Shown: positions 1-64,000 of the stretch, in pieces | Numbering within the stretch: the stretch's first letter is position 1 | Layout of the letters: each line of letters opens with the position of its first letter | From: Thermogemmatispora onikobensis | GTDB lineage: Bacteria; Chloroflexota; Ktedonobacteria; Ktedonobacterales; Ktedonobacteraceae | Length of the DNA: 64,000 bases | Direction: 5' to 3' | Assembly: GCF_001748285.1 (NCBI RefSeq) | Contig: NZ_BDGT01000032.1 | Location: forward strand, 1 to 64,000 | Notes under the pieces: generated by a model | Told to the model about the DNA's origin: nothing | Databases searched by the model: none | What the model saw: the letters and a program-made list of their open reading frames with translations, nothing else | Translations under genes and position numbers: made by a program

Positions 1-16
1 ACAGCAGCACGCAGCC

Positions 17-982
17 ATGCGTGATGAGGAGTTCTATCTTGGGATCGATGGCGGGGGAAGCAAGACACTAGCCATTGTTGTCGACCGCCACGGACGTGAG
101 CGGGGACGCGCTCTAGCAGGAAGCGCAAACTATGCTTCCGTGGGGCAGGAAGAGGCTGTCCGTCAAGTATGGCTGGCTGCCGAGCGCGCTTTGCAAGCCG
201 CCGGCGCCCAGTGTCGGCCTCGGGCTGCCTGGATTGGTCTGGCTGGTCTGGACCGTCCAGCCGATCACGCCGTTCTTTACCCTCCCCTGGCAACCCTGGC
301 CGACCAGGTCCATGTGACCAATGACGCCGAGCTTCCTCTGGCAGCGCTGGAGCAGGCCGTTGGCGTCGTGCTTATCGCCGGCACCGGCTCCATTGCCCTG
401 GGACGAGATGCCTGCGGCTGCCTGCGTCGCGCCGGCGGCTGGGGCTATTTGCTGGGTGACGAGGGAAGCGGTTATGACATCGGGCGCCAGGCCCTTCAGG
501 CCGCCACCCGCGCCGCCGATGGACGTGGCCCCCACACCAGTCTTCTCCCTCGCATTCTGGCTAATTGGGGGTTAGAGCGCGCAGAGGACCTGATTGGCGC
601 CGTCTACCACGGCCTGGAGACTGCCGCTGTCGCTCGTCTGGCAACATGCGTCTTCGCGGCGGCTCGCGAGGGCGACCTGGTAGCGCGCCGTATCGTCGGC
701 AACGCGGCCACCGAGCTGGCGCTGGCCGCTCTGGTAGTCAGCAACCAGCTGGAGTTTCCTGATAACGTGGTGCCACTGGCTCTGGCAGGCAGCCTGCTGG
801 TACGAGAGGCGCCTTTCCGCGCTCAGATTCTGCGGCGGCTGCGTGCGCGACGGCGCCTCGGCCAGGTGGTCATCGTCGAAGAGCCGGCGCTGAGCGCCGC
901 CAAAGCAGCGATCCACCTGGAGTCGGTGCGCCCTCCACAGAAGGCCAGCAGCTCTTCGGTCCAGGCCCTATCGGAGCGCTGA
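17..982 (+). CDS. BadF/BadG-type sugar kinase, probably N-acetylglucosamine kinase
   Basis: This is an actin-fold ATPase of the BadF/BadG/BcrA/BcrD family, whose bacterial members include kinases that phosphorylate GlcNAc or other amino sugars in the cytoplasm. The N-terminal phosphate-binding loop GIDGGGSKT is at residues 9-17, the second loop AGTGS at 121-125, and the family's GGWGYLLGDEGSG stretch near 140-152. The length (321 aa) is typical. The start is ATG; only 16 bases lie upstream in the window, so an earlier start cannot be excluded. It is followed after 18 bp by a hexosaminidase in the same direction, which supports an amino-sugar substrate. The substrate itself is inferred; glucosamine or MurNAc kinase are alternatives. 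Confidence 0.85.
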   Translation: MRDEEFYLGIDGGGSKTLAIVVDRHGRERGRALAGSANYASVGQEEAVRQVWLAAERALQAAGAQCRPRAAWIGLAGLDRPADHAVLYPPLATLADQVHVTNDAELPLAALEQAVGVVLIAGTGSIALGRDACGCLRRAGGWGYLLGDEGSGYDIGRQALQAATRAADGRGPHTSLLPRILANWGLERAEDLIGAVYHGLETAAVARLATCVFAAAREGDLVARRIVGNAATELALAALVVSNQLEFPDNVVPLALAGSLLVREAPFRAQILRRLRARRRLGQVVIVEEPALSAAKAAIHLESVRPPQKASSSSVQALSER

Positions 983-1000
983 AAGAAGGGAGAGACAGAG

Positions 1001-2677
1001 ATGCCCTCTCATCATCATCCATCGCCTGATGGCTCAGTCGGGGGAGCCGCGCCGAGCGCTGCAGATCTCCGTGGCCAGCTTGGTCAGCTCCTGATGGCCG
1101 GCTTCGATGGGAGCGAACCCTCGCCCGCCATTCTCGACCTCATCGAGAATCACCAGCTGGGCGGGGTCATTCTCTTTTCGCGCAACATCGAGAGCGCAGA
1201 ACAGGTCTATCACCTGACCAGCGCCTTGCAGGCCAAAGCCCGTGCAGCTGGCCACCGCTCGCCACTGCTGATCGCCATCGATCAAGAGAACGGCATGGTC
1301 CAGCGGCTAGGTGAGCACGTCACCCTCTTTCCAGGCAACATGGCCCTGGGGGCCAGCGATTCACCAGAGCTGGTGACCGCTGTCGCCCGCGCCACTGGGC
1401 GCGAGCTGCAAGCACTGGGCATCAACATGAACCTGGCACCAGTCCTGGATATCAACAACAATCCGGCCAATCCCGTCATCGGCGTCCGCTCCTTTGGCGA
1501 AGATCCCGAACAGGTCGCCCGCCTGGCCCTGGCAGCAGTACGGGGCTACCGCCAGGCTGGCATCATTAGCTGCCTGAAGCACTTTCCGGGACACGGCGAC
1601 ACGGCTACCGATTCTCATCTCGCCTTGCCGCTGATTCCCCACGATCTGGCCCGTCTGGAACGGCTGGAGCTGGTTCCTTTCTCCCGCGTGCTACAGGAAG
1701 AAGGGGCTGACTGCATCATGACAGCCCATATCGCTTTTCCAGCCCTGACCGCTGACCCACAACTGCCTGCCACGGTAGCCTCGCCGATCATCTCTGGCCT
1801 GCTCCGGCAGCGCCTGGGCTTCGATGGTGTGGCCATGAGCGATTGCCTGGAGATGGAGGCCACCGCCGCCACCTTGGGCATCGAGCAGGCCACGGTGCGA
1901 GCCATAGAGGCCGGTCTCGACCTGATCTTGATCTCGCATCGTTACGACCGCCAGCTGGCTGGACTGGCAGCTATGCGCTCCGCGCTCGACGAGGGGCGCC
2001 TCTCCCCGGCCCGCCTGCACCAGGCTCTGACACGCCTGCGACGTCTCAAAGCACGCTATCTCTCCTGGGAGCGACTGCCCCGGCCCGAAGGGCTGCGCTT
2101 GCTCAAACAAGCCGAGCACCTGGCTCTACAGCGACAGAGCTACGCTCAGGCCATCACTTTGCTACGCAACGACGCCGGGCTCCTGCCTTTACGGCTGACA
2201 CCCGAGCAGCAGCTCCTGATCGTCCTTCCCCAGAAGGAAGGAGCCAGCCGCGTCGAAGATCAACGCTATCCAGTCGAAGCACTCGTCGCTGCAGTACGGA
2301 GCCATCACCCCAAGACAGTGGCGCAGCTTCTCTCGCTTCCTCTTTCCGAGTCCACACGCCAATCGCTGCGCCAGGCAGTAGCCCAGGCCCAGCTGGTGCT
2401 CCTGGTGACGGTCAATGCCTACCTGGACCACGCCCAGAGCGACTATATCAACTGGCTGGTGGCGGAAGCCCCCTGCCCTGTCGTCGCGCTTGCTGTCTAT
2501 AATCCCTACGACCTTCTGGCCTGTCCCCAGCTCACCACCTACTTGCTCACCTATGAGTACACCCGACCTGCTATCGAAGCCGCCGTCGCCGTCCTCTTCG
2601 GAGACGCTCACCCCCAGGGCCGCCTGCCAGTGAGCCTGCCATCCCTGCATGCCCGCGGCGAGGGACTCAGCTGCTAG
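1001..2677 (+). CDS. Glycoside hydrolase family 3 beta-N-acetylhexosaminidase (NagZ-like)
   Basis: It cleaves terminal beta-GlcNAc from chitin oligomers or muropeptides. The GH3 N-acetylhexosaminidase signature KHFPGHGDTATDSH is at residues 193-206, and the nucleophile Asp is probably D281 in the AMSDCLEMEA stretch. At 558 aa it is longer than proteobacterial NagZ (about 340 aa) because it carries the extra C-terminal GH3 domain typical of Gram-positive-type enzymes. No signal peptide is visible, so it should act in the cytoplasm. The ATG is preceded by GAAGGGAG. It is the second gene of an operon with the upstream amino-sugar kinase: hydrolysis would release the GlcNAc that the kinase phosphorylates. 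Confidence 0.9.
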   Translation: MPSHHHPSPDGSVGGAAPSAADLRGQLGQLLMAGFDGSEPSPAILDLIENHQLGGVILFSRNIESAEQVYHLTSALQAKARAAGHRSPLLIAIDQENGMVQRLGEHVTLFPGNMALGASDSPELVTAVARATGRELQALGINMNLAPVLDINNNPANPVIGVRSFGEDPEQVARLALAAVRGYRQAGIISCLKHFPGHGDTATDSHLALPLIPHDLARLERLELVPFSRVLQEEGADCIMTAHIAFPALTADPQLPATVASPIISGLLRQRLGFDGVAMSDCLEMEATAATLGIEQATVRAIEAGLDLILISHRYDRQLAGLAAMRSALDEGRLSPARLHQALTRLRRLKARYLSWERLPRPEGLRLLKQAEHLALQRQSYAQAITLLRNDAGLLPLRLTPEQQLLIVLPQKEGASRVEDQRYPVEALVAAVRSHHPKTVAQLLSLPLSESTRQSLRQAVAQAQLVLLVTVNAYLDHAQSDYINWLVAEAPCPVVALAVYNPYDLLACPQLTTYLLTYEYTRPAIEAAVAVLFGDAHPQGRLPVSLPSLHARGEGLSC

Positions 2678-2688
2678 TCAGCGACGAA

Positions 2689-2743
2689 GGCGATCCCGCT
2701 CCCTCCCTCACACTGCCGAGAGACCGGGCGGGATCGCCCTTTT
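2689..2743 (+). terminator. Intrinsic terminator after the GH3 gene
   Basis: An 11-bp perfect stem (2689-2699 with 2728-2738, GGCGATCCCGC and its complement) with a 28-nt loop is followed by CTTTT. It begins 11 bases after the hexosaminidase stop and closes the kinase-hexosaminidase operon. Confidence 0.65.
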
Positions 2744-2778
2744 GCTGGGCTGGGCTGGGCTGGGCTGGCCTGGCCTGG
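2744..2778. repeat. Pentanucleotide tandem repeat (GCTGG x5, CCTGG x2)
   Basis: Seven consecutive 5-base units lie directly after the terminator, between convergent genes. No coding role is seen. Confidence 0.8.
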
Positions 2779-2881
2779 TGACGGTAGGATCAGCCCGCGT
2801 TTCGACCTGCATTCGTGCATCCACCGCGCCGGATAAACAGGCAAGAGCCAGCCAGAGAGGCAGAAAGGCAGATAGACAAGA

Positions 2882-3856
2882 TCAGCCTTTGACCGAGCCA
2901 GCCAGGATACCGCGCACAAAGTAGCGCTGCAAGGTAAAGAAGATCACCAAGGGCAAGGCCATCGAGATAAAGGCCGCCGCGGTCAGCACCTCCCAGTTTG
3001 AGCCATAGGAATTGACCAGATTGGCAATCGTCACCGTCATGGGAGCCCGATCGGGGTTCCCGCCCATAAAGACCAGGGCCACCAGCAGATCGTTCCAGAC
3101 CCACATGAATTGGAAGATCACCAGCGAAGCCAGGGAGGGCACAGAGAGCGGTAGCAGGATACGGAAGAAGATGTTGATGTTGGAAGCGCCATCGATGCGG
3201 GCAGACTCAAAGAGATCGCTGGGCAGCCCAGCAAAGAAATTGCGCAGCAGGTAAACAGCGAAAGGGAGGCCGAGGGCGGTATGCATCAGCCAAATGCCGA
3301 CGTAGTTACCGGTCAGCTGCAAGCCCGTCGCCTGAGCCAACATCGTATAGAGTCCCAGCACGGGAATCAAAGTCATCTGGACCGGAATGACCATCAGCGC
3401 CACAATGGTCAGAAAGATCCAATCGCGCCCGGGGAACTCCATCCAGGCAAAGGCATAGGCAGCAAAAGCCGCCACCAGGGTTGGAATAACCGTCCCCGGA
3501 ATAGCGATAATCAGGCTATTGAGAAAAGCCTGGCCCAGACCCTGAGCATGGAGAACGTACTCATAGTTCTGGATGGTAAAGCTCCAGGGAGGAACAAGAG
3601 CCGTCCACCAGCCAGTAGAGTGGATCAGAGCCGGGAGACGCAAGGAGCTAATGAAGAGGCCCAGAGTAGGTACCGACCAAACGAGCGCCACCAGAATGAC
3701 AATGACCGAGACCAGGCTATGGTTGACCAGGCTCAGGAGCCGCTGGCGCAGGGGCTGGCGCCCCACTCTGGCAGCAGCCCCCGCCATTGGGAAAGCTGGC
3801 GCCGCTTTCTGCGGAGCGACCAGGCTTGATTGAGCCTCTGGATTCATGGTACTCAT
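2882..3856 (-). CDS. Carbohydrate ABC transporter permease, MalG-like
   Basis: This is the inner-membrane permease of a CUT1-type sugar ABC importer. It has about six hydrophobic segments and the cytoplasmic EAA loop that docks the ATPase (FESARIDGASNINIFFRILL, about residues 220-240). The length (324 aa) includes an N-terminal cytoplasmic extension of some 40 residues before the first membrane segment. The ATG overlaps the end of the upstream permease by 4 bp (ATGA), indicating translational coupling. No ATPase gene is nearby; such systems often share a general MsiK/MalK-type ATPase. Amino-sugar or chito-oligosaccharide substrate is inferred only from the adjacent kinase and hexosaminidase. 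Confidence 0.9.
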   Translation of the reverse strand: MSTMNPEAQSSLVAPQKAAPAFPMAGAAARVGRQPLRQRLLSLVNHSLVSVIVILVALVWSVPTLGLFISSLRLPALIHSTGWWTALVPPWSFTIQNYEYVLHAQGLGQAFLNSLIIAIPGTVIPTLVAAFAAYAFAWMEFPGRDWIFLTIVALMVIPVQMTLIPVLGLYTMLAQATGLQLTGNYVGIWLMHTALGLPFAVYLLRNFFAGLPSDLFESARIDGASNINIFFRILLPLSVPSLASLVIFQFMWVWNDLLVALVFMGGNPDRAPMTVTIANLVNSYGSNWEVLTAAAFISMALPLVIFFTLQRYFVRGILAGSVKG

Positions 3857-4773
3857 CGTTGCGCCTCCTGCACGCGGAAACGACGAATATTGAAGTACAT
3901 GATGGGAATGATCGCCAGCAAGAGCAAGACAGCCAGAGCACTGGCCACCCCAAAGTTGTTAAAGTTGAAGAGCTGCTGGTAGTACTCAACAGCAACGACA
4001 TTTGTGCCGTAGTTGCCCCCTGTCATGACATAGACGATATCGAAGATCTTCAGGATGTTGATGATCATCGTTGTCGTCACTACGGCAATTGTCGGGCTGA
4101 TCATCGGCACAATAATGCGGAAGAAGATGGTCACCTCGCCTGCTCCGTCACAGCGGGCAGCCTCCAGAATCTCGCTCGGAATCCCTTTAATGGCCGCCGA
4201 GAGGATCACCATGCAGAAGCCTGTCCACATCCAGACGTAGACCGCGATCAAGGCGAAGTTATTAAAGCGGCTATCGGTGATCCAGGCCTGCGGCTGACCA
4301 CCGAGGGCGGTCAGCAGAGCATTCAACAGTCCGATCTGCGTCTGGCCGGGCGGCGCATATTCATAGACAAAGCGCCAGATGACGCCCGCAGCAACGAAGG
4401 AGAGGGCCATCGGCACAAAGATCGCCGCTTTCGCCGCGCTTTCAAAGCGCACGCGATCAACCAGCACGGCGATCAGCAGGCCCAGCGCCACCGTCGCCAC
4501 TGTTGCCAGCACGAGCCAGAGCAGGTTATTGCGTAACACCTCCAGCAGTGCAGGATTCGTGAATATCAGGATATAGTTGCGCAGTCCAACAAACTGAGTG
4601 GAAGTGGCATTCAGGAAGCTGAGCCAGATCGTGAAGAACATCGGGTAGAGCAGAAAGATGATCACAAAGAGGACCGCCAGCCCGATCCAGAGCCAGGGGG
4701 TTAGGCTGAAGCGCTTTCTGCGCGCCGTTGTCTTCGTCGGAAGGCTCCGCTGCTCTTCGATGGCTTTGATCAT
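3853..4773 (-). CDS. Carbohydrate ABC transporter permease, MalF-like
   Basis: This is the partner permease of the MalG-like protein. It has about six membrane segments and an EAA-type loop (EILEAARCDGAGEVTIFFRI). I chose the ATG at 4773 (MIKAIEEQ) because CAGGGGAT lies about 11 bases upstream; the reading frame is open to an ATG at 4806 that has no clear ribosome site. The start gives 306 aa, usual for MalF relatives without the large periplasmic P2 loop. The order binding protein, MalF-like, MalG-like is the standard CUT1 operon order, although 500 bp separate it from the binding-protein gene. Confidence 0.88.
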   Translation of the reverse strand: MIKAIEEQRSLPTKTTARRKRFSLTPWLWIGLAVLFVIIFLLYPMFFTIWLSFLNATSTQFVGLRNYILIFTNPALLEVLRNNLLWLVLATVATVALGLLIAVLVDRVRFESAAKAAIFVPMALSFVAAGVIWRFVYEYAPPGQTQIGLLNALLTALGGQPQAWITDSRFNNFALIAVYVWMWTGFCMVILSAAIKGIPSEILEAARCDGAGEVTIFFRIIVPMISPTIAVVTTTMIINILKIFDIVYVMTGGNYGTNVVAVEYYQQLFNFNNFGVASALAVLLLLAIIPIMYFNIRRFRVQEAQR

Positions 4774-5276
4774 AAGCACACATCCCCTGGGAACAATCGT
4801 GTTCATGACACAGTACGTAGCTGCAGGCTGTGTCTACAGCCTGTGCCTCTCGACCTGTGCCGACACACCTGACACCAGTACCACGTACAAGGGAGCGCAG
4901 AAGCTCCATCTATCCAGCCGGACCTGTTTGCCCTTGTGGGGGGTCAGAGTCGGGCCGGCACACCAAAGGAGTTCCACAAAGACCTATCAGGAGGGACGCC
5001 CATACCCTCTACCGCGGGTCATCCAGAGAATCGAGCTGGTCACGCAGGGTGCGCTCAGCTCGAAGGCGAGGCGGGGCTGGCCTTCTCTCCCCGCCTCTGG
5101 GACCTCAGCCCGCCAGCCTGTCCCTCAACCTCAGCAGTCCTGATCTTCCAGCGCCTACGTGGCGTCGATACGTGGCTCAGCCATCAGGCTCTGGTCAGGA
5201 AGAGGAAAGCCAGCGGGCCTACTGCCAGACAAACCAGCAAGAGATCTCAGACGAACGAGAGGCGCGCCACTTCCTA
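4774..5276. other. Non-coding gap inside the ABC importer operon
   Basis: About 500 bp lie between the binding-protein gene and the first permease, both on the minus strand. The open frames here look like chance frames: no ribosome sites and Ser/Pro/Arg-rich products without recognisable motifs. No clear terminator or promoter was found. Such a gap may allow the binding protein to be expressed at a higher level than the permeases. Confidence 0.5.
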
Positions 5277-6671
5277 TCAGGAAGCGTATGCCTGCTGAGC
5301 CGTTGACTCCAGCGAGCTCAGAATACTATCGAGCTTAGTCGGGTCCTTAATGAAATCCAGCATGGCCTTCCAGTAAGCTGTCTCCATCGCCGGTGGCATC
5401 AGGTCATCGGCCCCAAAGCGGAAGATCGTTGCACTGGTCAGCATCTGGGCCGAGGAGCGGGCCACGTCGTTGGGATAGGCCGACAAGGAGACCGCCTTGC
5501 TGGGTGAGGTAAAGCCACCGCGCTTGACCCAGATCTCTTGCGCCTGGGCTGTCTCCAGATACTTCACCAGCTCGCGCACACCATTGTTATCCTTCAGAGC
5601 CACAATCACATCAGCGCCCCCCGTCACCGCCCCCTGATATTGAGCAGTAATCGTCGGGAAGGGGAAGAAATTGAAGTCCTTGCCAGGCTGAGCGCTCTTG
5701 AACTGCGCCGTAATGAAGCCAGCCGTGAAATCGCCAAGGTAGTAGAGGTAAGCCTCGGGCGGATTCTTGAAGGGGGCGTAGCTGGCGTCCTGGAAATTGG
5801 TCGCCAGAATCGACTGCGGCGCTCCATTGATGTAGTGCTTGCCAGTGATGATCTGAGCGAAGGTCTGGAACGCCTGCTTGACGCTGCTGTGGGTCCAGGG
5901 GATCTTGTGATTGACCCACTGATCGTAGAGATCAGGCCCTGACTGCAGCAAGAAGATTTCATCAACCCAGTCGGCAGCTGGCCAGCCGCTGGCCGAGCCG
6001 CTCTCGACACCCATCGACCAGGGATACTTTCCCTTGCCAGCAATCATATCAGAGAGCTTGATCAGGTCATCCCAGGTCTTGGGGGTCGTACCGCCAATGG
6101 CCTGCAGTTGGGTAGGATTGTACCAGATTGTCCCTTTGTTGGCCGCCTTGTAGAAGAGCGCGTAGAGGTGACCGTTGTAGGAACCCAGATCGACCCAGGT
6201 CGAAGCGTAATCGCTCTTGACCTTGTTCATATCCAGGAAGGAATCAAGGGGAATCAGCTTGCCCTGGCTGGCCAGCTGCTGCATCTTGCCCGGGTTGGGC
6301 AGCACAGCAATATCTGGGGGATTACCGCCACGCAAGCGTGAGGTGAGCACGGCATCCAGATCGCGTGTCGCCTCGATCTTGACGGTGATCTTCGATTGAC
6401 TCTCGAAGGGGGTCACCACTGCGTCAAACGATTGCTGCTCCTCGCCGCTCCAGACATTGAGCACATCGATCGAGCTGACCGTCGCTGGCGTGCCGGTGCC
6501 CCCGGTGGTGCTGGGCGTGCCACAGGCCGCCAGCACTGAGGCGGCAGCGCTCGCTGTCAACCCGAGCGCCATCGCGCGCTGTAGAAAGACTCGTCTTCCG
6601 ATCCGGTGCTCGCTCAGATCCTCTACGAGCCGATCTAGCGCCTCGCGCTGTTGCCGATCATAAATAAACAT
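5277..6671 (-). CDS. ABC transporter sugar-binding lipoprotein (family 1)
   Basis: This is the extracellular solute-binding lipoprotein of the adjacent importer. The start at 6671 (MFIYDRQQ) has a perfect AAGGAGGAGCTT just upstream; the open frame extends to 6728 without such support. The N-terminus has an Arg-rich part (GRRVFLQRA, Tat-like) followed by a hydrophobic stretch and a lipobox ending in LAACG. The mature domain carries the family 1 features (IDVLNVWSGEEQQSF at the first strand, repeated hinge aromatic residues). The product is 464 aa. It is strikingly similar along its whole length to the protein encoded at 11205-12635. The ligand is probably an oligosaccharide, by context. Confidence 0.92.
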   Translation of the reverse strand: MFIYDRQQREALDRLVEDLSEHRIGRRVFLQRAMALGLTASAAASVLAACGTPSTTGGTGTPATVSSIDVLNVWSGEEQQSFDAVVTPFESQSKITVKIEATRDLDAVLTSRLRGGNPPDIAVLPNPGKMQQLASQGKLIPLDSFLDMNKVKSDYASTWVDLGSYNGHLYALFYKAANKGTIWYNPTQLQAIGGTTPKTWDDLIKLSDMIAGKGKYPWSMGVESGSASGWPAADWVDEIFLLQSGPDLYDQWVNHKIPWTHSSVKQAFQTFAQIITGKHYINGAPQSILATNFQDASYAPFKNPPEAYLYYLGDFTAGFITAQFKSAQPGKDFNFFPFPTITAQYQGAVTGGADVIVALKDNNGVRELVKYLETAQAQEIWVKRGGFTSPSKAVSLSAYPNDVARSSAQMLTSATIFRFGADDLMPPAMETAYWKAMLDFIKDPTKLDSILSSLESTAQQAYAS

Positions 6672-6707
6672 AAGCTCCTCCTTTGGGCTGATGATGCTCG
6701 GCGCATT

Positions 6708-6732
6708 ACAGTTGCCCACAATTTGCAACTGT
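6708..6732 (-). promoter_or_regulatory. Operator-like dyad upstream of the sugar-binding gene
   Basis: An 8-bp perfect inverted repeat, ACAGTTGC-N9-GCAACTGT, lies 37-61 bp upstream of the binding-protein ATG. Its size and spacing fit a LacI- or GntR-type dimeric regulator site. A second palindrome (CTGTCTG-TG-CAGACAG) lies at 6762-6777. No regulator gene of these families is in the window. Confidence 0.45.
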
Positions 6733-6777
6733 CACAGACAAACAGGGAATGGAGCAGTAAGCTGTCTGTGCAGACAG

Positions 6778-7152
6778 AGAGAGTGTAGCCAGGCGCCCCC
6801 GTACTGGCAACGTCCTCATAGGGACAGCATGGCGGCTCATAGACGGCTTGATCTAGCCAGTGCTCCCTCCTTCCTTCTTTTCTACTTTACTTACTTGCTG
6901 CAGGCCATGAGCTGGCTGGCTGCTGCGACGCAGCAATCAGCTACAGCGAGCGAACAGATTGTCGAGAAGAGGGGCCTGGCCAGCCTCTGGCCAATCAAAT
7001 CAAGCAGGCTGATTACGCGGGACCAGAGCAGCGACCTTCCTCTCATTTTCTGAAGGTGGAGTCAATCTTGAGCATTTTCCTGTCAGATTTTTCCTGGCTC
7101 TCCTGTCTTACAGTATAGGCAGAGGGACAACAAGCGCAGAAAGGATACAGCC
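6778..7152. other. Intergenic region between divergent genes
   Basis: About 375 bp separate the sugar-binding gene (minus) from the HTH/NB-ARC gene (plus). No convincing gene is present; the open frames lack ribosome sites. No strong promoter boxes were recognised by eye. Confidence 0.5.
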
Positions 7153-8733
7153 GTGAGCAAGGCCAGGAAAATGCCTGCCAATGACCGACTCCGCAGCGAG
7201 CGACTCCGTCGGGGCTGGTCGCGCGAGTATGTGGCAGCCCAGATTGGCGTGGCTGATCCGAAAACCATTGGTCGCTGGGAACGCGGGGATGCTATCCCCA
7301 GCGCCTACTTCCGCCAGAAGCTCTGCAGCTTCTTCGGTCTGTCGGCCCAGGAGCTGGGCCTCTATCAGGAGCCCGCTCACGCCGGCTCTTCGGCCAGCGA
7401 GTCGTCCACCGGCGGACCGACTCGAGCGCATGAGGAAAGCAGCCACGAGTCGCCTGAGCAGCCGGGCAGTGACAAGAATATCTTTGATCCAGCCATGCCG
7501 CTGGCGACCCCGGAGAGCCTCTCGCCAATTGGGCGTGATCGGATCTTATCTCAGCTCAAATCGCAACTGATGCAAGAACGGAGCAGCAACACAGTGGCTC
7601 TCTACGGCCTGCCTGGGGTTGGCAAGACAACCCTGGCCCTGGCCCTGGCCTATGATCCAGAGGTACAGGCCCACTTCAATGGAGGAATCCTCTGGGGTCG
7701 GCTCGGCAGCCAACCTGATCTTCCTGCCCTCCTGCGTCACTGGGCAGCGCTACTGGAGATCCCTCCTCACATTCAGCTCCGTCTGGAAAGCCTGGAAAGC
7801 TGGGTGCAGGCCCTGCGTGCCGCCATTCAGCGTCGGCGCATGCTGCTAGTCATTGACGACGCCTGGTCATACGCTGAGGCTCTGCTGCTGATGGTTGGAG
7901 GACCGCGCTGCGCCTACCTGCTGACGACACGCTTGCCGGTAGTGGCTTTGCATTTTGCCAATGAGCGGGCCTTCCACGTTCCTGAGCTGGAAGAGGAGCA
8001 GGCGCTGGCGCTTTTGGAGCGTTTTGCCCCCCTGGCCACCCGTTTGGAACCGGAGGCCAGTCGCGCTCTGGTGCAGGCCGTCGGCGGCCTGCCGTTGGCT
8101 CTGACGCTGATCGGGCGCTATCTGCAGGCCCAGACCCACTGCGGCCAGATTCGCCGCTTACGCGCGGCGCTGGAACGCCTCCAGAATCCACAGCTGCGCC
8201 TCTCGCTGGAGGGCTGTGACGCCACTGTGGAACCCCACCACTATCATGCTCAGGCCGCGCCACCATCACTGGCAACTGTGCTTGCCATCAGCTATCGCCG
8301 TTTGAGCCGTGAGGCCCGCCAGGCTTTGACCCGCCTGGCCACCTTACCTCCGAAGCCGCAGGCTTTTCATGAAACAGCTCTAGGCAATCAGGTCTCGGCT
8401 CAAACGCTTGACGAGCTGTTGGATGCTGGCCTGCTAGAAAGTGCCGGCCCTGGCTGCTATACGTTGCACCCGGTGATCGCCGAGTACGCTCGCAGCTCCT
8501 CTCACCTCCAGGACCTTCCTCAACCTGGGGCCAGACCTGGTAGCGTCTCTATCAGCGGGACAGAGCGCCCGCGCATCGGGAATTTCAGCACGCCTGAACG
8601 TCCCGCACGCTGCACGGATCTGGCGCCGATGGTGTATCATGGAGGGGAGAGATCTCAGCCGTCGCTGCCTGCACTCCATTACCAGGACCACCAGCAGCCG
8701 GCTCATGCTAATCCCCTGGCGCTCTCTCCCTGA
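7153..8733 (+). CDS. HTH (XRE-type) / NB-ARC ATPase regulatory protein
   Basis: The N-terminal helix-turn-helix of XRE type spans about residues 10-65 (SREYVAAQIGVADPKTIGRW). It is followed by an NB-ARC/STAND nucleotide switch: P-loop GLPGVGKTTLA near 150-160, Walker B MLLVIDDAW near 230-238 and a GLPLAL motif near 315. A winged-helix segment follows. The start is GTG with AAAGGA upstream. Relatives normally continue with TPR or WD40 sensor repeats; here the protein ends at 526 aa in a low-complexity Pro/Ser/His-rich tail with no repeats. It may be a truncated or repurposed STAND regulator. It precedes the sigma/anti-sigma pair by 148 bp. Target and ligand are unknown. Confidence 0.82.
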   Translation: MSKARKMPANDRLRSERLRRGWSREYVAAQIGVADPKTIGRWERGDAIPSAYFRQKLCSFFGLSAQELGLYQEPAHAGSSASESSTGGPTRAHEESSHESPEQPGSDKNIFDPAMPLATPESLSPIGRDRILSQLKSQLMQERSSNTVALYGLPGVGKTTLALALAYDPEVQAHFNGGILWGRLGSQPDLPALLRHWAALLEIPPHIQLRLESLESWVQALRAAIQRRRMLLVIDDAWSYAEALLLMVGGPRCAYLLTTRLPVVALHFANERAFHVPELEEEQALALLERFAPLATRLEPEASRALVQAVGGLPLALTLIGRYLQAQTHCGQIRRLRAALERLQNPQLRLSLEGCDATVEPHHYHAQAAPPSLATVLAISYRRLSREARQALTRLATLPPKPQAFHETALGNQVSAQTLDELLDAGLLESAGPGCYTLHPVIAEYARSSSHLQDLPQPGARPGSVSISGTERPRIGNFSTPERPARCTDLAPMVYHGGERSQPSLPALHYQDHQQPAHANPLALSP

Positions 8734-8881
8734 GCTGCCTCTTGAGAGGTCCAGGCTGCCACCTGGCGCTCTCTCTGGCTCGCTGGTCTGAGAGAGAGCG
8801 CGCAATCACAAGGCGGCAGGCCCAGAGAAGACGCCGGGGTCTCTCTGCAGTTGTCTTCGGCAGCTCGCTAAGGAACCTCCT

Positions 8882-9505
8882 ATGGCCTACAGGATAGAGG
8901 ACACGTCTTCATCGGAGACAAATGGCTCGCTTGATGAGCTCGCTCTCGTGCAACGAGCGCAACGTGGCGACGAGGCTGCCTTCAATATACTATTCGAGCG
9001 CTACGCACATCAGATCGCTCGCTACCTGAAACATATGGTTGGCAACGATGGGGTGAGCTGCGATCTGACCCAGGATACGTTTTTCCGCGCCTGGCGAGGA
9101 TTGGCGGGCCTGCGCAAGCCGCAAAGTTTCGCCAGCTGGCTATACCAGATCGCTACCAACCTCGCTCGTAACTATCAGGAGCAGGCCAGGCGCATGCAAT
9201 ACGTGCCCTGGGAAGACTGCCCTGAGGACAGCCGCGAGCTGAGCACGCTGGGAATGGAACGACATATCGAAGAGCGCGAGCTGACCCAGATCGCGCTTGC
9301 TCATGTCTCGCCAACTTATCGCGCCTGTCTCATTCTGTACGTCATTGAAGGGCTACCACAGCGCAAGGTAGCCGAACTGCTGGGCATGAAAGAATCGTGC
9401 GTGAGTAAATATCTCAGCCGAGGCAAAGAGGAGATGCGCCAGATCTACCAGCGCCTGGAGAACGAAGGGCTTCCCTTCAGGCAGAGAGGAGGCAAGCGGA
9501 AATGA
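8882..9505 (+). CDS. ECF RNA polymerase sigma factor
   Basis: This is a sigma70-family factor of the extracytoplasmic-function type. Region 2 is at about residues 25-100 (DEAAFNILFERYAHQIARYL, then DLTQDTFFRAWRGL) and region 4 at about 135-195 (GLPQRKVAELLGMKESCVSK, the helix-turn-helix for the -35 box). The length (207 aa) is typical. The ATG follows AAGGAACCTCCT. The stop overlaps the start of the next gene, an anti-sigma factor, by 4 bp (ATGA), so the two are translationally coupled, as usual for sigma/anti-sigma pairs. The promoters it reads cannot be told from the window. Confidence 0.92.
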   Translation: MAYRIEDTSSSETNGSLDELALVQRAQRGDEAAFNILFERYAHQIARYLKHMVGNDGVSCDLTQDTFFRAWRGLAGLRKPQSFASWLYQIATNLARNYQEQARRMQYVPWEDCPEDSRELSTLGMERHIEERELTQIALAHVSPTYRACLILYVIEGLPQRKVAELLGMKESCVSKYLSRGKEEMRQIYQRLENEGLPFRQRGGKRK

Positions 9506-10836
9506 AGCAGCCGCCGCGTCCCCCCTGCCCATCCTGGGCTGAGAAGCTCGCTCTGCGTCTGGAGGACCTCCCACCTGCCGACCGAGAAGCGCTGCAGGCT
9601 CATTTGCAGCGTTGTCCAGTCTGCGCAGCAGCCCGGGCCGACTACGAGCTGATTGATGCGCGCCTACAAGCCCTGCCCGACCCGGTGCTCAAGCCTGTGC
9701 CCCGGCTGGCCGCTCTCATGAGCAAGTTCGCCAATGAAGAAGAGGAACACTCGTCGCAAGCGCTCGGAGGCCAGACCCGCTCGGGGAGCAGCCCCTCCCC
9801 CTACCATCGTCCCGGCCCGGTTCGTCGGTCACGACAGCGCGTCTGGGCCGCCGTAGCTGCCTTGATCGCGGCTTGCCTGATGCTGGTACTGGGCCTGCCA
9901 TTGCTATACCAGCTTACGGAGAGCGGCGGAGCCACCAGCCCTGGTACATTGCTGGTGACCTATTACGGACATACCAGCACGATCACCTCCCTGACCTGGT
10001 CACCCGATGGCAGCTCGTTGGCCTCCAGCGATCTCAAAGGCAGCATCGAAGTCTGGAACCCCCTGACCAACACGCAGCGCTATCGCTACGAGCCGCGTGC
10101 CGGTGCTGGTATTGCCTACACTGTGGCCTGGTCCCCTAATGGGCACTACCTGGCCGCGGCCTTTCAGAATCACACCGTTGAGGTCTGGAACACCGAAACG
10201 GGCCAACGGATCTATAGCTTCACACGCCATACAGATATCGTCTATGCGCTGGCCTGGTCGCCAGATAGCCGGCGGCTGGCTTCTGGTGGAGGAGACAATA
10301 GCGTCTGGGTCTGGGATGCCACCACCGGAGCAGATGCCGTTGTCTATAACGGTATCTTCTCCGTGAAAACGCTGGCCTGGTCACCTGATGGCAACTATCT
10401 TGCCGCAGGAGACGACGGCGACATTGTCCGTATCTGGAATGTGCACACCAGCAACCCAGAGACACCGCTCCTCTCCTATACGGCCCATAGCGGCTCCATT
10501 ACCGCTTTGAGCTGGTCGCCCGACGGTCGCTATCTCGCCTCAGCCAGCATGGACGGCACGGTGCGCGTCTGGGATGCTCACAATGGCACGACCTTGCGGG
10601 TTTACACCGGCCATCGCGGTAGAGTCGACGCCGTCGCCTGGTCGCACGACGAACGCTTTATTGCCTCCGCGGGAGCCGATGCTACTGTCCAGGTCTGGAA
10701 CCCGTTCAACGGCGAGGTGGCCTTGATCTACCGAAAGCATAGCGAAGAAGTCAACGCCGTCGCCTGGTCTCCTAACGACCACTATCTGGCCTCCGCGGGC
10801 TGGGACCACACGGTACAGGTCTGGCGCGCTCCCTGA
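9502..10836 (+). CDS. Membrane anti-sigma factor (zf-HC2) fused to a seven-repeat WD40 propeller
   Basis: The N-terminal 60 residues carry the zinc-binding anti-sigma motif H-x3-C-x2-C (HLQRCPVCAAARADY). A single membrane segment follows at about residues 113-136 (AALIAACLMLVLGLPLLY). The remainder, residues ~150-444, is seven consecutive WD40 repeats, each with a WSPDG/WSPN-like turn and ending in VW/IW. Seven blades complete a closed propeller. By topology the propeller should be outside the membrane and the zinc domain inside, where it would hold the upstream ECF sigma factor. The start is ATG overlapping the sigma stop, with GAGGAGG upstream. A propeller that senses an external ligand or partner is inferred. 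Confidence 0.88.
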   Translation: MKQPPRPPCPSWAEKLALRLEDLPPADREALQAHLQRCPVCAAARADYELIDARLQALPDPVLKPVPRLAALMSKFANEEEEHSSQALGGQTRSGSSPSPYHRPGPVRRSRQRVWAAVAALIAACLMLVLGLPLLYQLTESGGATSPGTLLVTYYGHTSTITSLTWSPDGSSLASSDLKGSIEVWNPLTNTQRYRYEPRAGAGIAYTVAWSPNGHYLAAAFQNHTVEVWNTETGQRIYSFTRHTDIVYALAWSPDSRRLASGGGDNSVWVWDATTGADAVVYNGIFSVKTLAWSPDGNYLAAGDDGDIVRIWNVHTSNPETPLLSYTAHSGSITALSWSPDGRYLASASMDGTVRVWDAHNGTTLRVYTGHRGRVDAVAWSHDERFIASAGADATVQVWNPFNGEVALIYRKHSEEVNAVAWSPNDHYLASAGWDHTVQVWRAP

Positions 10837-11109
10837 CTACCTTGGGAGCCGCTGGTGAGCGCCAGCGGCCCTCCTCCACGAGCGAGCGGTAACCCTCTAC
10901 CGATCGATCCCAGTTCCACCTCAAGCTCCTTCCTCCCCCTGGTCTCGACACGACCGGAAGTCCCTGGTATAGTCAGCCGGGACCAGGGGAGCTATCTTCT
11001 CCCCTTCCCCATCTGCCGCAATTATCCTTATGACGGCCAAAGAATCAGAAGCAGCCCAGGTTCTTCTAACATTATCAGTGAGCACTGCGACCTTCGGACC
11101 GCCACCATA
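10837..11109. other. Intergenic region before the second binding-protein gene
   Basis: About 270 bp without a supported gene, followed by the promoter at 11110-11138. Confidence 0.5.
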
Positions 11110-11138
11110 TTGCACAGGCAGCCTGAAAGAACTATACT
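11110..11138 (+). promoter_or_regulatory. Sigma70-type promoter of the second binding-protein gene
   Basis: A -35 box TTGCAC (11110-11115), a 17-bp spacer and a -10 box TATACT (11133-11138) lie about 66 bp upstream of the first ATG. The binding protein therefore appears to be transcribed separately from the sigma/anti-sigma pair. Confidence 0.7.
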
Positions 11139-11200
11139 GTGAGGTGGTTAACTTACGCCCCCGATCGCTGGAAGCTCAGTGCCCTGTGAGCCTGGGAGGA

Positions 11201-11260
11201 ACGCATGCCCGCACGCATGCCCGTACGCATGCCCGTACGCATGCCCGTACGCATGCCCGC
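11201..11260 (+). repeat. Five 12-bp tandem repeats carrying in-frame ATG codons
   Basis: Five copies of ACGCATGCCCGY lie head to tail across the start of the binding-protein gene. Each copy supplies an in-frame ATG (11205, 11217, 11229, 11241, 11253) and encodes Met-Pro-Ala/Val-Arg. Because the unit is 12 bp, gain or loss of copies preserves the frame. GGGAGGA at 11194-11200 fits the first ATG best. Confidence 0.9.
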
Positions 11261-12635
11261 GCCATACCATCAGCACCAACGGCGCGATGCACAGCCGGAC
11301 TGGCAGGCTCAGGATCAGCGGAAGCAGCGCAAGCAGGAGCGCCTCCGTCGCCGCGCCTTCTTGCAGCGTGCTGTGACCTTGGGCCTGGCGGCACACTCCG
11401 CACTTGCCTTGCTAGCCGCTTGCGACAGTCAGTCTGCCTCGGTCGATGTTTTGACCGTCTGGAGCAGCGAGGAACAGGACTCTTTTCGGGCAGTGGTTGC
11501 TCCCTTCGAAAAGCAGACCCAGATCAAGGTCCAGGTTGTCTCTACACGTGATCAGGATACGCTCCTGACCACGCTGTTACGGGCGAATACCCCCCCAGGA
11601 GTGGCTATTTTACCCAATCCGGGCGGAATGCAGCAATTGGCCGCACAGGGGAAGCTTCTCCCTCTGGACAGCTTCCTGGATATGGAGATGGTCAGGCGCG
11701 ACTATAGCCGTACCTGGATCAATCTCGGGAGCTACAAGGGAGCACTCTATGCGCTCTTCTACAAGGCAGCCAATAAGGGGATCATCTGGTACAATCCTCA
11801 GCAACTCCAGGCCCTTGGCCTCCACATCCCTCACACCTGGGATGAGCTGATCGCGGTCTCCAACGCCATCGCTGCCCGGGGACGCTATCCCTGGGCCATC
11901 GGCGTTGAGAGTGCGGCTTCCAGCGGCTGGCCCGCCGCCGATTGGATCGCCGAGCTGTATCTGAAAGAGTGGGGACCGGAGATGTACCAGCACTGGGTCA
12001 ATCACAGGATTGCCTGGACCGATCCGACCATCAAGCAGACCTTTCGCCGCTTCGGCTCTATTCTCACCGGCAAGCACTATATCCCACATGCTCCAACCTC
12101 GGTCTTGTTGACGAACTTCCAGGACGCCAGCTACGCGCCTTTCGAACAGCCACCGCGTGCTTACTTTTACTATTCGGGCGACTTCGTGCTTGGCTTCGTC
12201 ACTAGCCGCTTTCCCAGTATTGTCCCCGGAAAAGAGATCAATTTCTTTCCATTCCCTGAGATCAACCCACGCTACGCTGGGGCCGTCACTGGGGGAGCCG
12301 ATGCTGTGGTTGCTCTGCAGGACACAGCAGAGGTACGGGCCCTGGTGCAATACCTCGCCAGTTCTCAAGCGCAAGAGATCTGGGTTCGGCGCGGCGGCTT
12401 CACTTCGGTCAATCAGTCGATCCCTATGAGCGCCTACCCCAACCCTGTTGCGCGGGCTTCGGCTCAGATGCTCAGTCAGGCCCCCTCTTTCTGCTTTGGG
12501 GCCGGTGACCTGATGCCGCCAGTGGTCCAGCACGCCTTCTGGAAAGGTATGCTGGCCTTTATCCAGGAGCCAGACCAGCTTGACACCATTCTGCAGTCCA
12601 TTGAAGCGGTCGCCCAACGCAGCTATCCTCCCTAA
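11205..12635 (+). CDS. Orphan sugar-binding lipoprotein, paralogue of the protein at 5277-6671
   Basis: This is an ABC-type family 1 solute-binding lipoprotein. After a repeat-encoded Met-Pro-x-Arg leader it has an Arg-rich stretch, a hydrophobic segment and a lipobox (LLAACD). From there it aligns without large gaps to the other binding protein in the window: both contain QGKLLPLDSFLDM/QGKLIPLDSFLDM, LYALFYKAANKG and TNFQDASYAPF. By eye well over half of the positions are identical. The start at 11205 is set by GGGAGGA just upstream, though four further in-frame ATGs follow. No permease or ATPase gene is adjacent; it sits downstream of a sigma/anti-sigma pair and could be a sensor or an alternative receptor for the same transporter. 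Confidence 0.9.
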   Translation: MPARMPVRMPVRMPVRMPAPYHQHQRRDAQPDWQAQDQRKQRKQERLRRRAFLQRAVTLGLAAHSALALLAACDSQSASVDVLTVWSSEEQDSFRAVVAPFEKQTQIKVQVVSTRDQDTLLTTLLRANTPPGVAILPNPGGMQQLAAQGKLLPLDSFLDMEMVRRDYSRTWINLGSYKGALYALFYKAANKGIIWYNPQQLQALGLHIPHTWDELIAVSNAIAARGRYPWAIGVESAASSGWPAADWIAELYLKEWGPEMYQHWVNHRIAWTDPTIKQTFRRFGSILTGKHYIPHAPTSVLLTNFQDASYAPFEQPPRAYFYYSGDFVLGFVTSRFPSIVPGKEINFFPFPEINPRYAGAVTGGADAVVALQDTAEVRALVQYLASSQAQEIWVRRGGFTSVNQSIPMSAYPNPVARASAQMLSQAPSFCFGAGDLMPPVVQHAFWKGMLAFIQEPDQLDTILQSIEAVAQRSYPP

Positions 12636-13007
12636 TCTGTCAGGCCCTAAACAGAAGGCATGGGATGAGACGCGGCTCCCCTGCTCATTACCCAGGCTGG
12701 CACTTTTGTTGAGTCCGGCGAGATTGGCTTGCCAGCGGTGCCTTCTGTGTCGTTAAGCCGAGGCCGTTTTCTACCAGGTCCCCCTTGTGAAAAGAGACCA
12801 GAGCGTTGTAAGCTATGACAGAGAGTGAGCCAACAAACAACCACAACAAGAGCATTGGCCGAAAAGTCAGACAAGAGGTAAGGGGCTGATCAATGCGGCG
12901 GCGTGAGCCACCAACCCCCTGCGCGCCTGGAGCCAAGCAGGGCCAGGTCAGCTAGCCTACACAGGAACGCCGCTTTCTCCCGGAAGCGATTGTAGCGAAG
13001 GAGCACA
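12636..13007. other. Intergenic region
   Basis: About 370 bp with no supported gene; the only signal noticed is the ribosome site AAGGAG just before 13008. Confidence 0.5.
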
Positions 13008-13544
13008 ATGGTGCCTGAACAGAACAATCCTAACAACCAGCGCAGTCTCCGTGCTTCCAATGGGAAGCCGCTCATTCTGGGCCAGTCCCGCGGCCTCTCC
13101 GATTATGAGGCGGCGATGATTCAGCGCATGATTCGTGAGGAACAGCATTCTTCACGAGCGCTGGAGATCCCCAAGGAAGATCTCGCCCAGGAGGCGACTA
13201 CCCGCATGCGACCAGAGGTGGCCGAGGTGGTGGCTGCCAGTCGGGTACGCGAGATTCTGCAGATGTTTAATCGCGACTACCTCTACGGTCAAGGCCGTTT
13301 CGACGAGTACGAGGGCGGCTTGCTGCTGAAGTGGGGCGACGGCTACTCGCGCAAGCATATCTGGGTGAGCGTGGAAAATGGGAACCTGCTCTTTGAGACA
13401 AGCCATATGCGCAAGTGCAGCAAGCCCTACTGCACTGGCACTCACCATGTGCTCAGCCGCGAGCAGTATACGAATATCGATCTGATCAATCAGGAGCTGG
13501 CCGAGCTGTTCCGCCGTCCCGTTCAGGAGCCAACCGACGACTAA
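13008..13544 (+). CDS. Protein of unknown function with CxxxxC...HH motif
   Basis: I do not recognise this 178-aa soluble protein. The ATG has AAGGAG 5 bases upstream. The N-terminal third is charged and probably disordered, followed by a helical part (SDYEAAMIQRMIREEQ) and an alpha/beta part (GGLLLKWGDGYSRKHIWVSV) around residues 105-125. A cluster KCSKPYCTGTHHVL (about 140-153) contains two Cys and two His and could bind a metal, though the order is not a standard zinc finger. There is no signal peptide or membrane segment. A gene for a receiver-like protein follows after 129 bp in the same direction. Confidence 0.75.
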   Translation: MVPEQNNPNNQRSLRASNGKPLILGQSRGLSDYEAAMIQRMIREEQHSSRALEIPKEDLAQEATTRMRPEVAEVVAASRVREILQMFNRDYLYGQGRFDEYEGGLLLKWGDGYSRKHIWVSVENGNLLFETSHMRKCSKPYCTGTHHVLSREQYTNIDLINQELAELFRRPVQEPTDD

Positions 13545-13673
13545 GAGGAGGCGGAGCAAGACGCCCAGAAAGGCCGGCGCGGCGCTTCAGGGCCGGGGCA
13601 GGATGAACAGGCCCTGGTCCTGGACTCCTGGCGCCGTCGGTCAACCCAACCCAATCAGCAGGAGTGCTAGCCT

Positions 13674-14096
13674 GTGTCACAATCAGTGCTTGCTCTGGAG
13701 CGGGACCTCTTCTTCGCGGTGAAGATACGCGATACGCTGCGTCATCTGGGGCTGGAGACAATCGTCGTGCGCGATCTGGCCGCGTTCTTGCGAGCGCTGG
13801 CCGACGACGCTTCCCCCTCTGGCCAGCCACGCAAGCAGCTGGCCCTGGCGATTGTCAATATCTCCACACCAGGTGTGGCCTGGGATGAAGCGATCCGCCA
13901 GGCCCGCCAGCATGGGCTGCCAGTGCTGGCCTTTGGCCCCCATGTCGACGTGGAAGCCCGCACTAAGGCACTGGATGCCGGCGCCCAGCGCGCAGTCTCG
14001 AATGCAAGGCTGAACAGCTCGCTGACAAGCCTGGTGCAAGATCTGCTGACCTCGCCGGAGAGAGTCGATCTCACGACTGAGGACGACGAACGCTAA
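13674..14096 (+). CDS. Receiver-like (CheY-fold) protein lacking the phosphoacceptor site
   Basis: This small alpha/beta protein (140 aa) has the strand-helix alternation of a response-regulator receiver: VLALERDLFFAVKIRDTLRHLG as strand 1/helix 1, LALAIVNIS as strand 3, LPVLAFGPHVD as strand 4 and GAQRAVS as strand 5. The position that would hold the phosphorylated Asp (after LALAIVNIS) lacks a clear Asp, and the N-terminal acidic pair is not evident, so it is probably a pseudo-receiver. The start is GTG with AGGAG 9 bases upstream. No output domain is present. Function unknown. Confidence 0.7.
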   Translation: MSQSVLALERDLFFAVKIRDTLRHLGLETIVVRDLAAFLRALADDASPSGQPRKQLALAIVNISTPGVAWDEAIRQARQHGLPVLAFGPHVDVEARTKALDAGAQRAVSNARLNSSLTSLVQDLLTSPERVDLTTEDDER

Positions 14097-14131
14097 TCCA
14101 CCCCTCAGCCCTCTCTAGAGCGCGGCTGAGC

Positions 14132-14162
14132 TTGACAGCGTCCCCCGATAGCATGCTATAAT
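14132..14162 (+). promoter_or_regulatory. Strong promoter of an isolated mini-gene
   Basis: TTGACA (14132-14137), a 19-bp spacer and an extended -10 TGCTATAAT (TATAAT at 14157-14162). The long spacer is offset by consensus hexamers and the TGn extension. Only the short unit 14163-14374 lies between it and a terminator. Confidence 0.75.
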
Positions 14163-14192
14163 AATCGTGTCCCGCAGAGGGATATCCTGAAG

Positions 14193-14221
14193 CCTATCTC
14201 AGGCGACAGCCTTCCGATAGG
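14193..14221 (+). promoter_or_regulatory. Hairpin in the 5' leader of the mini-gene
   Basis: CCTATC (14193-14198) pairs with GATAGG (14216-14221), and inside it AGGC pairs with GCCT around a GACA tetraloop. It ends 10 bases before the Shine-Dalgarno sequence. Confidence 0.5.
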
Positions 14222-14247
14222 TGAAGCCCAGAAAGGAGGCGATACCT

Positions 14248-14310
14248 ATGCTGAAGTTGCCTGTTCGCTTACTAGGGATGGTGTTTCAGGTGGACAGAGT
14301 TGGCCCGTAA
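14248..14310 (+). CDS. Putative 20-residue peptide, or structured small RNA
   Basis: A 20-codon frame (MLKLPVRLLG then MVFQVDRVGP) begins 8 bases after a perfect AAAGGAGG (14232-14239). It is the only frame in a short transcription unit with its own consensus promoter and intrinsic terminator, so it is either a real micro-gene or part of a small RNA of about 205 nt. A GGCCC-GTAA-GGGCC hairpin (14302-14315) overlaps its 3' end, and the loop contains the stop codon. The product is cationic and hydrophobic. I know no family that matches it. Confidence 0.45.
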   Translation: MLKLPVRLLGMVFQVDRVGP

Positions 14311-14340
14311 GGGCCGTTTTCCAGAGGATCAGTAAATGGA

Positions 14341-14374
14341 GGCCGAATCAGGAGTGATTCGGCCTTCTTTTTTT
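14341..14374 (+). terminator. Intrinsic terminator of the mini-gene
   Basis: A perfect 10-bp stem (GGCCGAATCA with TGATTCGGCC) around a GGAG loop, followed by TTCTTTTTTT. This is one of the clearest factor-independent terminators in the window. Confidence 0.9.
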
Positions 14375-14391
14375 GCTCTCCCGCCTTCCCC

Positions 14392-14420
14392 TTGCAACTT
14401 TCTTTCTCCCGTGCTATACT
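14392..14420 (+). promoter_or_regulatory. Promoter of the HhH protein gene
   Basis: TTGCAA (14392-14397), 17-bp spacer, extended -10 TGCTATACT (TATACT at 14415-14420), directly after the mini-gene terminator and about 210 bp before the probable start. Confidence 0.7.
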
Positions 14421-14631
14421 GTATTGAACAAATTTTCTAGCTTCTCTAGCGCAGCTAAGAGAAGGAAGTACGAGCAGAGAGGGGAGCAGTACATTCACCC
14501 CTGGCTGTCTGCTCCATTGCCGATCGGAAGGTAGCCAGAGAGAAAGAAAGAGAGAGAGGAAGGAAACGCAGGCCCTTTCATTAACGATGACCAGACGAGT
14601 CGAGGAGAACAGAATCGACAGGGGCATACCT

Positions 14632-15264
14632 ATGCATCATATTCTGAAACTTACCCAGACCATTCAAGTGCTGCCGAGCCGAACAGGCTACGAGCGACGG
14701 GCGGTCCAGCAGCCGATGCTCCCCGGGCTGGAGCCAGAGCCTCTGGAGGAGCGCCGGCCTGTCCGCAGCAATCGTCAGCTTGCCGAGGTCCTGGCCAGTG
14801 TAGCCGAGCTGCTTGAGTTGCAGCACGGCAACCCTTACCGCATTCAGGCCTACCGTAACGTGGCGCGGGCGATCCTCGCTCTCCAAGAGCCGGTTGTGGA
14901 GATCATCGCGCGGGGTGAGCCCCTGCCCATTGAGGGGCTGGGTCGCCGCATGCGGGCCCATATCGCTGAGTTGCTGCAGCGGGGGACCCTGACCTTCTCT
15001 CACGACCTCCTTCCCCAGGGTCTGCCAGCAGGAGCGCGTCGTCTCCTGGCGATCGAGCATATCGGACCACGTACAGCCCTGCGGCTCTACGAGGAATTGG
15101 GCATCGATTCCGCCGAAAAGCTGTGGCAGGCCGCTAACGAGCAACGCCTGCGTCGGCTGCCGGGCTTCGGTCCTCGCAGTGAGGAGCGCCTGAAGCAAGC
15201 AGCCACGCGCGCCCTTCAGGGGCAGGAGCCGGAGCCACCGGCTAGCCTGGGAGGCGCAGCCTGA
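14632..15264 (+). CDS. Helix-hairpin-helix protein related to the N-terminal part of DNA polymerase X
   Basis: The central region (about residues 45-190) resembles the 8-kDa and fingers domains of family X polymerases: a helical part with NPYRIQAYRNVARAILAL, then HhH motifs (LLAIEHIGPRTALRLYEELG and LRRLPGFGPRSEERL) that contact DNA backbone. The nucleotidyltransferase palm and PHP domains of a full PolX (about 570 aa) are absent; the 210-aa length suggests a stand-alone DNA-binding or repair accessory protein. I favour ATG 14632, preceded by ACAGGGG; ATG 14587 in the same frame is possible. It has its own promoter and is followed by convergent genes. Confidence 0.75.
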   Translation: MHHILKLTQTIQVLPSRTGYERRAVQQPMLPGLEPEPLEERRPVRSNRQLAEVLASVAELLELQHGNPYRIQAYRNVARAILALQEPVVEIIARGEPLPIEGLGRRMRAHIAELLQRGTLTFSHDLLPQGLPAGARRLLAIEHIGPRTALRLYEELGIDSAEKLWQAANEQRLRRLPGFGPRSEERLKQAATRALQGQEPEPPASLGGAA

Positions 15265-15315
15265 GCAACCTCTTGCGTAGCGTAGCTCGTCGCCAAATCC
15301 AGCCAGCCCGCCCTG

Positions 15316-16158
15316 CTAGAAACGACCTTGCTCAACCAGAGTAATAAAGCGCTGCTCCAGCTCCCAGGTACGTGGCCCTGGCCGGCCTGAGCCAATCACC
15401 AGGTCGTCGATCTGCACTACTGGCATGATCTCCTTCGACGAGGCAGTCAGAAAGGCTTCATCAACAGTAGGCAGCTCGGAGAGAGCAAGAGGTCGCTCCT
15501 CTATCGGAAAGCGCCCTCGGGCTAGCTCCAGAACCACCGCGCGCGTTACTCCCGGAAGAATGCCCTCCCGCGGTGTCACCAGCGTCTCGCCCCGGAAGAC
15601 AAAGAAATTGCTGCGCGTCCCCTCCAGGACCTCCCCTCGCTCGTTGACAAAGAGCGCATCGGCTGCTCCTCGCCGCACCGCCTCTTTGAAAGCCCGCACC
15701 GCAGCAATGTAGCTGGTCGTTTTGGCCTCCGGGGCCTCCCGCTGCAGGCGACAGGTAATCAGGCGCAACCCGCGCTTGAACGCCTCCAGATCGCGCTCAG
15801 GTAAGGGCGTAATTAAGACCGCCAGCAGCGGCTCCCCGGATGGAAGAATACCATCCTCGCTCACACCTCCTGTCACCAGAATACGCAGAGAGGCATGGCG
15901 AAAAGGATTGCGCCGAATGGTCTCCTCCAGCACCGCCCGCATCTCCGCGCGCGTATAGGGAATAGCCAGATCAATGAGCTCCGCAGAGCGATAGAGACGG
16001 TCGAGATGATCTTCGAGACGAAACGGACGACGATCGTAGGTACGCAGGGATTCGAAGACGCTGTAGCCTCGCAGAACGGCCACATCGGTGAGAGGAATGC
16101 AGGCCTCATGCGGATGGACCCACCGTCCACCAACGTACCAGATAGCTTGCTGCTCCAT
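15316..16158 (-). CDS. Class IV PLP-dependent aminotransferase (branched-chain or D-amino-acid type)
   Basis: This is a fold-type IV aminotransferase that moves amino groups between an amino acid and a 2-oxo acid in the cytoplasm. The PLP lysine is probably K146 in EAKTTSYIAAVRA, and the family signature EGTRSNFFVFRGETLVTP is near residues 178-196. The length (280 aa) fits IlvE, Dat or PabC. Substrate cannot be decided: the N-terminal GYSVFESLRTYDRRPFRLEDHL is compatible with all three. The ATG lies 5 bases after the stop of the EVE-protein gene and has AGGAACGAGGG upstream, so the two form an operon. Confidence 0.87.
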   Translation of the reverse strand: MEQQAIWYVGGRWVHPHEACIPLTDVAVLRGYSVFESLRTYDRRPFRLEDHLDRLYRSAELIDLAIPYTRAEMRAVLEETIRRNPFRHASLRILVTGGVSEDGILPSGEPLLAVLITPLPERDLEAFKRGLRLITCRLQREAPEAKTTSYIAAVRAFKEAVRRGAADALFVNERGEVLEGTRSNFFVFRGETLVTPREGILPGVTRAVVLELARGRFPIEERPLALSELPTVDEAFLTASSKEIMPVVQIDDLVIGSGRPGPRTWELEQRFITLVEQGRF

Positions 16159-16163
16159 AGTCG

Positions 16164-16589
16164 CTACCCTCGTTCCTCTTCCTCTGGGTCAAGCAACCCT
16201 TGCCCGCGCAACCAGTGCAGAAAGCGCTCTGGTACGGCCATGACCGAGAGACGCGGCTGCCGCACCAGACTCCAATCGGCAAAGAGCTTGCTGGCTTTGA
16301 TCTCGCGCAGGGTGACCGGGCGCGCCAGTCGACGCTCAAACTCGACCTCGACTACTTGACTGCGGGGATCAGTGGGATCAGGACGCGGCCAGGAAACAAC
16401 ACGCGCCAGACCAACCAGCGCCGCCTGGGCCCCGCTATGATAGAGCAGTAGCCGATCCCCAGGACGCATCTGCGCGATGAAGCGCACTGCCTGGGGATTG
16501 CGCACTCCATCCCAAACAGTGCACCGCTCGCGTTCGAGATCGTCTAGCCCATAGTCCGCAGGCTCGGTCTTCACCAGAAAATAGGCCAT
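16164..16589 (-). CDS. EVE domain protein
   Basis: This small PUA-fold protein of the EVE family is thought to bind modified bases in RNA or DNA. It has the diagnostic start MAYFLVKTEPADYGLDDL, then VWDGVRNPQAVRFIAQM and GDRLLLYHSGAQAALVGLARV. The ATG at 16589 is chosen because the family begins at MAYFLVKTEP and AAGGAGAG lies upstream; the open frame extends to 16748 without family similarity. The length of 141 aa matches stand-alone EVE proteins. The aminotransferase gene follows after 5 bp. Confidence 0.9.
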   Translation of the reverse strand: MAYFLVKTEPADYGLDDLERERCTVWDGVRNPQAVRFIAQMRPGDRLLLYHSGAQAALVGLARVVSWPRPDPTDPRSQVVEVEFERRLARPVTLREIKASKLFADWSLVRQPRLSVMAVPERFLHWLRGQGLLDPEEEERG

Positions 16590-16830
16590 AGGCTTTTGCT
16601 CTGCTCTCCTTTTCTCAACTGCAGGCTGGCCGCTCCGCTTCGGCAGCCCCTCCTTCAGAGAGGCAGCACCCAGCTCTCTGCAGCACTCCCAGGCCAGCCA
16701 GAGAGAGCATAACATGCCCGACTCCGTCTGTAAACACCGTTCAGTCACATCGCTGTTCGCTTATAGCCTTTTCAGACAGTTGAGGCCCGAACTATCCTGG
16801 TAGAATGAGGCACAGAATTGCAAGGCATGC

Positions 16831-16860
16831 TTGATCATCCGAATATGACCATGTTATAAT
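16831..16860 (+). promoter_or_regulatory. Promoter for the APC permease, with a long leader
   Basis: TTGATC (16831-16836), 18-bp spacer, TATAAT (16855-16860). The permease start is 360 bp downstream, leaving a long 5' leader. Confidence 0.65.
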
Positions 16861-17220
16861 GCTGAGGCTTAGTTGGACTTTCAGCGTCAGGTCTTATACA
16901 AGACGCTCTCTGGGACCAAGTTGCAGGTCTCGTACTGAATCATGAAAGGAGTTTATAAGGGCAAGTCTTATTCAAGAGGATAAATAGCAAATGCTGTGAA
17001 GGCAGCCCTGCCATCTTTGAGCAGGAGCAAGCCAGGTAAAGGAGAAGGCAGAGCCAGTCTTCTGTCTTGCCCCCGGTCTCGCTAGCACTCTTGTAAGGGG
17101 TGATGGCAAGAGTTGGCTCGCATCAGGCTCCCATCATAGCAATGGGAGTCAGAGTAGTCAGCTGCGCCAGCCTTGATCACCACAGCTCGCAACAGGCAGA
17201 GATGAAAGGAGGAGCGCCCT
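16861..17220 (+). other. Long 5' leader of the APC permease gene
   Basis: About 350 bases between the promoter and the GTG start. No supported gene; internal AAGGAG-like motifs occur near 16948 and 17040. The conserved cores of T-box, lysine, SAM and glycine riboswitches were looked for by eye and not found, but the length is suggestive of control by RNA. Confidence 0.35.
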
Positions 17221-18711
17221 GTGACCACCGTTCCGCAGTTACGGCCTCGCAAACCACTGACAGCATTTGCTATCGCCGGTTCCACTATGGCTCAGATTGC
17301 CCCGGCTTTCTCGTTTTATTTAGGTATGGCAGTCATCACCCAAGGTGTGGGGCTTGGAGCGCCTTTCACTATTTTGCTGGCAGCGATCGCCATGTTCATT
17401 GTGGGTCTGAGCGTCGCCGCCTTTGCTCAGCGCCATCCCTCAAACGGCTCCCTGGTGACCTTTCTTGGGATCACCTTTGGGGGCGTTCTGGGCACGACCA
17501 CCGCAGTCCTTTTTAGCGCTGCCTATATCCTGCTTCTGGCCTCTGTCATGCTGGCAATCGGCGGCTGGGTCAGCTTCTCGCTGCAAACCTTCTACAATCT
17601 AAGCGTCCCCTGGGTGCCGCTGACGATTGTGCTGGCGTTCTTATGCTGGCTCTTGACCTTGAGCGGCGTCAACCGATCGACAGCAGTGGCCACAGCCTCG
17701 ATGTTGATCGAGGTAGCCGTCTTGCTGGTGGTCTCGCTGCTCTCTTTGCTCCGTCCACCAGCTCCCCCTTCTCTGACCCCTCTTCTTCCCTCGGCCTTAG
17801 AGAATGGCCTCAGCGGCCTGGGCCAGGCTTTTCCGCTAGCTATTTTCCTGTTCATCGGCTTTGAAAATTCGGTGGCCTTGGCTGAAGAGAGCGAGCATCC
17901 CCAGAGGAATATTCCGCGAGCAGTCATGCTCAGTCTGGCCCTCATGGCAGTTCTCTACCTCTTCGTGAGCTATGCGACGGTGACCGGTTTCGGCAACAGC
18001 GCCAGCCACCTGGCTCAGAGCACCATTCCTTTCATAGATCTAGCTCAGCGCTATCTCGGCCCTCTGGCGATCCTCGCAGCACTAGCCGGCTTCACCAGCA
18101 TCGCCGGAACCATGCTCGCCGGTACGAATAACCTATCGCGTGTGATTTTCAACTCAGCTCGCGAACGACTTTTCCCTTACGCGCTGGCACAGGTCTCCGA
18201 GCGTTTCGGCACGCCCACCCTGGCCCTGACGCTGCCTTTCGCTCTGGCCCTGGTACTAGCCCTGGTGGTCGGCTTAGCCAGCAGCGACTGGCTCACAGCC
18301 TTCGGCTACCTTTCAACCCTGGGAACCATTCCACTGATTTTCATCTATGGCGCCGTCAACGTCGCCCTGATTTTCAACCCTGGCCTGGCCCTCTCACCTC
18401 TACGACGCTATCTGCTTCCGTTGCTTGGGATAGCGAGCATTGTCGTGCCTCTCTGGGCCTTGCTGCAACCCGGCCAGCAGCCACCTTACAACTTCTTCCC
18501 CTGGATCACACTGGCGCTGCTGATCGTCGCCCTGCTCTACTCATGGTGGCGCGTACGCTCCGATCCTGCCTTGCCGGAGCGTATCGGGGCCTTCGGACCG
18601 GAGCACCTGACAGCAGCAGATGCCACCCAGCCCGGTCGCTCAGCAGAGAGCACCGTCCCAGAAGGAAAGTTTGATGCCGCAGCCATCGATAGTCCAGAGT
18701 CTCAGGTCTAA
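17221..18711 (+). CDS. APC-superfamily amino acid permease
   Basis: This integral membrane transporter (496 aa) has about 12-14 hydrophobic segments. The APC fold is indicated by the first unwound helix (IAGSTMAQIAPAFSFYLGMA), the GFENSVALAEESEHPQRNIP motif near residues 215-235 and the STIPFIDLAQRYLGP segment. It should import or exchange amino acids or amines across the cytoplasmic membrane; the substrate is not predictable. GTG is the start, with AAAGGAGG upstream. The C-terminal 45 residues are cytoplasmic and low in complexity. Confidence 0.9.
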   Translation: MTTVPQLRPRKPLTAFAIAGSTMAQIAPAFSFYLGMAVITQGVGLGAPFTILLAAIAMFIVGLSVAAFAQRHPSNGSLVTFLGITFGGVLGTTTAVLFSAAYILLLASVMLAIGGWVSFSLQTFYNLSVPWVPLTIVLAFLCWLLTLSGVNRSTAVATASMLIEVAVLLVVSLLSLLRPPAPPSLTPLLPSALENGLSGLGQAFPLAIFLFIGFENSVALAEESEHPQRNIPRAVMLSLALMAVLYLFVSYATVTGFGNSASHLAQSTIPFIDLAQRYLGPLAILAALAGFTSIAGTMLAGTNNLSRVIFNSARERLFPYALAQVSERFGTPTLALTLPFALALVLALVVGLASSDWLTAFGYLSTLGTIPLIFIYGAVNVALIFNPGLALSPLRRYLLPLLGIASIVVPLWALLQPGQQPPYNFFPWITLALLIVALLYSWWRVRSDPALPERIGAFGPEHLTAADATQPGRSAESTVPEGKFDAAAIDSPESQV

Positions 18712-18826
18712 GGCCAGGTGCCATAGCCGGGATTCAGCAAAAGGTAGCTCGCTCAGTTCTTGCCGTGAATAATTCAAAACAACGTATTCCCTTCATTTAT
18801 GCAACTCGCTCAAGGGAGACAGAGTC

Positions 18827-19738
18827 ATGCAGCTTGAGAAATCTCGAATCGGGAAAGAACTCCGGGAGGAGGATACCTATACTCTCCGCGAAACTCTGCT
18901 GCGGATCGAGCCAACCGTTGACCTGTATATTCGCGAAAAATGGATCCCGGGACACGACACAAAGTTACCAGTAGTACTGCTACATGGAGCCGGCATGGAC
19001 GGCAGTGGTTACGACGTTCCCGTGGCTCACGCCTCGCTGGTCAACGCGCTGGCACAGCATGGCTCGCGCACTTTCGCCTTTGACTTTCGCGGTCATGGCC
19101 GTTCCAGCCGAGTCGTCGATGGTAAAAGCGTCACAGTCGAGAGTTCAGTAGCCGATACGGCGGCAGTGCTTGACTTTGTGCGCCACATCACTGGTCAGGA
19201 ACAAGCTATCCTGATCGGCGAGAGCTATGGAACAATGGTGGCCCCAGTAGTGGCGGAGCGCTATCCCGAGCGCGTCGCTGGCCTGGCCTTACTCGGCCTC
19301 ATCTACGCAGCACTGGCTACGCCAATCGACGAGATGCTGGCAGAGCTGGAACAAGCCCCCTGCGGCTACGCTTTCACCACAGAAGAAGAGTGGGAGATGT
19401 TTGCCCCATCAGCAGCACCTGCCGTGCTGCAGTGGCACCAGGCCCACTTTGGAACAGCTTATGCTTACCCGGTTGGCCCCTATCTCGAAGCGGGCCGGCT
19501 TCCTCATGCCCAAAACCTCAGTCGCATTAGCAGCCCTATCCTGGTAGTGACCGGCGATCAAGATCCCTTTGCTTCCCTGGAAGACACCCAGCGCTTCCTC
19601 GCCTCCGTCTCCAGCTCCCATAAGGTGCACCTCCATCAGCCGGGCGTTGGTCATATGCCCTATGTTGAGCAAAGGGCTGAGGAAGCCAGGCAGGCTATCT
19701 GCGAACTGATTAATCGCTGCAGCAGGAACGCTCAATAG
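18827..19738 (+). CDS. Alpha/beta hydrolase
   Basis: This is a cytoplasmic alpha/beta hydrolase of 303 aa with a complete catalytic set: oxyanion-loop motif LLHGAGMDGSGY (51-62), nucleophile elbow GESYG with Ser133, acid in VTGDQDPF (D244 or D246) and His276 in GVGHMP. FDFRGHGRSSR follows strand 4 as usual. It could be an esterase, lipase or epoxide-hydrolase relative; the substrate is unknown. ATG start with AAGGGAG upstream. Confidence 0.88.
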   Translation: MQLEKSRIGKELREEDTYTLRETLLRIEPTVDLYIREKWIPGHDTKLPVVLLHGAGMDGSGYDVPVAHASLVNALAQHGSRTFAFDFRGHGRSSRVVDGKSVTVESSVADTAAVLDFVRHITGQEQAILIGESYGTMVAPVVAERYPERVAGLALLGLIYAALATPIDEMLAELEQAPCGYAFTTEEEWEMFAPSAAPAVLQWHQAHFGTAYAYPVGPYLEAGRLPHAQNLSRISSPILVVTGDQDPFASLEDTQRFLASVSSSHKVHLHQPGVGHMPYVEQRAEEARQAICELINRCSRNAQ

Positions 19739-19837
19739 AGCAACGACCCGGCCTCCCACCAGACGAGAGACTCTTACCCGACCGTCTCTGACAACCTGCC
19801 AGAGGCATAGCACATAGCAAGAACGGAGACCAGAGCA

Positions 19838-19866
19838 GCAGGCCACTTCTCAGGCAAGTGGCCTGC
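19838..19866. terminator. Hairpin after the hydrolase gene
   Basis: An 11-bp perfect stem GCAGGCCACTT/AAGTGGCCTGC around a 7-nt loop, 100 bp after the stop; no T-run follows, so terminator activity is uncertain. A second hairpin (CAGCCCTCC/GGAGGGCTG) at 19918-19943 is followed by TCTTCT. The rest of 19739-20057 shows no gene. Confidence 0.45.
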
Positions 19867-20057
19867 TGCGGCGGGTCAATTGGTACTTTACCAGATCGAA
19901 GGAGAGCAGGGCGCCTCCAGCCCTCCTCTCATGTGGAGGGCTGTCTTCTGCCCTCGACAGAAAAGACTATTCTGGACAGTAAGAACTATCTATCTTGAGC
20001 ATATCAGTTGTTCTCTGACTATAGAGTCATTGTTTAGCGAAATTGGAGGGAGATTAT

Positions 20058-21536
20058 ATGGCAAAGGAACCTCACGAAAAGAACAAGTTGACCTCGGAAT
20101 CCTACGTCCCGCAGACGATGCCCGTGCAGCTCAATACGTTCGATATGACAGCTAACTACATGCTTTTGCTCTTCAACATCACTATCTCAACTCTGCTTGT
20201 CGGCAGCGGAGCTGGTGGGATTAGCTATCTGCTGCTCGGTGGCCTGGTTTTCTTCTTGCCATGCGCCATTGTTACTGCCCAGCTAGCATTGCTCTTTCCT
20301 CATGAGGGCGCTCTCTATAACTGGAGCTACAAAGCCTTGGGGCAATACTGGAGCTTCTTCTCAGGCTTCTGCGCCTGGCTCTCCGGAGCCCTCCTTATCA
20401 TTGGCGGGCCCGAGCTGCTCGTTACCTACCTGCAAAACTTGCACAGTGGCTGGCTGAGTGAACCCTGGCAGCAGGGACTCGTGATCATCGGGTTGCTCAT
20501 TTTCTCCTGTGTGCTCGCTCAACAGCGCCTTCGCCTTGTTCAGAATATCATTAATATATTGACAATACTTTACTTTCTAGCAGTTCCTCTGATGGGATGC
20601 GCTGTACTGATCTGGCTGCTGGAAGGGCATCCTCTGGCCACGAGCATTGTCCACGCTTCCGACTGGGCCATCGGCCCAGGGAATTTTATTACCTTTGGCT
20701 ACGCCACCTTTGCCTACCTGAGCACCGAGGTCCCCCTGATTCTGGCAGGGGAGATGTACCCCAAGCGCAAGGTGATCACGCGGCATCTTCTCTGGGGCAC
20801 CCCTATCGTCTTCGCCAGCTACCTGATCACAGCCCTGGCGATGCTTATCGTTCAGGGCCAACAAGCTGCCTACAATGGCTTCGCCCCGGTGCTCCTCCTG
20901 GATATCGTCTTCGGCAAGTGGGCGGGGAACCTAATCCTTGTTTGCATCCTGAGCTACTTTCTCATCGTTCCTGTCTTCTTCAATTCCACCTTCGCCCGCC
21001 TGCTCATGGTGGGAGCGATCGACAAACACTTGCCACGACAGATCGGCCTGCTCAATCGGAATCGCGTACCGGGGAACGCCATCATCTTTCAGACCTGCAT
21101 CAGCCTGACCTTTGCCGCCGTTGTTTTTCTGGTCATCCCCTATCTCTTCGCTCCAACAGCCGCGAGTGACTTTGCAACCGAAGCCTACAACGTGCTGATC
21201 GCCGCAGCCACCCTTGTCTGGGCCCTCTCCGTCATGTTCCTGTTCATCGACGCCATGATCTGCATATTTCGTTATCCGCAGCTGCTCAATAGTCGTCTGT
21301 TATTCCCCAAGCCCTTGATGAAACCTGTGCTCTGGCTGTGCTGCCTGCCAGGACTCCTCTCTTGTCTGACGGCCATGATTACCACGGTGATCTATCCCTG
21401 GATTCCCCAGATCAGCGCTAGCTCCTGGTGGTATATCGTCGGCGGCCTGGCCCTGATCTGTCTGGGAGCTGCCGCGATCGGCGGTATGATTGCCAACAGC
21501 GGCGCCCGTTGGCAAGACCTAACCAGAACAGAGTGA
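20058..21536 (+). CDS. APC-superfamily amino acid permease (second)
   Basis: This second APC transporter (492 aa from the ATG at 20058) is not closely similar to the one at 17221. The start is supported by GGAGGG 7 bases upstream; the frame extends to a TTG at 20043. About 12 membrane segments; recognisable parts are MLLLFNITISTLLVGSGAGG in helix 1, FPHEGALYNWSYKALG after helix 2, and FGYATFAYLSTEVPLILAGE around helix 6. The substrate is likely an amino acid or polyamine but is not predictable from sequence. Confidence 0.88.
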   Translation: MAKEPHEKNKLTSESYVPQTMPVQLNTFDMTANYMLLLFNITISTLLVGSGAGGISYLLLGGLVFFLPCAIVTAQLALLFPHEGALYNWSYKALGQYWSFFSGFCAWLSGALLIIGGPELLVTYLQNLHSGWLSEPWQQGLVIIGLLIFSCVLAQQRLRLVQNIINILTILYFLAVPLMGCAVLIWLLEGHPLATSIVHASDWAIGPGNFITFGYATFAYLSTEVPLILAGEMYPKRKVITRHLLWGTPIVFASYLITALAMLIVQGQQAAYNGFAPVLLLDIVFGKWAGNLILVCILSYFLIVPVFFNSTFARLLMVGAIDKHLPRQIGLLNRNRVPGNAIIFQTCISLTFAAVVFLVIPYLFAPTAASDFATEAYNVLIAAATLVWALSVMFLFIDAMICIFRYPQLLNSRLLFPKPLMKPVLWLCCLPGLLSCLTAMITTVIYPWIPQISASSWWYIVGGLALICLGAAAIGGMIANSGARWQDLTRTE

Positions 21537-21728
21537 GATCAAGTGGAGTTTCTCTGCTTGCTCCAGTAGCGTGATAGAAAGAGGAGCTGGAACGTTCGTG
21601 TGGCCTCTTCTGCCAGCTTCATTGGCACGAGAGGCCAGCTCTTATCAGGAGCAGGCTCGACCAGAGATGATATAAATAAGAAAGCCAGGATAGATTGCGG
21701 GAAGCAGAAAGAGGACGATTCACCTACC

Positions 21729-22577
21729 ATGCAGACCTTATCACCATTGGAGACCGCCTTTGAGCAGAGAGAAGCTACAGGTCAGGCGCTGCCGCTGCCC
21801 CTCCCTCCAGAGTTAGCCTCCCTCTATGGAAGGCTGGCCTTCCCACCCGCACCAGTGGAGCGCCCCTACATCGTCAGTAACTTCGTCGAGACGCTCGACG
21901 GCGTAGCCGTTGCCCATGCCAACGGGAAAAGTCTGGATATCAGCGGCGGCAACGAACATGATCATATGGTCATGGGGCTGCTACGCGCCTGCGTCGATGC
22001 GGTCATCGTAGGAGCCGGCACCCTGCGCGATGCGTCCGAGCATCGCTGGACACCAGACTACATCTACCCGCCGTTGGCCGCCGCCTATCGTCAACTACGC
22101 CAGCAGCTGGGCCAGGCCCCCCAACCGCTGAATGTGATCGTCAGTAGCAGCGGCTATGTCGACCTCAGCCTGCCGCTCTTCCACGAACCCGCCATTCGTT
22201 CTGTGCTGATTACCACAGCGCAAGGACAGGCCCACCTGCAAGAGCAGGTCTTGCCCCCCAGCTTGCACTTGCTCGTGGTCGGAGAACAGGGACCTCTCCA
22301 GGCTCGGTCTATCGTGGAGACATTGCACCGCTGGCAGCCGTGCCAGCGTCTTCTCATCGAAGGTGGCCCTCAGCTGATGGGCCGCTTCATGGCCGAGCGA
22401 CTGGTCGACGAGCTGTTCCTGACACTGGCCCCACAGCTAGCTGGACGCGCCGCCAGTGAACTACGCCCCGGCTTCGTCTCTCAGCAGCTCTTCCTGCCCG
22501 CTGATCCTCGCTGGGGAGAATTGCTTAGCCTGAAACGGGCTGGCAGCTATCTCTTCCTGCGCTATCGTTTCACCTGA
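21729..22577 (+). CDS. RibD C-terminal / dihydrofolate reductase-fold reductase
   Basis: This NAD(P)H-dependent reductase of the RibD_C family has the typical opening RPYIVSNFVETLDGVAVAH, then GLLRACVDAVIVGAGTLRDA for the cofactor pocket, and LLIEGGPQLMGRFMAERLVDELFLTLAP near the C-terminus. The deaminase domain of full RibD is missing, so it may reduce the pyrimidine in riboflavin synthesis or act on another pterin-like substrate. I place the start at ATG 21729 (282 aa) because similarity begins soon after; the ribosome site is weak (AGAGGA). No riboflavin genes are nearby. Confidence 0.82.
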   Translation: MQTLSPLETAFEQREATGQALPLPLPPELASLYGRLAFPPAPVERPYIVSNFVETLDGVAVAHANGKSLDISGGNEHDHMVMGLLRACVDAVIVGAGTLRDASEHRWTPDYIYPPLAAAYRQLRQQLGQAPQPLNVIVSSSGYVDLSLPLFHEPAIRSVLITTAQGQAHLQEQVLPPSLHLLVVGEQGPLQARSIVETLHRWQPCQRLLIEGGPQLMGRFMAERLVDELFLTLAPQLAGRAASELRPGFVSQQLFLPADPRWGELLSLKRAGSYLFLRYRFT

Positions 22578-22790
22578 TCGACAACGGCGCTCAGGCCAGC
22601 CACGCACTCACTCATACAGGCCCGGGCGAGGCCTGGCTGCTTCAATTGCTTGCGCCGCCAGCCAGTCTGATCTGGACATCGCTTCAGCACGCTCCCCCCT
22701 TCCTCCTGCTTAGCAGGAGCCAGACAAGCTGGCTGACAATCAGCGGGACCTGATCGTTCCGTCGAAGCTAGCCAAAGTGGTCTAGACATC
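22578..22790. other. Intergenic region before the chitinase promoter
   Basis: About 210 bp without a gene. A short GC hairpin (CAGGCC/GGCCTG at 22617-22635) could end transcription from the reductase gene. Confidence 0.4.
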
Positions 22791-22819
22791 TTGACGATAT
22801 GATTACGCCTCACTATCAT
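22791..22819 (+). promoter_or_regulatory. Promoter of the chitinase gene
   Basis: TTGACG (22791-22796), 17-bp spacer, TATCAT (22814-22819), 125 bp upstream of the chitinase start. Confidence 0.75.
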
Positions 22820-22944
22820 TGATCATGAAGGATCTGCCGGCAGGGCACGGCCTGCCTCTACTGAGTGGCAGGCTGCGGGCATGAAGCCAGCCTGCCCTGC
22901 TGCGGCTGTTTGAGCATTCCAAGGCAAGGAGGAAAGCCATTACT

Positions 22945-24528
22945 ATGTCCAGCAGTCTGCCCAAGGTGAGGTTACGACCTCCTCTGCAGCCTCGCCCCCT
23001 GCTCATCCTGCTCTCAGTACTCCTCATTGTCAGTGGTCTTGCAGCGGCTCTTTTTCTGCGCTGGACAAGCGGAGCCTTTGCAGCAGGCAGCAACCTTGTC
23101 ACCAACCCAGGATTCGAGAGTGGCAATCTGAGCGGCTGGAACTGCGATCCCGGTGATACCATTGTGAAGGCGCCAGTACACAGTGGCAGCTATGCCTTAC
23201 AAATGAATCCTACTGCCTCCACGACTGGACAATGTACCCAGACTATCAGTGTGCAACCCAACAGCAGCTATACGCTCAGTGCCTACGTTGACGGCCCCTA
23301 TGCCTATCTTGGCATCAACGGCGGAGCCAGCAACTGGACCAGTAGTAGCAGCTACACTCTATTGAGCGTTTCCTTCACCACTGGCGCCTCGACCACCAGT
23401 GTCACCATTTATGTGCACGGCTGGTATGTGCAGGGAAGCGTCTACGTCGACGACGTCAACCTGAGCGGGCCTGCGGGCAGCGCAACTGCAACGCCATCAC
23501 CCACAGCGACCAGCAGTCCAACCCCGACCCCCAGCCCGACGCCAGCCCCGACCAGCACACCTACGCCCAAACCCACCAGTACAGCTGCGCCGACCCCGAC
23601 CCCAACACCCTGCACCAGCTGCGGCGGCAGCCTTTCGCGCCATGTCTTAACCGGCTACTGGCAAGACTTCACCAACGGAGCCACTCCGCTCAGACTGAGC
23701 GCCATCAACTCCTACTACAACCTGATCGCTGTCGCCTTTGCCAACGCTGACCCATCGCGCCCAGGCGCTGTCACCTTTAGCATCGACTCCGGACTTTCCT
23801 CGGCGCTAGGGGGCTACACCACCAGCCAGTTCATCAGTGACATTGCTACTTTGCACTCGCAAGGGAAAAAGGTCATCATCTCTGTTGGCGGTCAGAATGG
23901 CACCATCACAGTGAACGACGCAACCAGCGCTACCAACTTCGCCAATAGCGTCTACCAGCTCATGACCACCTACGGCTTCGACGGCGTCGACATTGATCTT
24001 GAAAACGGGATCAACCCGACCTATCTGGCCAGTGCACTACGTCAGCTCTCGGCGCTCGCCGGGCCGAACCTCATCATTACACTGGCTCCTCAGACCATCG
24101 ATATGCAGTCGACGGGGGGCGCCTACTTCCAGCTCGCCCTCAACATCAAAGACATTCTGACCCTCGTCAATACCCAGTATTACAACTCAGGGACGATGAA
24201 CGGCTGCGATGGCAAGGTCTATGCTCAGGGCAGCGAGGACTTCATCACCGCACTGACCTGTATCCAGTTGCAAGGAGGACTACGCCCCGACCAGGTCGGT
24301 CTTGGACTCCCTGCCTCTCCTTCGGCGGCTGGTGGTGGTTATGTCGCCCCATCCGTGGTCAATGCAGCCCTTGACTGTCTCAGCCGCGGCACCAACTGCG
24401 CAAGCTTCAAACCCTCGACGACTTACCCTGGTTTGCGCGGAGCCATGACCTGGTCGATTAACTGGGATGCCTCGAATGGCTACGCCTTCGCTAATACCGT
24501 AGGGCCTCACCTCAGCAGCTTGCCCTAG
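22945..24528 (+). CDS. Secreted GH18 chitinase with N-terminal carbohydrate-binding module
   Basis: It hydrolyses chitin outside the cell. The order is: signal peptide/anchor (about 1-50, hydrophobic LLILLSVLLIVSGLAAALFL), a jelly-roll carbohydrate-binding module (about 52-178, beginning NLVTNPGFESGNLSGW), a Pro/Thr/Ser linker (about 180-225), and a GH18 catalytic domain to the end. The catalytic motif DGVDIDLE ends in Glu353, the proton donor; the SxGG motif is present as VIISVGGQ. The ATG has AAGGAGG 12 bases upstream and a consensus promoter. Products could feed the hexosaminidase/kinase pair at the start of the window. Confidence 0.93.
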   Translation: MSSSLPKVRLRPPLQPRPLLILLSVLLIVSGLAAALFLRWTSGAFAAGSNLVTNPGFESGNLSGWNCDPGDTIVKAPVHSGSYALQMNPTASTTGQCTQTISVQPNSSYTLSAYVDGPYAYLGINGGASNWTSSSSYTLLSVSFTTGASTTSVTIYVHGWYVQGSVYVDDVNLSGPAGSATATPSPTATSSPTPTPSPTPAPTSTPTPKPTSTAAPTPTPTPCTSCGGSLSRHVLTGYWQDFTNGATPLRLSAINSYYNLIAVAFANADPSRPGAVTFSIDSGLSSALGGYTTSQFISDIATLHSQGKKVIISVGGQNGTITVNDATSATNFANSVYQLMTTYGFDGVDIDLENGINPTYLASALRQLSALAGPNLIITLAPQTIDMQSTGGAYFQLALNIKDILTLVNTQYYNSGTMNGCDGKVYAQGSEDFITALTCIQLQGGLRPDQVGLGLPASPSAAGGGYVAPSVVNAALDCLSRGTNCASFKPSTTYPGLRGAMTWSINWDASNGYAFANTVGPHLSSLP

Positions 24529-24576
24529 GTCATCCTGAGCTGAGCAGACACACTGGTCCTTTCCCTCTCCACTCGG

Positions 24577-24620
24577 ACGGAGTGCCCCCACTCACAGACA
24601 GTGAGAGCGGCGCACTCCGT
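24577..24620 (+). terminator. Nested hairpin after the chitinase gene
   Basis: ACGGAGTGC (24577-24585) pairs with GCACTCCGT (24612-24620), and CTCAC/GTGAG pairs inside (24591-24605). It starts 48 bp after the stop but has no T-run, so terminator function is probable only from position. Confidence 0.45.
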
Positions 24621-24863
24621 CGCTGTCCTGGCGGCCCCCGCTCTACCTTCTCACGGACTTCTCCTTCTTCCCCAAAAGCTCCCACACTACAGGCTGGTAT
24701 CGACTAGAAAGCACCACCCCCACCCAGGTCAAAAACCGGCAAGGAGAGAGGGAAACCCCTGTCACGTCCCAAATTTTACAGAATCTTTGTAATTGGCTTA
24801 GGATTTTTTGATTTCTTCCCTCTATTATAGGGAGCAGACAGACCCCTATGGTTCCTGCTGTCA

Positions 24864-24929
24864 AGATCAACGCCTGGGAGGATCTCCCCCACCCCCGTTC
24901 CTCCGACCAGCACTCCCAGGCGTTGATCT
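24864..24929. repeat. 17-bp perfect inverted repeat
   Basis: AGATCAACGCCTGGGAG at 24864-24880 is repeated in inverse orientation at 24913-24929 across a C-rich 32-nt spacer. It lies in a 620-bp gap (24529-25151) between the convergent chitinase and DedA genes that has no supported gene. There is no T-run on either side. It could be a bidirectional transcription barrier or a small mobile-repeat remnant. Confidence 0.75.
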
Positions 24930-25151
24930 CCCCCAGCCTCCAGCTGATGCAGCGTAAGCGAAACTACCTGCACTACCCTCAGCCCTCAGCCCCACCGCCT
25001 CTAGCCCTCTGCCTATGGCCGAGAGAAGCCTTCATCCTGTTACAGGGCTACCTCTCAGCCGTGCCAGCCTCACCAACACCAACACTAGCCCATAGACAGA
25101 GAAAGCCGGTCAGGGCCAAAGCCCTGCCGGCGAGACTGCTCTACTGCGCTC

Positions 25152-26114
25152 TTATTGACGAGGGTAAGGACCCGCTGGCCCCCTCTGCCCCTCTACAGGC
25201 CAGTGTGGACGATAATCCTGCCCCCCCACGGGCGGCCCCTGTAGAGGTGACCCTTGCCAGGGCTGAGAGAAAGGAGGAGACTGGGGAGATGGCGCAGGCG
25301 GAGGAGTCGGAGCATTCGACCAGGGCGGCCCAAATGGGGGCTGCGTCACGGGCTGTCCCCACGAAGCCGCCTGGGAAGCAGTTGAGGGCAGGCGCTGCTC
25401 ACCAGGGCCAGCAGTTACTGGTCCCCGACCAGCCTCCTGCCGCTGAGCAGCCGCAGCAGCATGAGCGGCGCGGGCCCGCCGATCGTTGCGAATATGTCGC
25501 CAGACATAAAGCACGACCAGCACCAGCAAAGCTAGCACGATCACGCCATCGAGACTGTGAAAGAGAGGGGCCAGCGTATCTAGATGATTGCCCAGGACTG
25601 TGCCAGCGTAAGCCAAGAGCAGGCACCAGGGCAGCGAACCCAGGAAAGTATAAAGGCAAAAGCGCCCAAACGGCATCTTTGTAATGCCAGCAGGCAGCGA
25701 AATGTACGTGCGCACAACGGGCAGCAGACGAGAAAAGAACGCTGTTGCGCTTCCCCACCGTCTAAAGAACTCATCTGCCTTATCAGCATCATGCTGCGAG
25801 ATAAGAATGTAGCGCCCATATTTGAGCATCAGCGGACGCCCACCAGAGGCTCCAATCGCATAGGCCAGCATCGAACCAAGCAAGCAGCCAAGAGAGCCAG
25901 AGAGAGCCACCAGCAGCAGAGCCAACCAGGAGTTCAGCCCAGGAAGCAAGCGGCCCTGAGCGAGCATCACCCCGGCCAGAGGCATAACAATCTCGCTGGG
26001 CAATGGAATGCAGCAGCTCTCGATTGCCATCGCCACCACGATCCCCAACAGACCCGTCGAGACATAGAGATTGGTGATCAAGCTGGTCAAAGCCTCGATC
26101 AAGTGATTCAGCAA
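25152..26114 (-). CDS. DedA family (VTT domain) membrane protein
   Basis: This polytopic membrane protein of the DedA/SNARE-associated family is implicated in lipid (undecaprenyl-phosphate or phospholipid) flipping. The family core is present: IESCCIPLPSEIVMPLAG, GYAIGASGGRPLMLKYGRY-like loop, FFSRLLPVVRTYISLPAGIT and MPFGRFCLYTFLGSLPW. I propose TTG at 26114 as start because AAGGAGG sits 7 bases upstream and similarity begins at NHLIEAL; the open frame reaches 26204. The last ~90 residues are a Pro/Gln/Gly-rich cytoplasmic tail, unusual for the family (normally about 200 aa). Confidence 0.87.
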   Translation of the reverse strand: MLNHLIEALTSLITNLYVSTGLLGIVVAMAIESCCIPLPSEIVMPLAGVMLAQGRLLPGLNSWLALLLVALSGSLGCLLGSMLAYAIGASGGRPLMLKYGRYILISQHDADKADEFFRRWGSATAFFSRLLPVVRTYISLPAGITKMPFGRFCLYTFLGSLPWCLLLAYAGTVLGNHLDTLAPLFHSLDGVIVLALLVLVVLYVWRHIRNDRRARAAHAAAAAQRQEAGRGPVTAGPGEQRLPSTASQAASWGQPVTQPPFGPPWSNAPTPPPAPSPQSPPFSQPWQGSPLQGPPVGGQDYRPHWPVEGQRGPAGPYPRQ

Positions 26115-26305
26115 AACACGGCCTCCTTCGTAAGGCAAGCTCCTGCACTTTTGCCCAATCCTAGCACACTCTGCCGACGGACGCCAGGGAGGGAGTACCA
26201 ACACCTCTTTTGGAGCAGGTCCCTTCCCTGGCCGAGCCGGCCAACCAGCCGGGAGAAGCAGCGCACTCCCCTCCCACCTCTTTTGCCAGGTCCAGTGTGG
26301 ACTAC

Positions 26306-27595
26306 TTAGTCCTCATCAGGGGTCGGAAAGCGTCGAAGGCGCGAAGAACGGCGGGTGATTGGCTCCTCGGCGAACTGACTCAACTCCGCGCGCAGAGGAT
26401 CATCTTCATAGAGGTAGGGAGGGCGACGCACGAGAGGATTTCTCAAGCTTCCCGATGGGGAACTACGCAAGAGGCGCTGCTGGCCTGTAGCGCGCGCCCG
26501 ACCTGAGCTGCCATCGATCTCTACAGCAGATGGGCGAGTCACAGCGCCCTTTCCTGTGTCCCGCAAAGGAGCTAGAGAATCATCATAGACGTCATCAGCC
26601 TCAGCGGCCAGCGGTAAATGGCGCCCAGCCCTCTGGGATGGCGCAGTTGTGGCAGAGACAGAGGCGGCGGAGCGCTCCGACTGTGCCAGCGGCTGCGAGC
26701 GCTGAGGCTGATGCTGCTGGGTCGAAGCAGGCCTCTGGCCAGCCAAGCTAGAAGAACGGCGCGCCGCCAGCCTTGGCGGTGGCGGCGGAAGCATTGGTGA
26801 GACCTCAACGTTCTCCTCGCTGAGAGCCTCCTCTTGCTGGCGCAACGCCTCTAGACGAGCCGTGCGCAGCGCCTCTGCAAAGTATTGACTCTGACGGCGC
26901 TGGTTACCAGCTTGAGGGCGGGCCATACCAGGATAGGCTGGTCCCGCGGCTGCAGGGGGAAGGCGATACCCTCCCGGCCCCAGCGGAGGCTGGGCGCGGA
27001 GACCCTCGATGCGCGTCTGTGGCTGAAGCGCGGAGGAGTTGCGTCCAGTCGAGCGCGTCTGTAAAGGAACAGAAGAGGGGGAACGAGCCGGAAGCTCTCG
27101 TGATAATGAGCGAGATAGACGTGATGAGAACGGGGCGGAAGCAGGCCCCCGACCACGCACCATCTCCTCTTCTGGTTCCTCATCATCAAAGGTCACATAT
27201 CCACTGTTGGAATCACTCTCCTCCTCTCCCTCAGCAAAGACCCACTCTTTTCCCTCATCCAGCAACTCTTCGTCAGCAGCAACCTGTGTATAGCGGGTTT
27301 GACCTCGCCAGGCCTCCCCAGCAAGCAGGGCCGGATGAGCAGTATGAGGGGAGGCAGGAGGAGGCGACTGACGTGTTGTTTCGAGAGCCATGCGAGTCTG
27401 TAACTCAGCCCGAAGATACTCATCATGGCGACGAGAGAGAAAAGAGAAGAGAGAGAGGGAGATGGGGATACTAAGCAGCAAGGCTGCCAATCCGCCTATC
27501 AGGCCACCAAGCACCCAGGAATTCAGCGTATTCCCGAACCACAGGACCACGGCAGCTGCAGCAACCAGCACGAAAGCCACGGCGGCGGCTCTCAT
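26306..27595 (-). CDS. Two-TM membrane protein with long low-complexity cytoplasmic tail, unknown
   Basis: I do not recognise this 429-aa protein. Two hydrophobic segments occur at the N-terminus (about residues 3-20 and 28-55), followed by a long Ser/Arg/Pro/Glu-rich region without a predicted fold and with several acidic runs (FAEGEEESDSN, FDDEEPEEEMV). Codon use is like its neighbours. The ATG has AAAGGA about 12 bases upstream, and a consensus minus-strand promoter lies 140 bp upstream. It could be a scaffold or divisome/cell-surface accessory protein; that is only a guess from architecture. Confidence 0.72.
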   Translation of the reverse strand: MRAAAVAFVLVAAAAVVLWFGNTLNSWVLGGLIGGLAALLLSIPISLSLFSFLSRRHDEYLRAELQTRMALETTRQSPPPASPHTAHPALLAGEAWRGQTRYTQVAADEELLDEGKEWVFAEGEEESDSNSGYVTFDDEEPEEEMVRGRGPASAPFSSRLSRSLSRELPARSPSSVPLQTRSTGRNSSALQPQTRIEGLRAQPPLGPGGYRLPPAAAGPAYPGMARPQAGNQRRQSQYFAEALRTARLEALRQQEEALSEENVEVSPMLPPPPPRLAARRSSSLAGQRPASTQQHQPQRSQPLAQSERSAASVSATTAPSQRAGRHLPLAAEADDVYDDSLAPLRDTGKGAVTRPSAVEIDGSSGRARATGQQRLLRSSPSGSLRNPLVRRPPYLYEDDPLRAELSQFAEEPITRRSSRLRRFPTPDED

Positions 27596-27735
27596 AGGAA
27601 GTATATCCTTTCAAACAGAAGTTCTCCTCAGTACGAGCAAGAGCATGATGAAAAAAGAGCATGGCCTGCCCAGGAAGAGCCATGCCTCCCTTCTCAAAAA
27701 CCCGGCCTGGGTATGAGCTTATCATCTTTAGTGAC

Positions 27736-27764
27736 AGTATAACAGCGACAGGATTTCTTGGCAA
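27736..27764 (-). promoter_or_regulatory. Promoter of the two-TM protein gene
   Basis: On the minus strand TTGCCA (27764-27759), 17-bp spacer, TATACT (27741-27736). Confidence 0.7.
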
Positions 27765-28128
27765 GAAGCGCTCTAGCAGCCGCGCATAGGAGAGGGAGGG
27801 AAGAGAGCCAGGCCCAGCTGAGCAGGCCCAGCTGACCAGCCGAAAGGACGGGAAAGGGATGACGGTGGCCAACCAATCAGTCAGGCCGCGCCAAAGCAGC
27901 ATCGTCCTATACCAGGCGGAGAAAGAGGACGCCGCACGGCAGGATATGCGCGTCCTCAAGCCACACTCTACTCAACTCAGGAGGAGGCCTCAGCTACTCT
28001 GCGGAGGAGAAAGCCTTTGAAGCCTTTCAGGTTAACAGGGAACAGAGAGGAGGGCCAGGAGCCAGGAGTTAGAGCGCGGTCTACGCACAGACAAGACCAG
28101 GCCCAAGGCGGGCGAGAGCAAAAGCAGC
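27765..28128. other. Intergenic region
   Basis: About 360 bp between the promoter of the two-TM gene and the end of lexA. It contains a short direct repeat AGGCCCAGCTGA near 27811-27840 and no supported gene. Confidence 0.45.
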
Positions 28129-28767
28129 TCAAGCGGCACGTCCGGGGCCACCATAGTGGCGAACGATGGCAATCACCTTGCCCTGAATCTCCCACTCACG
28201 ATCCCACTCATCGCGCGGGATATAGATCGGCTCCAGTTCAGCATTGGCCGGCTGCAGACGGACCTGCTCCTTCTCTAAGAAGAAGCGCTTGAGCGTCGCT
28301 TTACCGGGTGTTCCCTCCACCAGGTGGACCGCCACCACGATATCGCCGTTCTCGCAAGTGCGCTGGCGCTTAATGACCACATAGTCGCCGTCGCAAATAT
28401 GGTCCTCAATCATCGACTGGCCGCGGACAACCAGAGCAAAGCTGCTTTCGGGATCGACGCCATGCCCCACTTCGATCGTCTGGTCTGGCTCAGAGAAAAT
28501 CTCGATCGGCTCGCCAGCGGCGATCGTTCCTTCGACAGGAATGCCCCAGGGGTGCCTGGTCAGCTTAATGCCACGACTCTTCTTAGCTTCACGGACGATG
28601 TAGCCGCGCTTCTCCAACATGCTCAGGTGATAGTCGACGTGGCCAGTGCTGGCGATCTTCATGGCCTTGCCGATCTCTCGATTCGTCGGCGGCATCCCCT
28701 CCCGACGAATGTAATTCACGATGAATTCCAGCATGCGCCGCTGGAACTCGCCTAGTGGCTCAGGCAT
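28129..28767 (-). CDS. lexA: LexA SOS repressor
   Basis: This SOS-response repressor cleaves itself when RecA filaments form. The winged-helix DNA-binding domain spans residues 1-70 (MPPTNREIGKAMKIASTGHV recognition region), and the S24 peptidase domain follows. The cleavage site is Ala84-Gly85 (TIAAGEPI), the nucleophile Ser118 (RGQSMIED) and the general base Lys160 (ATLKRFF). The length (212 aa) is normal. The ATG is followed by the conserved start MPEPLGEFQRRMLEFI. A Cheo-type box and promoter lie upstream, consistent with autoregulation. Confidence 0.97.
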   Translation of the reverse strand: MPEPLGEFQRRMLEFIVNYIRREGMPPTNREIGKAMKIASTGHVDYHLSMLEKRGYIVREAKKSRGIKLTRHPWGIPVEGTIAAGEPIEIFSEPDQTIEVGHGVDPESSFALVVRGQSMIEDHICDGDYVVIKRQRTCENGDIVVAVHLVEGTPGKATLKRFFLEKEQVRLQPANAELEPIYIPRDEWDREWEIQGKVIAIVRHYGGPGRAA

Positions 28768-28846
28768 AATCGAGGTTCCTGCCTTTCTTCAAAAACCCGT
28801 TCAGCGAACTTCGTCGCTCTCAAGAGTAGAACGGCTATTCGAGTCA

Positions 28847-28898
28847 ATGATATCAGACAGGGCAAGACAAGTCAAGCTTTTTCTCGAACGTATTTTCG
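28847..28898 (-). promoter_or_regulatory. lexA promoter and Cheo-type LexA box
   Basis: On the minus strand the promoter is TTGACT (28875-28870), 17-bp spacer, TATCAT (28852-28847). Nine bases further upstream, CGAAAATACGTTCG (28898-28885) matches the Gram-positive Cheo box CGAAC-N4-GTTCG at all but one conserved position. This position is compatible with LexA autorepression. Confidence 0.65.
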
Positions 28899-29079
28899 GA
28901 ACAGTTTTTCAGGGGCGATCACGAGCGAGCGGAGGTGCATCCAGGGAGAGGAGGACCCTTGGAATAGGCGCCAGTCTTTGCTATACTATCGGACGAGGGG
29001 AGATGATGGCGGGTCGTAGCCAGGTAGCGCCTGCTCCTTTCCTGTCCTGACCGTAGCCAGCGAGAGAAGGGCAAGCGAT

Positions 29080-29109
29080 TTGCGCCAGACCCGTAGGTAG
29101 ATGTACAAT
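29080..29109 (+). promoter_or_regulatory. Promoter of the bifunctional nuclease gene
   Basis: TTGCGC (29080-29085), 18-bp spacer, TACAAT (29104-29109), 52 bp before the ATG. Confidence 0.55.
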
Positions 29110-29161
29110 AAAGGCGTCGAACACTCGCGGAACCGGCCATGAAAGAGGGAGTCAGAGACAC

Positions 29162-29683
29162 ATGGTTGAAATGACAGTCGAGAGTGTACGCATAAATCTA
29201 GCGACACAGCAACGAGTAGTCATTTTAAAGGCGCTAAGGCAGGAGCGTTATCTCTTCATCTGGATAGCGCATGCGGAAGCCTACGCGATTGCGATCGAAC
29301 TCCAGGGAGCCAGCTCCCCACGGCCTTTGACCCACGACCTGCTCAAGAATGTGATCACTGAGCTGGGCGCAAAGATTATGAGCGTCGTGATCTCCGACCT
29401 GATCGACGATATCTTCTACGCCCGCATTATCCTGGACGCCGATGGCAGACACGTGGAGATCGATGCCCGCCCAAGCGACGCGATCGCGCTGGCTATTCGC
29501 GCCAAGGCTCCGATTTACGTCGAGGAGAGCGTGCTGGAGCGCGCTGGTGTCACGCCTGAGACGAGTGAGGAGCAGAGCCTGCCTAAGACCCCTCCGAAGA
29601 AGGAGCCGGAGCCGGATAACCTGGAGGCTTATCGCGACTTTATCAATAGCCTCGATGTGCTGGACGAGTTCGGTAAGGACTGA
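29162..29683 (+). CDS. Bifunctional nuclease family protein (DUF151/BFN)
   Basis: This single-domain protein resembles the BFN family, reported to have DNase and RNase activity. The family core is clear: YLFIWIAHAEAYAIAIELQG, then RPLTHDLLKNVITELGAKI, and DGRHVEIDARPSDAIALAIRAKAPIYVEESVL. BFN proteins are about 140-200 aa; this is 173 aa, with a charged C-terminal tail ending in LDVLDEFGKD. The ATG has GAGGGAG upstream. Its role in Chloroflexota is not known. Confidence 0.88.
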   Translation: MVEMTVESVRINLATQQRVVILKALRQERYLFIWIAHAEAYAIAIELQGASSPRPLTHDLLKNVITELGAKIMSVVISDLIDDIFYARIILDADGRHVEIDARPSDAIALAIRAKAPIYVEESVLERAGVTPETSEEQSLPKTPPKKEPEPDNLEAYRDFINSLDVLDEFGKD

Positions 29684-30466
29684 TCCCGCCTGCCGCCCCG
29701 CCACAGCTTCCGCCGGCTCGCTGTGCTGCATTGGGTCCCGCTCTCCGCTTGCTTAAAGCCACCACTGTGGCCAGGCAATGCTGCGAGGAGAGCAACCCGG
29801 CGCTTTGCCTTCCTCAGCCGACAGCCAAGCACCAGACACGCTGCTCCGGCAAGGAAGTTATGACTCTCTTTCCGTGAACTTGCCTTCTCTTGGCAGCGCA
29901 ACGGCTGAGCGCGCTTCTTTATAAATATCGTGACAATCGATCGCTCTCGGAGCGATCTTGCTCAATTGTATATTTAATAACATAGCATAAAAGGGGCAAA
30001 AAAGGTGTGAATCCTGATCGGCGTCGCGAGAGGATGCCTCTGGCCCTCCCGTGACGCTCGCGGGGCTGATGCCTTTGGTTTCCTCTTGCTCCACAATGGC
30101 CTCTACGGTCTGCTGAGCAGCTTCAGAACGAGCAGGATCGGCAGAGGGTCCGACTGTGGTCACGTCTCTATCCTGCCAGCCTTGATGGCCAGGTCCTCCA
30201 CTTTGCTCCGGCTGGTGCTCATGTTCTCTGCTGGAGTGCTCTCAGTGCAGTTTCCCTGCAGCTTTCCTGTGCCGTAGTAGACTGATCTTGCTCCTTCGCT
30301 CGAAACAAAGGCCTCTTTTTGGCAACAACGGACCGGCCAGCGAGCGTTTCTCCGCCAGCACTGTTGTCCTGCTCTCGTCGAGTTCACCAGGCTCTTACGC
30401 TCTATTGCCAGGTATGGTACAATGGGGCCGTTCTTAGCCGAGAAAGAGGAGAGCCTATCGTCGCCT
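29684..30466. other. Large intergenic region before gltX
   Basis: About 780 bp, locally AT-rich (29925-30005). It holds a hairpin GATCGCTC-TCG-GAGCGATC at 29939-29957 and an unconvincing minus-strand GTG frame (30163-29858) with AGGA upstream. A weak -10-like TACAAT at 30417-30422 precedes gltX. No other gene is supported. Confidence 0.4.
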
Positions 30467-31993
30467 ATGACACAGTCCGACGTGCCAATGCAGGAGGAGC
30501 AGCCACAAACGCAAACTGCCGCTGCTCCACGGTTACGCTTTGCCCCAAGCCCAACGGGCTTTCAGCATATCGGCGGTTATCGGACCGCCCTCTTCAGCTG
30601 GTTATTTGCCCGCCACTGTGGCGGCACTTTTATCCTGCGCATCGAGGATACCGATCTGAGCCGCACGGTTGAGGGGGCCGTAAGCTATCTGATCGAGGGC
30701 CTCAAGTGGCTCGGGCTGGATTACGACGAGGGTCCAGTCGTCGGCGGCCCGTATGGTCCTTATTATCAGACACAGCGCAAGGCCCTCTATCAGCAGTATG
30801 CTCATCAGCTGATCGCCAGCGGCCATGCGTACCGCTGCTATTGCACGCCCGAACGTCTGGAGCAGATGCGCAAGGGGCAAGAGGCTCAAAAGCTTCCTCC
30901 CCGCTATGATCGCCGCTGCCGCTTTCTGAGCGCTGAGGAGCGCGCTGCCTTCGAGGCCGCTGGCCATAGCTGGACGGTGCGCTTTGCAATGCCCTTAGAC
31001 GGCGAGACCGTGGTCCATGATGAGCTGCACGGCAATATTGTTTTCAAAAATGCTGACCTCGACGATGCCGTCATCCTGAAATCGGATGGTTATCCAACCT
31101 ACCATCTGGCGAATGTCATCGACGACCATCTGATGGGGATTACGCATGTCTTACGCGGCGAAGAGTGGATCGCCAGTGCCCCGCGCCACGTGCAGATTTA
31201 TCAGGCGCTGGGCTGGGAGCCACCCCTCTTCTATCATCTCCCCAATGTTCTGGGAAAAGACAAGAAGAAGCTGAGCAAGCGCCACAATGCCCCCTCCTGG
31301 GATACGTTGCAGAAACAGGGGTACCTCCCCGAGGCGGTTTTCAATTTCCTGGCGCTCCTCGGCTGGGCCTACGACGATAAGACGGAGATTTTCAGCCGCG
31401 AGGAGCTGATCCGCGTCTTTACGCTGGATCGCATCGGTGTCTCGGGGGGAATCCTCGATCCCGATAAGCTAACCTGGATGAATGGCGTCTATATCCGTCA
31501 GCTACCTTTGGAGGAATTGACAAGACGCACCTTGCCTTATCTTGAGCGCCCAGCTGCCGCAGGTGGCCTGCCCGATAGTGTGCCCCGCCCTCTGGACTTC
31601 GCTTATACGCAGCGTGTGCTTCAGCTGGAGCAGGAGCGGATGAAGACCCTGGGGGAAGCGGCCCAGATGGTCGACTTCTTCTACGTCGATGCGTTGCACT
31701 ACGATACGACTCTGCTGGTACAGAAGCAGATGGACGCCGCCGGTACCCGCGCGGCGCTTGAACGCACACGCGAGATCCTGGCCTCTCTCGATCGCTGGGA
31801 GCACAGCTCTCTCGAGGAGCCGTTGCGCGCCCTGGCTGCGACGCTTGGACTGAAAACTGGCCAGCTCTTCGGGGCCATTCGTGTGGCTATCAGTGGGCGC
31901 ACGGTCTCACCTCCGCTCTTCCAGACTATGGAAGTGCTGGGCCGCCAGCGCACATTGCAACGTCTTGATCAGGCCATCGCCCGCCTATCTTGA
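30467..31993 (+). CDS. gltX: Glutamyl-tRNA synthetase
   Basis: This class I aminoacyl-tRNA synthetase charges tRNA(Glu) (and perhaps tRNA(Gln)) with glutamate. The HIGH-type motif is HIGGY at residues 34-38 (within RFAPSPTGFQHIGGYRTALF), and the KMSKS-type motif is KLSKRH near 268. The EDTDLSRTVEGA stretch follows strand 2 as in the family. The 508-aa length is standard. ATG 30467 is chosen: GAGGAGAG lies upstream, and the earlier in-frame ATG at 30422 falls in a -10-like sequence. The anticodon-binding domain forms the C-terminal third. Confidence 0.96.
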   Translation: MTQSDVPMQEEQPQTQTAAAPRLRFAPSPTGFQHIGGYRTALFSWLFARHCGGTFILRIEDTDLSRTVEGAVSYLIEGLKWLGLDYDEGPVVGGPYGPYYQTQRKALYQQYAHQLIASGHAYRCYCTPERLEQMRKGQEAQKLPPRYDRRCRFLSAEERAAFEAAGHSWTVRFAMPLDGETVVHDELHGNIVFKNADLDDAVILKSDGYPTYHLANVIDDHLMGITHVLRGEEWIASAPRHVQIYQALGWEPPLFYHLPNVLGKDKKKLSKRHNAPSWDTLQKQGYLPEAVFNFLALLGWAYDDKTEIFSREELIRVFTLDRIGVSGGILDPDKLTWMNGVYIRQLPLEELTRRTLPYLERPAAAGGLPDSVPRPLDFAYTQRVLQLEQERMKTLGEAAQMVDFFYVDALHYDTTLLVQKQMDAAGTRAALERTREILASLDRWEHSSLEEPLRALAATLGLKTGQLFGAIRVAISGRTVSPPLFQTMEVLGRQRTLQRLDQAIARLS

Positions 31994-32145
31994 CCTGCCC
32001 TGCAGCCAGGTCTGGAGATACCCGGTCTCTGGAGCAGGTCGACGTTTCGCTAGCTGTCCTTGCCTCGGGGATATGTTTCTATGTCCGCCAGCAGGCCAGC
32101 CGACGACCCTTTTTGCGAGCCAGGCCAGGGAGGCAGGTTAGTCCC

Positions 32146-32832
32146 GTGATTAATCGCGATTATATTCTGAGATTGATCGAGCAGTTCAGCCGCGTTCTCG
32201 CACGTGTGCTCTTCTTACGTCGGGCTAACCAGCATCAGGAAGCGCTCATCCTCATTGATGAGCTTTTCCGGCAGACGTTAGGCTTGAACTCCGACTTCTT
32301 GCTGACGATCCCCGAGGAGATGCTCCTGGCCCTGGTGAAGCGGATCGACCTGCTCGATGTCGGGAAGTGCCTCTGGATAGCGCTTCTGTTCAAGCTGGAA
32401 GGCGATACCTATCAGGATCTGCAGCGCTACGAGGAGAGTTTTCCTCGCTATCAGCGCTCACTACGCCTCTTTCTGGAGGCAGTTCTGCTGGAGCAGAATC
32501 CGCGCCATTCTGACTTCTTTGCCGAGATTGAGGAGCTGCTGACGCTGCTGAGTCGCTATGAGCTGCCCGCCTCGCTGCTGACACGGATCATGCTCTACTA
32601 TGAGAAAACTGGGCGCTATGGCCAGGCCGAGGACGCCCTCTTCGAGGCTCTGGAGGCCCCCGATAGCAGCGACGAGATTTTTGAGCAGGGGCTGGCCTTC
32701 TACGCTCGCTTACAGGGGAAGAGCGATGTCGAGCTGCGAGCAGGCAATTTCTCGTCCGAGGAGATCAAAGAAGGACTGGCAGAGCTGCACCGCTGGCAGA
32801 CAGCCCGCCGTTTTCCCCCTTTGGGAGAGTGA
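32146..32832 (+). CDS. DUF6483-type helical protein
   Basis: The protein begins VINRDYILRLIEQFSRVLARVLFL, which matches my recollection of the DUF6483 family found in Chloroflexota and some Firmicutes. It is all-helical (229 aa) with repeated 30-40-residue units rich in Leu and Glu (GDTYQDLQRYEESFPRYQRS, then YYEKTGRYGQAEDALFEALE), resembling TPR-like hairpins. The GTG start has AGGGAGG 12 bases upstream. No signal or membrane segment is seen. It lies between gltX and a CPBP protease, in the same direction. Function is unknown. Confidence 0.82.
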   Translation: MINRDYILRLIEQFSRVLARVLFLRRANQHQEALILIDELFRQTLGLNSDFLLTIPEEMLLALVKRIDLLDVGKCLWIALLFKLEGDTYQDLQRYEESFPRYQRSLRLFLEAVLLEQNPRHSDFFAEIEELLTLLSRYELPASLLTRIMLYYEKTGRYGQAEDALFEALEAPDSSDEIFEQGLAFYARLQGKSDVELRAGNFSSEEIKEGLAELHRWQTARRFPPLGE

Positions 32833-32915
32833 TGAAACAGGCAGGGCCGTTGACCGCCGACTCGCTCCGTTTCTTGCGTCGGCTGGTTCCCCAGTGCTGT
32901 TCGTGAGGTGAGAAA

Positions 32916-33590
32916 ATGTCGCTAGTAGAGACGCCTAAGCAGTCGCTGACCTCCGCCACCTATCCACGTTCGACAGTGGCCACTACCTGGCGCTGGCTCT
33001 GGCCTGATGTGCTGATCCGCATTGTTCCTCTGAGCGGGGTCCCCCTGCTCTGGCTGGTTTTCTCTCATCTGCCACCCGCGGAGCTGGGTCTGAGTTTGCC
33101 AGTGGCACTTGGGGCAGAGCTGGCCCTCGGGCTGGGTCTGGGCAGCCTGATGGCCCTGCTGGCCATGCTCTACCGTAGCTTGATCGTGGGACCGCGCTTT
33201 CAGCGTCCAACCCCTGGCGACCATCTTCTCCAGGCCTGTTACTACCTCTTCATTAATGCTCCAGCGGAAGAAGTCTTCTTCCGCGGCTTTCTGCTACGCC
33301 TGGTCTGGCAATGGACAGGCTGGCTCGGCTGGGGCTGGCTGATCAGTACGCTAGTATACACGCTGTACCACCGCCTGGGGGGCTGGAACTGGCGCAGCAT
33401 TGCAGGGGTAGGCCTGGCGGGCATGGTCTTTAGCACCCTCTACGTACTCCAGCCCACCCCGCCATCGCTCCTGAGCGTGGTCATCGTACACGGTCTCACC
33501 ACCTGCGGCTTTCTGAGCTGGGGCGATGAGTTCCTCTATCAGCGCTGGCGTCGCCGCCACAGCCAGAATCTGCCTCCAGCTAATGACTGA
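32916..33590 (+). CDS. CPBP intramembrane metalloprotease family protein
   Basis: This polytopic membrane protein of the CPBP (CAAX prenyl protease-like, Abi) family has the first motif EExxxR as E118, E119 and R123 (APAEEVFFRGFLLR), His in YHRLGGWNW near residue 150 for the second motif, and His in VIVHGLTTCGF near 196 for the third. About seven hydrophobic segments fit the 224-aa length. Members process peptides or proteins in the membrane; the substrate is unknown. ATG start with GAGGTGAG upstream; 83 bp after the DUF6483-type gene. Confidence 0.88.
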   Translation: MSLVETPKQSLTSATYPRSTVATTWRWLWPDVLIRIVPLSGVPLLWLVFSHLPPAELGLSLPVALGAELALGLGLGSLMALLAMLYRSLIVGPRFQRPTPGDHLLQACYYLFINAPAEEVFFRGFLLRLVWQWTGWLGWGWLISTLVYTLYHRLGGWNWRSIAGVGLAGMVFSTLYVLQPTPPSLLSVVIVHGLTTCGFLSWGDEFLYQRWRRRHSQNLPPAND

Positions 33591-33959
33591 GGGAGAGCAA
33601 AGACCCGACTCACACCCGACCGACCCCAAGAAGCTTTCTGGATCTGTCCAACGCTTGACCAGCGCCTCCCCTTTCGATCGCTGCGAGGTCGTTCAGATCT
33701 GTTAACCTCAGCCTGTCTGACAGCCTTCGCCCTCTCTCACATGGAGAACAAGGAAGCAGGCCAAGCAGGCCACGAGCGCACAGTCAGCCCGCTTTTGAAG
33801 CGGACCAATCGCTGCAGGCCCGTTCGTTCGAAGGTATAGTGCTTTCTCCCCCGATTGGGCCGCTTCTAGATCGGTGGCTTCCCTTGCAGGGAGAAAGTAT
33901 GATATCCTTGACTCGCCAATCAAGCTAGTCTCTACCTTATCGGTTTGGAGGTTCATTCG
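33591..33959. other. Intergenic region before the UDP-sugar decarboxylase-like gene
   Basis: About 370 bp without a supported gene. TATGAT and TTGACT hexamers occur near 33898-33914 but do not form a convincing promoter pair. Confidence 0.45.
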
Positions 33960-34910
33960 TTGAGAGTCGTTGTCACTGGTGGAGCGGGTTTTATCGGCTC
34001 CCATCTGTGTAGACGCCTGCTAGAGGTCGGCCATCATGTACTCTGCGTGGATAACCTGATCACTGGATCAGAGAGAAATATAGCCGAATTGCGCCATTAT
34101 CCCCGTTTCGCTTTCCTCTATCATGATGTTACTCAGCCCTTTGCTTTTGAGGCTGACGCAATTTTTCATTTGGCCAGCCCGGCTAGTCCCGTGGGCTATA
34201 TGGAGCATCCGATCGAGACCATCCTGGTCAATAGCCACGGCACGTACTTGCTGCTGGAGGAGGCCAGGCGCCAGCAGGCCCGCTTCCTGCTCGCCTCTAC
34301 CTCGGAGGTCTATGGTGATCCGCTAGAGCACCCGCAGCGTGAAGACTACTGGGGCCACGTCAACCCGATCGGACCACGCGCCTGCTACGATGAAAGCAAA
34401 CGGCTGGGCGAAACACTGACAATGGAATTTTATCGCCAATACCAGACGGATGTCCGCATCGTGCGCATCTTTAACACCTATGGCCCCAACAGTCAGCCAG
34501 ACGATGGACGCATGATTCCGAACTTCATTACTCAGGCGCTCAAAAATGAGCCGCTGGCTATTTATGGCGACGGCAGCAAGACACGCAGCATTTGCTATGT
34601 CAGCGACCTGGTCGAGGGGTTGATGCTGGCCATGTTCCAGCCACAGACAACTGGAGAGGTTTTCAACCTGGGCAATCCTGAAGAGCACACAGTCCTGGAA
34701 TTTGCCCAGACCATTATCCGACTCTGTCATTCCTCATCCCCCATTGTCTTCGAACCAGCCCGCGTCGATGACCCCGAACGACGCCGCCCCGATATCTCTA
34801 AGGCCTGCCGCTTGCTGGGCTGGCGCATTACTGTCCCAATGGAGGAGGGATTGCGACGAACAATAGAATGGTTTAGTAAGGAACAAAGTTCCCTCTCGGC
34901 GATCCCCTGA
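33960..34910 (+). CDS. NAD-dependent UDP-sugar epimerase/decarboxylase (UDP-glucuronate decarboxylase-like)
   Basis: This extended SDR begins MRVVVTGGAGFIGSH with the NAD-binding glycines at residues 7-13. The active-site Tyr-x3-Lys is YDESK (Y142/K146), preceded by the STSEVYGDPLEHPQ and GPRACYDESKR motifs that typify UDP-glucuronate decarboxylases (UDP-xylose synthases). TTG at 33960 is the start, supported by TTTGGAGG 8 bases upstream. The 316-aa length is right for the soluble bacterial enzyme. With the downstream O-antigen ligase and flippase-like genes it suggests exopolysaccharide or cell-surface glycan synthesis; the exact reaction is inferred from motif similarity. Confidence 0.88.
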   Translation: MRVVVTGGAGFIGSHLCRRLLEVGHHVLCVDNLITGSERNIAELRHYPRFAFLYHDVTQPFAFEADAIFHLASPASPVGYMEHPIETILVNSHGTYLLLEEARRQQARFLLASTSEVYGDPLEHPQREDYWGHVNPIGPRACYDESKRLGETLTMEFYRQYQTDVRIVRIFNTYGPNSQPDDGRMIPNFITQALKNEPLAIYGDGSKTRSICYVSDLVEGLMLAMFQPQTTGEVFNLGNPEEHTVLEFAQTIIRLCHSSSPIVFEPARVDDPERRRPDISKACRLLGWRITVPMEEGLRRTIEWFSKEQSSLSAIP

Positions 34911-34943
34911 CAAGCGCTCGCCTTGAGAGGAGCAGCTGCAACC

Positions 34944-34967
34944 ATGACAGCATTTGGCACATCATGA
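34944..34967 (+). CDS. Seven-codon upstream frame overlapping the O-antigen ligase start
   Basis: ATG-ACA-GCA-TTT-GGC-ACA-TCA-TGA encodes MTAFGTS and ends in an ATGA overlap with the ATG of the ligase. AGGAG at 34928-34932 lies 11 bases before it, whereas the ligase ATG has no own ribosome site. Translational coupling through this mini-frame is plausible. Confidence 0.3.
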   Translation: MTAFGTS

Positions 34968-36610
34968 GAAGCTTTAGCATCTTGACAAGAGAAGCCGGGG
35001 CTACCGTTTCTTCCCCTGCGCGTGTGGGAGCAGCTTTGCGCTCCCCCCTGACAGCGGCTAACGCCATTGGTCTGCTAGGGGCAGCTTTAGCTCTCGGCTG
35101 TTTGTTCATGCTGCCCGCACCGTGGAACATCCGTCTTCCGCTCTATCTGATCCTCAGCATTTGGGTTCTGCTCCGCCCCCAGGTCGCGCTCTACCTGCTC
35201 CCGCTCAGCGTCCCCTGGGGAGCGCTTGACTACATTGGCCTGGGCCCGCTTCGCCTCAATAGTACCGATATCCTCGTCATTCTCCTGGCTGCCGCCTGGC
35301 TAGCAGGCCATGTCTTGCGCAGCGGTCACCAAAGCGGCGGACCAGGTCGCTACGAGCGGCAGGCTATCCCGCCACTGCTGCTGGTGGGATTGGTAACGCT
35401 GCTGATGAGCATGCTTGTTTCGCTGACTGTGGCCATAAGTGTGAAGTCAAGCCTGAAAGAGATCTTTAAATGGATCGAGGTCCTGATCATTGTTGTAGCA
35501 GGCAGTGGTTATATTCGGACGCGGCGTCAGGCCTGGACAATCGTGGTCTTCAGCCTGCTGGCAGCGCTCTCGCAGGCAGCCCTTGGCTACTATCAGGAAC
35601 TGTTCAACATTGGCCCTAGCAGCTTCGTGCGCGGTGAGAGCCTGCGCGTCTATGGCACCTTTAATCAGCCCAATCCCTATGCTGGCTACATCAATCTCTC
35701 GTTGACTATCGCTCTAGCTCTGGCCATTACCAGCAGGAAGAAAGAAACTCGCTGGTTGGCCGCCGGCGCGAGCGCTCTGCTGGCATTGGCCGAGTTCTTT
35801 AGCCAGTCACGCGGAGGTTGGCTGGCCCTTCTCACCGCCAGCCTCTTCATCTTACTCGTGGGCCTGCCCAGCCTGCGCCCGTTTTGGCGCGTGCTCATTG
35901 TCGGTTTCTGGGCACTGGTCGAGAGCATTTTAATTGGTATTATACCGCAGCATCTCTTTAATCCGTTATTAAATTTTATTGGAGTCAATGATATCTCCTT
36001 CACCCATCCGACCGCTCAGCAGTATGCGACAGCGGAGCGACTGGCCCACTGGCTGGCAGGGATTCACATGTTTCTTGACCACCCGTGGCTGGGAGTAGGC
36101 ATCGGGAACTATGGAGATGCCTATCCGCACTACACGGTTGGCATTTTCGTCATCCCTCTCGGTCATGCCCACAACTATTTCATCAATGTCGCCGCCGAGA
36201 TGGGCCTGCTGGGTCTGATGGCCTACACTTTCTTTGTCCTTGTCATTGCCGGGCTAAGCGCTCGTGTCTACCATCGCCTGCGCCGCGCCTCCCGCGAGCT
36301 GGCAGCCAGTCTGGCAGCTAACCGGAGATTGAGCGTCTCCGCGCTTCGCTGGCATCAACGGCTTGAGCGCATCGGCGATGACCAGGCCCTGGCCTTGGGG
36401 ATTGTGGCCGCGCTCCTGACGGTCCTCGTGCACAACATGGTCGATAATCTCTACGTGCAAGGAATGGCCAATCTCATGGCGCTTCTGTTGATTGTTCTGC
36501 TTCGTTTGGAGCGCCTGGCGCTGGCGGAGAACCAGCAGCCAGGGCCGAAGGAAAGTAGCCCTACACGGGCAGACATCCAGAGCGCGCCAGCATTGACCGC
36601 GCGTACGTGA
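34964..36610 (+). CDS. O-antigen ligase / polymerase family membrane protein
   Basis: This is a Wzy_C-superfamily protein with about 12 hydrophobic segments and a long central loop. The family signature is around SFVRGESLRVYGTFNQPNPYAGY (about residue 225-245), followed by FFSQSRGGWLALLTA; these are the loops where glycan and lipid carrier meet. Such proteins ligate or polymerise undecaprenyl-linked glycans on the outer face of the cytoplasmic membrane. The ATG overlaps a seven-codon frame (ATGA), and the strong ribosome site lies ahead of that mini-frame rather than of this gene. The 548-aa length is usual. Confidence 0.88.
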   Translation: MRSFSILTREAGATVSSPARVGAALRSPLTAANAIGLLGAALALGCLFMLPAPWNIRLPLYLILSIWVLLRPQVALYLLPLSVPWGALDYIGLGPLRLNSTDILVILLAAAWLAGHVLRSGHQSGGPGRYERQAIPPLLLVGLVTLLMSMLVSLTVAISVKSSLKEIFKWIEVLIIVVAGSGYIRTRRQAWTIVVFSLLAALSQAALGYYQELFNIGPSSFVRGESLRVYGTFNQPNPYAGYINLSLTIALALAITSRKKETRWLAAGASALLALAEFFSQSRGGWLALLTASLFILLVGLPSLRPFWRVLIVGFWALVESILIGIIPQHLFNPLLNFIGVNDISFTHPTAQQYATAERLAHWLAGIHMFLDHPWLGVGIGNYGDAYPHYTVGIFVIPLGHAHNYFINVAAEMGLLGLMAYTFFVLVIAGLSARVYHRLRRASRELAASLAANRRLSVSALRWHQRLERIGDDQALALGIVAALLTVLVHNMVDNLYVQGMANLMALLLIVLLRLERLALAENQQPGPKESSPTRADIQSAPALTART

Positions 36611-37080
36611 CCTGGCGAGCGGTCTCTGCGTTTAGCAGAAAAGGAAGCGCCTGGTCAGGGAAGGCAGAAGAGAGACCCGCCGTCTCGAAGATGGAGCAAA
36701 GACAGAATCTCGAGTAAATAGGCTTACTGGCAGTAAGCAGAGCCGGCCCCCAGACCGGGTGGCGAGAGAGAGGAGGCCCCAACCAGGCAGGTCGTCCATT
36801 GGGAGAAGCGCGCTTCTGCCTTGAGAGAGCACGGCGGGAAGCTCTTCCTTCCGCAGATAAGGGCGGTTTTTGCCAGGCTCCAGCGCCCGAAGTCCGAGGA
36901 CGCTCTGCGCTTCAGCATCTGCCTGCTCCTTTCCCGAGAGGCCCGCTACACATGAGGTGCATTTGCCCACCAGGGAAGGAGCAGAGCAGGTGAGCCAGCA
37001 ATGAGCGGGCAGCCGGGTAGGGCATTGGTGGCCAACCATAAGTACATAGAGGAGAAGGATCTCCGAAGGAGTCTGCACTG
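36611..37080. other. Intergenic region with a perfect short palindrome
   Basis: About 470 bp without a supported gene. GCTTACTG-G-CAGTAAGC at 36722-36738 is a perfect palindrome with a one-base centre; no promoter was recognised. AAGGAG precedes the next gene. Confidence 0.45.
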
Positions 37081-38244
37081 ATGAGTCAGTGGTTTCAGCA
37101 TGGCAAGGATGAGGCCGAGAAAGAGGGCCCAGGCCGCGCTCTAGAACAGACGGCGCTCTTTCAGGAAGGGGCGGTCAGCGAGGCCCCTCTGACGATTGGT
37201 GGACAAGACGAGCAGCCCATTACAACAGAGCAGCTCTCGCTTGGTAAGCGTTTGCTGAATTGGCGTACCATTGTGCCCCTGGTCGTTGTGCTGCTGGCCC
37301 TGCTGATCTTCTTAAGACAAGAGAAGATCAGCCTCCAGCAGACCTGGCTGGCTATTCAGGCGGCGAATCCTCTCTTTTTTGCCCTGGCCTTCGTGATCTA
37401 CTATCTCTCTTTCCCCCTGCGAGCCTGGCGCTGGCGCGTTCTGCTGCAGAATGCCAGCCAGGGAGCAAAGATTGATATGCGCCTGCCGCCTTTCTGGAAG
37501 CTGGTTGAGATTGTCTATATCTCCTGGTTTGCCAATGCCCTGGTGCCAGCCAAGCTTGGCGACCTCTATCGGGCTTATCTGCTGCGCCAAGAGAGCGGCT
37601 TCTCAGCCACGCGCACCTTCGGCACAGTGCTGGCAGAGCGCCTGCTCGATCTCGTCGTGCTGCTCTGTCTGTGCATCCCGGCAGTGATGATTAGCCTCCA
37701 TGAGCGTATGCCCTGGCAGGTGCGTTTCGGGCTGATCGTGACCTTGGTGGCTGTGCTGGTGGGCATCGCTGCCCTGGGACTACTGCGATGGCTACATGAG
37801 CCGATTGGGAAGCGCATCCCGAGACATCTGCGCGGCTACTATGAGCACCTCCAGGGAGGCATCCTCGGCTCCTTCCGCCATTTGCCAACCCTGGGCCTGT
37901 TGACCCTGGCCATCTGGAGCTGTGAGGCGCTACGCTTCTTCTTCGTGGTCCTGGCATTGCAACTGCTGCAAGGTCCTTTGCTGCACCTGTTGGCAGCGGC
38001 GATCTTGATCGCCCTGGTCGAGGCCCTGCTGACAGTGATTCCCTTCACAGGGGGCGGCGTGGGCCTGGTCGAAGGGGGAATGATCGCCATGATCGCGCTC
38101 TTCCGCCCCCATGCTACTAGCCTGGCTCTGGCAGCCATCGTGCTCGACCGCACTATCAGCCTGCTCAGCATTCTGGTGCTCGGCTTTCTCATCTTCTTCA
38201 TCGCCTTCGGGAGACAAACAGCAAAGCAGTCCCTAGATGCTTGA
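37081..38244 (+). CDS. Lysylphosphatidylglycerol synthase-type flippase domain protein (YbhN/UPF0104-like)
   Basis: This 387-aa membrane protein has a cytoplasmic N-terminus of about 60 residues and then about eight membrane segments. The central YISWFANALVPAKLGDLYRAYLLR stretch and the RTFGTVLAERLLDLVVL segment match the MprF flippase-like family, which moves lipids or lipid-linked sugars across the membrane. The synthase domain of MprF is absent. ATG start with AAGGAG 9 bases upstream. It follows the polysaccharide genes, suggesting a role in envelope glycan or lipid export (inferred). Its stop overlaps the -35 box of rpsU. Confidence 0.85.
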   Translation: MSQWFQHGKDEAEKEGPGRALEQTALFQEGAVSEAPLTIGGQDEQPITTEQLSLGKRLLNWRTIVPLVVVLLALLIFLRQEKISLQQTWLAIQAANPLFFALAFVIYYLSFPLRAWRWRVLLQNASQGAKIDMRLPPFWKLVEIVYISWFANALVPAKLGDLYRAYLLRQESGFSATRTFGTVLAERLLDLVVLLCLCIPAVMISLHERMPWQVRFGLIVTLVAVLVGIAALGLLRWLHEPIGKRIPRHLRGYYEHLQGGILGSFRHLPTLGLLTLAIWSCEALRFFFVVLALQLLQGPLLHLLAAAILIALVEALLTVIPFTGGGVGLVEGGMIAMIALFRPHATSLALAAIVLDRTISLLSILVLGFLIFFIAFGRQTAKQSLDA

Positions 38245-38270
38245 CAGAGCCATCTCGCCAGTCTTATAAT
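38241..38270 (+). promoter_or_regulatory. rpsU promoter
   Basis: TTGACA (38241-38246), 18-bp spacer, TATAAT (38265-38270). Both hexamers are perfect consensus; the -35 overlaps the last codons of the flippase gene. Confidence 0.85.
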
Positions 38271-38296
38271 CTCCCCGTAGGCCCGCGGGATGGCTT

Positions 38297-38384
38297 AAAC
38301 GGACATCAAGACTGCAAGGGCTCCGCTCTGACCGTCTTCAGCCAAATAGCTAGGCAGAGGAGCCCTCACCCCCACAATCCGTTT
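38297..38384 (+). promoter_or_regulatory. Nested helices in the rpsU leader RNA
   Basis: AAACGGA (38297-38303) pairs with TCCGTTT (38378-38384), enclosing AGGGCTCC (38317-38324) paired with GGAGCCCT (38359-38366). The leader between promoter and rpsU is about 190 nt. A structured leader would be compatible with autoregulation by ribosomal protein S21, but I know no such consensus. Confidence 0.45.
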
Positions 38385-38468
38385 GGGGCTGCGTCCAGGC
38401 AAACACGCCAACGCAGACACAATGGCTAACACCATCTCGAAACCAGGCCGAGAGGGGGGGGAGTCCTG

Positions 38469-38654
38469 CTGTCGGAAGTCAAGGTTAGCGAAAATGAACC
38501 GTTCGAGGCTGCGCTGAAACGCTTCAATCGTAAGATCCAGCAAGACGGCATTCTCGCCGAGGCGAGACGCCGAGAGCATTACGAGAAGCCAAGCGTGAGG
38601 CGCAAGAAGAAGGAAGCAGCAAAGCGTCGCAAGACAGCTCGTAAAAATAAGTAG
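38469..38654 (+). CDS. rpsU: Ribosomal protein S21
   Basis: The translated frame, [18 protein letters not shown] then [22 protein letters not shown] and a Lys/Arg-rich tail ending KTARKNK, is unmistakably S21 of the 30S subunit (61 aa, usual length). There is no ATG, GTG or TTG in this frame after the upstream stop at 38427-38429. CTG at 38469 is the best start: S21 begins there by alignment (MSEVKV-like), and GGAG lies 5 bases before it. Immediately upstream is a run of eight G (38454-38461); one extra G would put the frame in phase with ATG 38422. It has a consensus promoter and a long structured leader. Confidence 0.9.
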
Positions 38655-38659
38655 TCCGT

Positions 38660-38815
38660 AACCCCTGTCGGATTACACTTGAGCACTTGATACCCTGCAG
38701 AGCAACTATAGAGTTGCACGCACCGGAACAACCTACAGGGATTAATAAGACAGAAAGACCAAGCAGAAAATACATGCGAAAGACAGGTGTTTTTCCGACA
38801 GGGGTTTCTTTTTGG
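38660..38815 (+). ncRNA. Candidate structured RNA element/terminator after rpsU
   Basis: AACCCCTGTCGGA (38660-38672) is perfectly complementary to TCCGACAGGGGTT (38794-38806), which is followed by TCTTTTT. The 121-nt interior contains CCCTG/CAGGG and GCAACT-ATAG-AGTTGC pairings. The 5' half starts five bases after the rpsU stop. It behaves like a large terminator hairpin, but the size of the interior suggests more than a terminator, for instance an attenuator before ybeY or a processed small RNA. Confidence 0.5.
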
Positions 38816-39036
38816 CGCGCCACTGGCTCCATTGGTAGCCTGCTCTCTGCACCGGCGCAGGCCCGTTCTGCTTTACTCAGGCCATCTGCTTTCGCCTCTG
38901 CAAGACAACTCGTTCGTTGTGGCTGGCTCAAGCAGGTGAGCCAGCAAGCAAGCCGGAAGAAAGCACACTCCAACGAGAGCGCCAGGCAAGCTGCTACCTG
39001 GATTACTGCAAAGTTCCTGCCATAATGAGGGGCCTT

Positions 39037-39627
39037 ATGGACGAACAGCTGTCGCAAGTTGTTGACCTGTATGTCACGCTGGAAGATCTGGCACTGAAGC
39101 GCTCGTTCGATGAGGCACTGGCCTCGGTCGATCTGGATGCTTTCGCCCGCCGCGCCCTGCTGGAGGCCGGGGTACACCAGCCAGTGATGTTTACGCTGAT
39201 GGTCACCGACGACGCCACGATCCAGGAGATGAATAATCAGTACCGCCAGCAGGATAAGCCAACTGATGTGCTCTCTTTCCCGCTCCTTGATCAGCCGCTG
39301 GTCGAGGCCCCCGCTGAGTTGCTCTGGCAGCCGCCCGAGCAGGCTGCCGACCTGGCGTCCGAGGCTGCCGCCCCCACTCCTCCACCATTCGTCACCCCCC
39401 CAGGCCAGCCGACCAACCTGGGCGATATCGCTATTTCCTGGCCCACCGTGCTCCGTCAGGCCGCCGCCGCCGGTCATAGCCCCCGACAGGAGTTCCTCTA
39501 TTTGTTAGCTCATGGCATCCTCCATCTGGTCGGCTACGATGATCAGACGCAAGCCGGCTATGAGACAATGGTGCGTAAGCAGGAGGCAATCCTGACGGCC
39601 ACAGGGGAACGTGTTGGCGGCTTATGA
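39037..39627 (+). CDS. ybeY: Endoribonuclease YbeY (16S rRNA maturation)
   Basis: YbeY is a zinc endoribonuclease for rRNA 3'-end maturation and ribosome quality control. The substrate-binding core TLMVTDDATIQEMNNQYRQQ with DKPTDVLSFP is conserved. The metal motif reads HGILHLVGYDD: the first two His are present, but the third ligand, His in the usual HGxLHLxGYDH, is Asp. An Ala/Pro-rich insertion of about 45 residues separates the two conserved blocks. ATG 39037 has GAGGGG 5 bases upstream; 197 aa. The stop overlaps the dgkA start by 4 bp. Confidence 0.92.
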   Translation: MDEQLSQVVDLYVTLEDLALKRSFDEALASVDLDAFARRALLEAGVHQPVMFTLMVTDDATIQEMNNQYRQQDKPTDVLSFPLLDQPLVEAPAELLWQPPEQAADLASEAAAPTPPPFVTPPGQPTNLGDIAISWPTVLRQAAAAGHSPRQEFLYLLAHGILHLVGYDDQTQAGYETMVRKQEAILTATGERVGGL

Positions 39628-40037
39628 GCGAGTTGAGCGATCCCAGACGCCTGGCTCGCAGCGCCTGGGGCCGTTTCCTGGCCGGCTTCACCTACGCCTT
39701 CAGGGGCCTCTGGTACGCCTTACGCACCCAGCGCAACTTTCGCGTTCATACCGGCGTTGCCTTGGTGGTTATTGCTGCCGCTTTGCTTTTGCACCTCTCG
39801 CCCATCGAACTTGCACTGGTAGCAGTGGCCATCGGCAGCGTCTTCACGAGTGAGCTGCTGAATACTAGCCTCGAGCTGTGCCTTGACCTGCTGCATCCCG
39901 AATACCATCCCCTGGTGAGGGCCGCCAAGGACGTGGCCGCCGGGGCCGTCCTACTGAGCGCCTTACTCGCTGTGGCAATTGGGATCTGCGTCTTCGGGCC
40001 GCATCTCTGGACCTGGTGGCTGAGCCTGCAACACTAA
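39624..40037 (+). CDS. dgkA: Prokaryotic diacylglycerol/undecaprenol kinase
   Basis: This is a small three-helix membrane kinase of the DgkA family; Gram-positive-type members phosphorylate undecaprenol. The signature SELLNTSLELCLDLLHPEYH with VRAAKDVAAGAVLLSALLA is clear. The N-terminal amphipathic part (FRGLWYALRTQRNFRVH) precedes the first membrane helix. 137 aa is usual. ATGA overlap with ybeY shows an operon, an arrangement common in bacteria. Confidence 0.92.
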   Translation: MSELSDPRRLARSAWGRFLAGFTYAFRGLWYALRTQRNFRVHTGVALVVIAAALLLHLSPIELALVAVAIGSVFTSELLNTSLELCLDLLHPEYHPLVRAAKDVAAGAVLLSALLAVAIGICVFGPHLWTWWLSLQH

Positions 40038-40183
40038 GTCAGGGGATGGTCGCCTCTCTTTCTCGCTCGCGCTCTTTCTGCTCCCCTTTTTCCAGCCTGG
40101 CAGAGGCGTTCACCTTCTTCGTTCCCCAGCCTCTTCTCTAGGCCCCGACACGACAGGCCCAGCAGATCAGGCTTGTCAGATAC

Positions 40184-40213
40184 TTGACAGATCGCAAGGG
40201 AGATTGCTATCAT
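40184..40213 (+). promoter_or_regulatory. Promoter of tRNA-Arg
   Basis: TTGACA (40184-40189), 18-bp spacer, TATCAT (40208-40213), 60 bp before the tRNA. Confidence 0.75.
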
Positions 40214-40272
40214 CAAAGATGAAGGTGCGGACCACCCTCTTACCTCCGTAGTCGGTGGTCTGCGTCGATCCT

Positions 40273-40346
40273 GCGCCCGTAGTTCAGTTGGATAGAACAG
40301 CGACCTTCTAAGTCGCCTGTCGCAGGTTCGAGTCCTGCCGGGCGCG
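40273..40346 (+). tRNA. tRNA-Arg(TCT)
   Basis: A full cloverleaf can be drawn: acceptor GCGCCCG/CGGGCGC, D arm GTTC...GAAC, anticodon stem GCGAC/GTCGC with loop CTTCTAA (anticodon TCT), variable CTGTC, T stem GCAGG/CCTGC with loop TTCGAGT, and G as discriminator. CCA is not encoded. It reads AGA/AGG codons. Confidence 0.97.
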
Positions 40347-40361
40347 CTTTATTTGCCGCAT

Positions 40362-40425
40362 AAAGGAGAGGGAACAGATCTCGACTGGCTTAGAGGCCAG
40401 CCGGTCTTCTCCTCTCCTTTTTTCC
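40362..40425 (+). terminator. Terminator of the tRNA-Arg unit
   Basis: AAAGGAGAGG (40362-40371) pairs with CCTCTCCTTT (40411-40420), followed by three more T. The interior contains a CTGGC/GCCAG hairpin (40385-40400). Confidence 0.75.
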
Positions 40426-40476
40426 TTACCGGCGGAGCTGATCCCTGAGCAAAGGAGGCAGTCAGGGAAATTTTTT

Positions 40477-40498
40477 ACAGTTTCCTGACAGTTTCTTG
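40477..40498 (+). promoter_or_regulatory. 11-bp direct repeat upstream of the peptide-binding gene
   Basis: ACAGTTTCCTG and ACAGTTTCTTG lie head to tail with an 11-bp period, just upstream of a possible -10 (TATAGT at 40512-40517). The period is one DNA turn, as expected for a response regulator binding as a tandem dimer. About 230 bp remain before the gene; no other gene is supported in this stretch. Confidence 0.4.
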
Positions 40499-40730
40499 AG
40501 CATCAGCCCCTATAGTTAGCGAAGGGGAAAGAGTGTGTGCACCTCCGCCGACCTGAGAGAGACCTTTGCGACCCGGCGCCCGGTTGACGATACGCTGAGG
40601 CGAGCGCCTGGAACAGAGGACGGAGAGGTCCGGCTAGCAGCGCAGCATCCCAATCTCGTGCTGATGCTGCTGCTACTCTCTGTGGCTCTGGTCTGGCCAG
40701 CTAACCCATTCCCGCGAAGGGAGATAATCT

Positions 40731-42416
40731 GTGCATTGTGATCCATGCTCCAGATGCCCCGCGTCCGGATGGTTGCGCTTTGGTCTGCTCGTCGAGCTGA
40801 TAGCCGCTATCATCTTCGTAGTCACTGGCTGCAGCACAGGCAACCCATCAACGGCGATGAGTAATTCACCAGCGCCAACACCCCGGCAGGTACTTCTCCT
40901 GCCCAACGTGGGGACCCAGGACCTCAATTATCTTGATCCCGCCCAGGAGCCAGATGCCAACGATCCAGCCCAAGGACCCGATCTAAACTCGGCACTTGCG
41001 CTGAGCATGCTCTACAGCGGTCTGGTGCGGACTGACAAGGACTTGAATGTGATCCCCGATCAGGCCACCTGGGAAATCTCCCCCGATGGACGCATCTATA
41101 CCTTTCACCTGAAATCGAACATTGCTTTTTCGGACGGCACCCCAGTCACAGCAGCTACCTATGCCTATGCTCTGACACGCGCGCTGCTGCCCGAGGTGAA
41201 ATCTCCTCTGGCCGCGGTCCTGGAGAAACCAATCCTGGGAGCAAGCGCTGTCAGCAGCGGCAAGAGTCGGGTCCTGAGCGGCGTCCAGGCGGTCGACCGC
41301 TATACGCTGCGCATTACTCTGACACAACCAACTCCCTATTTCCTGGCTTCGCTCACGAATGAACTCTTTTTCCCTGTCAATCAACAGTTGATCGAGCGCT
41401 ATGGCCAGAGTGGCTGGACCGAGCACGCCGCCGGCAACGGCATCGGCTGCGGGCCATTTATGGTGAAAGCTTGGGAGCATAATGTCAAAATGATCCTGGT
41501 CCCGAATCCGCACTACTATGGGGCCCGCCCGCGCCTGAGTGAGATCGATATGATTTTTGTCAACGACCCGGCCACCGCTTATCAGCAGTACCGTGCCGGG
41601 CAGTTCAGTCTGATCTGGAACATCCCTCAGAGCGATCTTGCAGCAGCTCGTGGCCTGGCCGGCTTTGTTTCTAGCCCGCAGCAGGAAACAGACATGCTCT
41701 TCTTCAACACACGTATGCCCCCCTTTGATAACGCTACGGTGCGCCAGGCTTTCGCCTATGCGCTGGATAGAACCACGCTGGTGCAGACGCTCCTCAAGGA
41801 CGCCGCGATCTCAGCCCCGACGCTGATTCCACCCGGTCTGCCCGACTATCAAACGGACTACCAGGGACTGCCGTTCGACCCCGAGAAGGCGCGTGAATTG
41901 TTGCACTCGGTCTATCCCGATACGGCTCTGATGCCACCCATTGTGCTGACCTATCCGACCGCGCTGCTCTCGCGCAGCGAGGCCAACGCCCTCTGCAATA
42001 TGTGGTCAAGCGTTTTCAACATTGTTGTTAAACCCCTACCAGTCGAGCTGAATGCCTACACCGATGAGCTAAGCCAGCACCAGATCCAGCTCGGCTTCAT
42101 TCAATGGTACGCGCTCTACCCCGATCCCCATAACTGGCTGGCCCCTAACTTGCTTTCGGGCGCTCTCCATAATGAGTCGCGCTGGCAAAACTCAGCCTTC
42201 GATCAACTGATCGCACAGGCCGATCAAACGAGCGGAGAGGATCGTTTTGCTCTCTATCAGCAGGCAGAGCAGCTGGCCCTCGAAGAGGCCGCCGTGCTGC
42301 CCCTGGACCATGAGACCATCAACGCCGTTATCCCCCCTTGGGTACACGGGATAAGCCTCAACGCTCGTGGTCTCTACGTGGAGGATTGGTCACAGGTCTA
42401 TCTCTCCCCTCACTGA
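40731..42416 (+). CDS. Peptide/dipeptide ABC transporter substrate-binding lipoprotein (family 5)
   Basis: This extracellular binding protein of the OppA/DppA family has a signal sequence with hydrophobic LLVELIAAIIFVV followed by the lipobox VTGC (Cys about residue 34). The family 5 hallmark is WEISPDGRIYTFHLKSNIAF with SDGTPVTAATYAYALTRAL. The length (561 aa) is usual. GTG is the start, with GAAGGGAG upstream. No permease or ATPase genes are next to it, so it must share a transporter encoded elsewhere. The ligand is probably an oligopeptide, but sugar-binding members exist. Confidence 0.9.
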   Translation: MHCDPCSRCPASGWLRFGLLVELIAAIIFVVTGCSTGNPSTAMSNSPAPTPRQVLLLPNVGTQDLNYLDPAQEPDANDPAQGPDLNSALALSMLYSGLVRTDKDLNVIPDQATWEISPDGRIYTFHLKSNIAFSDGTPVTAATYAYALTRALLPEVKSPLAAVLEKPILGASAVSSGKSRVLSGVQAVDRYTLRITLTQPTPYFLASLTNELFFPVNQQLIERYGQSGWTEHAAGNGIGCGPFMVKAWEHNVKMILVPNPHYYGARPRLSEIDMIFVNDPATAYQQYRAGQFSLIWNIPQSDLAAARGLAGFVSSPQQETDMLFFNTRMPPFDNATVRQAFAYALDRTTLVQTLLKDAAISAPTLIPPGLPDYQTDYQGLPFDPEKARELLHSVYPDTALMPPIVLTYPTALLSRSEANALCNMWSSVFNIVVKPLPVELNAYTDELSQHQIQLGFIQWYALYPDPHNWLAPNLLSGALHNESRWQNSAFDQLIAQADQTSGEDRFALYQQAEQLALEEAAVLPLDHETINAVIPPWVHGISLNARGLYVEDWSQVYLSPH

Positions 42417-42490
42417 GAATAGCCTGCCAGCAGGCGGTCGGCAGGAACCGGCGCAAGAGCCATAGGACGAAGATAGCCCAGAAAGGTTTG

Positions 42491-42526
42491 TGATGGCTGC
42501 CTCGACTGGGATCGAGGCAGCCATCA
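42491..42526. terminator. Strong hairpin between convergent genes
   Basis: A 15-bp perfect stem, TGATGGCTGCCTCGA/TCGAGGCAGCCATCA, around a 6-nt loop. It lies between the peptide-binding gene (plus) and the oxidase gene (minus) and probably stops transcription from both sides, though T-runs are absent. Confidence 0.6.
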
Positions 42527-42624
42527 GACTCTCATCACGCTCTCACTCTCAGACAGCCCTCAGTATGATCCTAGCCGTCTTCCCTCTCCCTGGCTTCTGC
42601 TACCCACCACCGCCCAAGGCACAG

Positions 42625-43764
42625 CTATGTCCCAGGAGCGGGGGAGGCGAAGCGCTCGGGACCACAGGCCAATAGCAGGGGAGAGCGCCGTCCCGAGCAA
42701 AGCAAGTCGCTGACTAGCTGACCGGTGAGGGCGCTTAGCATCACCCCGACGCTGCCGTGCCCCGTGGCCAGAATGACATTCTGCCAGCCGGGGAGAAGGC
42801 CCACGATCGGCAAGCCATCAGGCGTGGCCGGTCGCAGTCCAGCCCAACTGCCTTCAACCGTGGCTTCGGCCAGGGCCGGCACCAGGCGCCGCGCCTGTGC
42901 GAGCAGCCAGGCCACTCCCTCGGCAGTCACGCAGACCTCGAAACCGGCCTCTTCGCGCGTCGCCCCAACCGTCAGCGAGCCATCCCGCCGCGGAATAAGG
43001 TAGATGGCCCGGCCAAAAAGAAGATGATGGAGCGCTGGCAGCCCCTCCGGCGGTCGCAAACTCAGAAGCTGCCCCCGCACTGGCCTCACCGGCACCCTGC
43101 AGCCCAGCCAGGCGCAGCACTGGGCACTCCAGGCACCCGCTGCAATCACTAGAGAGCCACAGCCAATCTCTTCACCAGTCTTCGTCTGGACCGCTAGCAC
43201 TCGCCCGGCGCGCTGGCGCAGACCACACACTTCGCAGCCTTCGTAGCAACGAGCCCCGGCTCGACGAGTAACCCAGGCCAGCCCCTTGAGCAGCTCGCTA
43301 GCCCTCAGCTGCCCCTCTTGGGGAGCATACACAGCCCCCTCAACCTCAGCACTGAGCAGCGGCTCCTGCCGTCGCGCCTCTTCCCCATTGAGCCAGCTCA
43401 GTTGTAAACCCAGCGGCTGCCAGCGATCTAGCCGCCGCTGCAGACGCGCTACTGCTCGCCCCTCACAGGCCAGGCGCAAGGCCCCAGGTCGCTCAAGCTC
43501 GATCTGAAGGCCGCTGCTTTCCTCCAACTCGGCCACCAGCTTTGGCAGGGCCGACCAGCCCGCGAGCAATAACGAGGCCAATGGACCTGGCCCATTGAGC
43601 GGGCCGAGCGGAGCAAGTAGGCCAGCTGCTACAGCGGAGGCCCCAGCTCCTACTCTGGCCCGCTCCAGAAGACAGACGTCAACCCCAGCCTGACGTAGAT
43701 AGTAGGCAATCGACCAACCAATGACGCCAGCCCCAATAATGACGACCTCTGCCTGATCAGACAT
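42625..43764 (-). CDS. FAD-dependent amino acid oxidase, glycine oxidase ThiO-like
   Basis: This is a DAO-family flavoenzyme (379 aa) of the type that oxidises glycine to iminoacetate for the thiazole of thiamine. It has the FAD-binding GAGVIG (VVIIGAGVIGWSIAYYLRQA), the VGAGASAVAAGLLAP loop, and the C-terminal WAGLRPATPDGLPIVG and ATGHGSVGVMLS stretches typical of ThiO. ATG 43764 (MSDQAEV) is preferred because GGAAAGGAAG lies upstream; the frame is open to 43848. No other thiamine gene is nearby, so a sarcosine or other amino-acid oxidase cannot be excluded. Confidence 0.82.
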   Translation of the reverse strand: MSDQAEVVIIGAGVIGWSIAYYLRQAGVDVCLLERARVGAGASAVAAGLLAPLGPLNGPGPLASLLLAGWSALPKLVAELEESSGLQIELERPGALRLACEGRAVARLQRRLDRWQPLGLQLSWLNGEEARRQEPLLSAEVEGAVYAPQEGQLRASELLKGLAWVTRRAGARCYEGCEVCGLRQRAGRVLAVQTKTGEEIGCGSLVIAAGAWSAQCCAWLGCRVPVRPVRGQLLSLRPPEGLPALHHLLFGRAIYLIPRRDGSLTVGATREEAGFEVCVTAEGVAWLLAQARRLVPALAEATVEGSWAGLRPATPDGLPIVGLLPGWQNVILATGHGSVGVMLSALTGQLVSDLLCSGRRSPLLLACGPERFASPAPGT

Positions 43765-43884
43765 AGGCTTTTCTTCCTTTCCAGACCACTCGTCTGTGCC
43801 GCCCAGGTTAGGAAGAAGTATTATAGCCTCTTTCTCCAGCCAGCGCATAGTCCCGGCGTTTCGGCAAGCAGATCAATTCTCTAT

Positions 43885-43917
43885 TGTAGAGGTATATAAT
43901 GTTAAATAATCTCTACA
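43885..43917 (+). promoter_or_regulatory. Inverted repeat around a TATAAT upstream of manganese catalase
   Basis: TGTAGAG (43885-43891) is inverted as CTCTACA (43911-43917) with a 19-bp AT-rich spacer that contains TATAAT (43895-43900). The region 43849-44066 is unusually AT-rich and contains a further TATACT near 43932-43937. An oxidative-stress regulator site is a possible reading. Confidence 0.4.
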
Positions 43918-44066
43918 GTTTATAACAACTTGATATACTGTTAGCTTGCATTAGTGTTTTAAAATAAGTAAGGGATGGGAAACCAGAGACCACCGAATGA
44001 AAGTTCAGCGGTGTATTCAAACAGGTTTCCCTCTTAAAAAGGTCAGCAGTAAGGAGGAAGGACGAC

Positions 44067-44954
44067 ATGTTCTTTCACGTACAGAAGCTCATCAACGAGA
44101 TTGTGCCAGACGAACCTGATCCGGCAGCAGCCAATGCACTGCAGGAGGGGTTAGGTGGGCAATTTGGTGAAATGCGCACAATGATGCAATATTTGTTCCA
44201 GAGCTTCAACTTCCGCGGCAAGGCCAAGCCCTATCTCGACCTGATCCAGGGCATTGGAGTTGAAGAGATCAGCCACGTCGAGCTGATTGCCACCACCATC
44301 AACCATCTCCTGGACGGTTCGCCGCGCTACCGGGGAGAGATCCCAGCCAATGGAGCTACCCCGCTCAACATCGCTCTCAAGGAGGGCAACATTCACCACT
44401 TTCTGGTTGGAGCCCAGGGAGCGCTGCCCATCGATGCCGCCGGCAACCCCTGGTCAGGCTCCTACGTCTACAGCAGCGGCAACCTGGTACTCGACCTGCT
44501 CAACAACCTGGTGCTTGAAGCCACCGGGCGGCTTCAGAAATGTCGTCTCTACGAGATGACGAACAACAAGACCGCGCGTTCCACGATCGCCTATCTGATC
44601 GTGCGTGACGAGGTGCACGAGAAAGCCTATGCCAAAGCGCTTGAGACGCTTGGAGTCCAATGGGGCAAGATCCTGCCCATTCCCAAGTTTGACGCCAGCA
44701 AGTTGCCTGAAGTCAAGCGTCTGATGGACATGGGCCTTCATAACCAGCTCCACCACTGGCGCCTCGATGGCTCGGAGATGGGCAAGATTTTCCACGGCCC
44801 CTCGCCAGCACAGGATGGCACCTTGACCACCACCCAGAAGCCACCCGAGGGGGCCCCCATCAAGCTGAGCGAGGCACGTCCCGAGGAATTCGCCCCGGGC
44901 CTGACGCCGGAGCTGGAGAAGCTGATTCAGCAAATCGAGGCCGTCAAGGTCTGA
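44067..44954 (+). CDS. Manganese catalase
   Basis: This non-haem dimanganese catalase splits hydrogen peroxide in the cytoplasm. By alignment to the known family ligands, the metal site should be Glu35, Glu67, His70, Glu151 and His184, and all five are present in the right contexts (GQFGEMRTM, GVEEISHVE, LEATGRLQ, RDEVHEKAY). The 295-aa length is usual. ATG start with AAGGAGGAAGGACGAC upstream. The gene stands alone with a long AT-rich promoter region that carries a dyad. Confidence 0.95.
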   Translation: MFFHVQKLINEIVPDEPDPAAANALQEGLGGQFGEMRTMMQYLFQSFNFRGKAKPYLDLIQGIGVEEISHVELIATTINHLLDGSPRYRGEIPANGATPLNIALKEGNIHHFLVGAQGALPIDAAGNPWSGSYVYSSGNLVLDLLNNLVLEATGRLQKCRLYEMTNNKTARSTIAYLIVRDEVHEKAYAKALETLGVQWGKILPIPKFDASKLPEVKRLMDMGLHNQLHHWRLDGSEMGKIFHGPSPAQDGTLTTTQKPPEGAPIKLSEARPEEFAPGLTPELEKLIQQIEAVKV

Positions 44955-45013
44955 GAGCAGCTGTAAGGTGTGTTCCTGGCCAACCAGGCAGGAGCACGAA
45001 TGAAACGAGTCCC

Positions 45014-45065
45014 AAAAACCGGGCGCGCTCTCTCCGACTCGCCAGCAAGAGCGCGCCCGGTTTTT
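45014..45065. terminator. Bidirectional terminator after manganese catalase
   Basis: An 18-bp perfect stem (45014-45031 with 45048-45065) including five A on one side and five T on the other, so it can act in both directions between the catalase and the convergent DnaJ-type gene. Confidence 0.9.
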
Positions 45066-45177
45066 GTCTACATCCTGCTCATTTCATTGACGAAAAATGC
45101 GATAAGCAACCAGCTCCCGCATTGGCCCAGTCGAGTTAGCAAGCGAGCCGCAGGGCAAGCCGCTCAGTCGCCGATCA

Positions 45178-46110
45178 TCAGTGCAGCGAGCGAGCAAAAA
45201 CCTCGAAGAGGCGACGCTGTTCCTCGGTCAGATGAGTTGGCAGGACCACATTTACCTCAGCATAGAGATCGCCACGCTGATCGGGCTGACCCAGAACCGG
45301 CATGCCCTGGCCACGCAGGCGGAAAGACTTGCCATTGGGGGTCTCCGGCGGGATCTTCAGCAACAGGCGCCGGCCTGACGGTGTTGGCACCTCCACCTCG
45401 CCACCCAGCATAGCCGTTACCAGAGGAACATCAACCCGCGTGCGCAACGTTGTGCCCTCGCGAGTAAAGCGCGGATCAGGCCGGACATGGATACGCAGAT
45501 AGAGATCACCTCTCCCAGCAGCGCCCGGGAGTCCCTGACCTGGGATACGGATACGTGCGCCATCCTCGACGCCGGCGGGGATCTTCACCTCCAGGCGGCG
45601 GCGGCTGCCATCGATATCCTCCAACTCGATCATACGAGTGGCACCGTCGTAAGCCTCCGCCAGCGAGATCTCCAGCACTGACTCCACATCGCGCCCAAGT
45701 GGAGCCTGGCGCCCGGCAGCACGCTCTGTCCGCGTCCGCCCTCCGAAAGGAGTGCCGAAGAACATCTCGAAGAAATCGGAGAAGGGAGAAGCGCCACCGA
45801 GAAGATCCTCCAGATCCTCCTCAGTGATCGTCTGATAACGATATCCGCCAGAGCCAGAGGCACCCGGCCAGCGTCCATAGCGCTGATAATAGCTACTCAG
45901 CTCATCATACTTCTTGCGCTTTTCAGGGTCAGAAAGGACCTCATAAGCCTCGTTAATCTCTTTGAAGCGTTCTTCCGCCGTCTTATCTCCTGGATTCACA
46001 TCGGGGTGATACTGACGCGCCAGCTTGCGGTAAGCCTGCCGGATAGTCTTATCGTCGGCGTTACGATCCACACCCAGGATCTTATAATAATCTTTATAAT
46101 CGACAGCCAT
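45178..46110 (-). CDS. DnaJ-type co-chaperone without zinc finger (CbpA-like)
   Basis: This Hsp40 stimulates DnaK. The J domain is at residues 1-75 with the HPD motif at 35-37 (QYHPDVNP). It is followed by a Gly/Phe-type linker (RWPGASGSGGYRYQ) and two beta-sheet substrate-binding domains up to residue 310. The zinc-finger domain of type I DnaJ is absent, so this is a type II/CbpA-like protein. The ATG has GGGGGGAGG upstream. It is the last gene of the minus-strand heat-shock cluster, 625 bp after dnaK. Confidence 0.93.
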   Translation of the reverse strand: MAVDYKDYYKILGVDRNADDKTIRQAYRKLARQYHPDVNPGDKTAEERFKEINEAYEVLSDPEKRKKYDELSSYYQRYGRWPGASGSGGYRYQTITEEDLEDLLGGASPFSDFFEMFFGTPFGGRTRTERAAGRQAPLGRDVESVLEISLAEAYDGATRMIELEDIDGSRRRLEVKIPAGVEDGARIRIPGQGLPGAAGRGDLYLRIHVRPDPRFTREGTTLRTRVDVPLVTAMLGGEVEVPTPSGRRLLLKIPPETPNGKSFRLRGQGMPVLGQPDQRGDLYAEVNVVLPTHLTEEQRRLFEVFARSLH

Positions 46111-46735
46111 AGGTGCCTCCCCCCAGGAAGATGTGAACTACAGGCCCTTCAAGCAAGAAAGCAAGCAACTAAGACCTACCCACCTACCTACCTACCTACC
46201 GCACCCCCATTCAGCCTTCCACGGGCCAGCAGACAGGTTCCATACCTTGAACAGGAACGACCGCCTGTAGAAGAACAATGGGATCAACCACTTCCGACAC
46301 AAACATGCCCTTCTCCCTTGCCTTACGGGAAGGCAGGGGAGCAGCACGCGCAGGGAAGGAGCCTTCACGAGCCAACAAGCTGGCAAGCAAACTTATCAGC
46401 ATCTCACTTAACGAACCAGGCTCCGGCAACAGTCACACGAGGTAGCAGCGGAAGGAGGACGATGGCAACAGCACCAGCCCGCCGCTGAGAGGGAACAGCC
46501 TGGCCTGGTAGGCAGTTCAGTAGTACCGGCCAGCCAGCCAGCTCACCAGAAGACCAGCGAGCAGAGCGCACGACATCTTTTCGTTTCGGGCAGCCCAGGT
46601 CACTGGTGAGTTGACCGGCACTACAGAACAGCTCGACAGGCGGCCTCGCTCAGCCGAAGGAGGCGGGACGAGGCCGCCTGCTGCAGAGCAAGAGCCAGCC
46701 AGATGCCAGGCAGCGGGGCACCGCCGGGGAACGGC
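46111..46735. other. Gap between dnaK and the DnaJ-type gene, with a CCTA tetranucleotide run
   Basis: Contains CCTACCCA followed by about four and a half CCTA units at 46183-46200, some 70 bp upstream of the DnaJ-type start. No gene or clear promoter was recognised; frames here lack ribosome sites. The tract is short and probably neutral. Confidence 0.5.
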
Positions 46736-48637
46736 TCAGATCTCGCGATACTCACCCTCGATGGGGCCAGAATCGCCGCCTTCCGAGGGGTTCGAGCCGG
46801 AAGGAGAGCCGCCGCCTGGAGCAGCACCGGCCCCGGCCTGGCTGTAGATCTCCTGACCGATGCGCGACAGCGAGCGCTCCAATTCATCCAGTGTGCTACG
46901 CACACGAGCGACATCGCTGCCTTTGAGGGCCTCACGTACCTCAGCAATCTTGCCCTCCACCTCGCTACGCAGGCTGGCTGACACCTTTTCACCCAAATCG
47001 CGAAGCGTCCGCTCAGCCTGATAGGCCACACTATCGGCGCGGTTGCGGACCTCGATCTCTTCGCGGCGGCGCCGATCCTCTTCCGCATACTGCTCGGCTT
47101 CGCGCACCATGCGCGCCACCTCCTCCTTGCTGAGGCCGCTGGAGGCCGTGATCGTAATCTTCTGCTCGCGCCCAGTAGCCTTATCGCGCGCCGAGACATT
47201 CAGGATACCATTGGCGTCGATATCGAAGGTCACCTCAATCTGCGGCACACCACGCGGAGCGGGCGGGATACCCTCCAGGCGGAAGCGGCCCAGGCTCTTG
47301 TTATCGCGAGCCAGCTCGCGCTCACCTTGCAGCACATGGATCTCAACCGCCGTCTGATTATCCTCAGCGGTGCTGAACAGCTCCGTCTTGCGCGTCGGGA
47401 TGGTCGTATTGCGCTCGATAAGCTTCGTCATCACGCCCCCCAGCGTCTCAACACCCAGGGAGAGCGGCGTCACATCGAGCAGCAGGACATCGCGCACCTC
47501 GCCCTTGAGCACACCGGCCTGGATCGCCGCACCGATCGCCACCACCTCATCCGGGTTGACCCCCTTATGTGGCTCCTTGCCGAAGAGGCGGCGCACCATC
47601 TCGATGACCGCCGGCATGCGCGTCTGGCCGCCGACCAGCACCACCTCATTGACATCGCTGGGACGAATACCGGCATCAGCCAGGGCCTGCATCACCGGTC
47701 CGCGCGTGCGCTCAATCAAATCGCTCACCAGCTGTTCCAGCTTGGCGCGGGTCAAGGTCATCATCAGATGCTTGGGGCCATTGGCATCAGCGCTAATGAA
47801 GGGCAAATTGATCTCCGTCTGCAGCGAGCTGGACAGCTCAATCTTCGCGCGCTCAGCAGCCTCCTTCAGACGCTGCAAGGCCATACGATCCTGGCGCAGA
47901 TCGATGCCGTGCTCCTTGCGGAACTCATCGGCCATCCAGTCGATAATACGCTGGTCGAAGTCATCGCCACCCAGATGTGTATCACCGTTAGTGGCCTTCA
48001 CTTCGAAGACGCCATCACCGAGCTGCAAGATCGAGATATCGAAGGTACCGCCACCCAGATCGTAGACGGCGATGATCTCATCCTTCTTCTTGTCCAGCCC
48101 GTAGGCCAGTGAAGCCGCCGTCGGCTCATTGATAATGCGCAGAACTTCCAGGCCGGCGATCTTACCGGCATCCTTGGTGGCCTGGCGCTGCGAGTCGTTA
48201 AAGTAGGCCGGCACCGTAATCACGGCCTGCGTAATCTTCTCGCCCAGCTTTGCCTCAGCATCTAGCTTCAGCTTCTGCAGGATCATGGCCGAGATCTCCG
48301 GCGGGCTATACTCACGCCCCCCCATCACGACCCGTGCATCACCGTTGGGCGCCCGAGTGATCTTGTAGGGCACCAGCTTCATCGTGCGCTGAACCTCGGG
48401 GTCGTCATAGCGGCGCCCCATCAAACGCTTGACCGAATAGACCGTATTCTCCGGGTTAGTGATCGCCTGGCGCTTGGCCAGCTGGCCCACCAGTCGCTCA
48501 CCCGTTTTGGTCACCGCTACCACCGATGGGGTCAGGCGCGAGCCTTCACTATTCTCCAGAACTACCGGCTCGCCCGCCTCCATTACCGCCACCACCGAGT
48601 TAGTTGTCCCAAGGTCAATGCCGATCACTTTAGCCAT
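46736..48637 (-). CDS. dnaK: Chaperone DnaK (Hsp70)
   Basis: The ATPase domain begins [20 protein letters not shown] and contains [20 protein letters not shown] (phosphate 2 loop) and the [13 protein letters not shown] adenosine motif. The linker [15 protein letters not shown] leads to the substrate-binding domain. The tail is Gly/Ser-rich. 633 aa is normal. The ATG has AAGGAGGG 9 bases upstream. It follows grpE with a separate minus-strand promoter in between. Confidence 0.98.
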
Positions 48638-48820
48638 CGCTACAATCCCTCCTTCGTGGAGGAGAAGGCCCTCTCCTGATGAGGCTCTCTCCTCACACTA
48701 CTCATGCTTTCACTCACTTCGTTCCTTCAAGCTCTTTCGTCGTCTCGTCCTGTCTCGGCACACCAACGCTGTCATACCCACGTCGCCAGCCAGAGCAGGG
48801 CAGGCAGGTCTCTGTCAGTA

Positions 48821-48849
48821 CTTGTATCACATATCACAAAAACTGTCAA
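48821..48849 (-). promoter_or_regulatory. dnaK promoter
   Basis: On the minus strand TTGACA (48849-48844), 17-bp spacer, TACAAG (48826-48821), about 180 bp before the dnaK start. No CIRCE element and no clean HAIR (CTTGAGT-N7-ACTCAAG) was found here. Confidence 0.55.
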
Positions 48850-48886
48850 GTCAATTTACCCAAACCGTCAGATACGGACCAGATCG

Positions 48887-49456
48887 TCATGGAGTAGACG
48901 ACGAGGAAGGAGTAGGCGGCGAGCCGGCCACAACAACCTGAGCCGGGCGGACAATGCGCTCGCCGAGCATATAGCCGGGGCGAACGATCTGCAGGACGGT
49001 GCCTTCGGGAGCACTGGCCTGAGTATCGAGGGCCACGGCCTCGTGCAAGCGCGGGTCGAACTGCTCGCCCTGGCGCCCGATCTGACGGATGCCCAACTCG
49101 GCCAGGGTGCTGGCAAGACGCCGGGCCACCAGATGGAGCCCCTGAACCCAAGGCTGGTGGGCCAGTTCAGGGGGAGTAGCGCTGAGCGCGCGCCCCAGAT
49201 CATCGAGTACGGGCAGCAGACGCCGCAGGAGAGCAATCTGGGCACTAAGGCTGGCCTCCTCCTGCTCCTGCCCGACGCGGCGCCGGTAGTTGATAAAATC
49301 GGCCTGTGAGCGACGCAGCATATCCAGGTACTCTTCCGAGCGCCGCTGCTCCGCGGCCAGCTCGCGCTCCAGGCGACTGACCAGTTGCGCTTTATCATCC
49401 TCCACGGCCTGCTGTGGCCTGGCTTCCTGCTGTCGCTCCTGCCCTTGATGCCACAT
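48887..49456 (-). CDS. grpE: Nucleotide exchange factor GrpE
   Basis: The long N-terminal helix (LVSRLERELAAEQRRSEEYLDML) and the conserved RSQADFINYRRRV are typical of GrpE; the C-terminal beta domain ends with GYMLGERIVRPAQVVVA, the GrpE signature. 189 aa. GrpE dimers promote ADP release from DnaK. ATG 49456 has AGAGGAGG 5 bases before it. TTGACA on the minus strand (49581-49576) may be a -35 box, but no good -10 follows at the right spacing. Confidence 0.95.
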   Translation of the reverse strand: MWHQGQERQQEARPQQAVEDDKAQLVSRLERELAAEQRRSEEYLDMLRRSQADFINYRRRVGQEQEEASLSAQIALLRRLLPVLDDLGRALSATPPELAHQPWVQGLHLVARRLASTLAELGIRQIGRQGEQFDPRLHEAVALDTQASAPEGTVLQIVRPGYMLGERIVRPAQVVVAGSPPTPSSSSTP

Positions 49457-49835
49457 TTCCTGCCTCCTCTAGCGCGAAGACGAGGCCGGCAGTGCCCCGG
49501 CACCCTCCCTCCGGCTGCCCCCGACCAGCCGCCTCGCGCAATGTCTGACCTGTAACTTTCAACTCTATCATAGTTTGTCAAACGTTCGCAGAACTGACGG
49601 GCATTTCTTTAGCAGAGGCTCGGGGAAAGACGAGTCTTTTCTGCTCTCATCCCGCCACCTCTCTCCAACCTTCCGACATGGTGAACAGCCCTATTGAGGC
49701 AGCCAGCTGCTTGCACCCCTCAGACTTCTCCACTGGGGGCGAGCGCCAGCGGAGCCGGGCCGACACAGCGTGCGCACAGACGGGCAACCTGTCCTCTCTC
49801 CTCCCCCACCCACCCGCCTCTCTCTTCCATTCCGC
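49457..49835. other. Gap between the hspR-like gene and grpE
   Basis: About 380 bp with no supported gene. It contains a minus-strand TTGACA (49581-49576) near grpE. Confidence 0.45.
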
Positions 49836-50456
49836 TCACTCTCGCGCCGACTCAGAGCCTACCGCTTGCCCGGTGGAATCGGTCTCAGCGGCCTGCTGGC
49901 CTGCCTGCGATAGCCTGATGCGAGCAAGGGGCTGCGATGGCTGCCCTTCTGTGTCCACTTGCCCAGCCACCATCTCCTGCGAGCTGCGCTGCTCGCTGAT
50001 GCCAGCCTGCTCGCTTAAGGCCCGACGCACCTCGATACGCACTCCGGAACCCTCTCCAACCTCGCCCAACCCCAGCACTTCGAAAAGCCGGCGCATCTCA
50101 CGCAGGGCATTCTCAGCACGCATTTGTGCCTCTCGCGCCTCCTGAATCTCTTGCTGGAGGACACGGACATGTCTGCGAATCTGCATGATATAGCGGATGC
50201 CGACCGCGTTGACTCCCTGCTCATACAATTCGGCCACCTCTTCGAGGATGGCCAGATCACTATCGGAATAGAGGCGATTCTTGCCACTTTGGCGCGCCGG
50301 CTCCAGGAGGCCCGCTTTTTCTAGCTCTCCTCCATAGCGTCGCAACATGTGCGGAGGCAGCCCCAGTAGCTCAGAGACAACCCCTATGGTGTACTTGTGA
50401 ATCGTGTCTCTCGGCTCACCTGGGACTCTCGCAGATGGCCTGGATCGTCGCTTCAT
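49836..50456 (-). CDS. MerR-family regulator, HspR-like
   Basis: The winged-helix MerR domain is at about residues 20-90 (YTIGVVSELLGLPPHMLRRYGGEL, then NRLYSDSDLAILEEVAELYE), very close to HspR repressors that control dnaK operons in Actinobacteria and Chloroflexota. A coiled-coil helix (QQEIQEAREAQMRAENALREM) follows, then a Gln/Ser-rich tail not usual for HspR (about 140 aa); here 206 aa. The ATG has AAGGAGG 6 bases upstream. The position ahead of grpE and dnaK supports a heat-shock regulator role. Target sites were not identified. Confidence 0.85.
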   Translation of the reverse strand: MKRRSRPSARVPGEPRDTIHKYTIGVVSELLGLPPHMLRRYGGELEKAGLLEPARQSGKNRLYSDSDLAILEEVAELYEQGVNAVGIRYIMQIRRHVRVLQQEIQEAREAQMRAENALREMRRLFEVLGLGEVGEGSGVRIEVRRALSEQAGISEQRSSQEMVAGQVDTEGQPSQPLARIRLSQAGQQAAETDSTGQAVGSESARE

Positions 50457-50614
50457 GCCAAGCCTCCTTCCTCAACGACCTCTGACCTGACCCGCTGTGC
50501 CACGCTGTGCTGTCAGCACCACGCCCCCCTCCTTCTCCTTCATTCACTACCCACCCCCCAACCAACACCACAGGGGGCGCGCTCACCTGCTCCCCGCTCC
50601 CGGGACCTATCCAT

Positions 50615-50643
50615 AGGATATACTTTTTAACAATTTTTGTCAA
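50615..50643 (-). promoter_or_regulatory. Promoter of the hspR-like gene
   Basis: On the minus strand TTGACA (50643-50638), 17-bp A/T-rich spacer, TATCCT (50620-50615), 160 bp before the ATG. Confidence 0.65.
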
Positions 50644-50712
50644 GTGATTTATCCAAAAAATCAAAGGAGCCACAGCCAGGCCGGAGTGAGACTCAGAGAG
50701 CTCGCTGGACAC

Positions 50713-51513
50713 TCAGGGCTGGAGCAAACGCGCCAGGGCCTCCGTCTGCTCGCTGAACCTGGCCAGGCGCTTTTTCTTGAGGTTCTCGCGCAGGACCCAG
50801 GCGATGTCTTTGTCGTTCCAGCTGGCACAGGTCTGCATCAGGGCAAAGCCCTCCTCCGGAGCGGCAGCAGTGACGACGCTGAGGCTGTAGCCAAGAGTCT
50901 GACGCAGGGAGCGAAAAGCCGCCTGATGGCGCTCCGCTGGCGCCAGCTGATGGAGCCGCTCCAGCACCTGGCGATGAATGCTGAGAGCCGCCGCGCTCAA
51001 CTGAGGCTCCTGAAGTAGTGCTGGCTCTGCCAGCGCTGCTATCGCAGCTCGCTGGTGAAGGAGGCTGCCTTCGACGGCGAGACGACTGAGCTGCTCCAGA
51101 GTCTCTGTGCTGGATACAGGAAGGAGCTGCTGGTAGGCCATGACTACCCCTTCGCGAATGCGCCAGCAAGGAGAAAGTGCCCGCTCTTCTAAGAGTGTCC
51201 AGGCCCATGCTCTCCAATCCGGCCAGGCCGCAGCGCAGGCCCCCAGGGCAACGAGACCACACAGGACGGTGAATTCGGCAGGGGTGTTGCTCTGGACGTC
51301 TTCACGCTCTGTGCTGAGTAGATAGGTCAGAAGCACTTCGGCGGCTGGCGGGTCGTTGGGGACGCGCAAAGCAAGCAGATGCGCCAGATCATAGGCCAGG
51401 GCGAGGTTGGCGCGCGGCCCCGGCAGATGGCTCTGCTCCCGCAGATAGTACTCCAGGAGCCGCGGCCTCCCACACAGGGCTTTGTCAATGAGCGGTTCTA
51501 GTGTATCTTGCAT
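50713..51513 (-). CDS. Helical-repeat protein of unknown function
   Basis: I do not recognise a named family in this 266-aa protein. It is almost wholly alpha-helical, with segments that resemble HEAT/ARM-type pairs (WAWTLLEERALSPCWRIREG, LEQLSRLAVEGSLLHQRAAI, LAEPALLQEPQLSAAALSIH). The C-terminus ends in a basic segment (LRENLKKKRLARFSEQTEAL). No signal peptide, membrane helix or catalytic motif. The ATG has only a weak GGAA upstream. It is transcribed away from the MerR gene at 51853. Confidence 0.7.
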   Translation of the reverse strand: MQDTLEPLIDKALCGRPRLLEYYLREQSHLPGPRANLALAYDLAHLLALRVPNDPPAAEVLLTYLLSTEREDVQSNTPAEFTVLCGLVALGACAAAWPDWRAWAWTLLEERALSPCWRIREGVVMAYQQLLPVSSTETLEQLSRLAVEGSLLHQRAAIAALAEPALLQEPQLSAAALSIHRQVLERLHQLAPAERHQAAFRSLRQTLGYSLSVVTAAAPEEGFALMQTCASWNDKDIAWVLRENLKKKRLARFSEQTEALARLLQP

Positions 51514-51699
51514 GCTGTTTCAGTTCCTTTGTCTACGCTGTCAGAGTTGCTGCCCTGATTGTAGCACAGAGTCATCGCTGTCTCCAGCAGCTCTTTGCCA
51601 GTTCCCCCGGTCTTTCGCTCCTATCCCGCCAGATGAGCTATTGCTGCCTGCGCCTCTCCCTCAATCCCCGCTGGCAGCCAGATCTGTAGCTCCATTAAC

Positions 51700-51730
51700 C
51701 TTGACGTAAACGGTAAGCTTATGCTATAAT
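51700..51730 (+). promoter_or_regulatory. MerR-type promoter with operator dyad
   Basis: TTGACG (51701-51706), an 18-bp spacer and TATAAT (51725-51730). The dyad CTTgaCGTaaACGgtAAG (51700-51717) overlaps the -35 box and spacer, the usual placement for MerR-family activators, and lies just upstream of a MerR gene, so autoregulation is likely. Confidence 0.65.
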
Positions 51731-51852
51731 AATGGTGACAATTGGCCCAGGAGCTGTCAACACAGATGTGTCCACCTGCAACAGTCGACAGCCCTGGCCA
51801 GGCAGTCGCTCGTCTCTTTGCTGTATTCGCTCTCCGGGAGGTCGCGTCAGCG

Positions 51853-52356
51853 ATGGCTATGGCAGATGTGGCTTGCTCCGACCCAACTGGCAGCGGCAAA
51901 CGACGCTTCTCTCCGCTCCTGACAATTGAGCAGGTGGCCTCTCGTACCGGCCTGACGAAGCGAACGCTGCGCTACTATGAGGAGCTGGGCTTGCTGCGAC
52001 CAACTGGACGCAGCGATGGGAATTATCGCCTCTACAGCGAGGACGATGTGGAGCGCGTGGAGCGCATTAAGGAGCTGCGCGACTTGCTGGGCTTCTCGCT
52101 GGCCGAGATCCGCGCTTTCTTGGAGGCCGACGATGAGCGCGAGCAGCTCCGCGAGGCCTTCCGCCAGGAAAGCGACGTCAAGGCCCGCCTCGCTCAGCTT
52201 GAGCGCTGCGACGCCTTGATCCAGCGCCAGCTGCAGTTGATCGAGCAGAAAATCGCCGGCCTGGAGCAGTTACGCGCCAGTCTGCAGGCAAGACTGGCCC
52301 GCCATGCCCAACGCCGCGCTGAGTTGCTCCAGCAACTGCCCTCCCTTGATACGTGA
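51853..52356 (+). CDS. MerR-family transcriptional regulator
   Basis: The winged-helix domain begins at LTIEQVASRTGLTKRTLRYYEELG with NYRLYSEDDVERVERIKELRDLLGFSLAEI, the classic MerR pattern. It is followed by a dimerisation coiled coil (LAQLERCDALIQRQLQLIEQK). No C-terminal ligand or metal domain is present (168 aa from ATG 51853; GGGAGG lies about 12 bases upstream). Earlier in-frame starts exist (ATG 51766, TTG 51742), so the N-terminus is uncertain. The promoter dyad upstream suggests autocontrol; the downstream MFS gene may be a target, but 490 bp separate them. Confidence 0.85.
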   Translation: MAMADVACSDPTGSGKRRFSPLLTIEQVASRTGLTKRTLRYYEELGLLRPTGRSDGNYRLYSEDDVERVERIKELRDLLGFSLAEIRAFLEADDEREQLREAFRQESDVKARLAQLERCDALIQRQLQLIEQKIAGLEQLRASLQARLARHAQRRAELLQQLPSLDT

Positions 52357-52547
52357 GCTACACGCTCCTTTTACAATTTTTGTTCCATATATAGGAATAT
52401 TTCTAGCTATAAACAATTGGTGACGCATGGCTCAGGGAAGCAGACTAATCCCTGAGCGTAGGCAGGTCAGGGGCACAACCACCTGACAGATGCTTGCAGG
52501 TGCAGGGGCACATGAGGTCCCCGGCATAGTGTTTCCTTCCCGAAGGA
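52357..52547. other. Intergenic region with short direct repeats
   Basis: Between the MerR and MFS genes. AGGTCAGGGGCAC and AGGTGCAGGGGCAC occur in tandem near 52465-52512. No gene is seen. Confidence 0.4.
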
Positions 52548-52626
52548 GATGTGGACCGGAGACAGCGATAAGGCCATGCCGCCCGGTGTGGCCCGCGCGC
52601 CTTCTACTGGCGCTCCGGTCCACATC
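52548..52626. repeat. 14-bp perfect inverted repeat in the MerR-MFS gap
   Basis: GATGTGGACCGGAG (52548-52561) is inverted as CTCCGGTCCACATC (52613-52626), with partly matching flanks (CGAAGGA and TTCTCCTTTCG). The loop of 51 nt is GC-rich. It could fold as an RNA hairpin or be a relic of a small element. Confidence 0.7.
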
Positions 52627-52756
52627 TTCTCCTTTCGTAGCTGAGATGGCCCTGGCTCACTGGGCCTCACTGGGCCTTTGCTGAGCGACCCTCTGTCCCC
52701 AGCACTCAAGCACCGGCCACATCGTTCCTCTGACAGGCCTCTCTGGATTCTCTACT

Positions 52757-52801
52757 ATTGCCTTTTCTACTCTTTATACTTTAAAGGCAATTATTACTTG
52801 T
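52757..52801 (+). promoter_or_regulatory. Operator-like dyad before the MFS gene
   Basis: ATTGCCTTT (52757-52765) is inverted as AAAGGCAAT (52793-52801). The sequence between contains TATACT (52785-52790), a likely -10 box, about 50 bp before the ATG. No good -35 is present, suggesting an activator-dependent promoter. Confidence 0.45.
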
Positions 52802-52843
52802 AAGTCAAGCTGATTTTCTTGCGAGAAGGGATGTGTTAGCAAG

Positions 52844-54211
52844 ATGCGCGTTTCTTCAGAAGAAGAGGTGACCTTATCTCCGCTCGCCGCGGCAAGGGAA
52901 GCTTCCGCGGCTACTACGACGACCGCTGCTCTCCAGCCCGCGCCGGCGCAAAGCGGGATTTTTCGAGCCTTTCGGGCTTTGCGCCATCGTAATTTTCGTC
53001 TTTTCTGGTTCGGTCAGCTTATTTCGTTGATCGGGACCTGGATGCAGACCACAGCTCAAGCCTGGCTGGTACTGGAGCTGGCTCATGACGCCTGGTTACT
53101 CGGCGTCGTCGGGGCCCTGCAGTTCTTGCCCGTGCTCTTCTTTGCTCTCTTCGGGGGCATTATTGCTGACCGCCTGCCGAAGAAGCGGATTTTGGTGCTG
53201 ACGCAATCGTCAGCCGCGGTACAAGCTTTCTTGCTGTGGGCCCTGGTAGCCAGCGGCACTGTTCAAATCTGGCATGTGCTGGTTCTGGCACTGCTGCTGG
53301 GGATTACGAACGCGCTCGATATGCCAACCCGCCAGGCCTTTGTGGTGGAGATGGTAGGACGCGAGGACCTGCCGAACGCGGTGGCTCTGAATTCGTCGCT
53401 GTTCAATATGGCTCGCGTGCTTGGTCCTGCGATTGGTGGCTTGTTGATCGCCCGTCTCGGAGTAGCGCCGCTCTTTCTGCTCAATGCGCTGAGCTTCGTG
53501 CCGGTAATTGTGGGCATCACGATGATCGATCCTCAGCGTCTCTACGCTCAGGCTCGTTTGTCTGTGGGCAAGCAGGGACAGCCCGGTCCTCTGCAGAGCC
53601 TGCGCGAGGGCCTGGCCTATGTGGCGCATACGCCATCTGTTCTGCTGGTGATCGTGGTGGTGGGCCTGGTCTCGCTCTTCGGCATTAATTTCAATGTGTC
53701 GCTGCCGCTCTTTGCTACGGATGTGCTCCACGCCGGCCCGGAAGGCTTTGGTTTCATCTCTTCTGCCTTTGGAATCGGTTCGCTGCTCTCCGCTCTCTGG
53801 CTGGCCTGGGCCAATAAACGGCCTACTATTCGTAGCCTCCTTGTGAGCGGTATCGCTTTCAGTGCGCTGGAAGCCGGGTTCGCCATCTCGCCCTGGTATC
53901 CGCTGTCACTGGTCTTGATCGCTTTGACGGGCTTTACTCAAATCGCTTTCTCGGCTCTGGCCAATACCACCTTGCAGGCCGTGACGCCAGATCATCTGCG
54001 CGGACGGGTGATGAGCGTCTATATGATGGTCTTCGCCGGTAGCTCGCCAATCGGCAACCTGTATACGGGCGCCCTGGCCGATCTGTTCGGGGCCCCGCTG
54101 GCGGTGCTGGCCGGCGCGATCCCAAGCCTGATCGCTGCTCTGGCCGGCTGGTTTCTGCGAGAACCAGCCGAGAAAGATTTGTTGGAGTCTCGATCATTCT
54201 TCGGTTCATAG
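52844..54211 (+). CDS. MFS transporter (EntS-like, drug or siderophore export)
   Basis: This 12-helix major facilitator is of the group often annotated as enterobactin or multidrug exporter. The N-terminal region includes FRALRHRNFRLFWFGQLISL with GTWMQTTAQAWLVLELAHD, the family's first loop. The A-like motif GGIIADRLPKKRILVLTQ is near residues 105-122. The length (455 aa) is usual. ATG with AAGGGA 14 bases upstream. The substrate is not predictable. The 3' end is followed by a decayed copy of its own last part. Confidence 0.9.
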   Translation: MRVSSEEEVTLSPLAAAREASAATTTTAALQPAPAQSGIFRAFRALRHRNFRLFWFGQLISLIGTWMQTTAQAWLVLELAHDAWLLGVVGALQFLPVLFFALFGGIIADRLPKKRILVLTQSSAAVQAFLLWALVASGTVQIWHVLVLALLLGITNALDMPTRQAFVVEMVGREDLPNAVALNSSLFNMARVLGPAIGGLLIARLGVAPLFLLNALSFVPVIVGITMIDPQRLYAQARLSVGKQGQPGPLQSLREGLAYVAHTPSVLLVIVVVGLVSLFGINFNVSLPLFATDVLHAGPEGFGFISSAFGIGSLLSALWLAWANKRPTIRSLLVSGIAFSALEAGFAISPWYPLSLVLIALTGFTQIAFSALANTTLQAVTPDHLRGRVMSVYMMVFAGSSPIGNLYTGALADLFGAPLAVLAGAIPSLIAALAGWFLREPAEKDLLESRSFFGS

Positions 54212-54359
54212 CCTTGCCCGGCGGCGCAGGTCAAACTGCGCCACCGCTTCTCTCGTAGCCACGGGTCCGGTCGAGCAGTGAGCCTGCTGCTGCTGATAGG
54301 TCCCCCTGGATGGCCCACCCCCTCGCCGCGCTCTTGCCAGCGGCAGCGCTGGCAGTATA

Positions 54360-54570
54360 CTGGAAGGAAGCGGGGTTCGCGCTCTCGCTCTGGCTCTGGT
54401 ACCTGCCGTCACTGGCCTTGTTTTGATCGTCTGGATCACTACCATCCTGCAGGCCGTGAGCCAGATGAGCTGCTGGCGAAGGCCACTATCAGCCTGGGCG
54501 CACCCTCGGCGGCCCGTTCGGCTGGCTACAGCGCGGACCAGCGGTGAAAGATTTGTCAGAGTTGCGAGAC
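54360..54570 (+). pseudogene. Degenerate partial copy of the MFS gene 3' end
   Basis: This segment aligns in order with three parts of the preceding MFS gene: the stretch coding EAGFAISPW...PLSLVLI (53875-53922), the stretch with CTTGCAGGCCGTGACGCCAG (53970-53992), and the last codons (GGCTGGTTTCTGCGAGAACC and AAAGATTTGTTGGAGTCTCG). It is interrupted by insertions and stop codons and has no start. It is a decayed tandem duplication. Confidence 0.75.
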
Positions 54571-54574
54571 GTTT

Positions 54575-55366
54575 ATGATTGATACCCACGGCCCTGCCTG
54601 GCACATCCTGCCGCTGACAATCGCTGATCAGCAGGTGCATCTGGACTATGGTCAGAGGCTGCTCACGGCTCCTGTGCCCTCTCCGCCGATCCTTTATTGG
54701 TCGCAAGCCAATAGAAAGGGGCTGGTGCTGGGCTTCTCCCAGAAGGTCACGCATGTGAATGTCGAGGCGCTGCAACAGCTGGCCTTACCGCTCTATCAGC
54801 GCCAGGCCGGCGGTACGGCTGTCCTGGTTGGCCCCGATTTACTGGCTCTGGATGTCTTTCTGCCCCCAGGGCACCCTCTGATTCTGACGGACGTGGTAGA
54901 GTCCTACCGCTGGCTGGGAGAGACCTGGGCGGCAGCCCTGGACCGCCTGGGAGTGGCAGCCCGCCTTGTCTTACCGGCAGAGGCCCGCGCTCAGCAGGCG
55001 CTGCTGAAGCAGCCGGCTACGGCCCCGCGCGAGGCCGTGCTGCGCCGCGCTTGTTATGGCTCACTCTCCCCTTATGAGGTGGTAGGGCCCGATCAGCGTA
55101 AGGTGGTGGGATTGACCATGATTCGCCGTCGAGCAGGCAGTCTGCTGCAGTCCGGGCTGCTGCTGCGCTGGGAGGTGGAACCGCTGGCCCTGGTGCTGGG
55201 CCTGACGGCAGAGGAGCAGGCCCTGCTGCGCAGCGAGCTGCCGCACCGGGCAGTGGGATTGGAGACACTGGCCGGTCGAGCAATCACTGCCGCTGAGGTG
55301 ATCGCCGCTTTCGAACAGGCGCTGCTGGCGCGCTCCTCCTCTCCTCGGCTTCCAGCGGAGACTTGA
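54575..55366 (+). CDS. Lipoate-protein ligase A / octanoyltransferase family protein
   Basis: This BPL/LplA/LipB-fold enzyme of 263 aa attaches lipoate or octanoate to carrier proteins. The substrate loop is YQRQAGGTAVLVGPDLLALD (the RRxxGGG-type motif in altered form, with R-Q-A-G-G-T), and the catalytic Lys lies in RKVVGLTMIRRRAG. The C-terminal accessory domain of LplA is small. It could be an LplA, LipM or LipL type; that cannot be decided. The ATG has a weak ribosome site. The next promoter overlaps its stop codon. Confidence 0.82.
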   Translation: MIDTHGPAWHILPLTIADQQVHLDYGQRLLTAPVPSPPILYWSQANRKGLVLGFSQKVTHVNVEALQQLALPLYQRQAGGTAVLVGPDLLALDVFLPPGHPLILTDVVESYRWLGETWAAALDRLGVAARLVLPAEARAQQALLKQPATAPREAVLRRACYGSLSPYEVVGPDQRKVVGLTMIRRRAGSLLQSGLLLRWEVEPLALVLGLTAEEQALLRSELPHRAVGLETLAGRAITAAEVIAAFEQALLARSSSPRLPAET

Positions 55367-55392
55367 CGAGATGTTGCTCTCGTGCCTATACT
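55363..55392 (+). promoter_or_regulatory. Promoter of the PIG-L gene
   Basis: TTGACG (55363-55368) overlaps the end of the ligase gene; 18-bp spacer; TATACT (55387-55392). The PIG-L start is 40 bp downstream. Confidence 0.7.
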
Positions 55393-55431
55393 AGGCAAAC
55401 TCCATGAGTATAGTAGCAGAGGTTCTCTACT

Positions 55432-56283
55432 ATGGCAGACAGGAATGCACCAGGAGCAATTGAGGTTACTAAGGTTCCCGATTATGAGGCTATGGTCATT
55501 GGGGCCCACCCCGATGACGCCGATTTTGCTGCCGCGGGCACCAGCGCCCTCTGGGCCCGCCAGGGGAAGAAGATTGTCTGGGTCATTATGACCGATGGTA
55601 CCGAGGGTACCGAAGTGCCCGGCATGGTGAATAGCGAGCTGATGGTGACCCGCGAGCAGGAGCAGCGGCTGGCTTGTGAGGTTCTTGGGGTTCAGGCAGT
55701 GGAGTTTCTGCGCTTCCGAGACGGCCACCTGGTAAATAACGACGAGACACGCCTGGCCGTGGTACGCCTGATTCGCAAATACCGTCCGCGGATCGTGATC
55801 ACGCATGATCCGACCCAGCACATTTTCGCGCCCGATCCCGATGAGGAGCCAGATGAGACGGCCTATCTGAATCACCCCGATCATCGCGCCACCGGTAACA
55901 TTGTGCTCGATGCGATCTTCCCAGCAGCAGTCAACCCCCATGCTTACCGCGAGCTGCTGGTCGAAGGGTTCCTTCCCTATCAGGTTCATGAGCTGTATCT
56001 TTTCAACAGCGAGCATGATAATACCTATATTGACATTAGCGAGACGATCGAGCTGAAGGCCCGGGGATTGCAGTGCCATGTCAGTCAGTTTGGTCCCAAG
56101 GCGAATCTGCTCGACGGCGTGAAGCGTTGGGCAGCTGAGACGGCACGAGAGGCTCAGCAGAAGAAGGGTCTGCAGATGCAGTATGCCGAGGGCTTCCGGC
56201 GTATCAAGCTCTATATCCCCGGCAAGGAGAAAGGAGACCAGGAAGGCCCCTCGGAAGCCCAACAGGAGCAGGCTACTCACTAG
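55432..56283 (+). CDS. PIG-L family deacetylase
   Basis: This zinc-dependent N-acetyl deacetylase of the PIG-L/LmbE family acts on GlcNAc-type or related substrates. The metal motif AHPDD is at residues 25-29 (MVIGAHPDDADFAAAGT), and the third ligand lies in LNHPDHRATGNIV near 145-155. The 283-aa length is right. It may deacetylate a GlcNAc-inositol-type thiol precursor (bacillithiol or mycothiol pathways) or a glycolipid or other sugar; no partner gene is near. ATG with AGAGG upstream and its own promoter. Confidence 0.9.
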   Translation: MADRNAPGAIEVTKVPDYEAMVIGAHPDDADFAAAGTSALWARQGKKIVWVIMTDGTEGTEVPGMVNSELMVTREQEQRLACEVLGVQAVEFLRFRDGHLVNNDETRLAVVRLIRKYRPRIVITHDPTQHIFAPDPDEEPDETAYLNHPDHRATGNIVLDAIFPAAVNPHAYRELLVEGFLPYQVHELYLFNSEHDNTYIDISETIELKARGLQCHVSQFGPKANLLDGVKRWAAETAREAQQKKGLQMQYAEGFRRIKLYIPGKEKGDQEGPSEAQQEQATH

Positions 56284-56379
56284 GCAAGCAAGTGCCGCCT
56301 CTGGGGAGAGCAGTCCGCAACGGAGGCAAGCAGGTAGTTCAGCGAGGAACGGGCGGAAGAGCGCTGGCGCTGGAGATCG

Positions 56380-57321
56380 TCAGGAGGCTTGCGGCGTCAG
56401 CACGGCGTAGAAGCCGCCCCAGAGTTGCAGAAAGCGCGAGCGCGCCATTGAGGTGTAGTTGAGGCGAGAGGAGTCGACCAGGTAGACCGTGCTCCCATTG
56501 CCGCCACGCACTACCAGCAAGTGACCGCCAGGAAAACGATCTGGCGGGAAGCTGACAATCACCGGGCGCCCGCTGTTAGCAATGGCCAGCATCTGGTCGA
56601 GCGAGAGGTTATGTCCCCACTGCGTGTTGAAGCGGAAGCGGGCAGCGGTGCGAGCGATGCCTACTTCCTCGAGCAGGCCCTGGTCAGGAGTGATTTCGTG
56701 GATGGCGGACTCGACCTTTAAGATGTCGGCGATGCGGTAGTTATGGCCATAGGCGTTGATGACCACCGTCATGGCGGCGGCGGAGCAAGCCGAATAAGCC
56801 CAGGTCTGATACTGGGCCTGCGAGTCATATTGGGCGGGGTCGAGCTGATTGATACGCATCAGGTGACTTGTGGCATCGTAGTGAGCTGTGGAAGCAGGAG
56901 CGTTCGAGGTCATCGTTGCCGCCGGCTCAGCGGTCCACAGGTAGGGAAGGACAAAGCCCACGCCTCGGGAGAGAAAGAGCTGCGAGCCGAGGAAGATGAC
57001 GATCAAGAGCGAGGCCAGGCCGATCAGAAGGATCTTCCAGGGGATCTCACGCCAGGGAAAGGAGCCGGGACCATAAACCCGCTCAGGAGCAACTGAGAGG
57101 GAGAGCGCGCTGGCGCTGCGTCTTCGCGGCTGCGCCACGGTTGCGATCTGGCTCTGACGCGCGCGTAAGCGAGGTGTGCCCGGAGAAGGGGAACGCAGCA
57201 GGTGCCCTGCGGCAGCAGGACGGCGTTTCTTCCCTGTCAGGGAGGGGCGCGCGGACAGGTAGAGGCCGAAGAGTGAGACGGTCAAGGCGACCGCAAAGAG
57301 CATGAGTACGAGCACAGGCAT
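56380..57321 (-). CDS. Membrane-anchored C39-like peptidase domain protein
   Basis: Two hydrophobic segments (about residues 2-20 and 95-115) precede an extracellular papain-like C39_2 domain. The active-site Cys lies in TWAYSACSAAAMTVVINAYG and the His in GGHLLVVRGGNGSTVYLVDS, with Asp after it. The protein is 313 aa from the ATG at 57321 (MPVLVLML), where GAGGAG lies upstream; the frame is open to 57498. Such domains are found in surface proteases and some bacteriocin-type processing enzymes; no ABC exporter is fused or adjacent. The function is unknown. Confidence 0.8.
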   Translation of the reverse strand: MPVLVLMLFAVALTVSLFGLYLSARPSLTGKKRRPAAAGHLLRSPSPGTPRLRARQSQIATVAQPRRRSASALSLSVAPERVYGPGSFPWREIPWKILLIGLASLLIVIFLGSQLFLSRGVGFVLPYLWTAEPAATMTSNAPASTAHYDATSHLMRINQLDPAQYDSQAQYQTWAYSACSAAAMTVVINAYGHNYRIADILKVESAIHEITPDQGLLEEVGIARTAARFRFNTQWGHNLSLDQMLAIANSGRPVIVSFPPDRFPGGHLLVVRGGNGSTVYLVDSSRLNYTSMARSRFLQLWGGFYAVLTPQAS

Positions 57322-57719
57322 CGATACAGGCTCCTCAGCATCGCCAGGCTGCCACGCCTCTGGCCGGCTGTCGCGCAGCGGAGCGCGCCTTTTTCCTGGC
57401 AGTGAGTATGATGTAGCCAACAGTCTGGCTAGAAGGAAGTATAGCATAGCCCACGCCGGTCGGGCAAGGCGTATCCTGAGCAGGAGACAGGTTGTCATCT
57501 CTTTTCTAGACTGGTGCCTTTGTGGATAGGGACAGTAACCAGAGCCTGGCCTCTGAGAGAGGTCAGGCTCCTTCTACTAGCCAGATCTTCCCCCCCTTTC
57601 CCTCCCCTGCTCCCGCCAGCAGGCGCCCTATGCTATGATGAGCCAGAGGTAAGCGCAGGTGCGCGCAACGAGCAGGAAGCAGGTAGACCAGAGAGCCGCT
57701 GGCAGGAGCGCTTTTGACG

Positions 57720-59429
57720 ATGGCAACCTTGGCAGGCTGGTTAAGCAAGCAAGCCATACCCGAGGCCGTGATTGAGGAGCGGCTCCTGCGTATGGCTGCG
57801 GTGCTAGAGCAGCGCGGCGGTGAGCGAGCACTGGTGCTGCAACCCGGCGCGGGCCTGGTGACCTTCGCAGATCCCCTGGCGGCTGTGGCTGCGCCACAGA
57901 AGACGGCGCTGTTGGACTGGCTGCCTGGTCAGCAGACTTTCGTCTACCGTCGTCCGCTGACCGGTTGGCACCCGCTCTATTACGTGCAAGACTGGCCGGA
58001 GCCTGGTGACCTGCTCTTTGCGAGTGAGATCAAGGCGCTGTTGGCCGCAGGTGTCCCCTGTCGCTTATTCCTTCCAGCTCTTGAGGCCGTGCGGCGCTAT
58101 GGTTTCCTGCCAGCGCCCTGGACAGCCTTCACTGGCATTGAGGTGGTTCCTGCCGGCTCTTTACTGCGTTGGCAGCAGGGGCGCACGCTCGTCAGCGAGC
58201 TGTACGACTACCATTTGGCAGCCTCCGAGCCAGGAGGGGAGGAAAGGAAAGCGGCCCCAGAGGGAAAGCAGACGGCCTTGAGCGAGCTGGATGAGATCCT
58301 ACGTGCACAGTGCCAAGGTCTGCTACCGCTGCCAGCCGTTCCTCTGCTGGTGCTGACCGACGGAACAGGGGCGGCGGCACTCAGCGCGGAGCTGGTGGCC
58401 TGGATGGCGCAGCAGCGGGCAGAGGAAAGCAGCAGGCCGTTGCTGCAGATTGCCACCCTCGCCTTTGCCGGTCAGCGCCGCGCCTACACACGAGCGGAAG
58501 CGCTGGCGGAGCGTCTCAATTCGGGCCTCCTAGCTATTCAGGGCGTCGATGCACCAGAGTATTGGCTGGCAACGTTGAGCGCCCTCGAAGCCCCCTGCGC
58601 TCTCACCTGGCCGTTGGCTTTGCACCAGGCTCTGCACACGGCTGGCGTCGAAAGCGGTGCGCGCCTGGCATTGATGGGACTGGGGGCACGTCTCTTGCTG
58701 GCCCCTCCTCCGGTTCCCCCCCTTGCTGGTCAGGAGAGTCTAGAGCTGCTCCACAGCTACAGTGCGCTCCTACACAGCAGGCCAACCGGGCTGATGCTGC
58801 CTGTCACAGAGGAGCACCAGCTATGGACGCCGGAAGCTGCGCGTCGCCTGGCTGAGGGTCCAAGCTGGGAGGAGACTCGCCATGCACGGCGCCTGGCCCG
58901 CAAGACGCTGGAGCTGCCCCAGGCCTGGCAGCGCTGGCGCTATCTTGATCTGCATCTGCGTCTGCCCGACCTGCTTTTGCAGACGGCACAGCAGCTGGCA
59001 GCCTTCGACCGACTGACCCTGGTGGCGCCATTTACCCTGCCGGAGCTGGCGGAAAGGTTAGCCACCCTGCCGCCTGCTAACGAGCATCTGGCCAGCTCCG
59101 AGAGCCTGCCCGGCCCGCCCTCGCTGGCCACCCTGGCCCAGCGCTACCGCAGAGCGCCAGATCAGGAAGCCTGGCCGGCGACCACCCTGCTCAGCGCACC
59201 CGTCCGCTCATTGACAGCCACGTTGACCAGCAAAACGTCCCTGAGCGGCATTGGTCGCGACCTGCTCGCTGAGACCCTGGCGCCGACGGCCCTGGCACAG
59301 ACGGGTATCTTCTCCCCCGAGAGCGTGGAGGCCCTGAAAGGGCGTTCCCGTGGCGGTAGCGTGCCACGGGAACTGGTACTGGTTTTCACAACGCAGCTGC
59401 TCTGCAAACTCTTCGGAGCCACGCTCTAG
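57720..59429 (+). CDS. Degenerate asparagine-synthetase-like protein
   Basis: The first part resembles the glutamine amidotransferase-to-synthetase junction of AsnB proteins (DLLFASEIKALLAAGVPCRL, then WTAFTGIEVVPAGSLLRW). The second part follows the synthetase fold, but the PP-loop that should read SGGxDS is LTDGTGAAAL, and the N-terminal catalytic Cys is absent. It is therefore probably a pseudo-enzyme rather than an asparagine synthetase. ATG 57720 or TTG 57714 may be the start (AGGAG at 57704-57708). The 570-aa length is near normal. A lasso-peptide cyclase was considered, but the broken PP-loop argues against it. Confidence 0.75.
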   Translation: MATLAGWLSKQAIPEAVIEERLLRMAAVLEQRGGERALVLQPGAGLVTFADPLAAVAAPQKTALLDWLPGQQTFVYRRPLTGWHPLYYVQDWPEPGDLLFASEIKALLAAGVPCRLFLPALEAVRRYGFLPAPWTAFTGIEVVPAGSLLRWQQGRTLVSELYDYHLAASEPGGEERKAAPEGKQTALSELDEILRAQCQGLLPLPAVPLLVLTDGTGAAALSAELVAWMAQQRAEESSRPLLQIATLAFAGQRRAYTRAEALAERLNSGLLAIQGVDAPEYWLATLSALEAPCALTWPLALHQALHTAGVESGARLALMGLGARLLLAPPPVPPLAGQESLELLHSYSALLHSRPTGLMLPVTEEHQLWTPEAARRLAEGPSWEETRHARRLARKTLELPQAWQRWRYLDLHLRLPDLLLQTAQQLAAFDRLTLVAPFTLPELAERLATLPPANEHLASSESLPGPPSLATLAQRYRRAPDQEAWPATTLLSAPVRSLTATLTSKTSLSGIGRDLLAETLAPTALAQTGIFSPESVEALKGRSRGGSVPRELVLVFTTQLLCKLFGATL

Positions 59430-59496
59430 CGCCAGGTCCAGAGGAGGCTCTATCAGCGAGTGAGCAGGTAAGCGACCAGGATCAGGCCATCGCTAA

Positions 59497-61125
59497 CTAG
59501 GCCTGGCCGGCCAGACGTGACTCGTACTGGGCCCGCAATACCTTCTTATCGAACTTGCCCACACTGGTCTTGGGGATGGCTTCCACAAAGATCACTTCGT
59601 CTGGCAGCCACCACTTGGCGACCTTGGGGCGCAGGAACTCCAGAATCTCCTCGGCACTCACCTGGCCGACAAACTCCGGCTTGGGGACAACACAGGCAAT
59701 CGGGCGCTCTGACCACTTCGGATGAGGCACCCCTACCACGCAGGCTTCTAGCACCTTGGGATGACCCATAATCAGATTCTCTAGCTCCACCGAAGAGATC
59801 CACTCGCCACCCGACTTGACTAGATCCTTGGTACGGTCGACGAGTTGGATCATGCCATCAGCATCGACGACGGCCACATCGCCTGTGCGCAGCCAGCCAT
59901 CGACAAACTTCTCGCCGGAAGCCGCGTCTTTATAGTACGCTCGCGCTACCCAGGGGCCGCGCACCTGCAGCTCACCGAAGGTCTGACCATCCCAGGGGAC
60001 TTCTTCGCCACTTTCAATGTTAACTACACGGAAGTCAACGCCAGGCACAACGGTACCCTGCTTGGCACGAATGCGGAACTGCTCTTCGGCAGGCAGATCA
60101 CGCTGATAGCTGCGCAGGCGTGCAACGGAAGCCAGTGGCGAGGTCTCGGTCATGCCCCAGGCGTGAATAATTGTCAGGTTCTTGCGCGCCAGACCCTCGA
60201 TCAGCGACTGGGGTACCGCCGAGCCGCCGCTGACAATGGCACGCAGAGCAGAGAAATCAAACTGCTCCTTCTCCAAAACGTTGAGCAGGCCGATCCAGAT
60301 CGTGGGCACACCAGCGGCGAGCGTCACGCGCTCCTTCTCCATGAGCTGGGCAATGCGCAGGGGATCAAGAAAGCGTCCCGGCATCACAATGCTTGATCCC
60401 ATCATGACACCCGCATGCGGGAAGCCCCAGGCATTGGCGTGGAACATCGGCACAACCGGCAGGACACGATCCTGCTCACAGAGGCCGGGGCCATCGGCCA
60501 GGCCCACCCCCATCGAGTGCAGGAAGATCGAGCGATGGCTATAGACCACACCTTTGGGGTTACCCGTGGTACCGGAGGTATAGCACATGGCCGCCGCCGT
60601 ATTCTCATCGAGCTCGGGCCAGGTATAGGTCGGCGGCTGCGTGGCAATGAAATCCTCGTAGTCCACTACGGGATGCAGCTTCTGAGGCTGATAGGGTGGC
60701 TGCCCCATCACCACATAGAGCTTGACCGTCGGCAGACGATCCGCAATTTGCTCCAAAGCCGGCACCAGGTCACCATCGACAAAGATCACACGGTCTTCAG
60801 CGTCGTTGACGATGTAGACCAGCTGCTCGGGGAAGAGGCGGATGTTGAGCGTGTGCAGGACGGCCCCATAACAAGGGATGGCGAAATAGAGCTCCAGATG
60901 GCGATAGGTATTCCAGGCAAAAGTTGCAACGCGGTCGCCCTGGACAACGCCCGCTTCCTTGAGGGCATTGGCCAGCTGCATGGTGCGCCTGCCCCAATCG
61001 GCGTAGGTGTAACGGTGGAGTCCATTCTCCGTCTGCGTCACGACCTCCTTGCGATAGAACAGGCGAGTGGCCCGATTGAAGGCGTGTTGTAACGTCAGCG
61101 GGTAGTTCATCATTAAGCCTTGCAT
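59497..61125 (-). CDS. Fatty acid-CoA ligase (AMP-forming)
   Basis: This ANL-superfamily enzyme (542 aa) activates a carboxylate to acyl-AMP and then to acyl-CoA. The P-loop-like motif is YTSGTTGNPKGVVYSHRS (about 185-202); the A8 core is LRTGDVAVVDADGMIQLVDR with TKDLVKSGGEWISS, and the catalytic Lys is in KTSVGKFDKK near the C-terminus. Its closest overall style is medium/long-chain acyl-CoA synthetases. ATG 61125 has AGGAGATGCGCAC upstream. It appears to be transcribed alone. Confidence 0.9.
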   Translation of the reverse strand: MQGLMMNYPLTLQHAFNRATRLFYRKEVVTQTENGLHRYTYADWGRRTMQLANALKEAGVVQGDRVATFAWNTYRHLELYFAIPCYGAVLHTLNIRLFPEQLVYIVNDAEDRVIFVDGDLVPALEQIADRLPTVKLYVVMGQPPYQPQKLHPVVDYEDFIATQPPTYTWPELDENTAAAMCYTSGTTGNPKGVVYSHRSIFLHSMGVGLADGPGLCEQDRVLPVVPMFHANAWGFPHAGVMMGSSIVMPGRFLDPLRIAQLMEKERVTLAAGVPTIWIGLLNVLEKEQFDFSALRAIVSGGSAVPQSLIEGLARKNLTIIHAWGMTETSPLASVARLRSYQRDLPAEEQFRIRAKQGTVVPGVDFRVVNIESGEEVPWDGQTFGELQVRGPWVARAYYKDAASGEKFVDGWLRTGDVAVVDADGMIQLVDRTKDLVKSGGEWISSVELENLIMGHPKVLEACVVGVPHPKWSERPIACVVPKPEFVGQVSAEEILEFLRPKVAKWWLPDEVIFVEAIPKTSVGKFDKKVLRAQYESRLAGQA

Positions 61126-61541
61126 GTGCGCATCTCCTGTCGTGGATCAAGCGTTACGACATCGTACCGTGGCGGGGCATGGGCCGGGACCGCAACGCCC
61201 TGCTCTACAGTATTGTACGTTGCAACAGCCGTCCTCTTCCAGAGAGCCAGCCGCTTTTTTCACAGCCAGCAGGCCGCTGCTCACTCAGGTCCACCCTCTA
61301 ACAAAATGTCACAGTCTTAGAGACTGCTGAGAATTCTGGCGATTTTTGCAGTTTTGCTTGCCCGAGGATTTGAGCTTCTGTTATTCTGAATACAGAAGAG
61401 CCAATAGAGCACGCCTGGCTGCTGTCACCACCCGGCCCAGCGGCGGTGAAGACACGGGGAGAAGAGGGAGGAGCCGGCTCCAGCAACCAGCGACAACCAA
61501 GAAAGACACGGGCTAGTCTAGATCGAGCAGAGGAGCCGATT
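61126..61541. other. Intergenic region before the KGG gene
   Basis: About 415 bp between divergent genes with no supported gene. A weak pair TTGCCC (61358-61363) and TTATTC (61381-61386) at 17 bp could be the KGG promoter. Confidence 0.4.
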
Positions 61542-61748
61542 ATGATGATAGGCAAGACGGGGCGTCCGCGCGGGCTGGCCGCGCTCAGCCCCGAGCGTCG
61601 ACGCGAGATTGCCAGCAAAGGGGGCCGCACCTCGCAATCGCGTGGCACGGCCCACCAGTGGACAGCAGAGGAGGCTTCAGCAGCGGGCAAGAAAGGCAGC
61701 GCCCGCTACGCACGTAGGCGCGCCGAGCTGCAAAGCCAGCTAACCTGA
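61542..61748 (+). CDS. KGG-motif small protein
   Basis: This 68-aa basic protein has two KGG-type repeats (REIASKGGRTSQSRG and ASAAGKKGSARYARRR). Proteins with this motif, such as stress-induced GsiB/YciG relatives, are hydrophilic and disordered. The start is ATG 61542, with AGAGGAG upstream; an ATG at 61545 is also possible. Its last 9 bp overlap the end of the convergent folC gene. A DNA- or RNA-binding or desiccation role is inferred. Confidence 0.8.
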   Translation: MMIGKTGRPRGLAALSPERRREIASKGGRTSQSRGTAHQWTAEEASAAGKKGSARYARRRAELQSQLT

Positions 61749-63164
61749 GTGATCAACACCTTCGATGGTGGCCGCCACCTGCTGGTTGCCTCGGGCCGCG
61801 GCCCAGCGCAGCACTTCTCCAGCCAGATAGAGCGAGCCGGCGGCACAGACGGCGTCGTCGGCTTCAGCCAGCTGCACCGCCAGGTCCATTGCCTGACGGC
61901 TGGTCTCTGCGCGATAGAGGGGGACATGAGGAGCATGAGTGCTGAACTGGTCGGCAATTTCCTCGATGCGCAGCGTGCGCGGATTGGCGACGGCTGTGAT
62001 GACAACCGCATCAACACCGGCCAGAGCCTGGACCATGCCCGCCACGTCTTTGTTACGCAGGGTCGAGAGAACCACGATGAGCCGCCGGAAATGGAAGGTG
62101 GTCCGCAGCGCTTCGATGAGGCGCTGCATCGATTCGGCAGTATGAGCGCCATCCACTACGACCAGCGGCTCCCGTCCAATGACTTCCAGACGCGCCGACC
62201 AGTAGACGGAGCGCAAGCCTGTCCGCAGGGCCTCCTCGGTCCACTGAATGCCTTTGTGGCGCAAGGACTCCAGGGTGGCTATGGCCGCCGTGGCATTCTC
62301 AAGCTGGTGCTGGCCCAGCAGCGATAGCTCCAGCCCACGATAGACCTGCGAGGGAGTCTCGACGGTAAAGCGCTGACCCTCGGGAGTGCGCGCTTCCAGG
62401 GCATAGCGGTAACGCAGCGGCGGCAGGAGTCCTGCCCGGACCTCTTCCTGCGCCGGATCACCTTCCGCCGGCCCGACGCGGATGAGCTCGGCCTGCTGCC
62501 GCTCGCTGACGGCAGCAATGGCCAGCAGCGCTTCCGGGGCCTGAGCCGAGGTGACCACTGTCCCCTGCGGCTTGATGATGCCAGCCTTCTCGGTGGCGAT
62601 CTTACTCAGTGTATCGCCCAGGACCTCCATGTGATCGAAGCCAATGGAGGTGATGACTGAGACCAGCGGCATGGTGACATTGGTGGCATCAAGTCGCCCC
62701 CCGAGACCGACTTCGATCACGGCATGCTCAACTCCCTGGCGGGCGAAATAGAGAAAGGCCAGGGCGGTCGCTACTTCAAAGGTGATGTAGGGACCAAAGC
62801 GCCCCTCTCGCTCAATGCTCTCGACGGCGGCGCGCAGCTCGGGCACGAGCCTGGCTACATCTTCTTCGCCAATGAGCTGACCATTGATACGAATGCGCTC
62901 GCGAAAGGTGTGCAGATCCGGCTGCGTATAGAGGCCGGTCCGCAGACCCGCCTCGCGCAAGACACGCTCAATGATGGCCGCCGTCGAGCCTTTCCCCTTG
63001 GTGCCCGCGATGAGGGTGCAACTGTAGGCCTGGTGCGGATTGCCCACAGCCTCTAGCAGACAACGCTCGCGAGGTAGATTTTCGTTACGATCGCGCGCAT
63101 AACCGCCGCCGCGCTCATAATCGCTGAGGCTGTAGAGATAAGCAAGGGCTTCCTGATAGTTCAC
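61740..63164 (-). CDS. folC: Folylpolyglutamate synthase / dihydrofolate synthase
   Basis: FolC adds glutamate to dihydropteroate and folates. The Mur-ligase-type P-loop GTKGKGST is at residues 54-61, followed by LYTQPDLHTFRERIRING, typical of the family. The central domain includes GFDHMEVLGDTLSKIATEKA and the C-terminal domain begins near LEVIGREPLVVVDGAHTAES. 474 aa is slightly long. The start is GTG 63164 (NYQEALAYL follows), with a moderate GAAAGG upstream. It lies 21 bp after folP, an operon for folate synthesis. Confidence 0.95.
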   Translation of the reverse strand: MNYQEALAYLYSLSDYERGGGYARDRNENLPRERCLLEAVGNPHQAYSCTLIAGTKGKGSTAAIIERVLREAGLRTGLYTQPDLHTFRERIRINGQLIGEEDVARLVPELRAAVESIEREGRFGPYITFEVATALAFLYFARQGVEHAVIEVGLGGRLDATNVTMPLVSVITSIGFDHMEVLGDTLSKIATEKAGIIKPQGTVVTSAQAPEALLAIAAVSERQQAELIRVGPAEGDPAQEEVRAGLLPPLRYRYALEARTPEGQRFTVETPSQVYRGLELSLLGQHQLENATAAIATLESLRHKGIQWTEEALRTGLRSVYWSARLEVIGREPLVVVDGAHTAESMQRLIEALRTTFHFRRLIVVLSTLRNKDVAGMVQALAGVDAVVITAVANPRTLRIEEIADQFSTHAPHVPLYRAETSRQAMDLAVQLAEADDAVCAAGSLYLAGEVLRWAAARGNQQVAATIEGVDHSG

Positions 63165-63185
63165 TTCGATCGCTACGCCTTTCTC

Positions 63186-64000
63186 TCAGGAATTTGGAAG
63201 AGAAAAGGCACCACGCACAATAGCATCGCTCATTCTGACAACGCGCATTATTTCACGCACATCGTGAACACGGACGATGTCGGCTCCCTGGGCAATGCCA
63301 AGCGCTACTGTAGCGGCAGTGCCTTCGACACGCTCCTGGGGCGGAAGACCGCCCAGCACCAGGCCGATGGTCGATTTCCGCGACGTCCCAAGTAACAGAG
63401 GACGCCCAAGGCTGCGCAGCTCGCTCAGGCGTCGGAGCAGGGTCAGATTCTCTTCAGGCGTGGTACCAAATCCAATGCCCGGGTCAATGATGATGCGCTC
63501 CCAGGCCACTCCTGCTGCGAGGGCGATCTCGATGCTGCCCGCCAGGAAGCGCAGGACGTCGCTCACAATGTCGCGCTTCTGAAAGCCGCGCATATTAGCC
63601 ATGAGGACGACGGGGACACCCCGCTCGGCAGCCAGAGCCGCCATCTCAGGGTCAGCGCGCAGGCCCCAGATATCGTTGATCAGGTTGGCCCCGGCCTCCA
63701 GCGCCTGGCGCGCAACCTCGGCCCGATAGGTGTCGATGGAAATAATGATGTCTTCGGGCAAGGCTGCCCGCAAGGCCCGAATTACCGGCAGGACTCGCTC
63801 TTGCTCTTCAGCGGACGAAATCGGCGAGGCACCTGGACGTGTCGACTCTCCTCCGACATCGATAAAGGTCGCTCCTTCGACAACAAACTGCTGAGCCTGC
63901 GCGACAGCACGCTGCACTACCTGGTCGCGCACGGCGGGATCGCTTAAGGAGCCTGCCCCTGTGGGAAGCAGGCCGTCGCCGGCAAAGGAGTCGGGAGTAA
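63186..64000 (-). CDS. folP: Dihydropteroate synthase (partial, runs off the window)
   Basis: The frame is open to the window end and shows the DHPS opening TPDSFAGDG (residues at 63998-63972), then GATFIDVGGESTRPGA, DPGIGFGTTPEENL and LGTSRKSTIG, all diagnostic. The enzyme joins pABA and the pterin in folate synthesis. The N-terminal part (about 10-15 residues) is missing because the gene continues past position 64000; an internal GTG at 63932 is not the true start. It is followed by folC 21 bp downstream. Confidence 0.95.
   Translation of the reverse strand, partial: TPDSFAGDGLLPTGAGSLSDPAVRDQVVQRAVAQAQQFVVEGATFIDVGGESTRPGASPISSAEEQERVLPVIRALRAALPEDIIISIDTYRAEVARQALEAGANLINDIWGLRADPEMAALAAERGVPVVLMANMRGFQKRDIVSDVLRFLAGSIEIALAAGVAWERIIIDPGIGFGTTPEENLTLLRRLSELRSLGRPLLLGTSRKSTIGLVLGGLPPQERVEGTAATVALGIAQGADIVRVHDVREIMRVVRMSDAIVRGAFSLPNS

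Follow-up and report, generated by a model that had tools for sequence, protein, structure and literature searches.

The window, a stretch of 64,000 nucleotides from Thermogemmatispora onikobensis, contains on its forward strand a 243-base unit (positions 14132-14374) that is a short copy of a class-wide gene family. The unit begins with a promoter read from the sequence (14132-14162), made of TTGACA (14132-14137) and TATAAT (14157-14162). Both hexamers are perfect, and the 19-nt spacer, compared with an optimum of 17 nt, ends in TGC, resulting in an extended -10 element (TGC.TATAAT, 14154-14162). The promoter scan covered spacers of 16-18 nt, and this promoter is absent from it because of its 19-nt spacing. 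Two 5' hairpins follow: P1 (14169-14183, GTCCC-GCAGA-GGGAT), corresponding to P1 of the longer form described below, and a hairpin with a GACA tetraloop (14193-14221, CCTATC...GGC-GACA-GCC...GATAGG). Next come the Shine-Dalgarno (SD) sequence AAAGGAGG (14232-14239), a 20-codon frame, MLKLPVRLLGMVFQVDRVGP, running from ATG to TAA (14248-14310), and the hairpin H4 (14302-14315, GGCCC-GTAA-GGGCC), which overlaps the stop codon and holds it in its loop. An intrinsic terminator with a T-run, located by the terminator scan, closes the unit (14338-14374). The preliminary description had listed the promoter, the GACA hairpin, the SD sequence, the frame, the hairpin around the stop codon and the terminator, and all of them are present; two details differ, namely the 19-nt promoter spacing and the terminator stem, given as 10 bp but counted as 13 pairs by the scan. 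The predicted fold of the transcript is better than that of 200 shuffles (z = -5.3).

A separate promoter-like site was found in the window scan between this terminator and the next gene. Elsewhere in the window, a 12-bp unit, ACGCATGCCCGT, is repeated head to tail about five times (11201-11259) at the start of a substrate-binding-protein-like frame. These copies add MPVR repeats at the possible N-terminus of this frame, the start of which differs in congeners.

In a DNA search of relatives, three genomes of the same genus (G002-G004) proved to carry the unit at nearly full length, with 87-95% identity to the window unit. These genomes keep every element from the promoter and 5' hairpin through the SD and the frame to the hairpin, and the pairs of the terminator stem vary on both sides among them. 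The GACA-loop hairpin is near-invariant within the genus; the corresponding position of the longer form is occupied by the helices P2 and P3. In more distant genera, the DNA matches are limited to the SD-frame-hairpin part. When translated, these matches converge on one peptide, MKxP[VI]RLLGMVFQ[VI]D, encoded by differing codons. The core peptide of the family is KKP[IV]RLLGMV[FY]Q[IV]D, and nearly all family frames follow an SD of the GGAG type.

A degenerate pattern allowing up to two mismatches matched 40 of the 47 class genomes, while the reversed control pattern had zero matches. The covariance model R1, built from 43 copies, recognized 44 of the 47 Ktedonobacteria genomes and all 14 class genomes of good quality (at least 90% complete and at most 5% contaminated). 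Named records with matches include Thermogemmatispora carboxidivorans and Thermosporothrix hazakensis. Across a 400-genome Chloroflexota sample, R1 matched Ktedonobacteria only, plus one chance match. The match outside the class in G188 (E 0.004 over 400 genomes) is weak and was attributed to chance on inspection of its sequence. A Bacteroidetes match sits within a longer frame and was rejected, and the viral contigs that were searched gave no match.

The preliminary description could not assign the unit to any known RNA or peptide family, and this is borne out by the databases. Nothing scored above threshold in Rfam, at gathering or permissive thresholds, for the window unit and several relatives; the best score was that of SdsR/RyeB (19.5 bits, for a threshold of 38), aligned mainly to the terminator. 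Representative peptides had no match in Pfam, NCBIfam or PHROGs, and only chance matches, to a phosphatase, among PDB sequences. No description of the family was found in the open-licence literature. Judged by its sequences, this class-wide RNA family with a predicted micropeptide is real and previously undescribed in the literature searched; it is new, but of a known general kind.

Comparison of 49 units, comprising 44 distinct core sequences, gave a pS of 0.71 versus a pN of 0.14, and the column entropy of the 44 cores was 1.21 bits at third codon positions versus 0.22 at second positions, contrasts that are inflated by the collection of most units with a two-mismatch pattern fixing first and second positions, which favours conserved amino acids. 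The same synonymous bias is found in the two codons upstream of the search pattern. Units retrieved by the covariance model only (G010, G032, G034 and G040) retain the frame, with K-K-P...V-x-Q-x-D at unchanged spacing, and whole-DNA searches also recovered units that agree in the frame and in the codons around it. Against column shuffles, the codon-substitution score reaches z = 6.5 in the true frame and -1.8 to 2.5 in the other five. As the codon changes are overwhelmingly synonymous, the frame is predicted to be translated and, on this codon evidence, is under purifying selection as a protein across the class. The preliminary description had envisaged either an expressed micropeptide or a small RNA whose frame has a regulatory role, and had stated that lack of conservation in close relatives would refute it. 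The frame is conserved class-wide with mostly synonymous changes, and the RNA structure is conserved too, which lends support to this proposal at the level of comparative analysis. The most conserved residues are located toward the C-terminal end of the peptide. No signal sequence was recognized by eye, no stretch has transmembrane length, and the helical amphipathicity is not above that of shuffles (fraction 0.25-0.33).

Conservation extends beyond the frame into H4. An alignment of 43 units is gapless from the K-K-P codons through the end of this hairpin, and in every one of these 43, as in four units found later, exactly 7 nt separate the D codon from H4. This distance is independent of the stop codon, which is the next codon in most units, one codon later in, for example, L071 and L072, and within H4 in the window unit, L062 and L068. 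Length differences (L109, L110 and L147) are confined to the H4 loop, and outside the frame nothing varies less than the H4 stem. Elsewhere in the family H4 reads GCCCGU-NNAN-GCGGGC, and the version found in the window's genus is a rebuilt one, with its register moved one base earlier. Given ribosome geometry, a structure at such a distance would meet the ribosome during the decoding of the last sense codons. A conserved switch between leader and frame was rejected as a family feature, since individual units range between 0 and 28 expected pairs in the predicted pairing.

The family occurs in two forms. Form A, with about one copy per genome and a length of ~480 nt, consists of its own promoter, 5' hairpins, SD, frame, H4, a large 3' domain and a terminator. 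Its promoter, of the extended -10 type (TTGACN...TGNTA), was found at the corresponding place in 22 of 22 loci examined in the window's family. Both P1 and P2 show compensatory changes: in the helix P1 (GUGUUCC/GGAACAC), a G-C pair has become A-U on both sides in 5 of 21 loci, and in P2 (CCAGGG/CCCTGG) A-U takes the place of G-C in 6 of 22. A further helix, P3, lies upstream of the SD. The 3' domain is built of multiple helices, with 88% of cells paired, and shows 36 both-side changes, compared with 11.3 in shuffles and 8-23 when slid. Before the terminator, the 3' domain of form A in family f1 contains a near-invariant stretch, CACRGGAGUUGUGNAGAA (L071, ~1350-1400), a candidate single-stranded interaction site.

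Form A is mostly found opposite lepA-mnmA, in convergent orientation, in families f1, f3 and f4. This synteny argues for a single ancestral locus and against control in cis, since there is usually no gene downstream of a unit that faces lepA. In genera g8 and g13 (L122, L123, L124, L125 and L129), the convergent lepA is replaced, possibly by rearrangement, by a co-directional homocysteine-methyltransferase-like gene that lies ~430-600 nt past the form A frame. A second, diverged form A with a 3' domain, KKLIRLLGVVFQMDEECP, was observed in L131 (G023:C879), in a genome whose other form A lies on C528.

In form B (the window unit, L067, L068, L073 and L126), H4 is followed by the stretch toward the terminator, without the 3' domain. 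In two lineages several frames share one transcription unit, two in L067 and three in L068, with SD, frame and H4 repeated each time. Both forms coexist in the genome of the window, where form A is located at G000:C37:23777, and Thermogemmatispora carboxidivorans PM5 also carries both. Contrary to the preliminary description, the unit is thus not isolated; on sequence grounds it is a self-contained gene and a short paralogue, form B, of a Ktedonobacteria-specific family that combines an RNA with a predicted micropeptide. Form B is not essential, since it is unmatched in G005 and broken in G001, a genome of the same genus. There (G001:C2, L150:3466-4220), the promoter is present and the body is replaced, from just past the transcription start, by ~740 bases with a decayed TnpB-like frame, CGFQEHADLKAARNIQ; the flanking genes are intact.

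Several known systems resemble parts of this arrangement. TnaC-type arrest leader peptides, which control a downstream gene in cis, resemble the family in having a short peptide, conserved close to the last codon and again ~11-13 residues upstream, and an adjacent RNA element at a fixed distance. However, form B ends at a terminator without a downstream cis gene, and form A, mostly convergent with lepA, usually has none. In tmRNA, too, a structured RNA contains an internal short frame with a hairpin after it, but the family frame has its own SD and ATG. Moreover, no RF00023 or other Rfam match was found at the locus, and a separate tmRNA scored above the family cut-off in 37 of the 47 class genomes, including that of the window (G000:C15:44009-44375). 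The unit does not resemble 6S RNA either. RF00013 matched none of the 47 Ktedonobacteria genomes, with a positive control in four well-known genomes; Ktedonobacteria may have a diverged 6S RNA or none. SpoVM is a 26-residue spore-coat peptide of Bacillus that works with SpoIVA in coat assembly, and Ktedonobacteria also sporulate. Both peptides are very short and conserved, with a conserved proline, and the family peptide resembles SpoVM in K-L-P..L-G..V. A relation to SpoVM was rejected: SpoIVA (PF09547) is absent from 47 of 47 class genomes and was found in the Bacillus control, no Pfam match was obtained, and the helical moment of the family peptide does not exceed that of shuffles, in contrast to an amphipathic helix. 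Staphylococcal RNAIII, of ~514 nt with many hairpins, encodes the 26-residue delta-haemolysin. Form A is likewise a highly folded RNA of ~500 nt with one internal micro-frame; in contrast to RNAIII, it belongs to another phylum, has no Rfam match above threshold, is unrelated in peptide and structure, and gives no sign of a haemolysin or virulence function.

The closest parallel is offered by dual-function small RNAs, including VcdRP/VcdP of Vibrio cholerae (PMC8672173), SgrS/SgrT and SR1/SR1P. The likeness lies in an independently transcribed intergenic RNA with its own terminator, an SD, a very short frame and, in form A, structured non-coding parts. Predicted promoters and terminators delimit an independent transcription unit in the window and in its congeners, the codon-level purifying selection points to a small protein, and the covarying 3' domain of form A is consistent with a second, non-coding function, the domain being missing from form B. 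No sequence relation was found, however, the family core has only ~14 residues, and the window paralogue has lost the non-coding 3' domain. By analogy, the family would work most like small RNAs such as VcdRP (PMC8672173) or SR1, with the RNA-level function as a candidate.

Leader hairpins, SD, peptide and H4 are common to both forms, and the function should therefore be sought in these parts. We lean, by a small degree, toward a dual-function RNA with a trans-acting micropeptide as product. The micropeptide would then be the main product and would exert its effect in trans, on some cellular target. The dual function would belong to form A, as a source of both the peptide and a structured 3' domain that is perhaps regulatory. 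Form B, including the window copy, would have lost the role of the RNA while still producing the peptide, and tandem frames would raise the peptide dosage in some genomes. H4 may serve to pause the ribosome at termination or to protect it, or it may make the message more stable. Such a peptide is favoured by the tandem frames within single predicted transcripts and by the lack of a target in cis.

An effect on the ribosome, on the other hand, is favoured by the invariant spacing of H4 and by how strongly the C-terminal end of the peptide is conserved. In the main alternative, which is less probable, the nascent peptide and H4, positioned at the mRNA entrance, would stall the ribosome on the last codons, and the output would be the stalled state instead of a free peptide; in form A, the stall would govern how the 3' domain folds or is processed. 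The conserved K-P ~11-13 residues before the end, the V-x-Q-x-D at the end, conservation that is strongest toward the C-terminus and the lack of an amphipathicity bias all agree with pausing, as do the fixed 7-nt distance despite a stop at D+1, D+2 or inside H4, and the restriction of length changes to the H4 loop. The H4 spacing fits pausing at least as well as a trans-acting peptide. Pausing has no evident cis output, though, form B being followed by a terminator only and form A usually by no co-directional gene; tandem frames are hard to explain by it, and the leader-frame pairing able to form a switch is not conserved. The two readings are not exclusive. More doubtfully, the family could be a class-defining core gene of ~15-20 codons, in which the nascent chain and the hairpin at its fixed 7-nt distance act jointly on the ribosome during translation. 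Such a gene would yield as its output, on a stand-alone RNA, either a stalled-ribosome complex or a sensor of the translation state, and not control of a downstream gene. If this is true, the gene is among the smallest conserved protein-coding genes known.

A purely RNA-level regulator, a small RNA whose translation is incidental, is improbable. The strongly conserved structure of form A and the covarying helices of its non-coding 3' domain would suit such a regulator, but third positions vary while amino acids are conserved over 44 distinct cores, and form B keeps the frame without the 3' domain; the codon signal largely refutes this reading. It is very improbable that the family is a type I toxin-antitoxin pair or some other selfish or mobile element. 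A short, hydrophobic and cationic peptide, a strong SD, a structured leader, the variable number of tandem copies and the absent or broken form B in G005 and G001 recall such elements. Form A, however, is a near-universal, mostly single-copy and syntenic core locus, the hydrophobic-rich stretch has only ~11 residues, no viral contig gave a match, and the window scan found no sigma-70-like promoter on the minus strand, such consensus scans being weak evidence. Chance assembly of motifs, or decay of a larger gene, has next to no probability, for although the unit is short and each motif is common singly, it is refuted by the class-wide conservation, together with the frame-specific codon signal, the stability of the fold and the empty reversed control.

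This RNA, with its predicted micropeptide, is present in practically every member of the class; its ~14-residue core falls below the size limits of gene callers, and the family seems to have been overlooked. The family offers a clean test case for why a very short frame is kept, whether for the product peptide, for a ribosome pause or for both. As the family exists both in a long form and in a short one that is sometimes repeated in tandem, it provides a natural experiment that separates the function of the peptide from that of the RNA.
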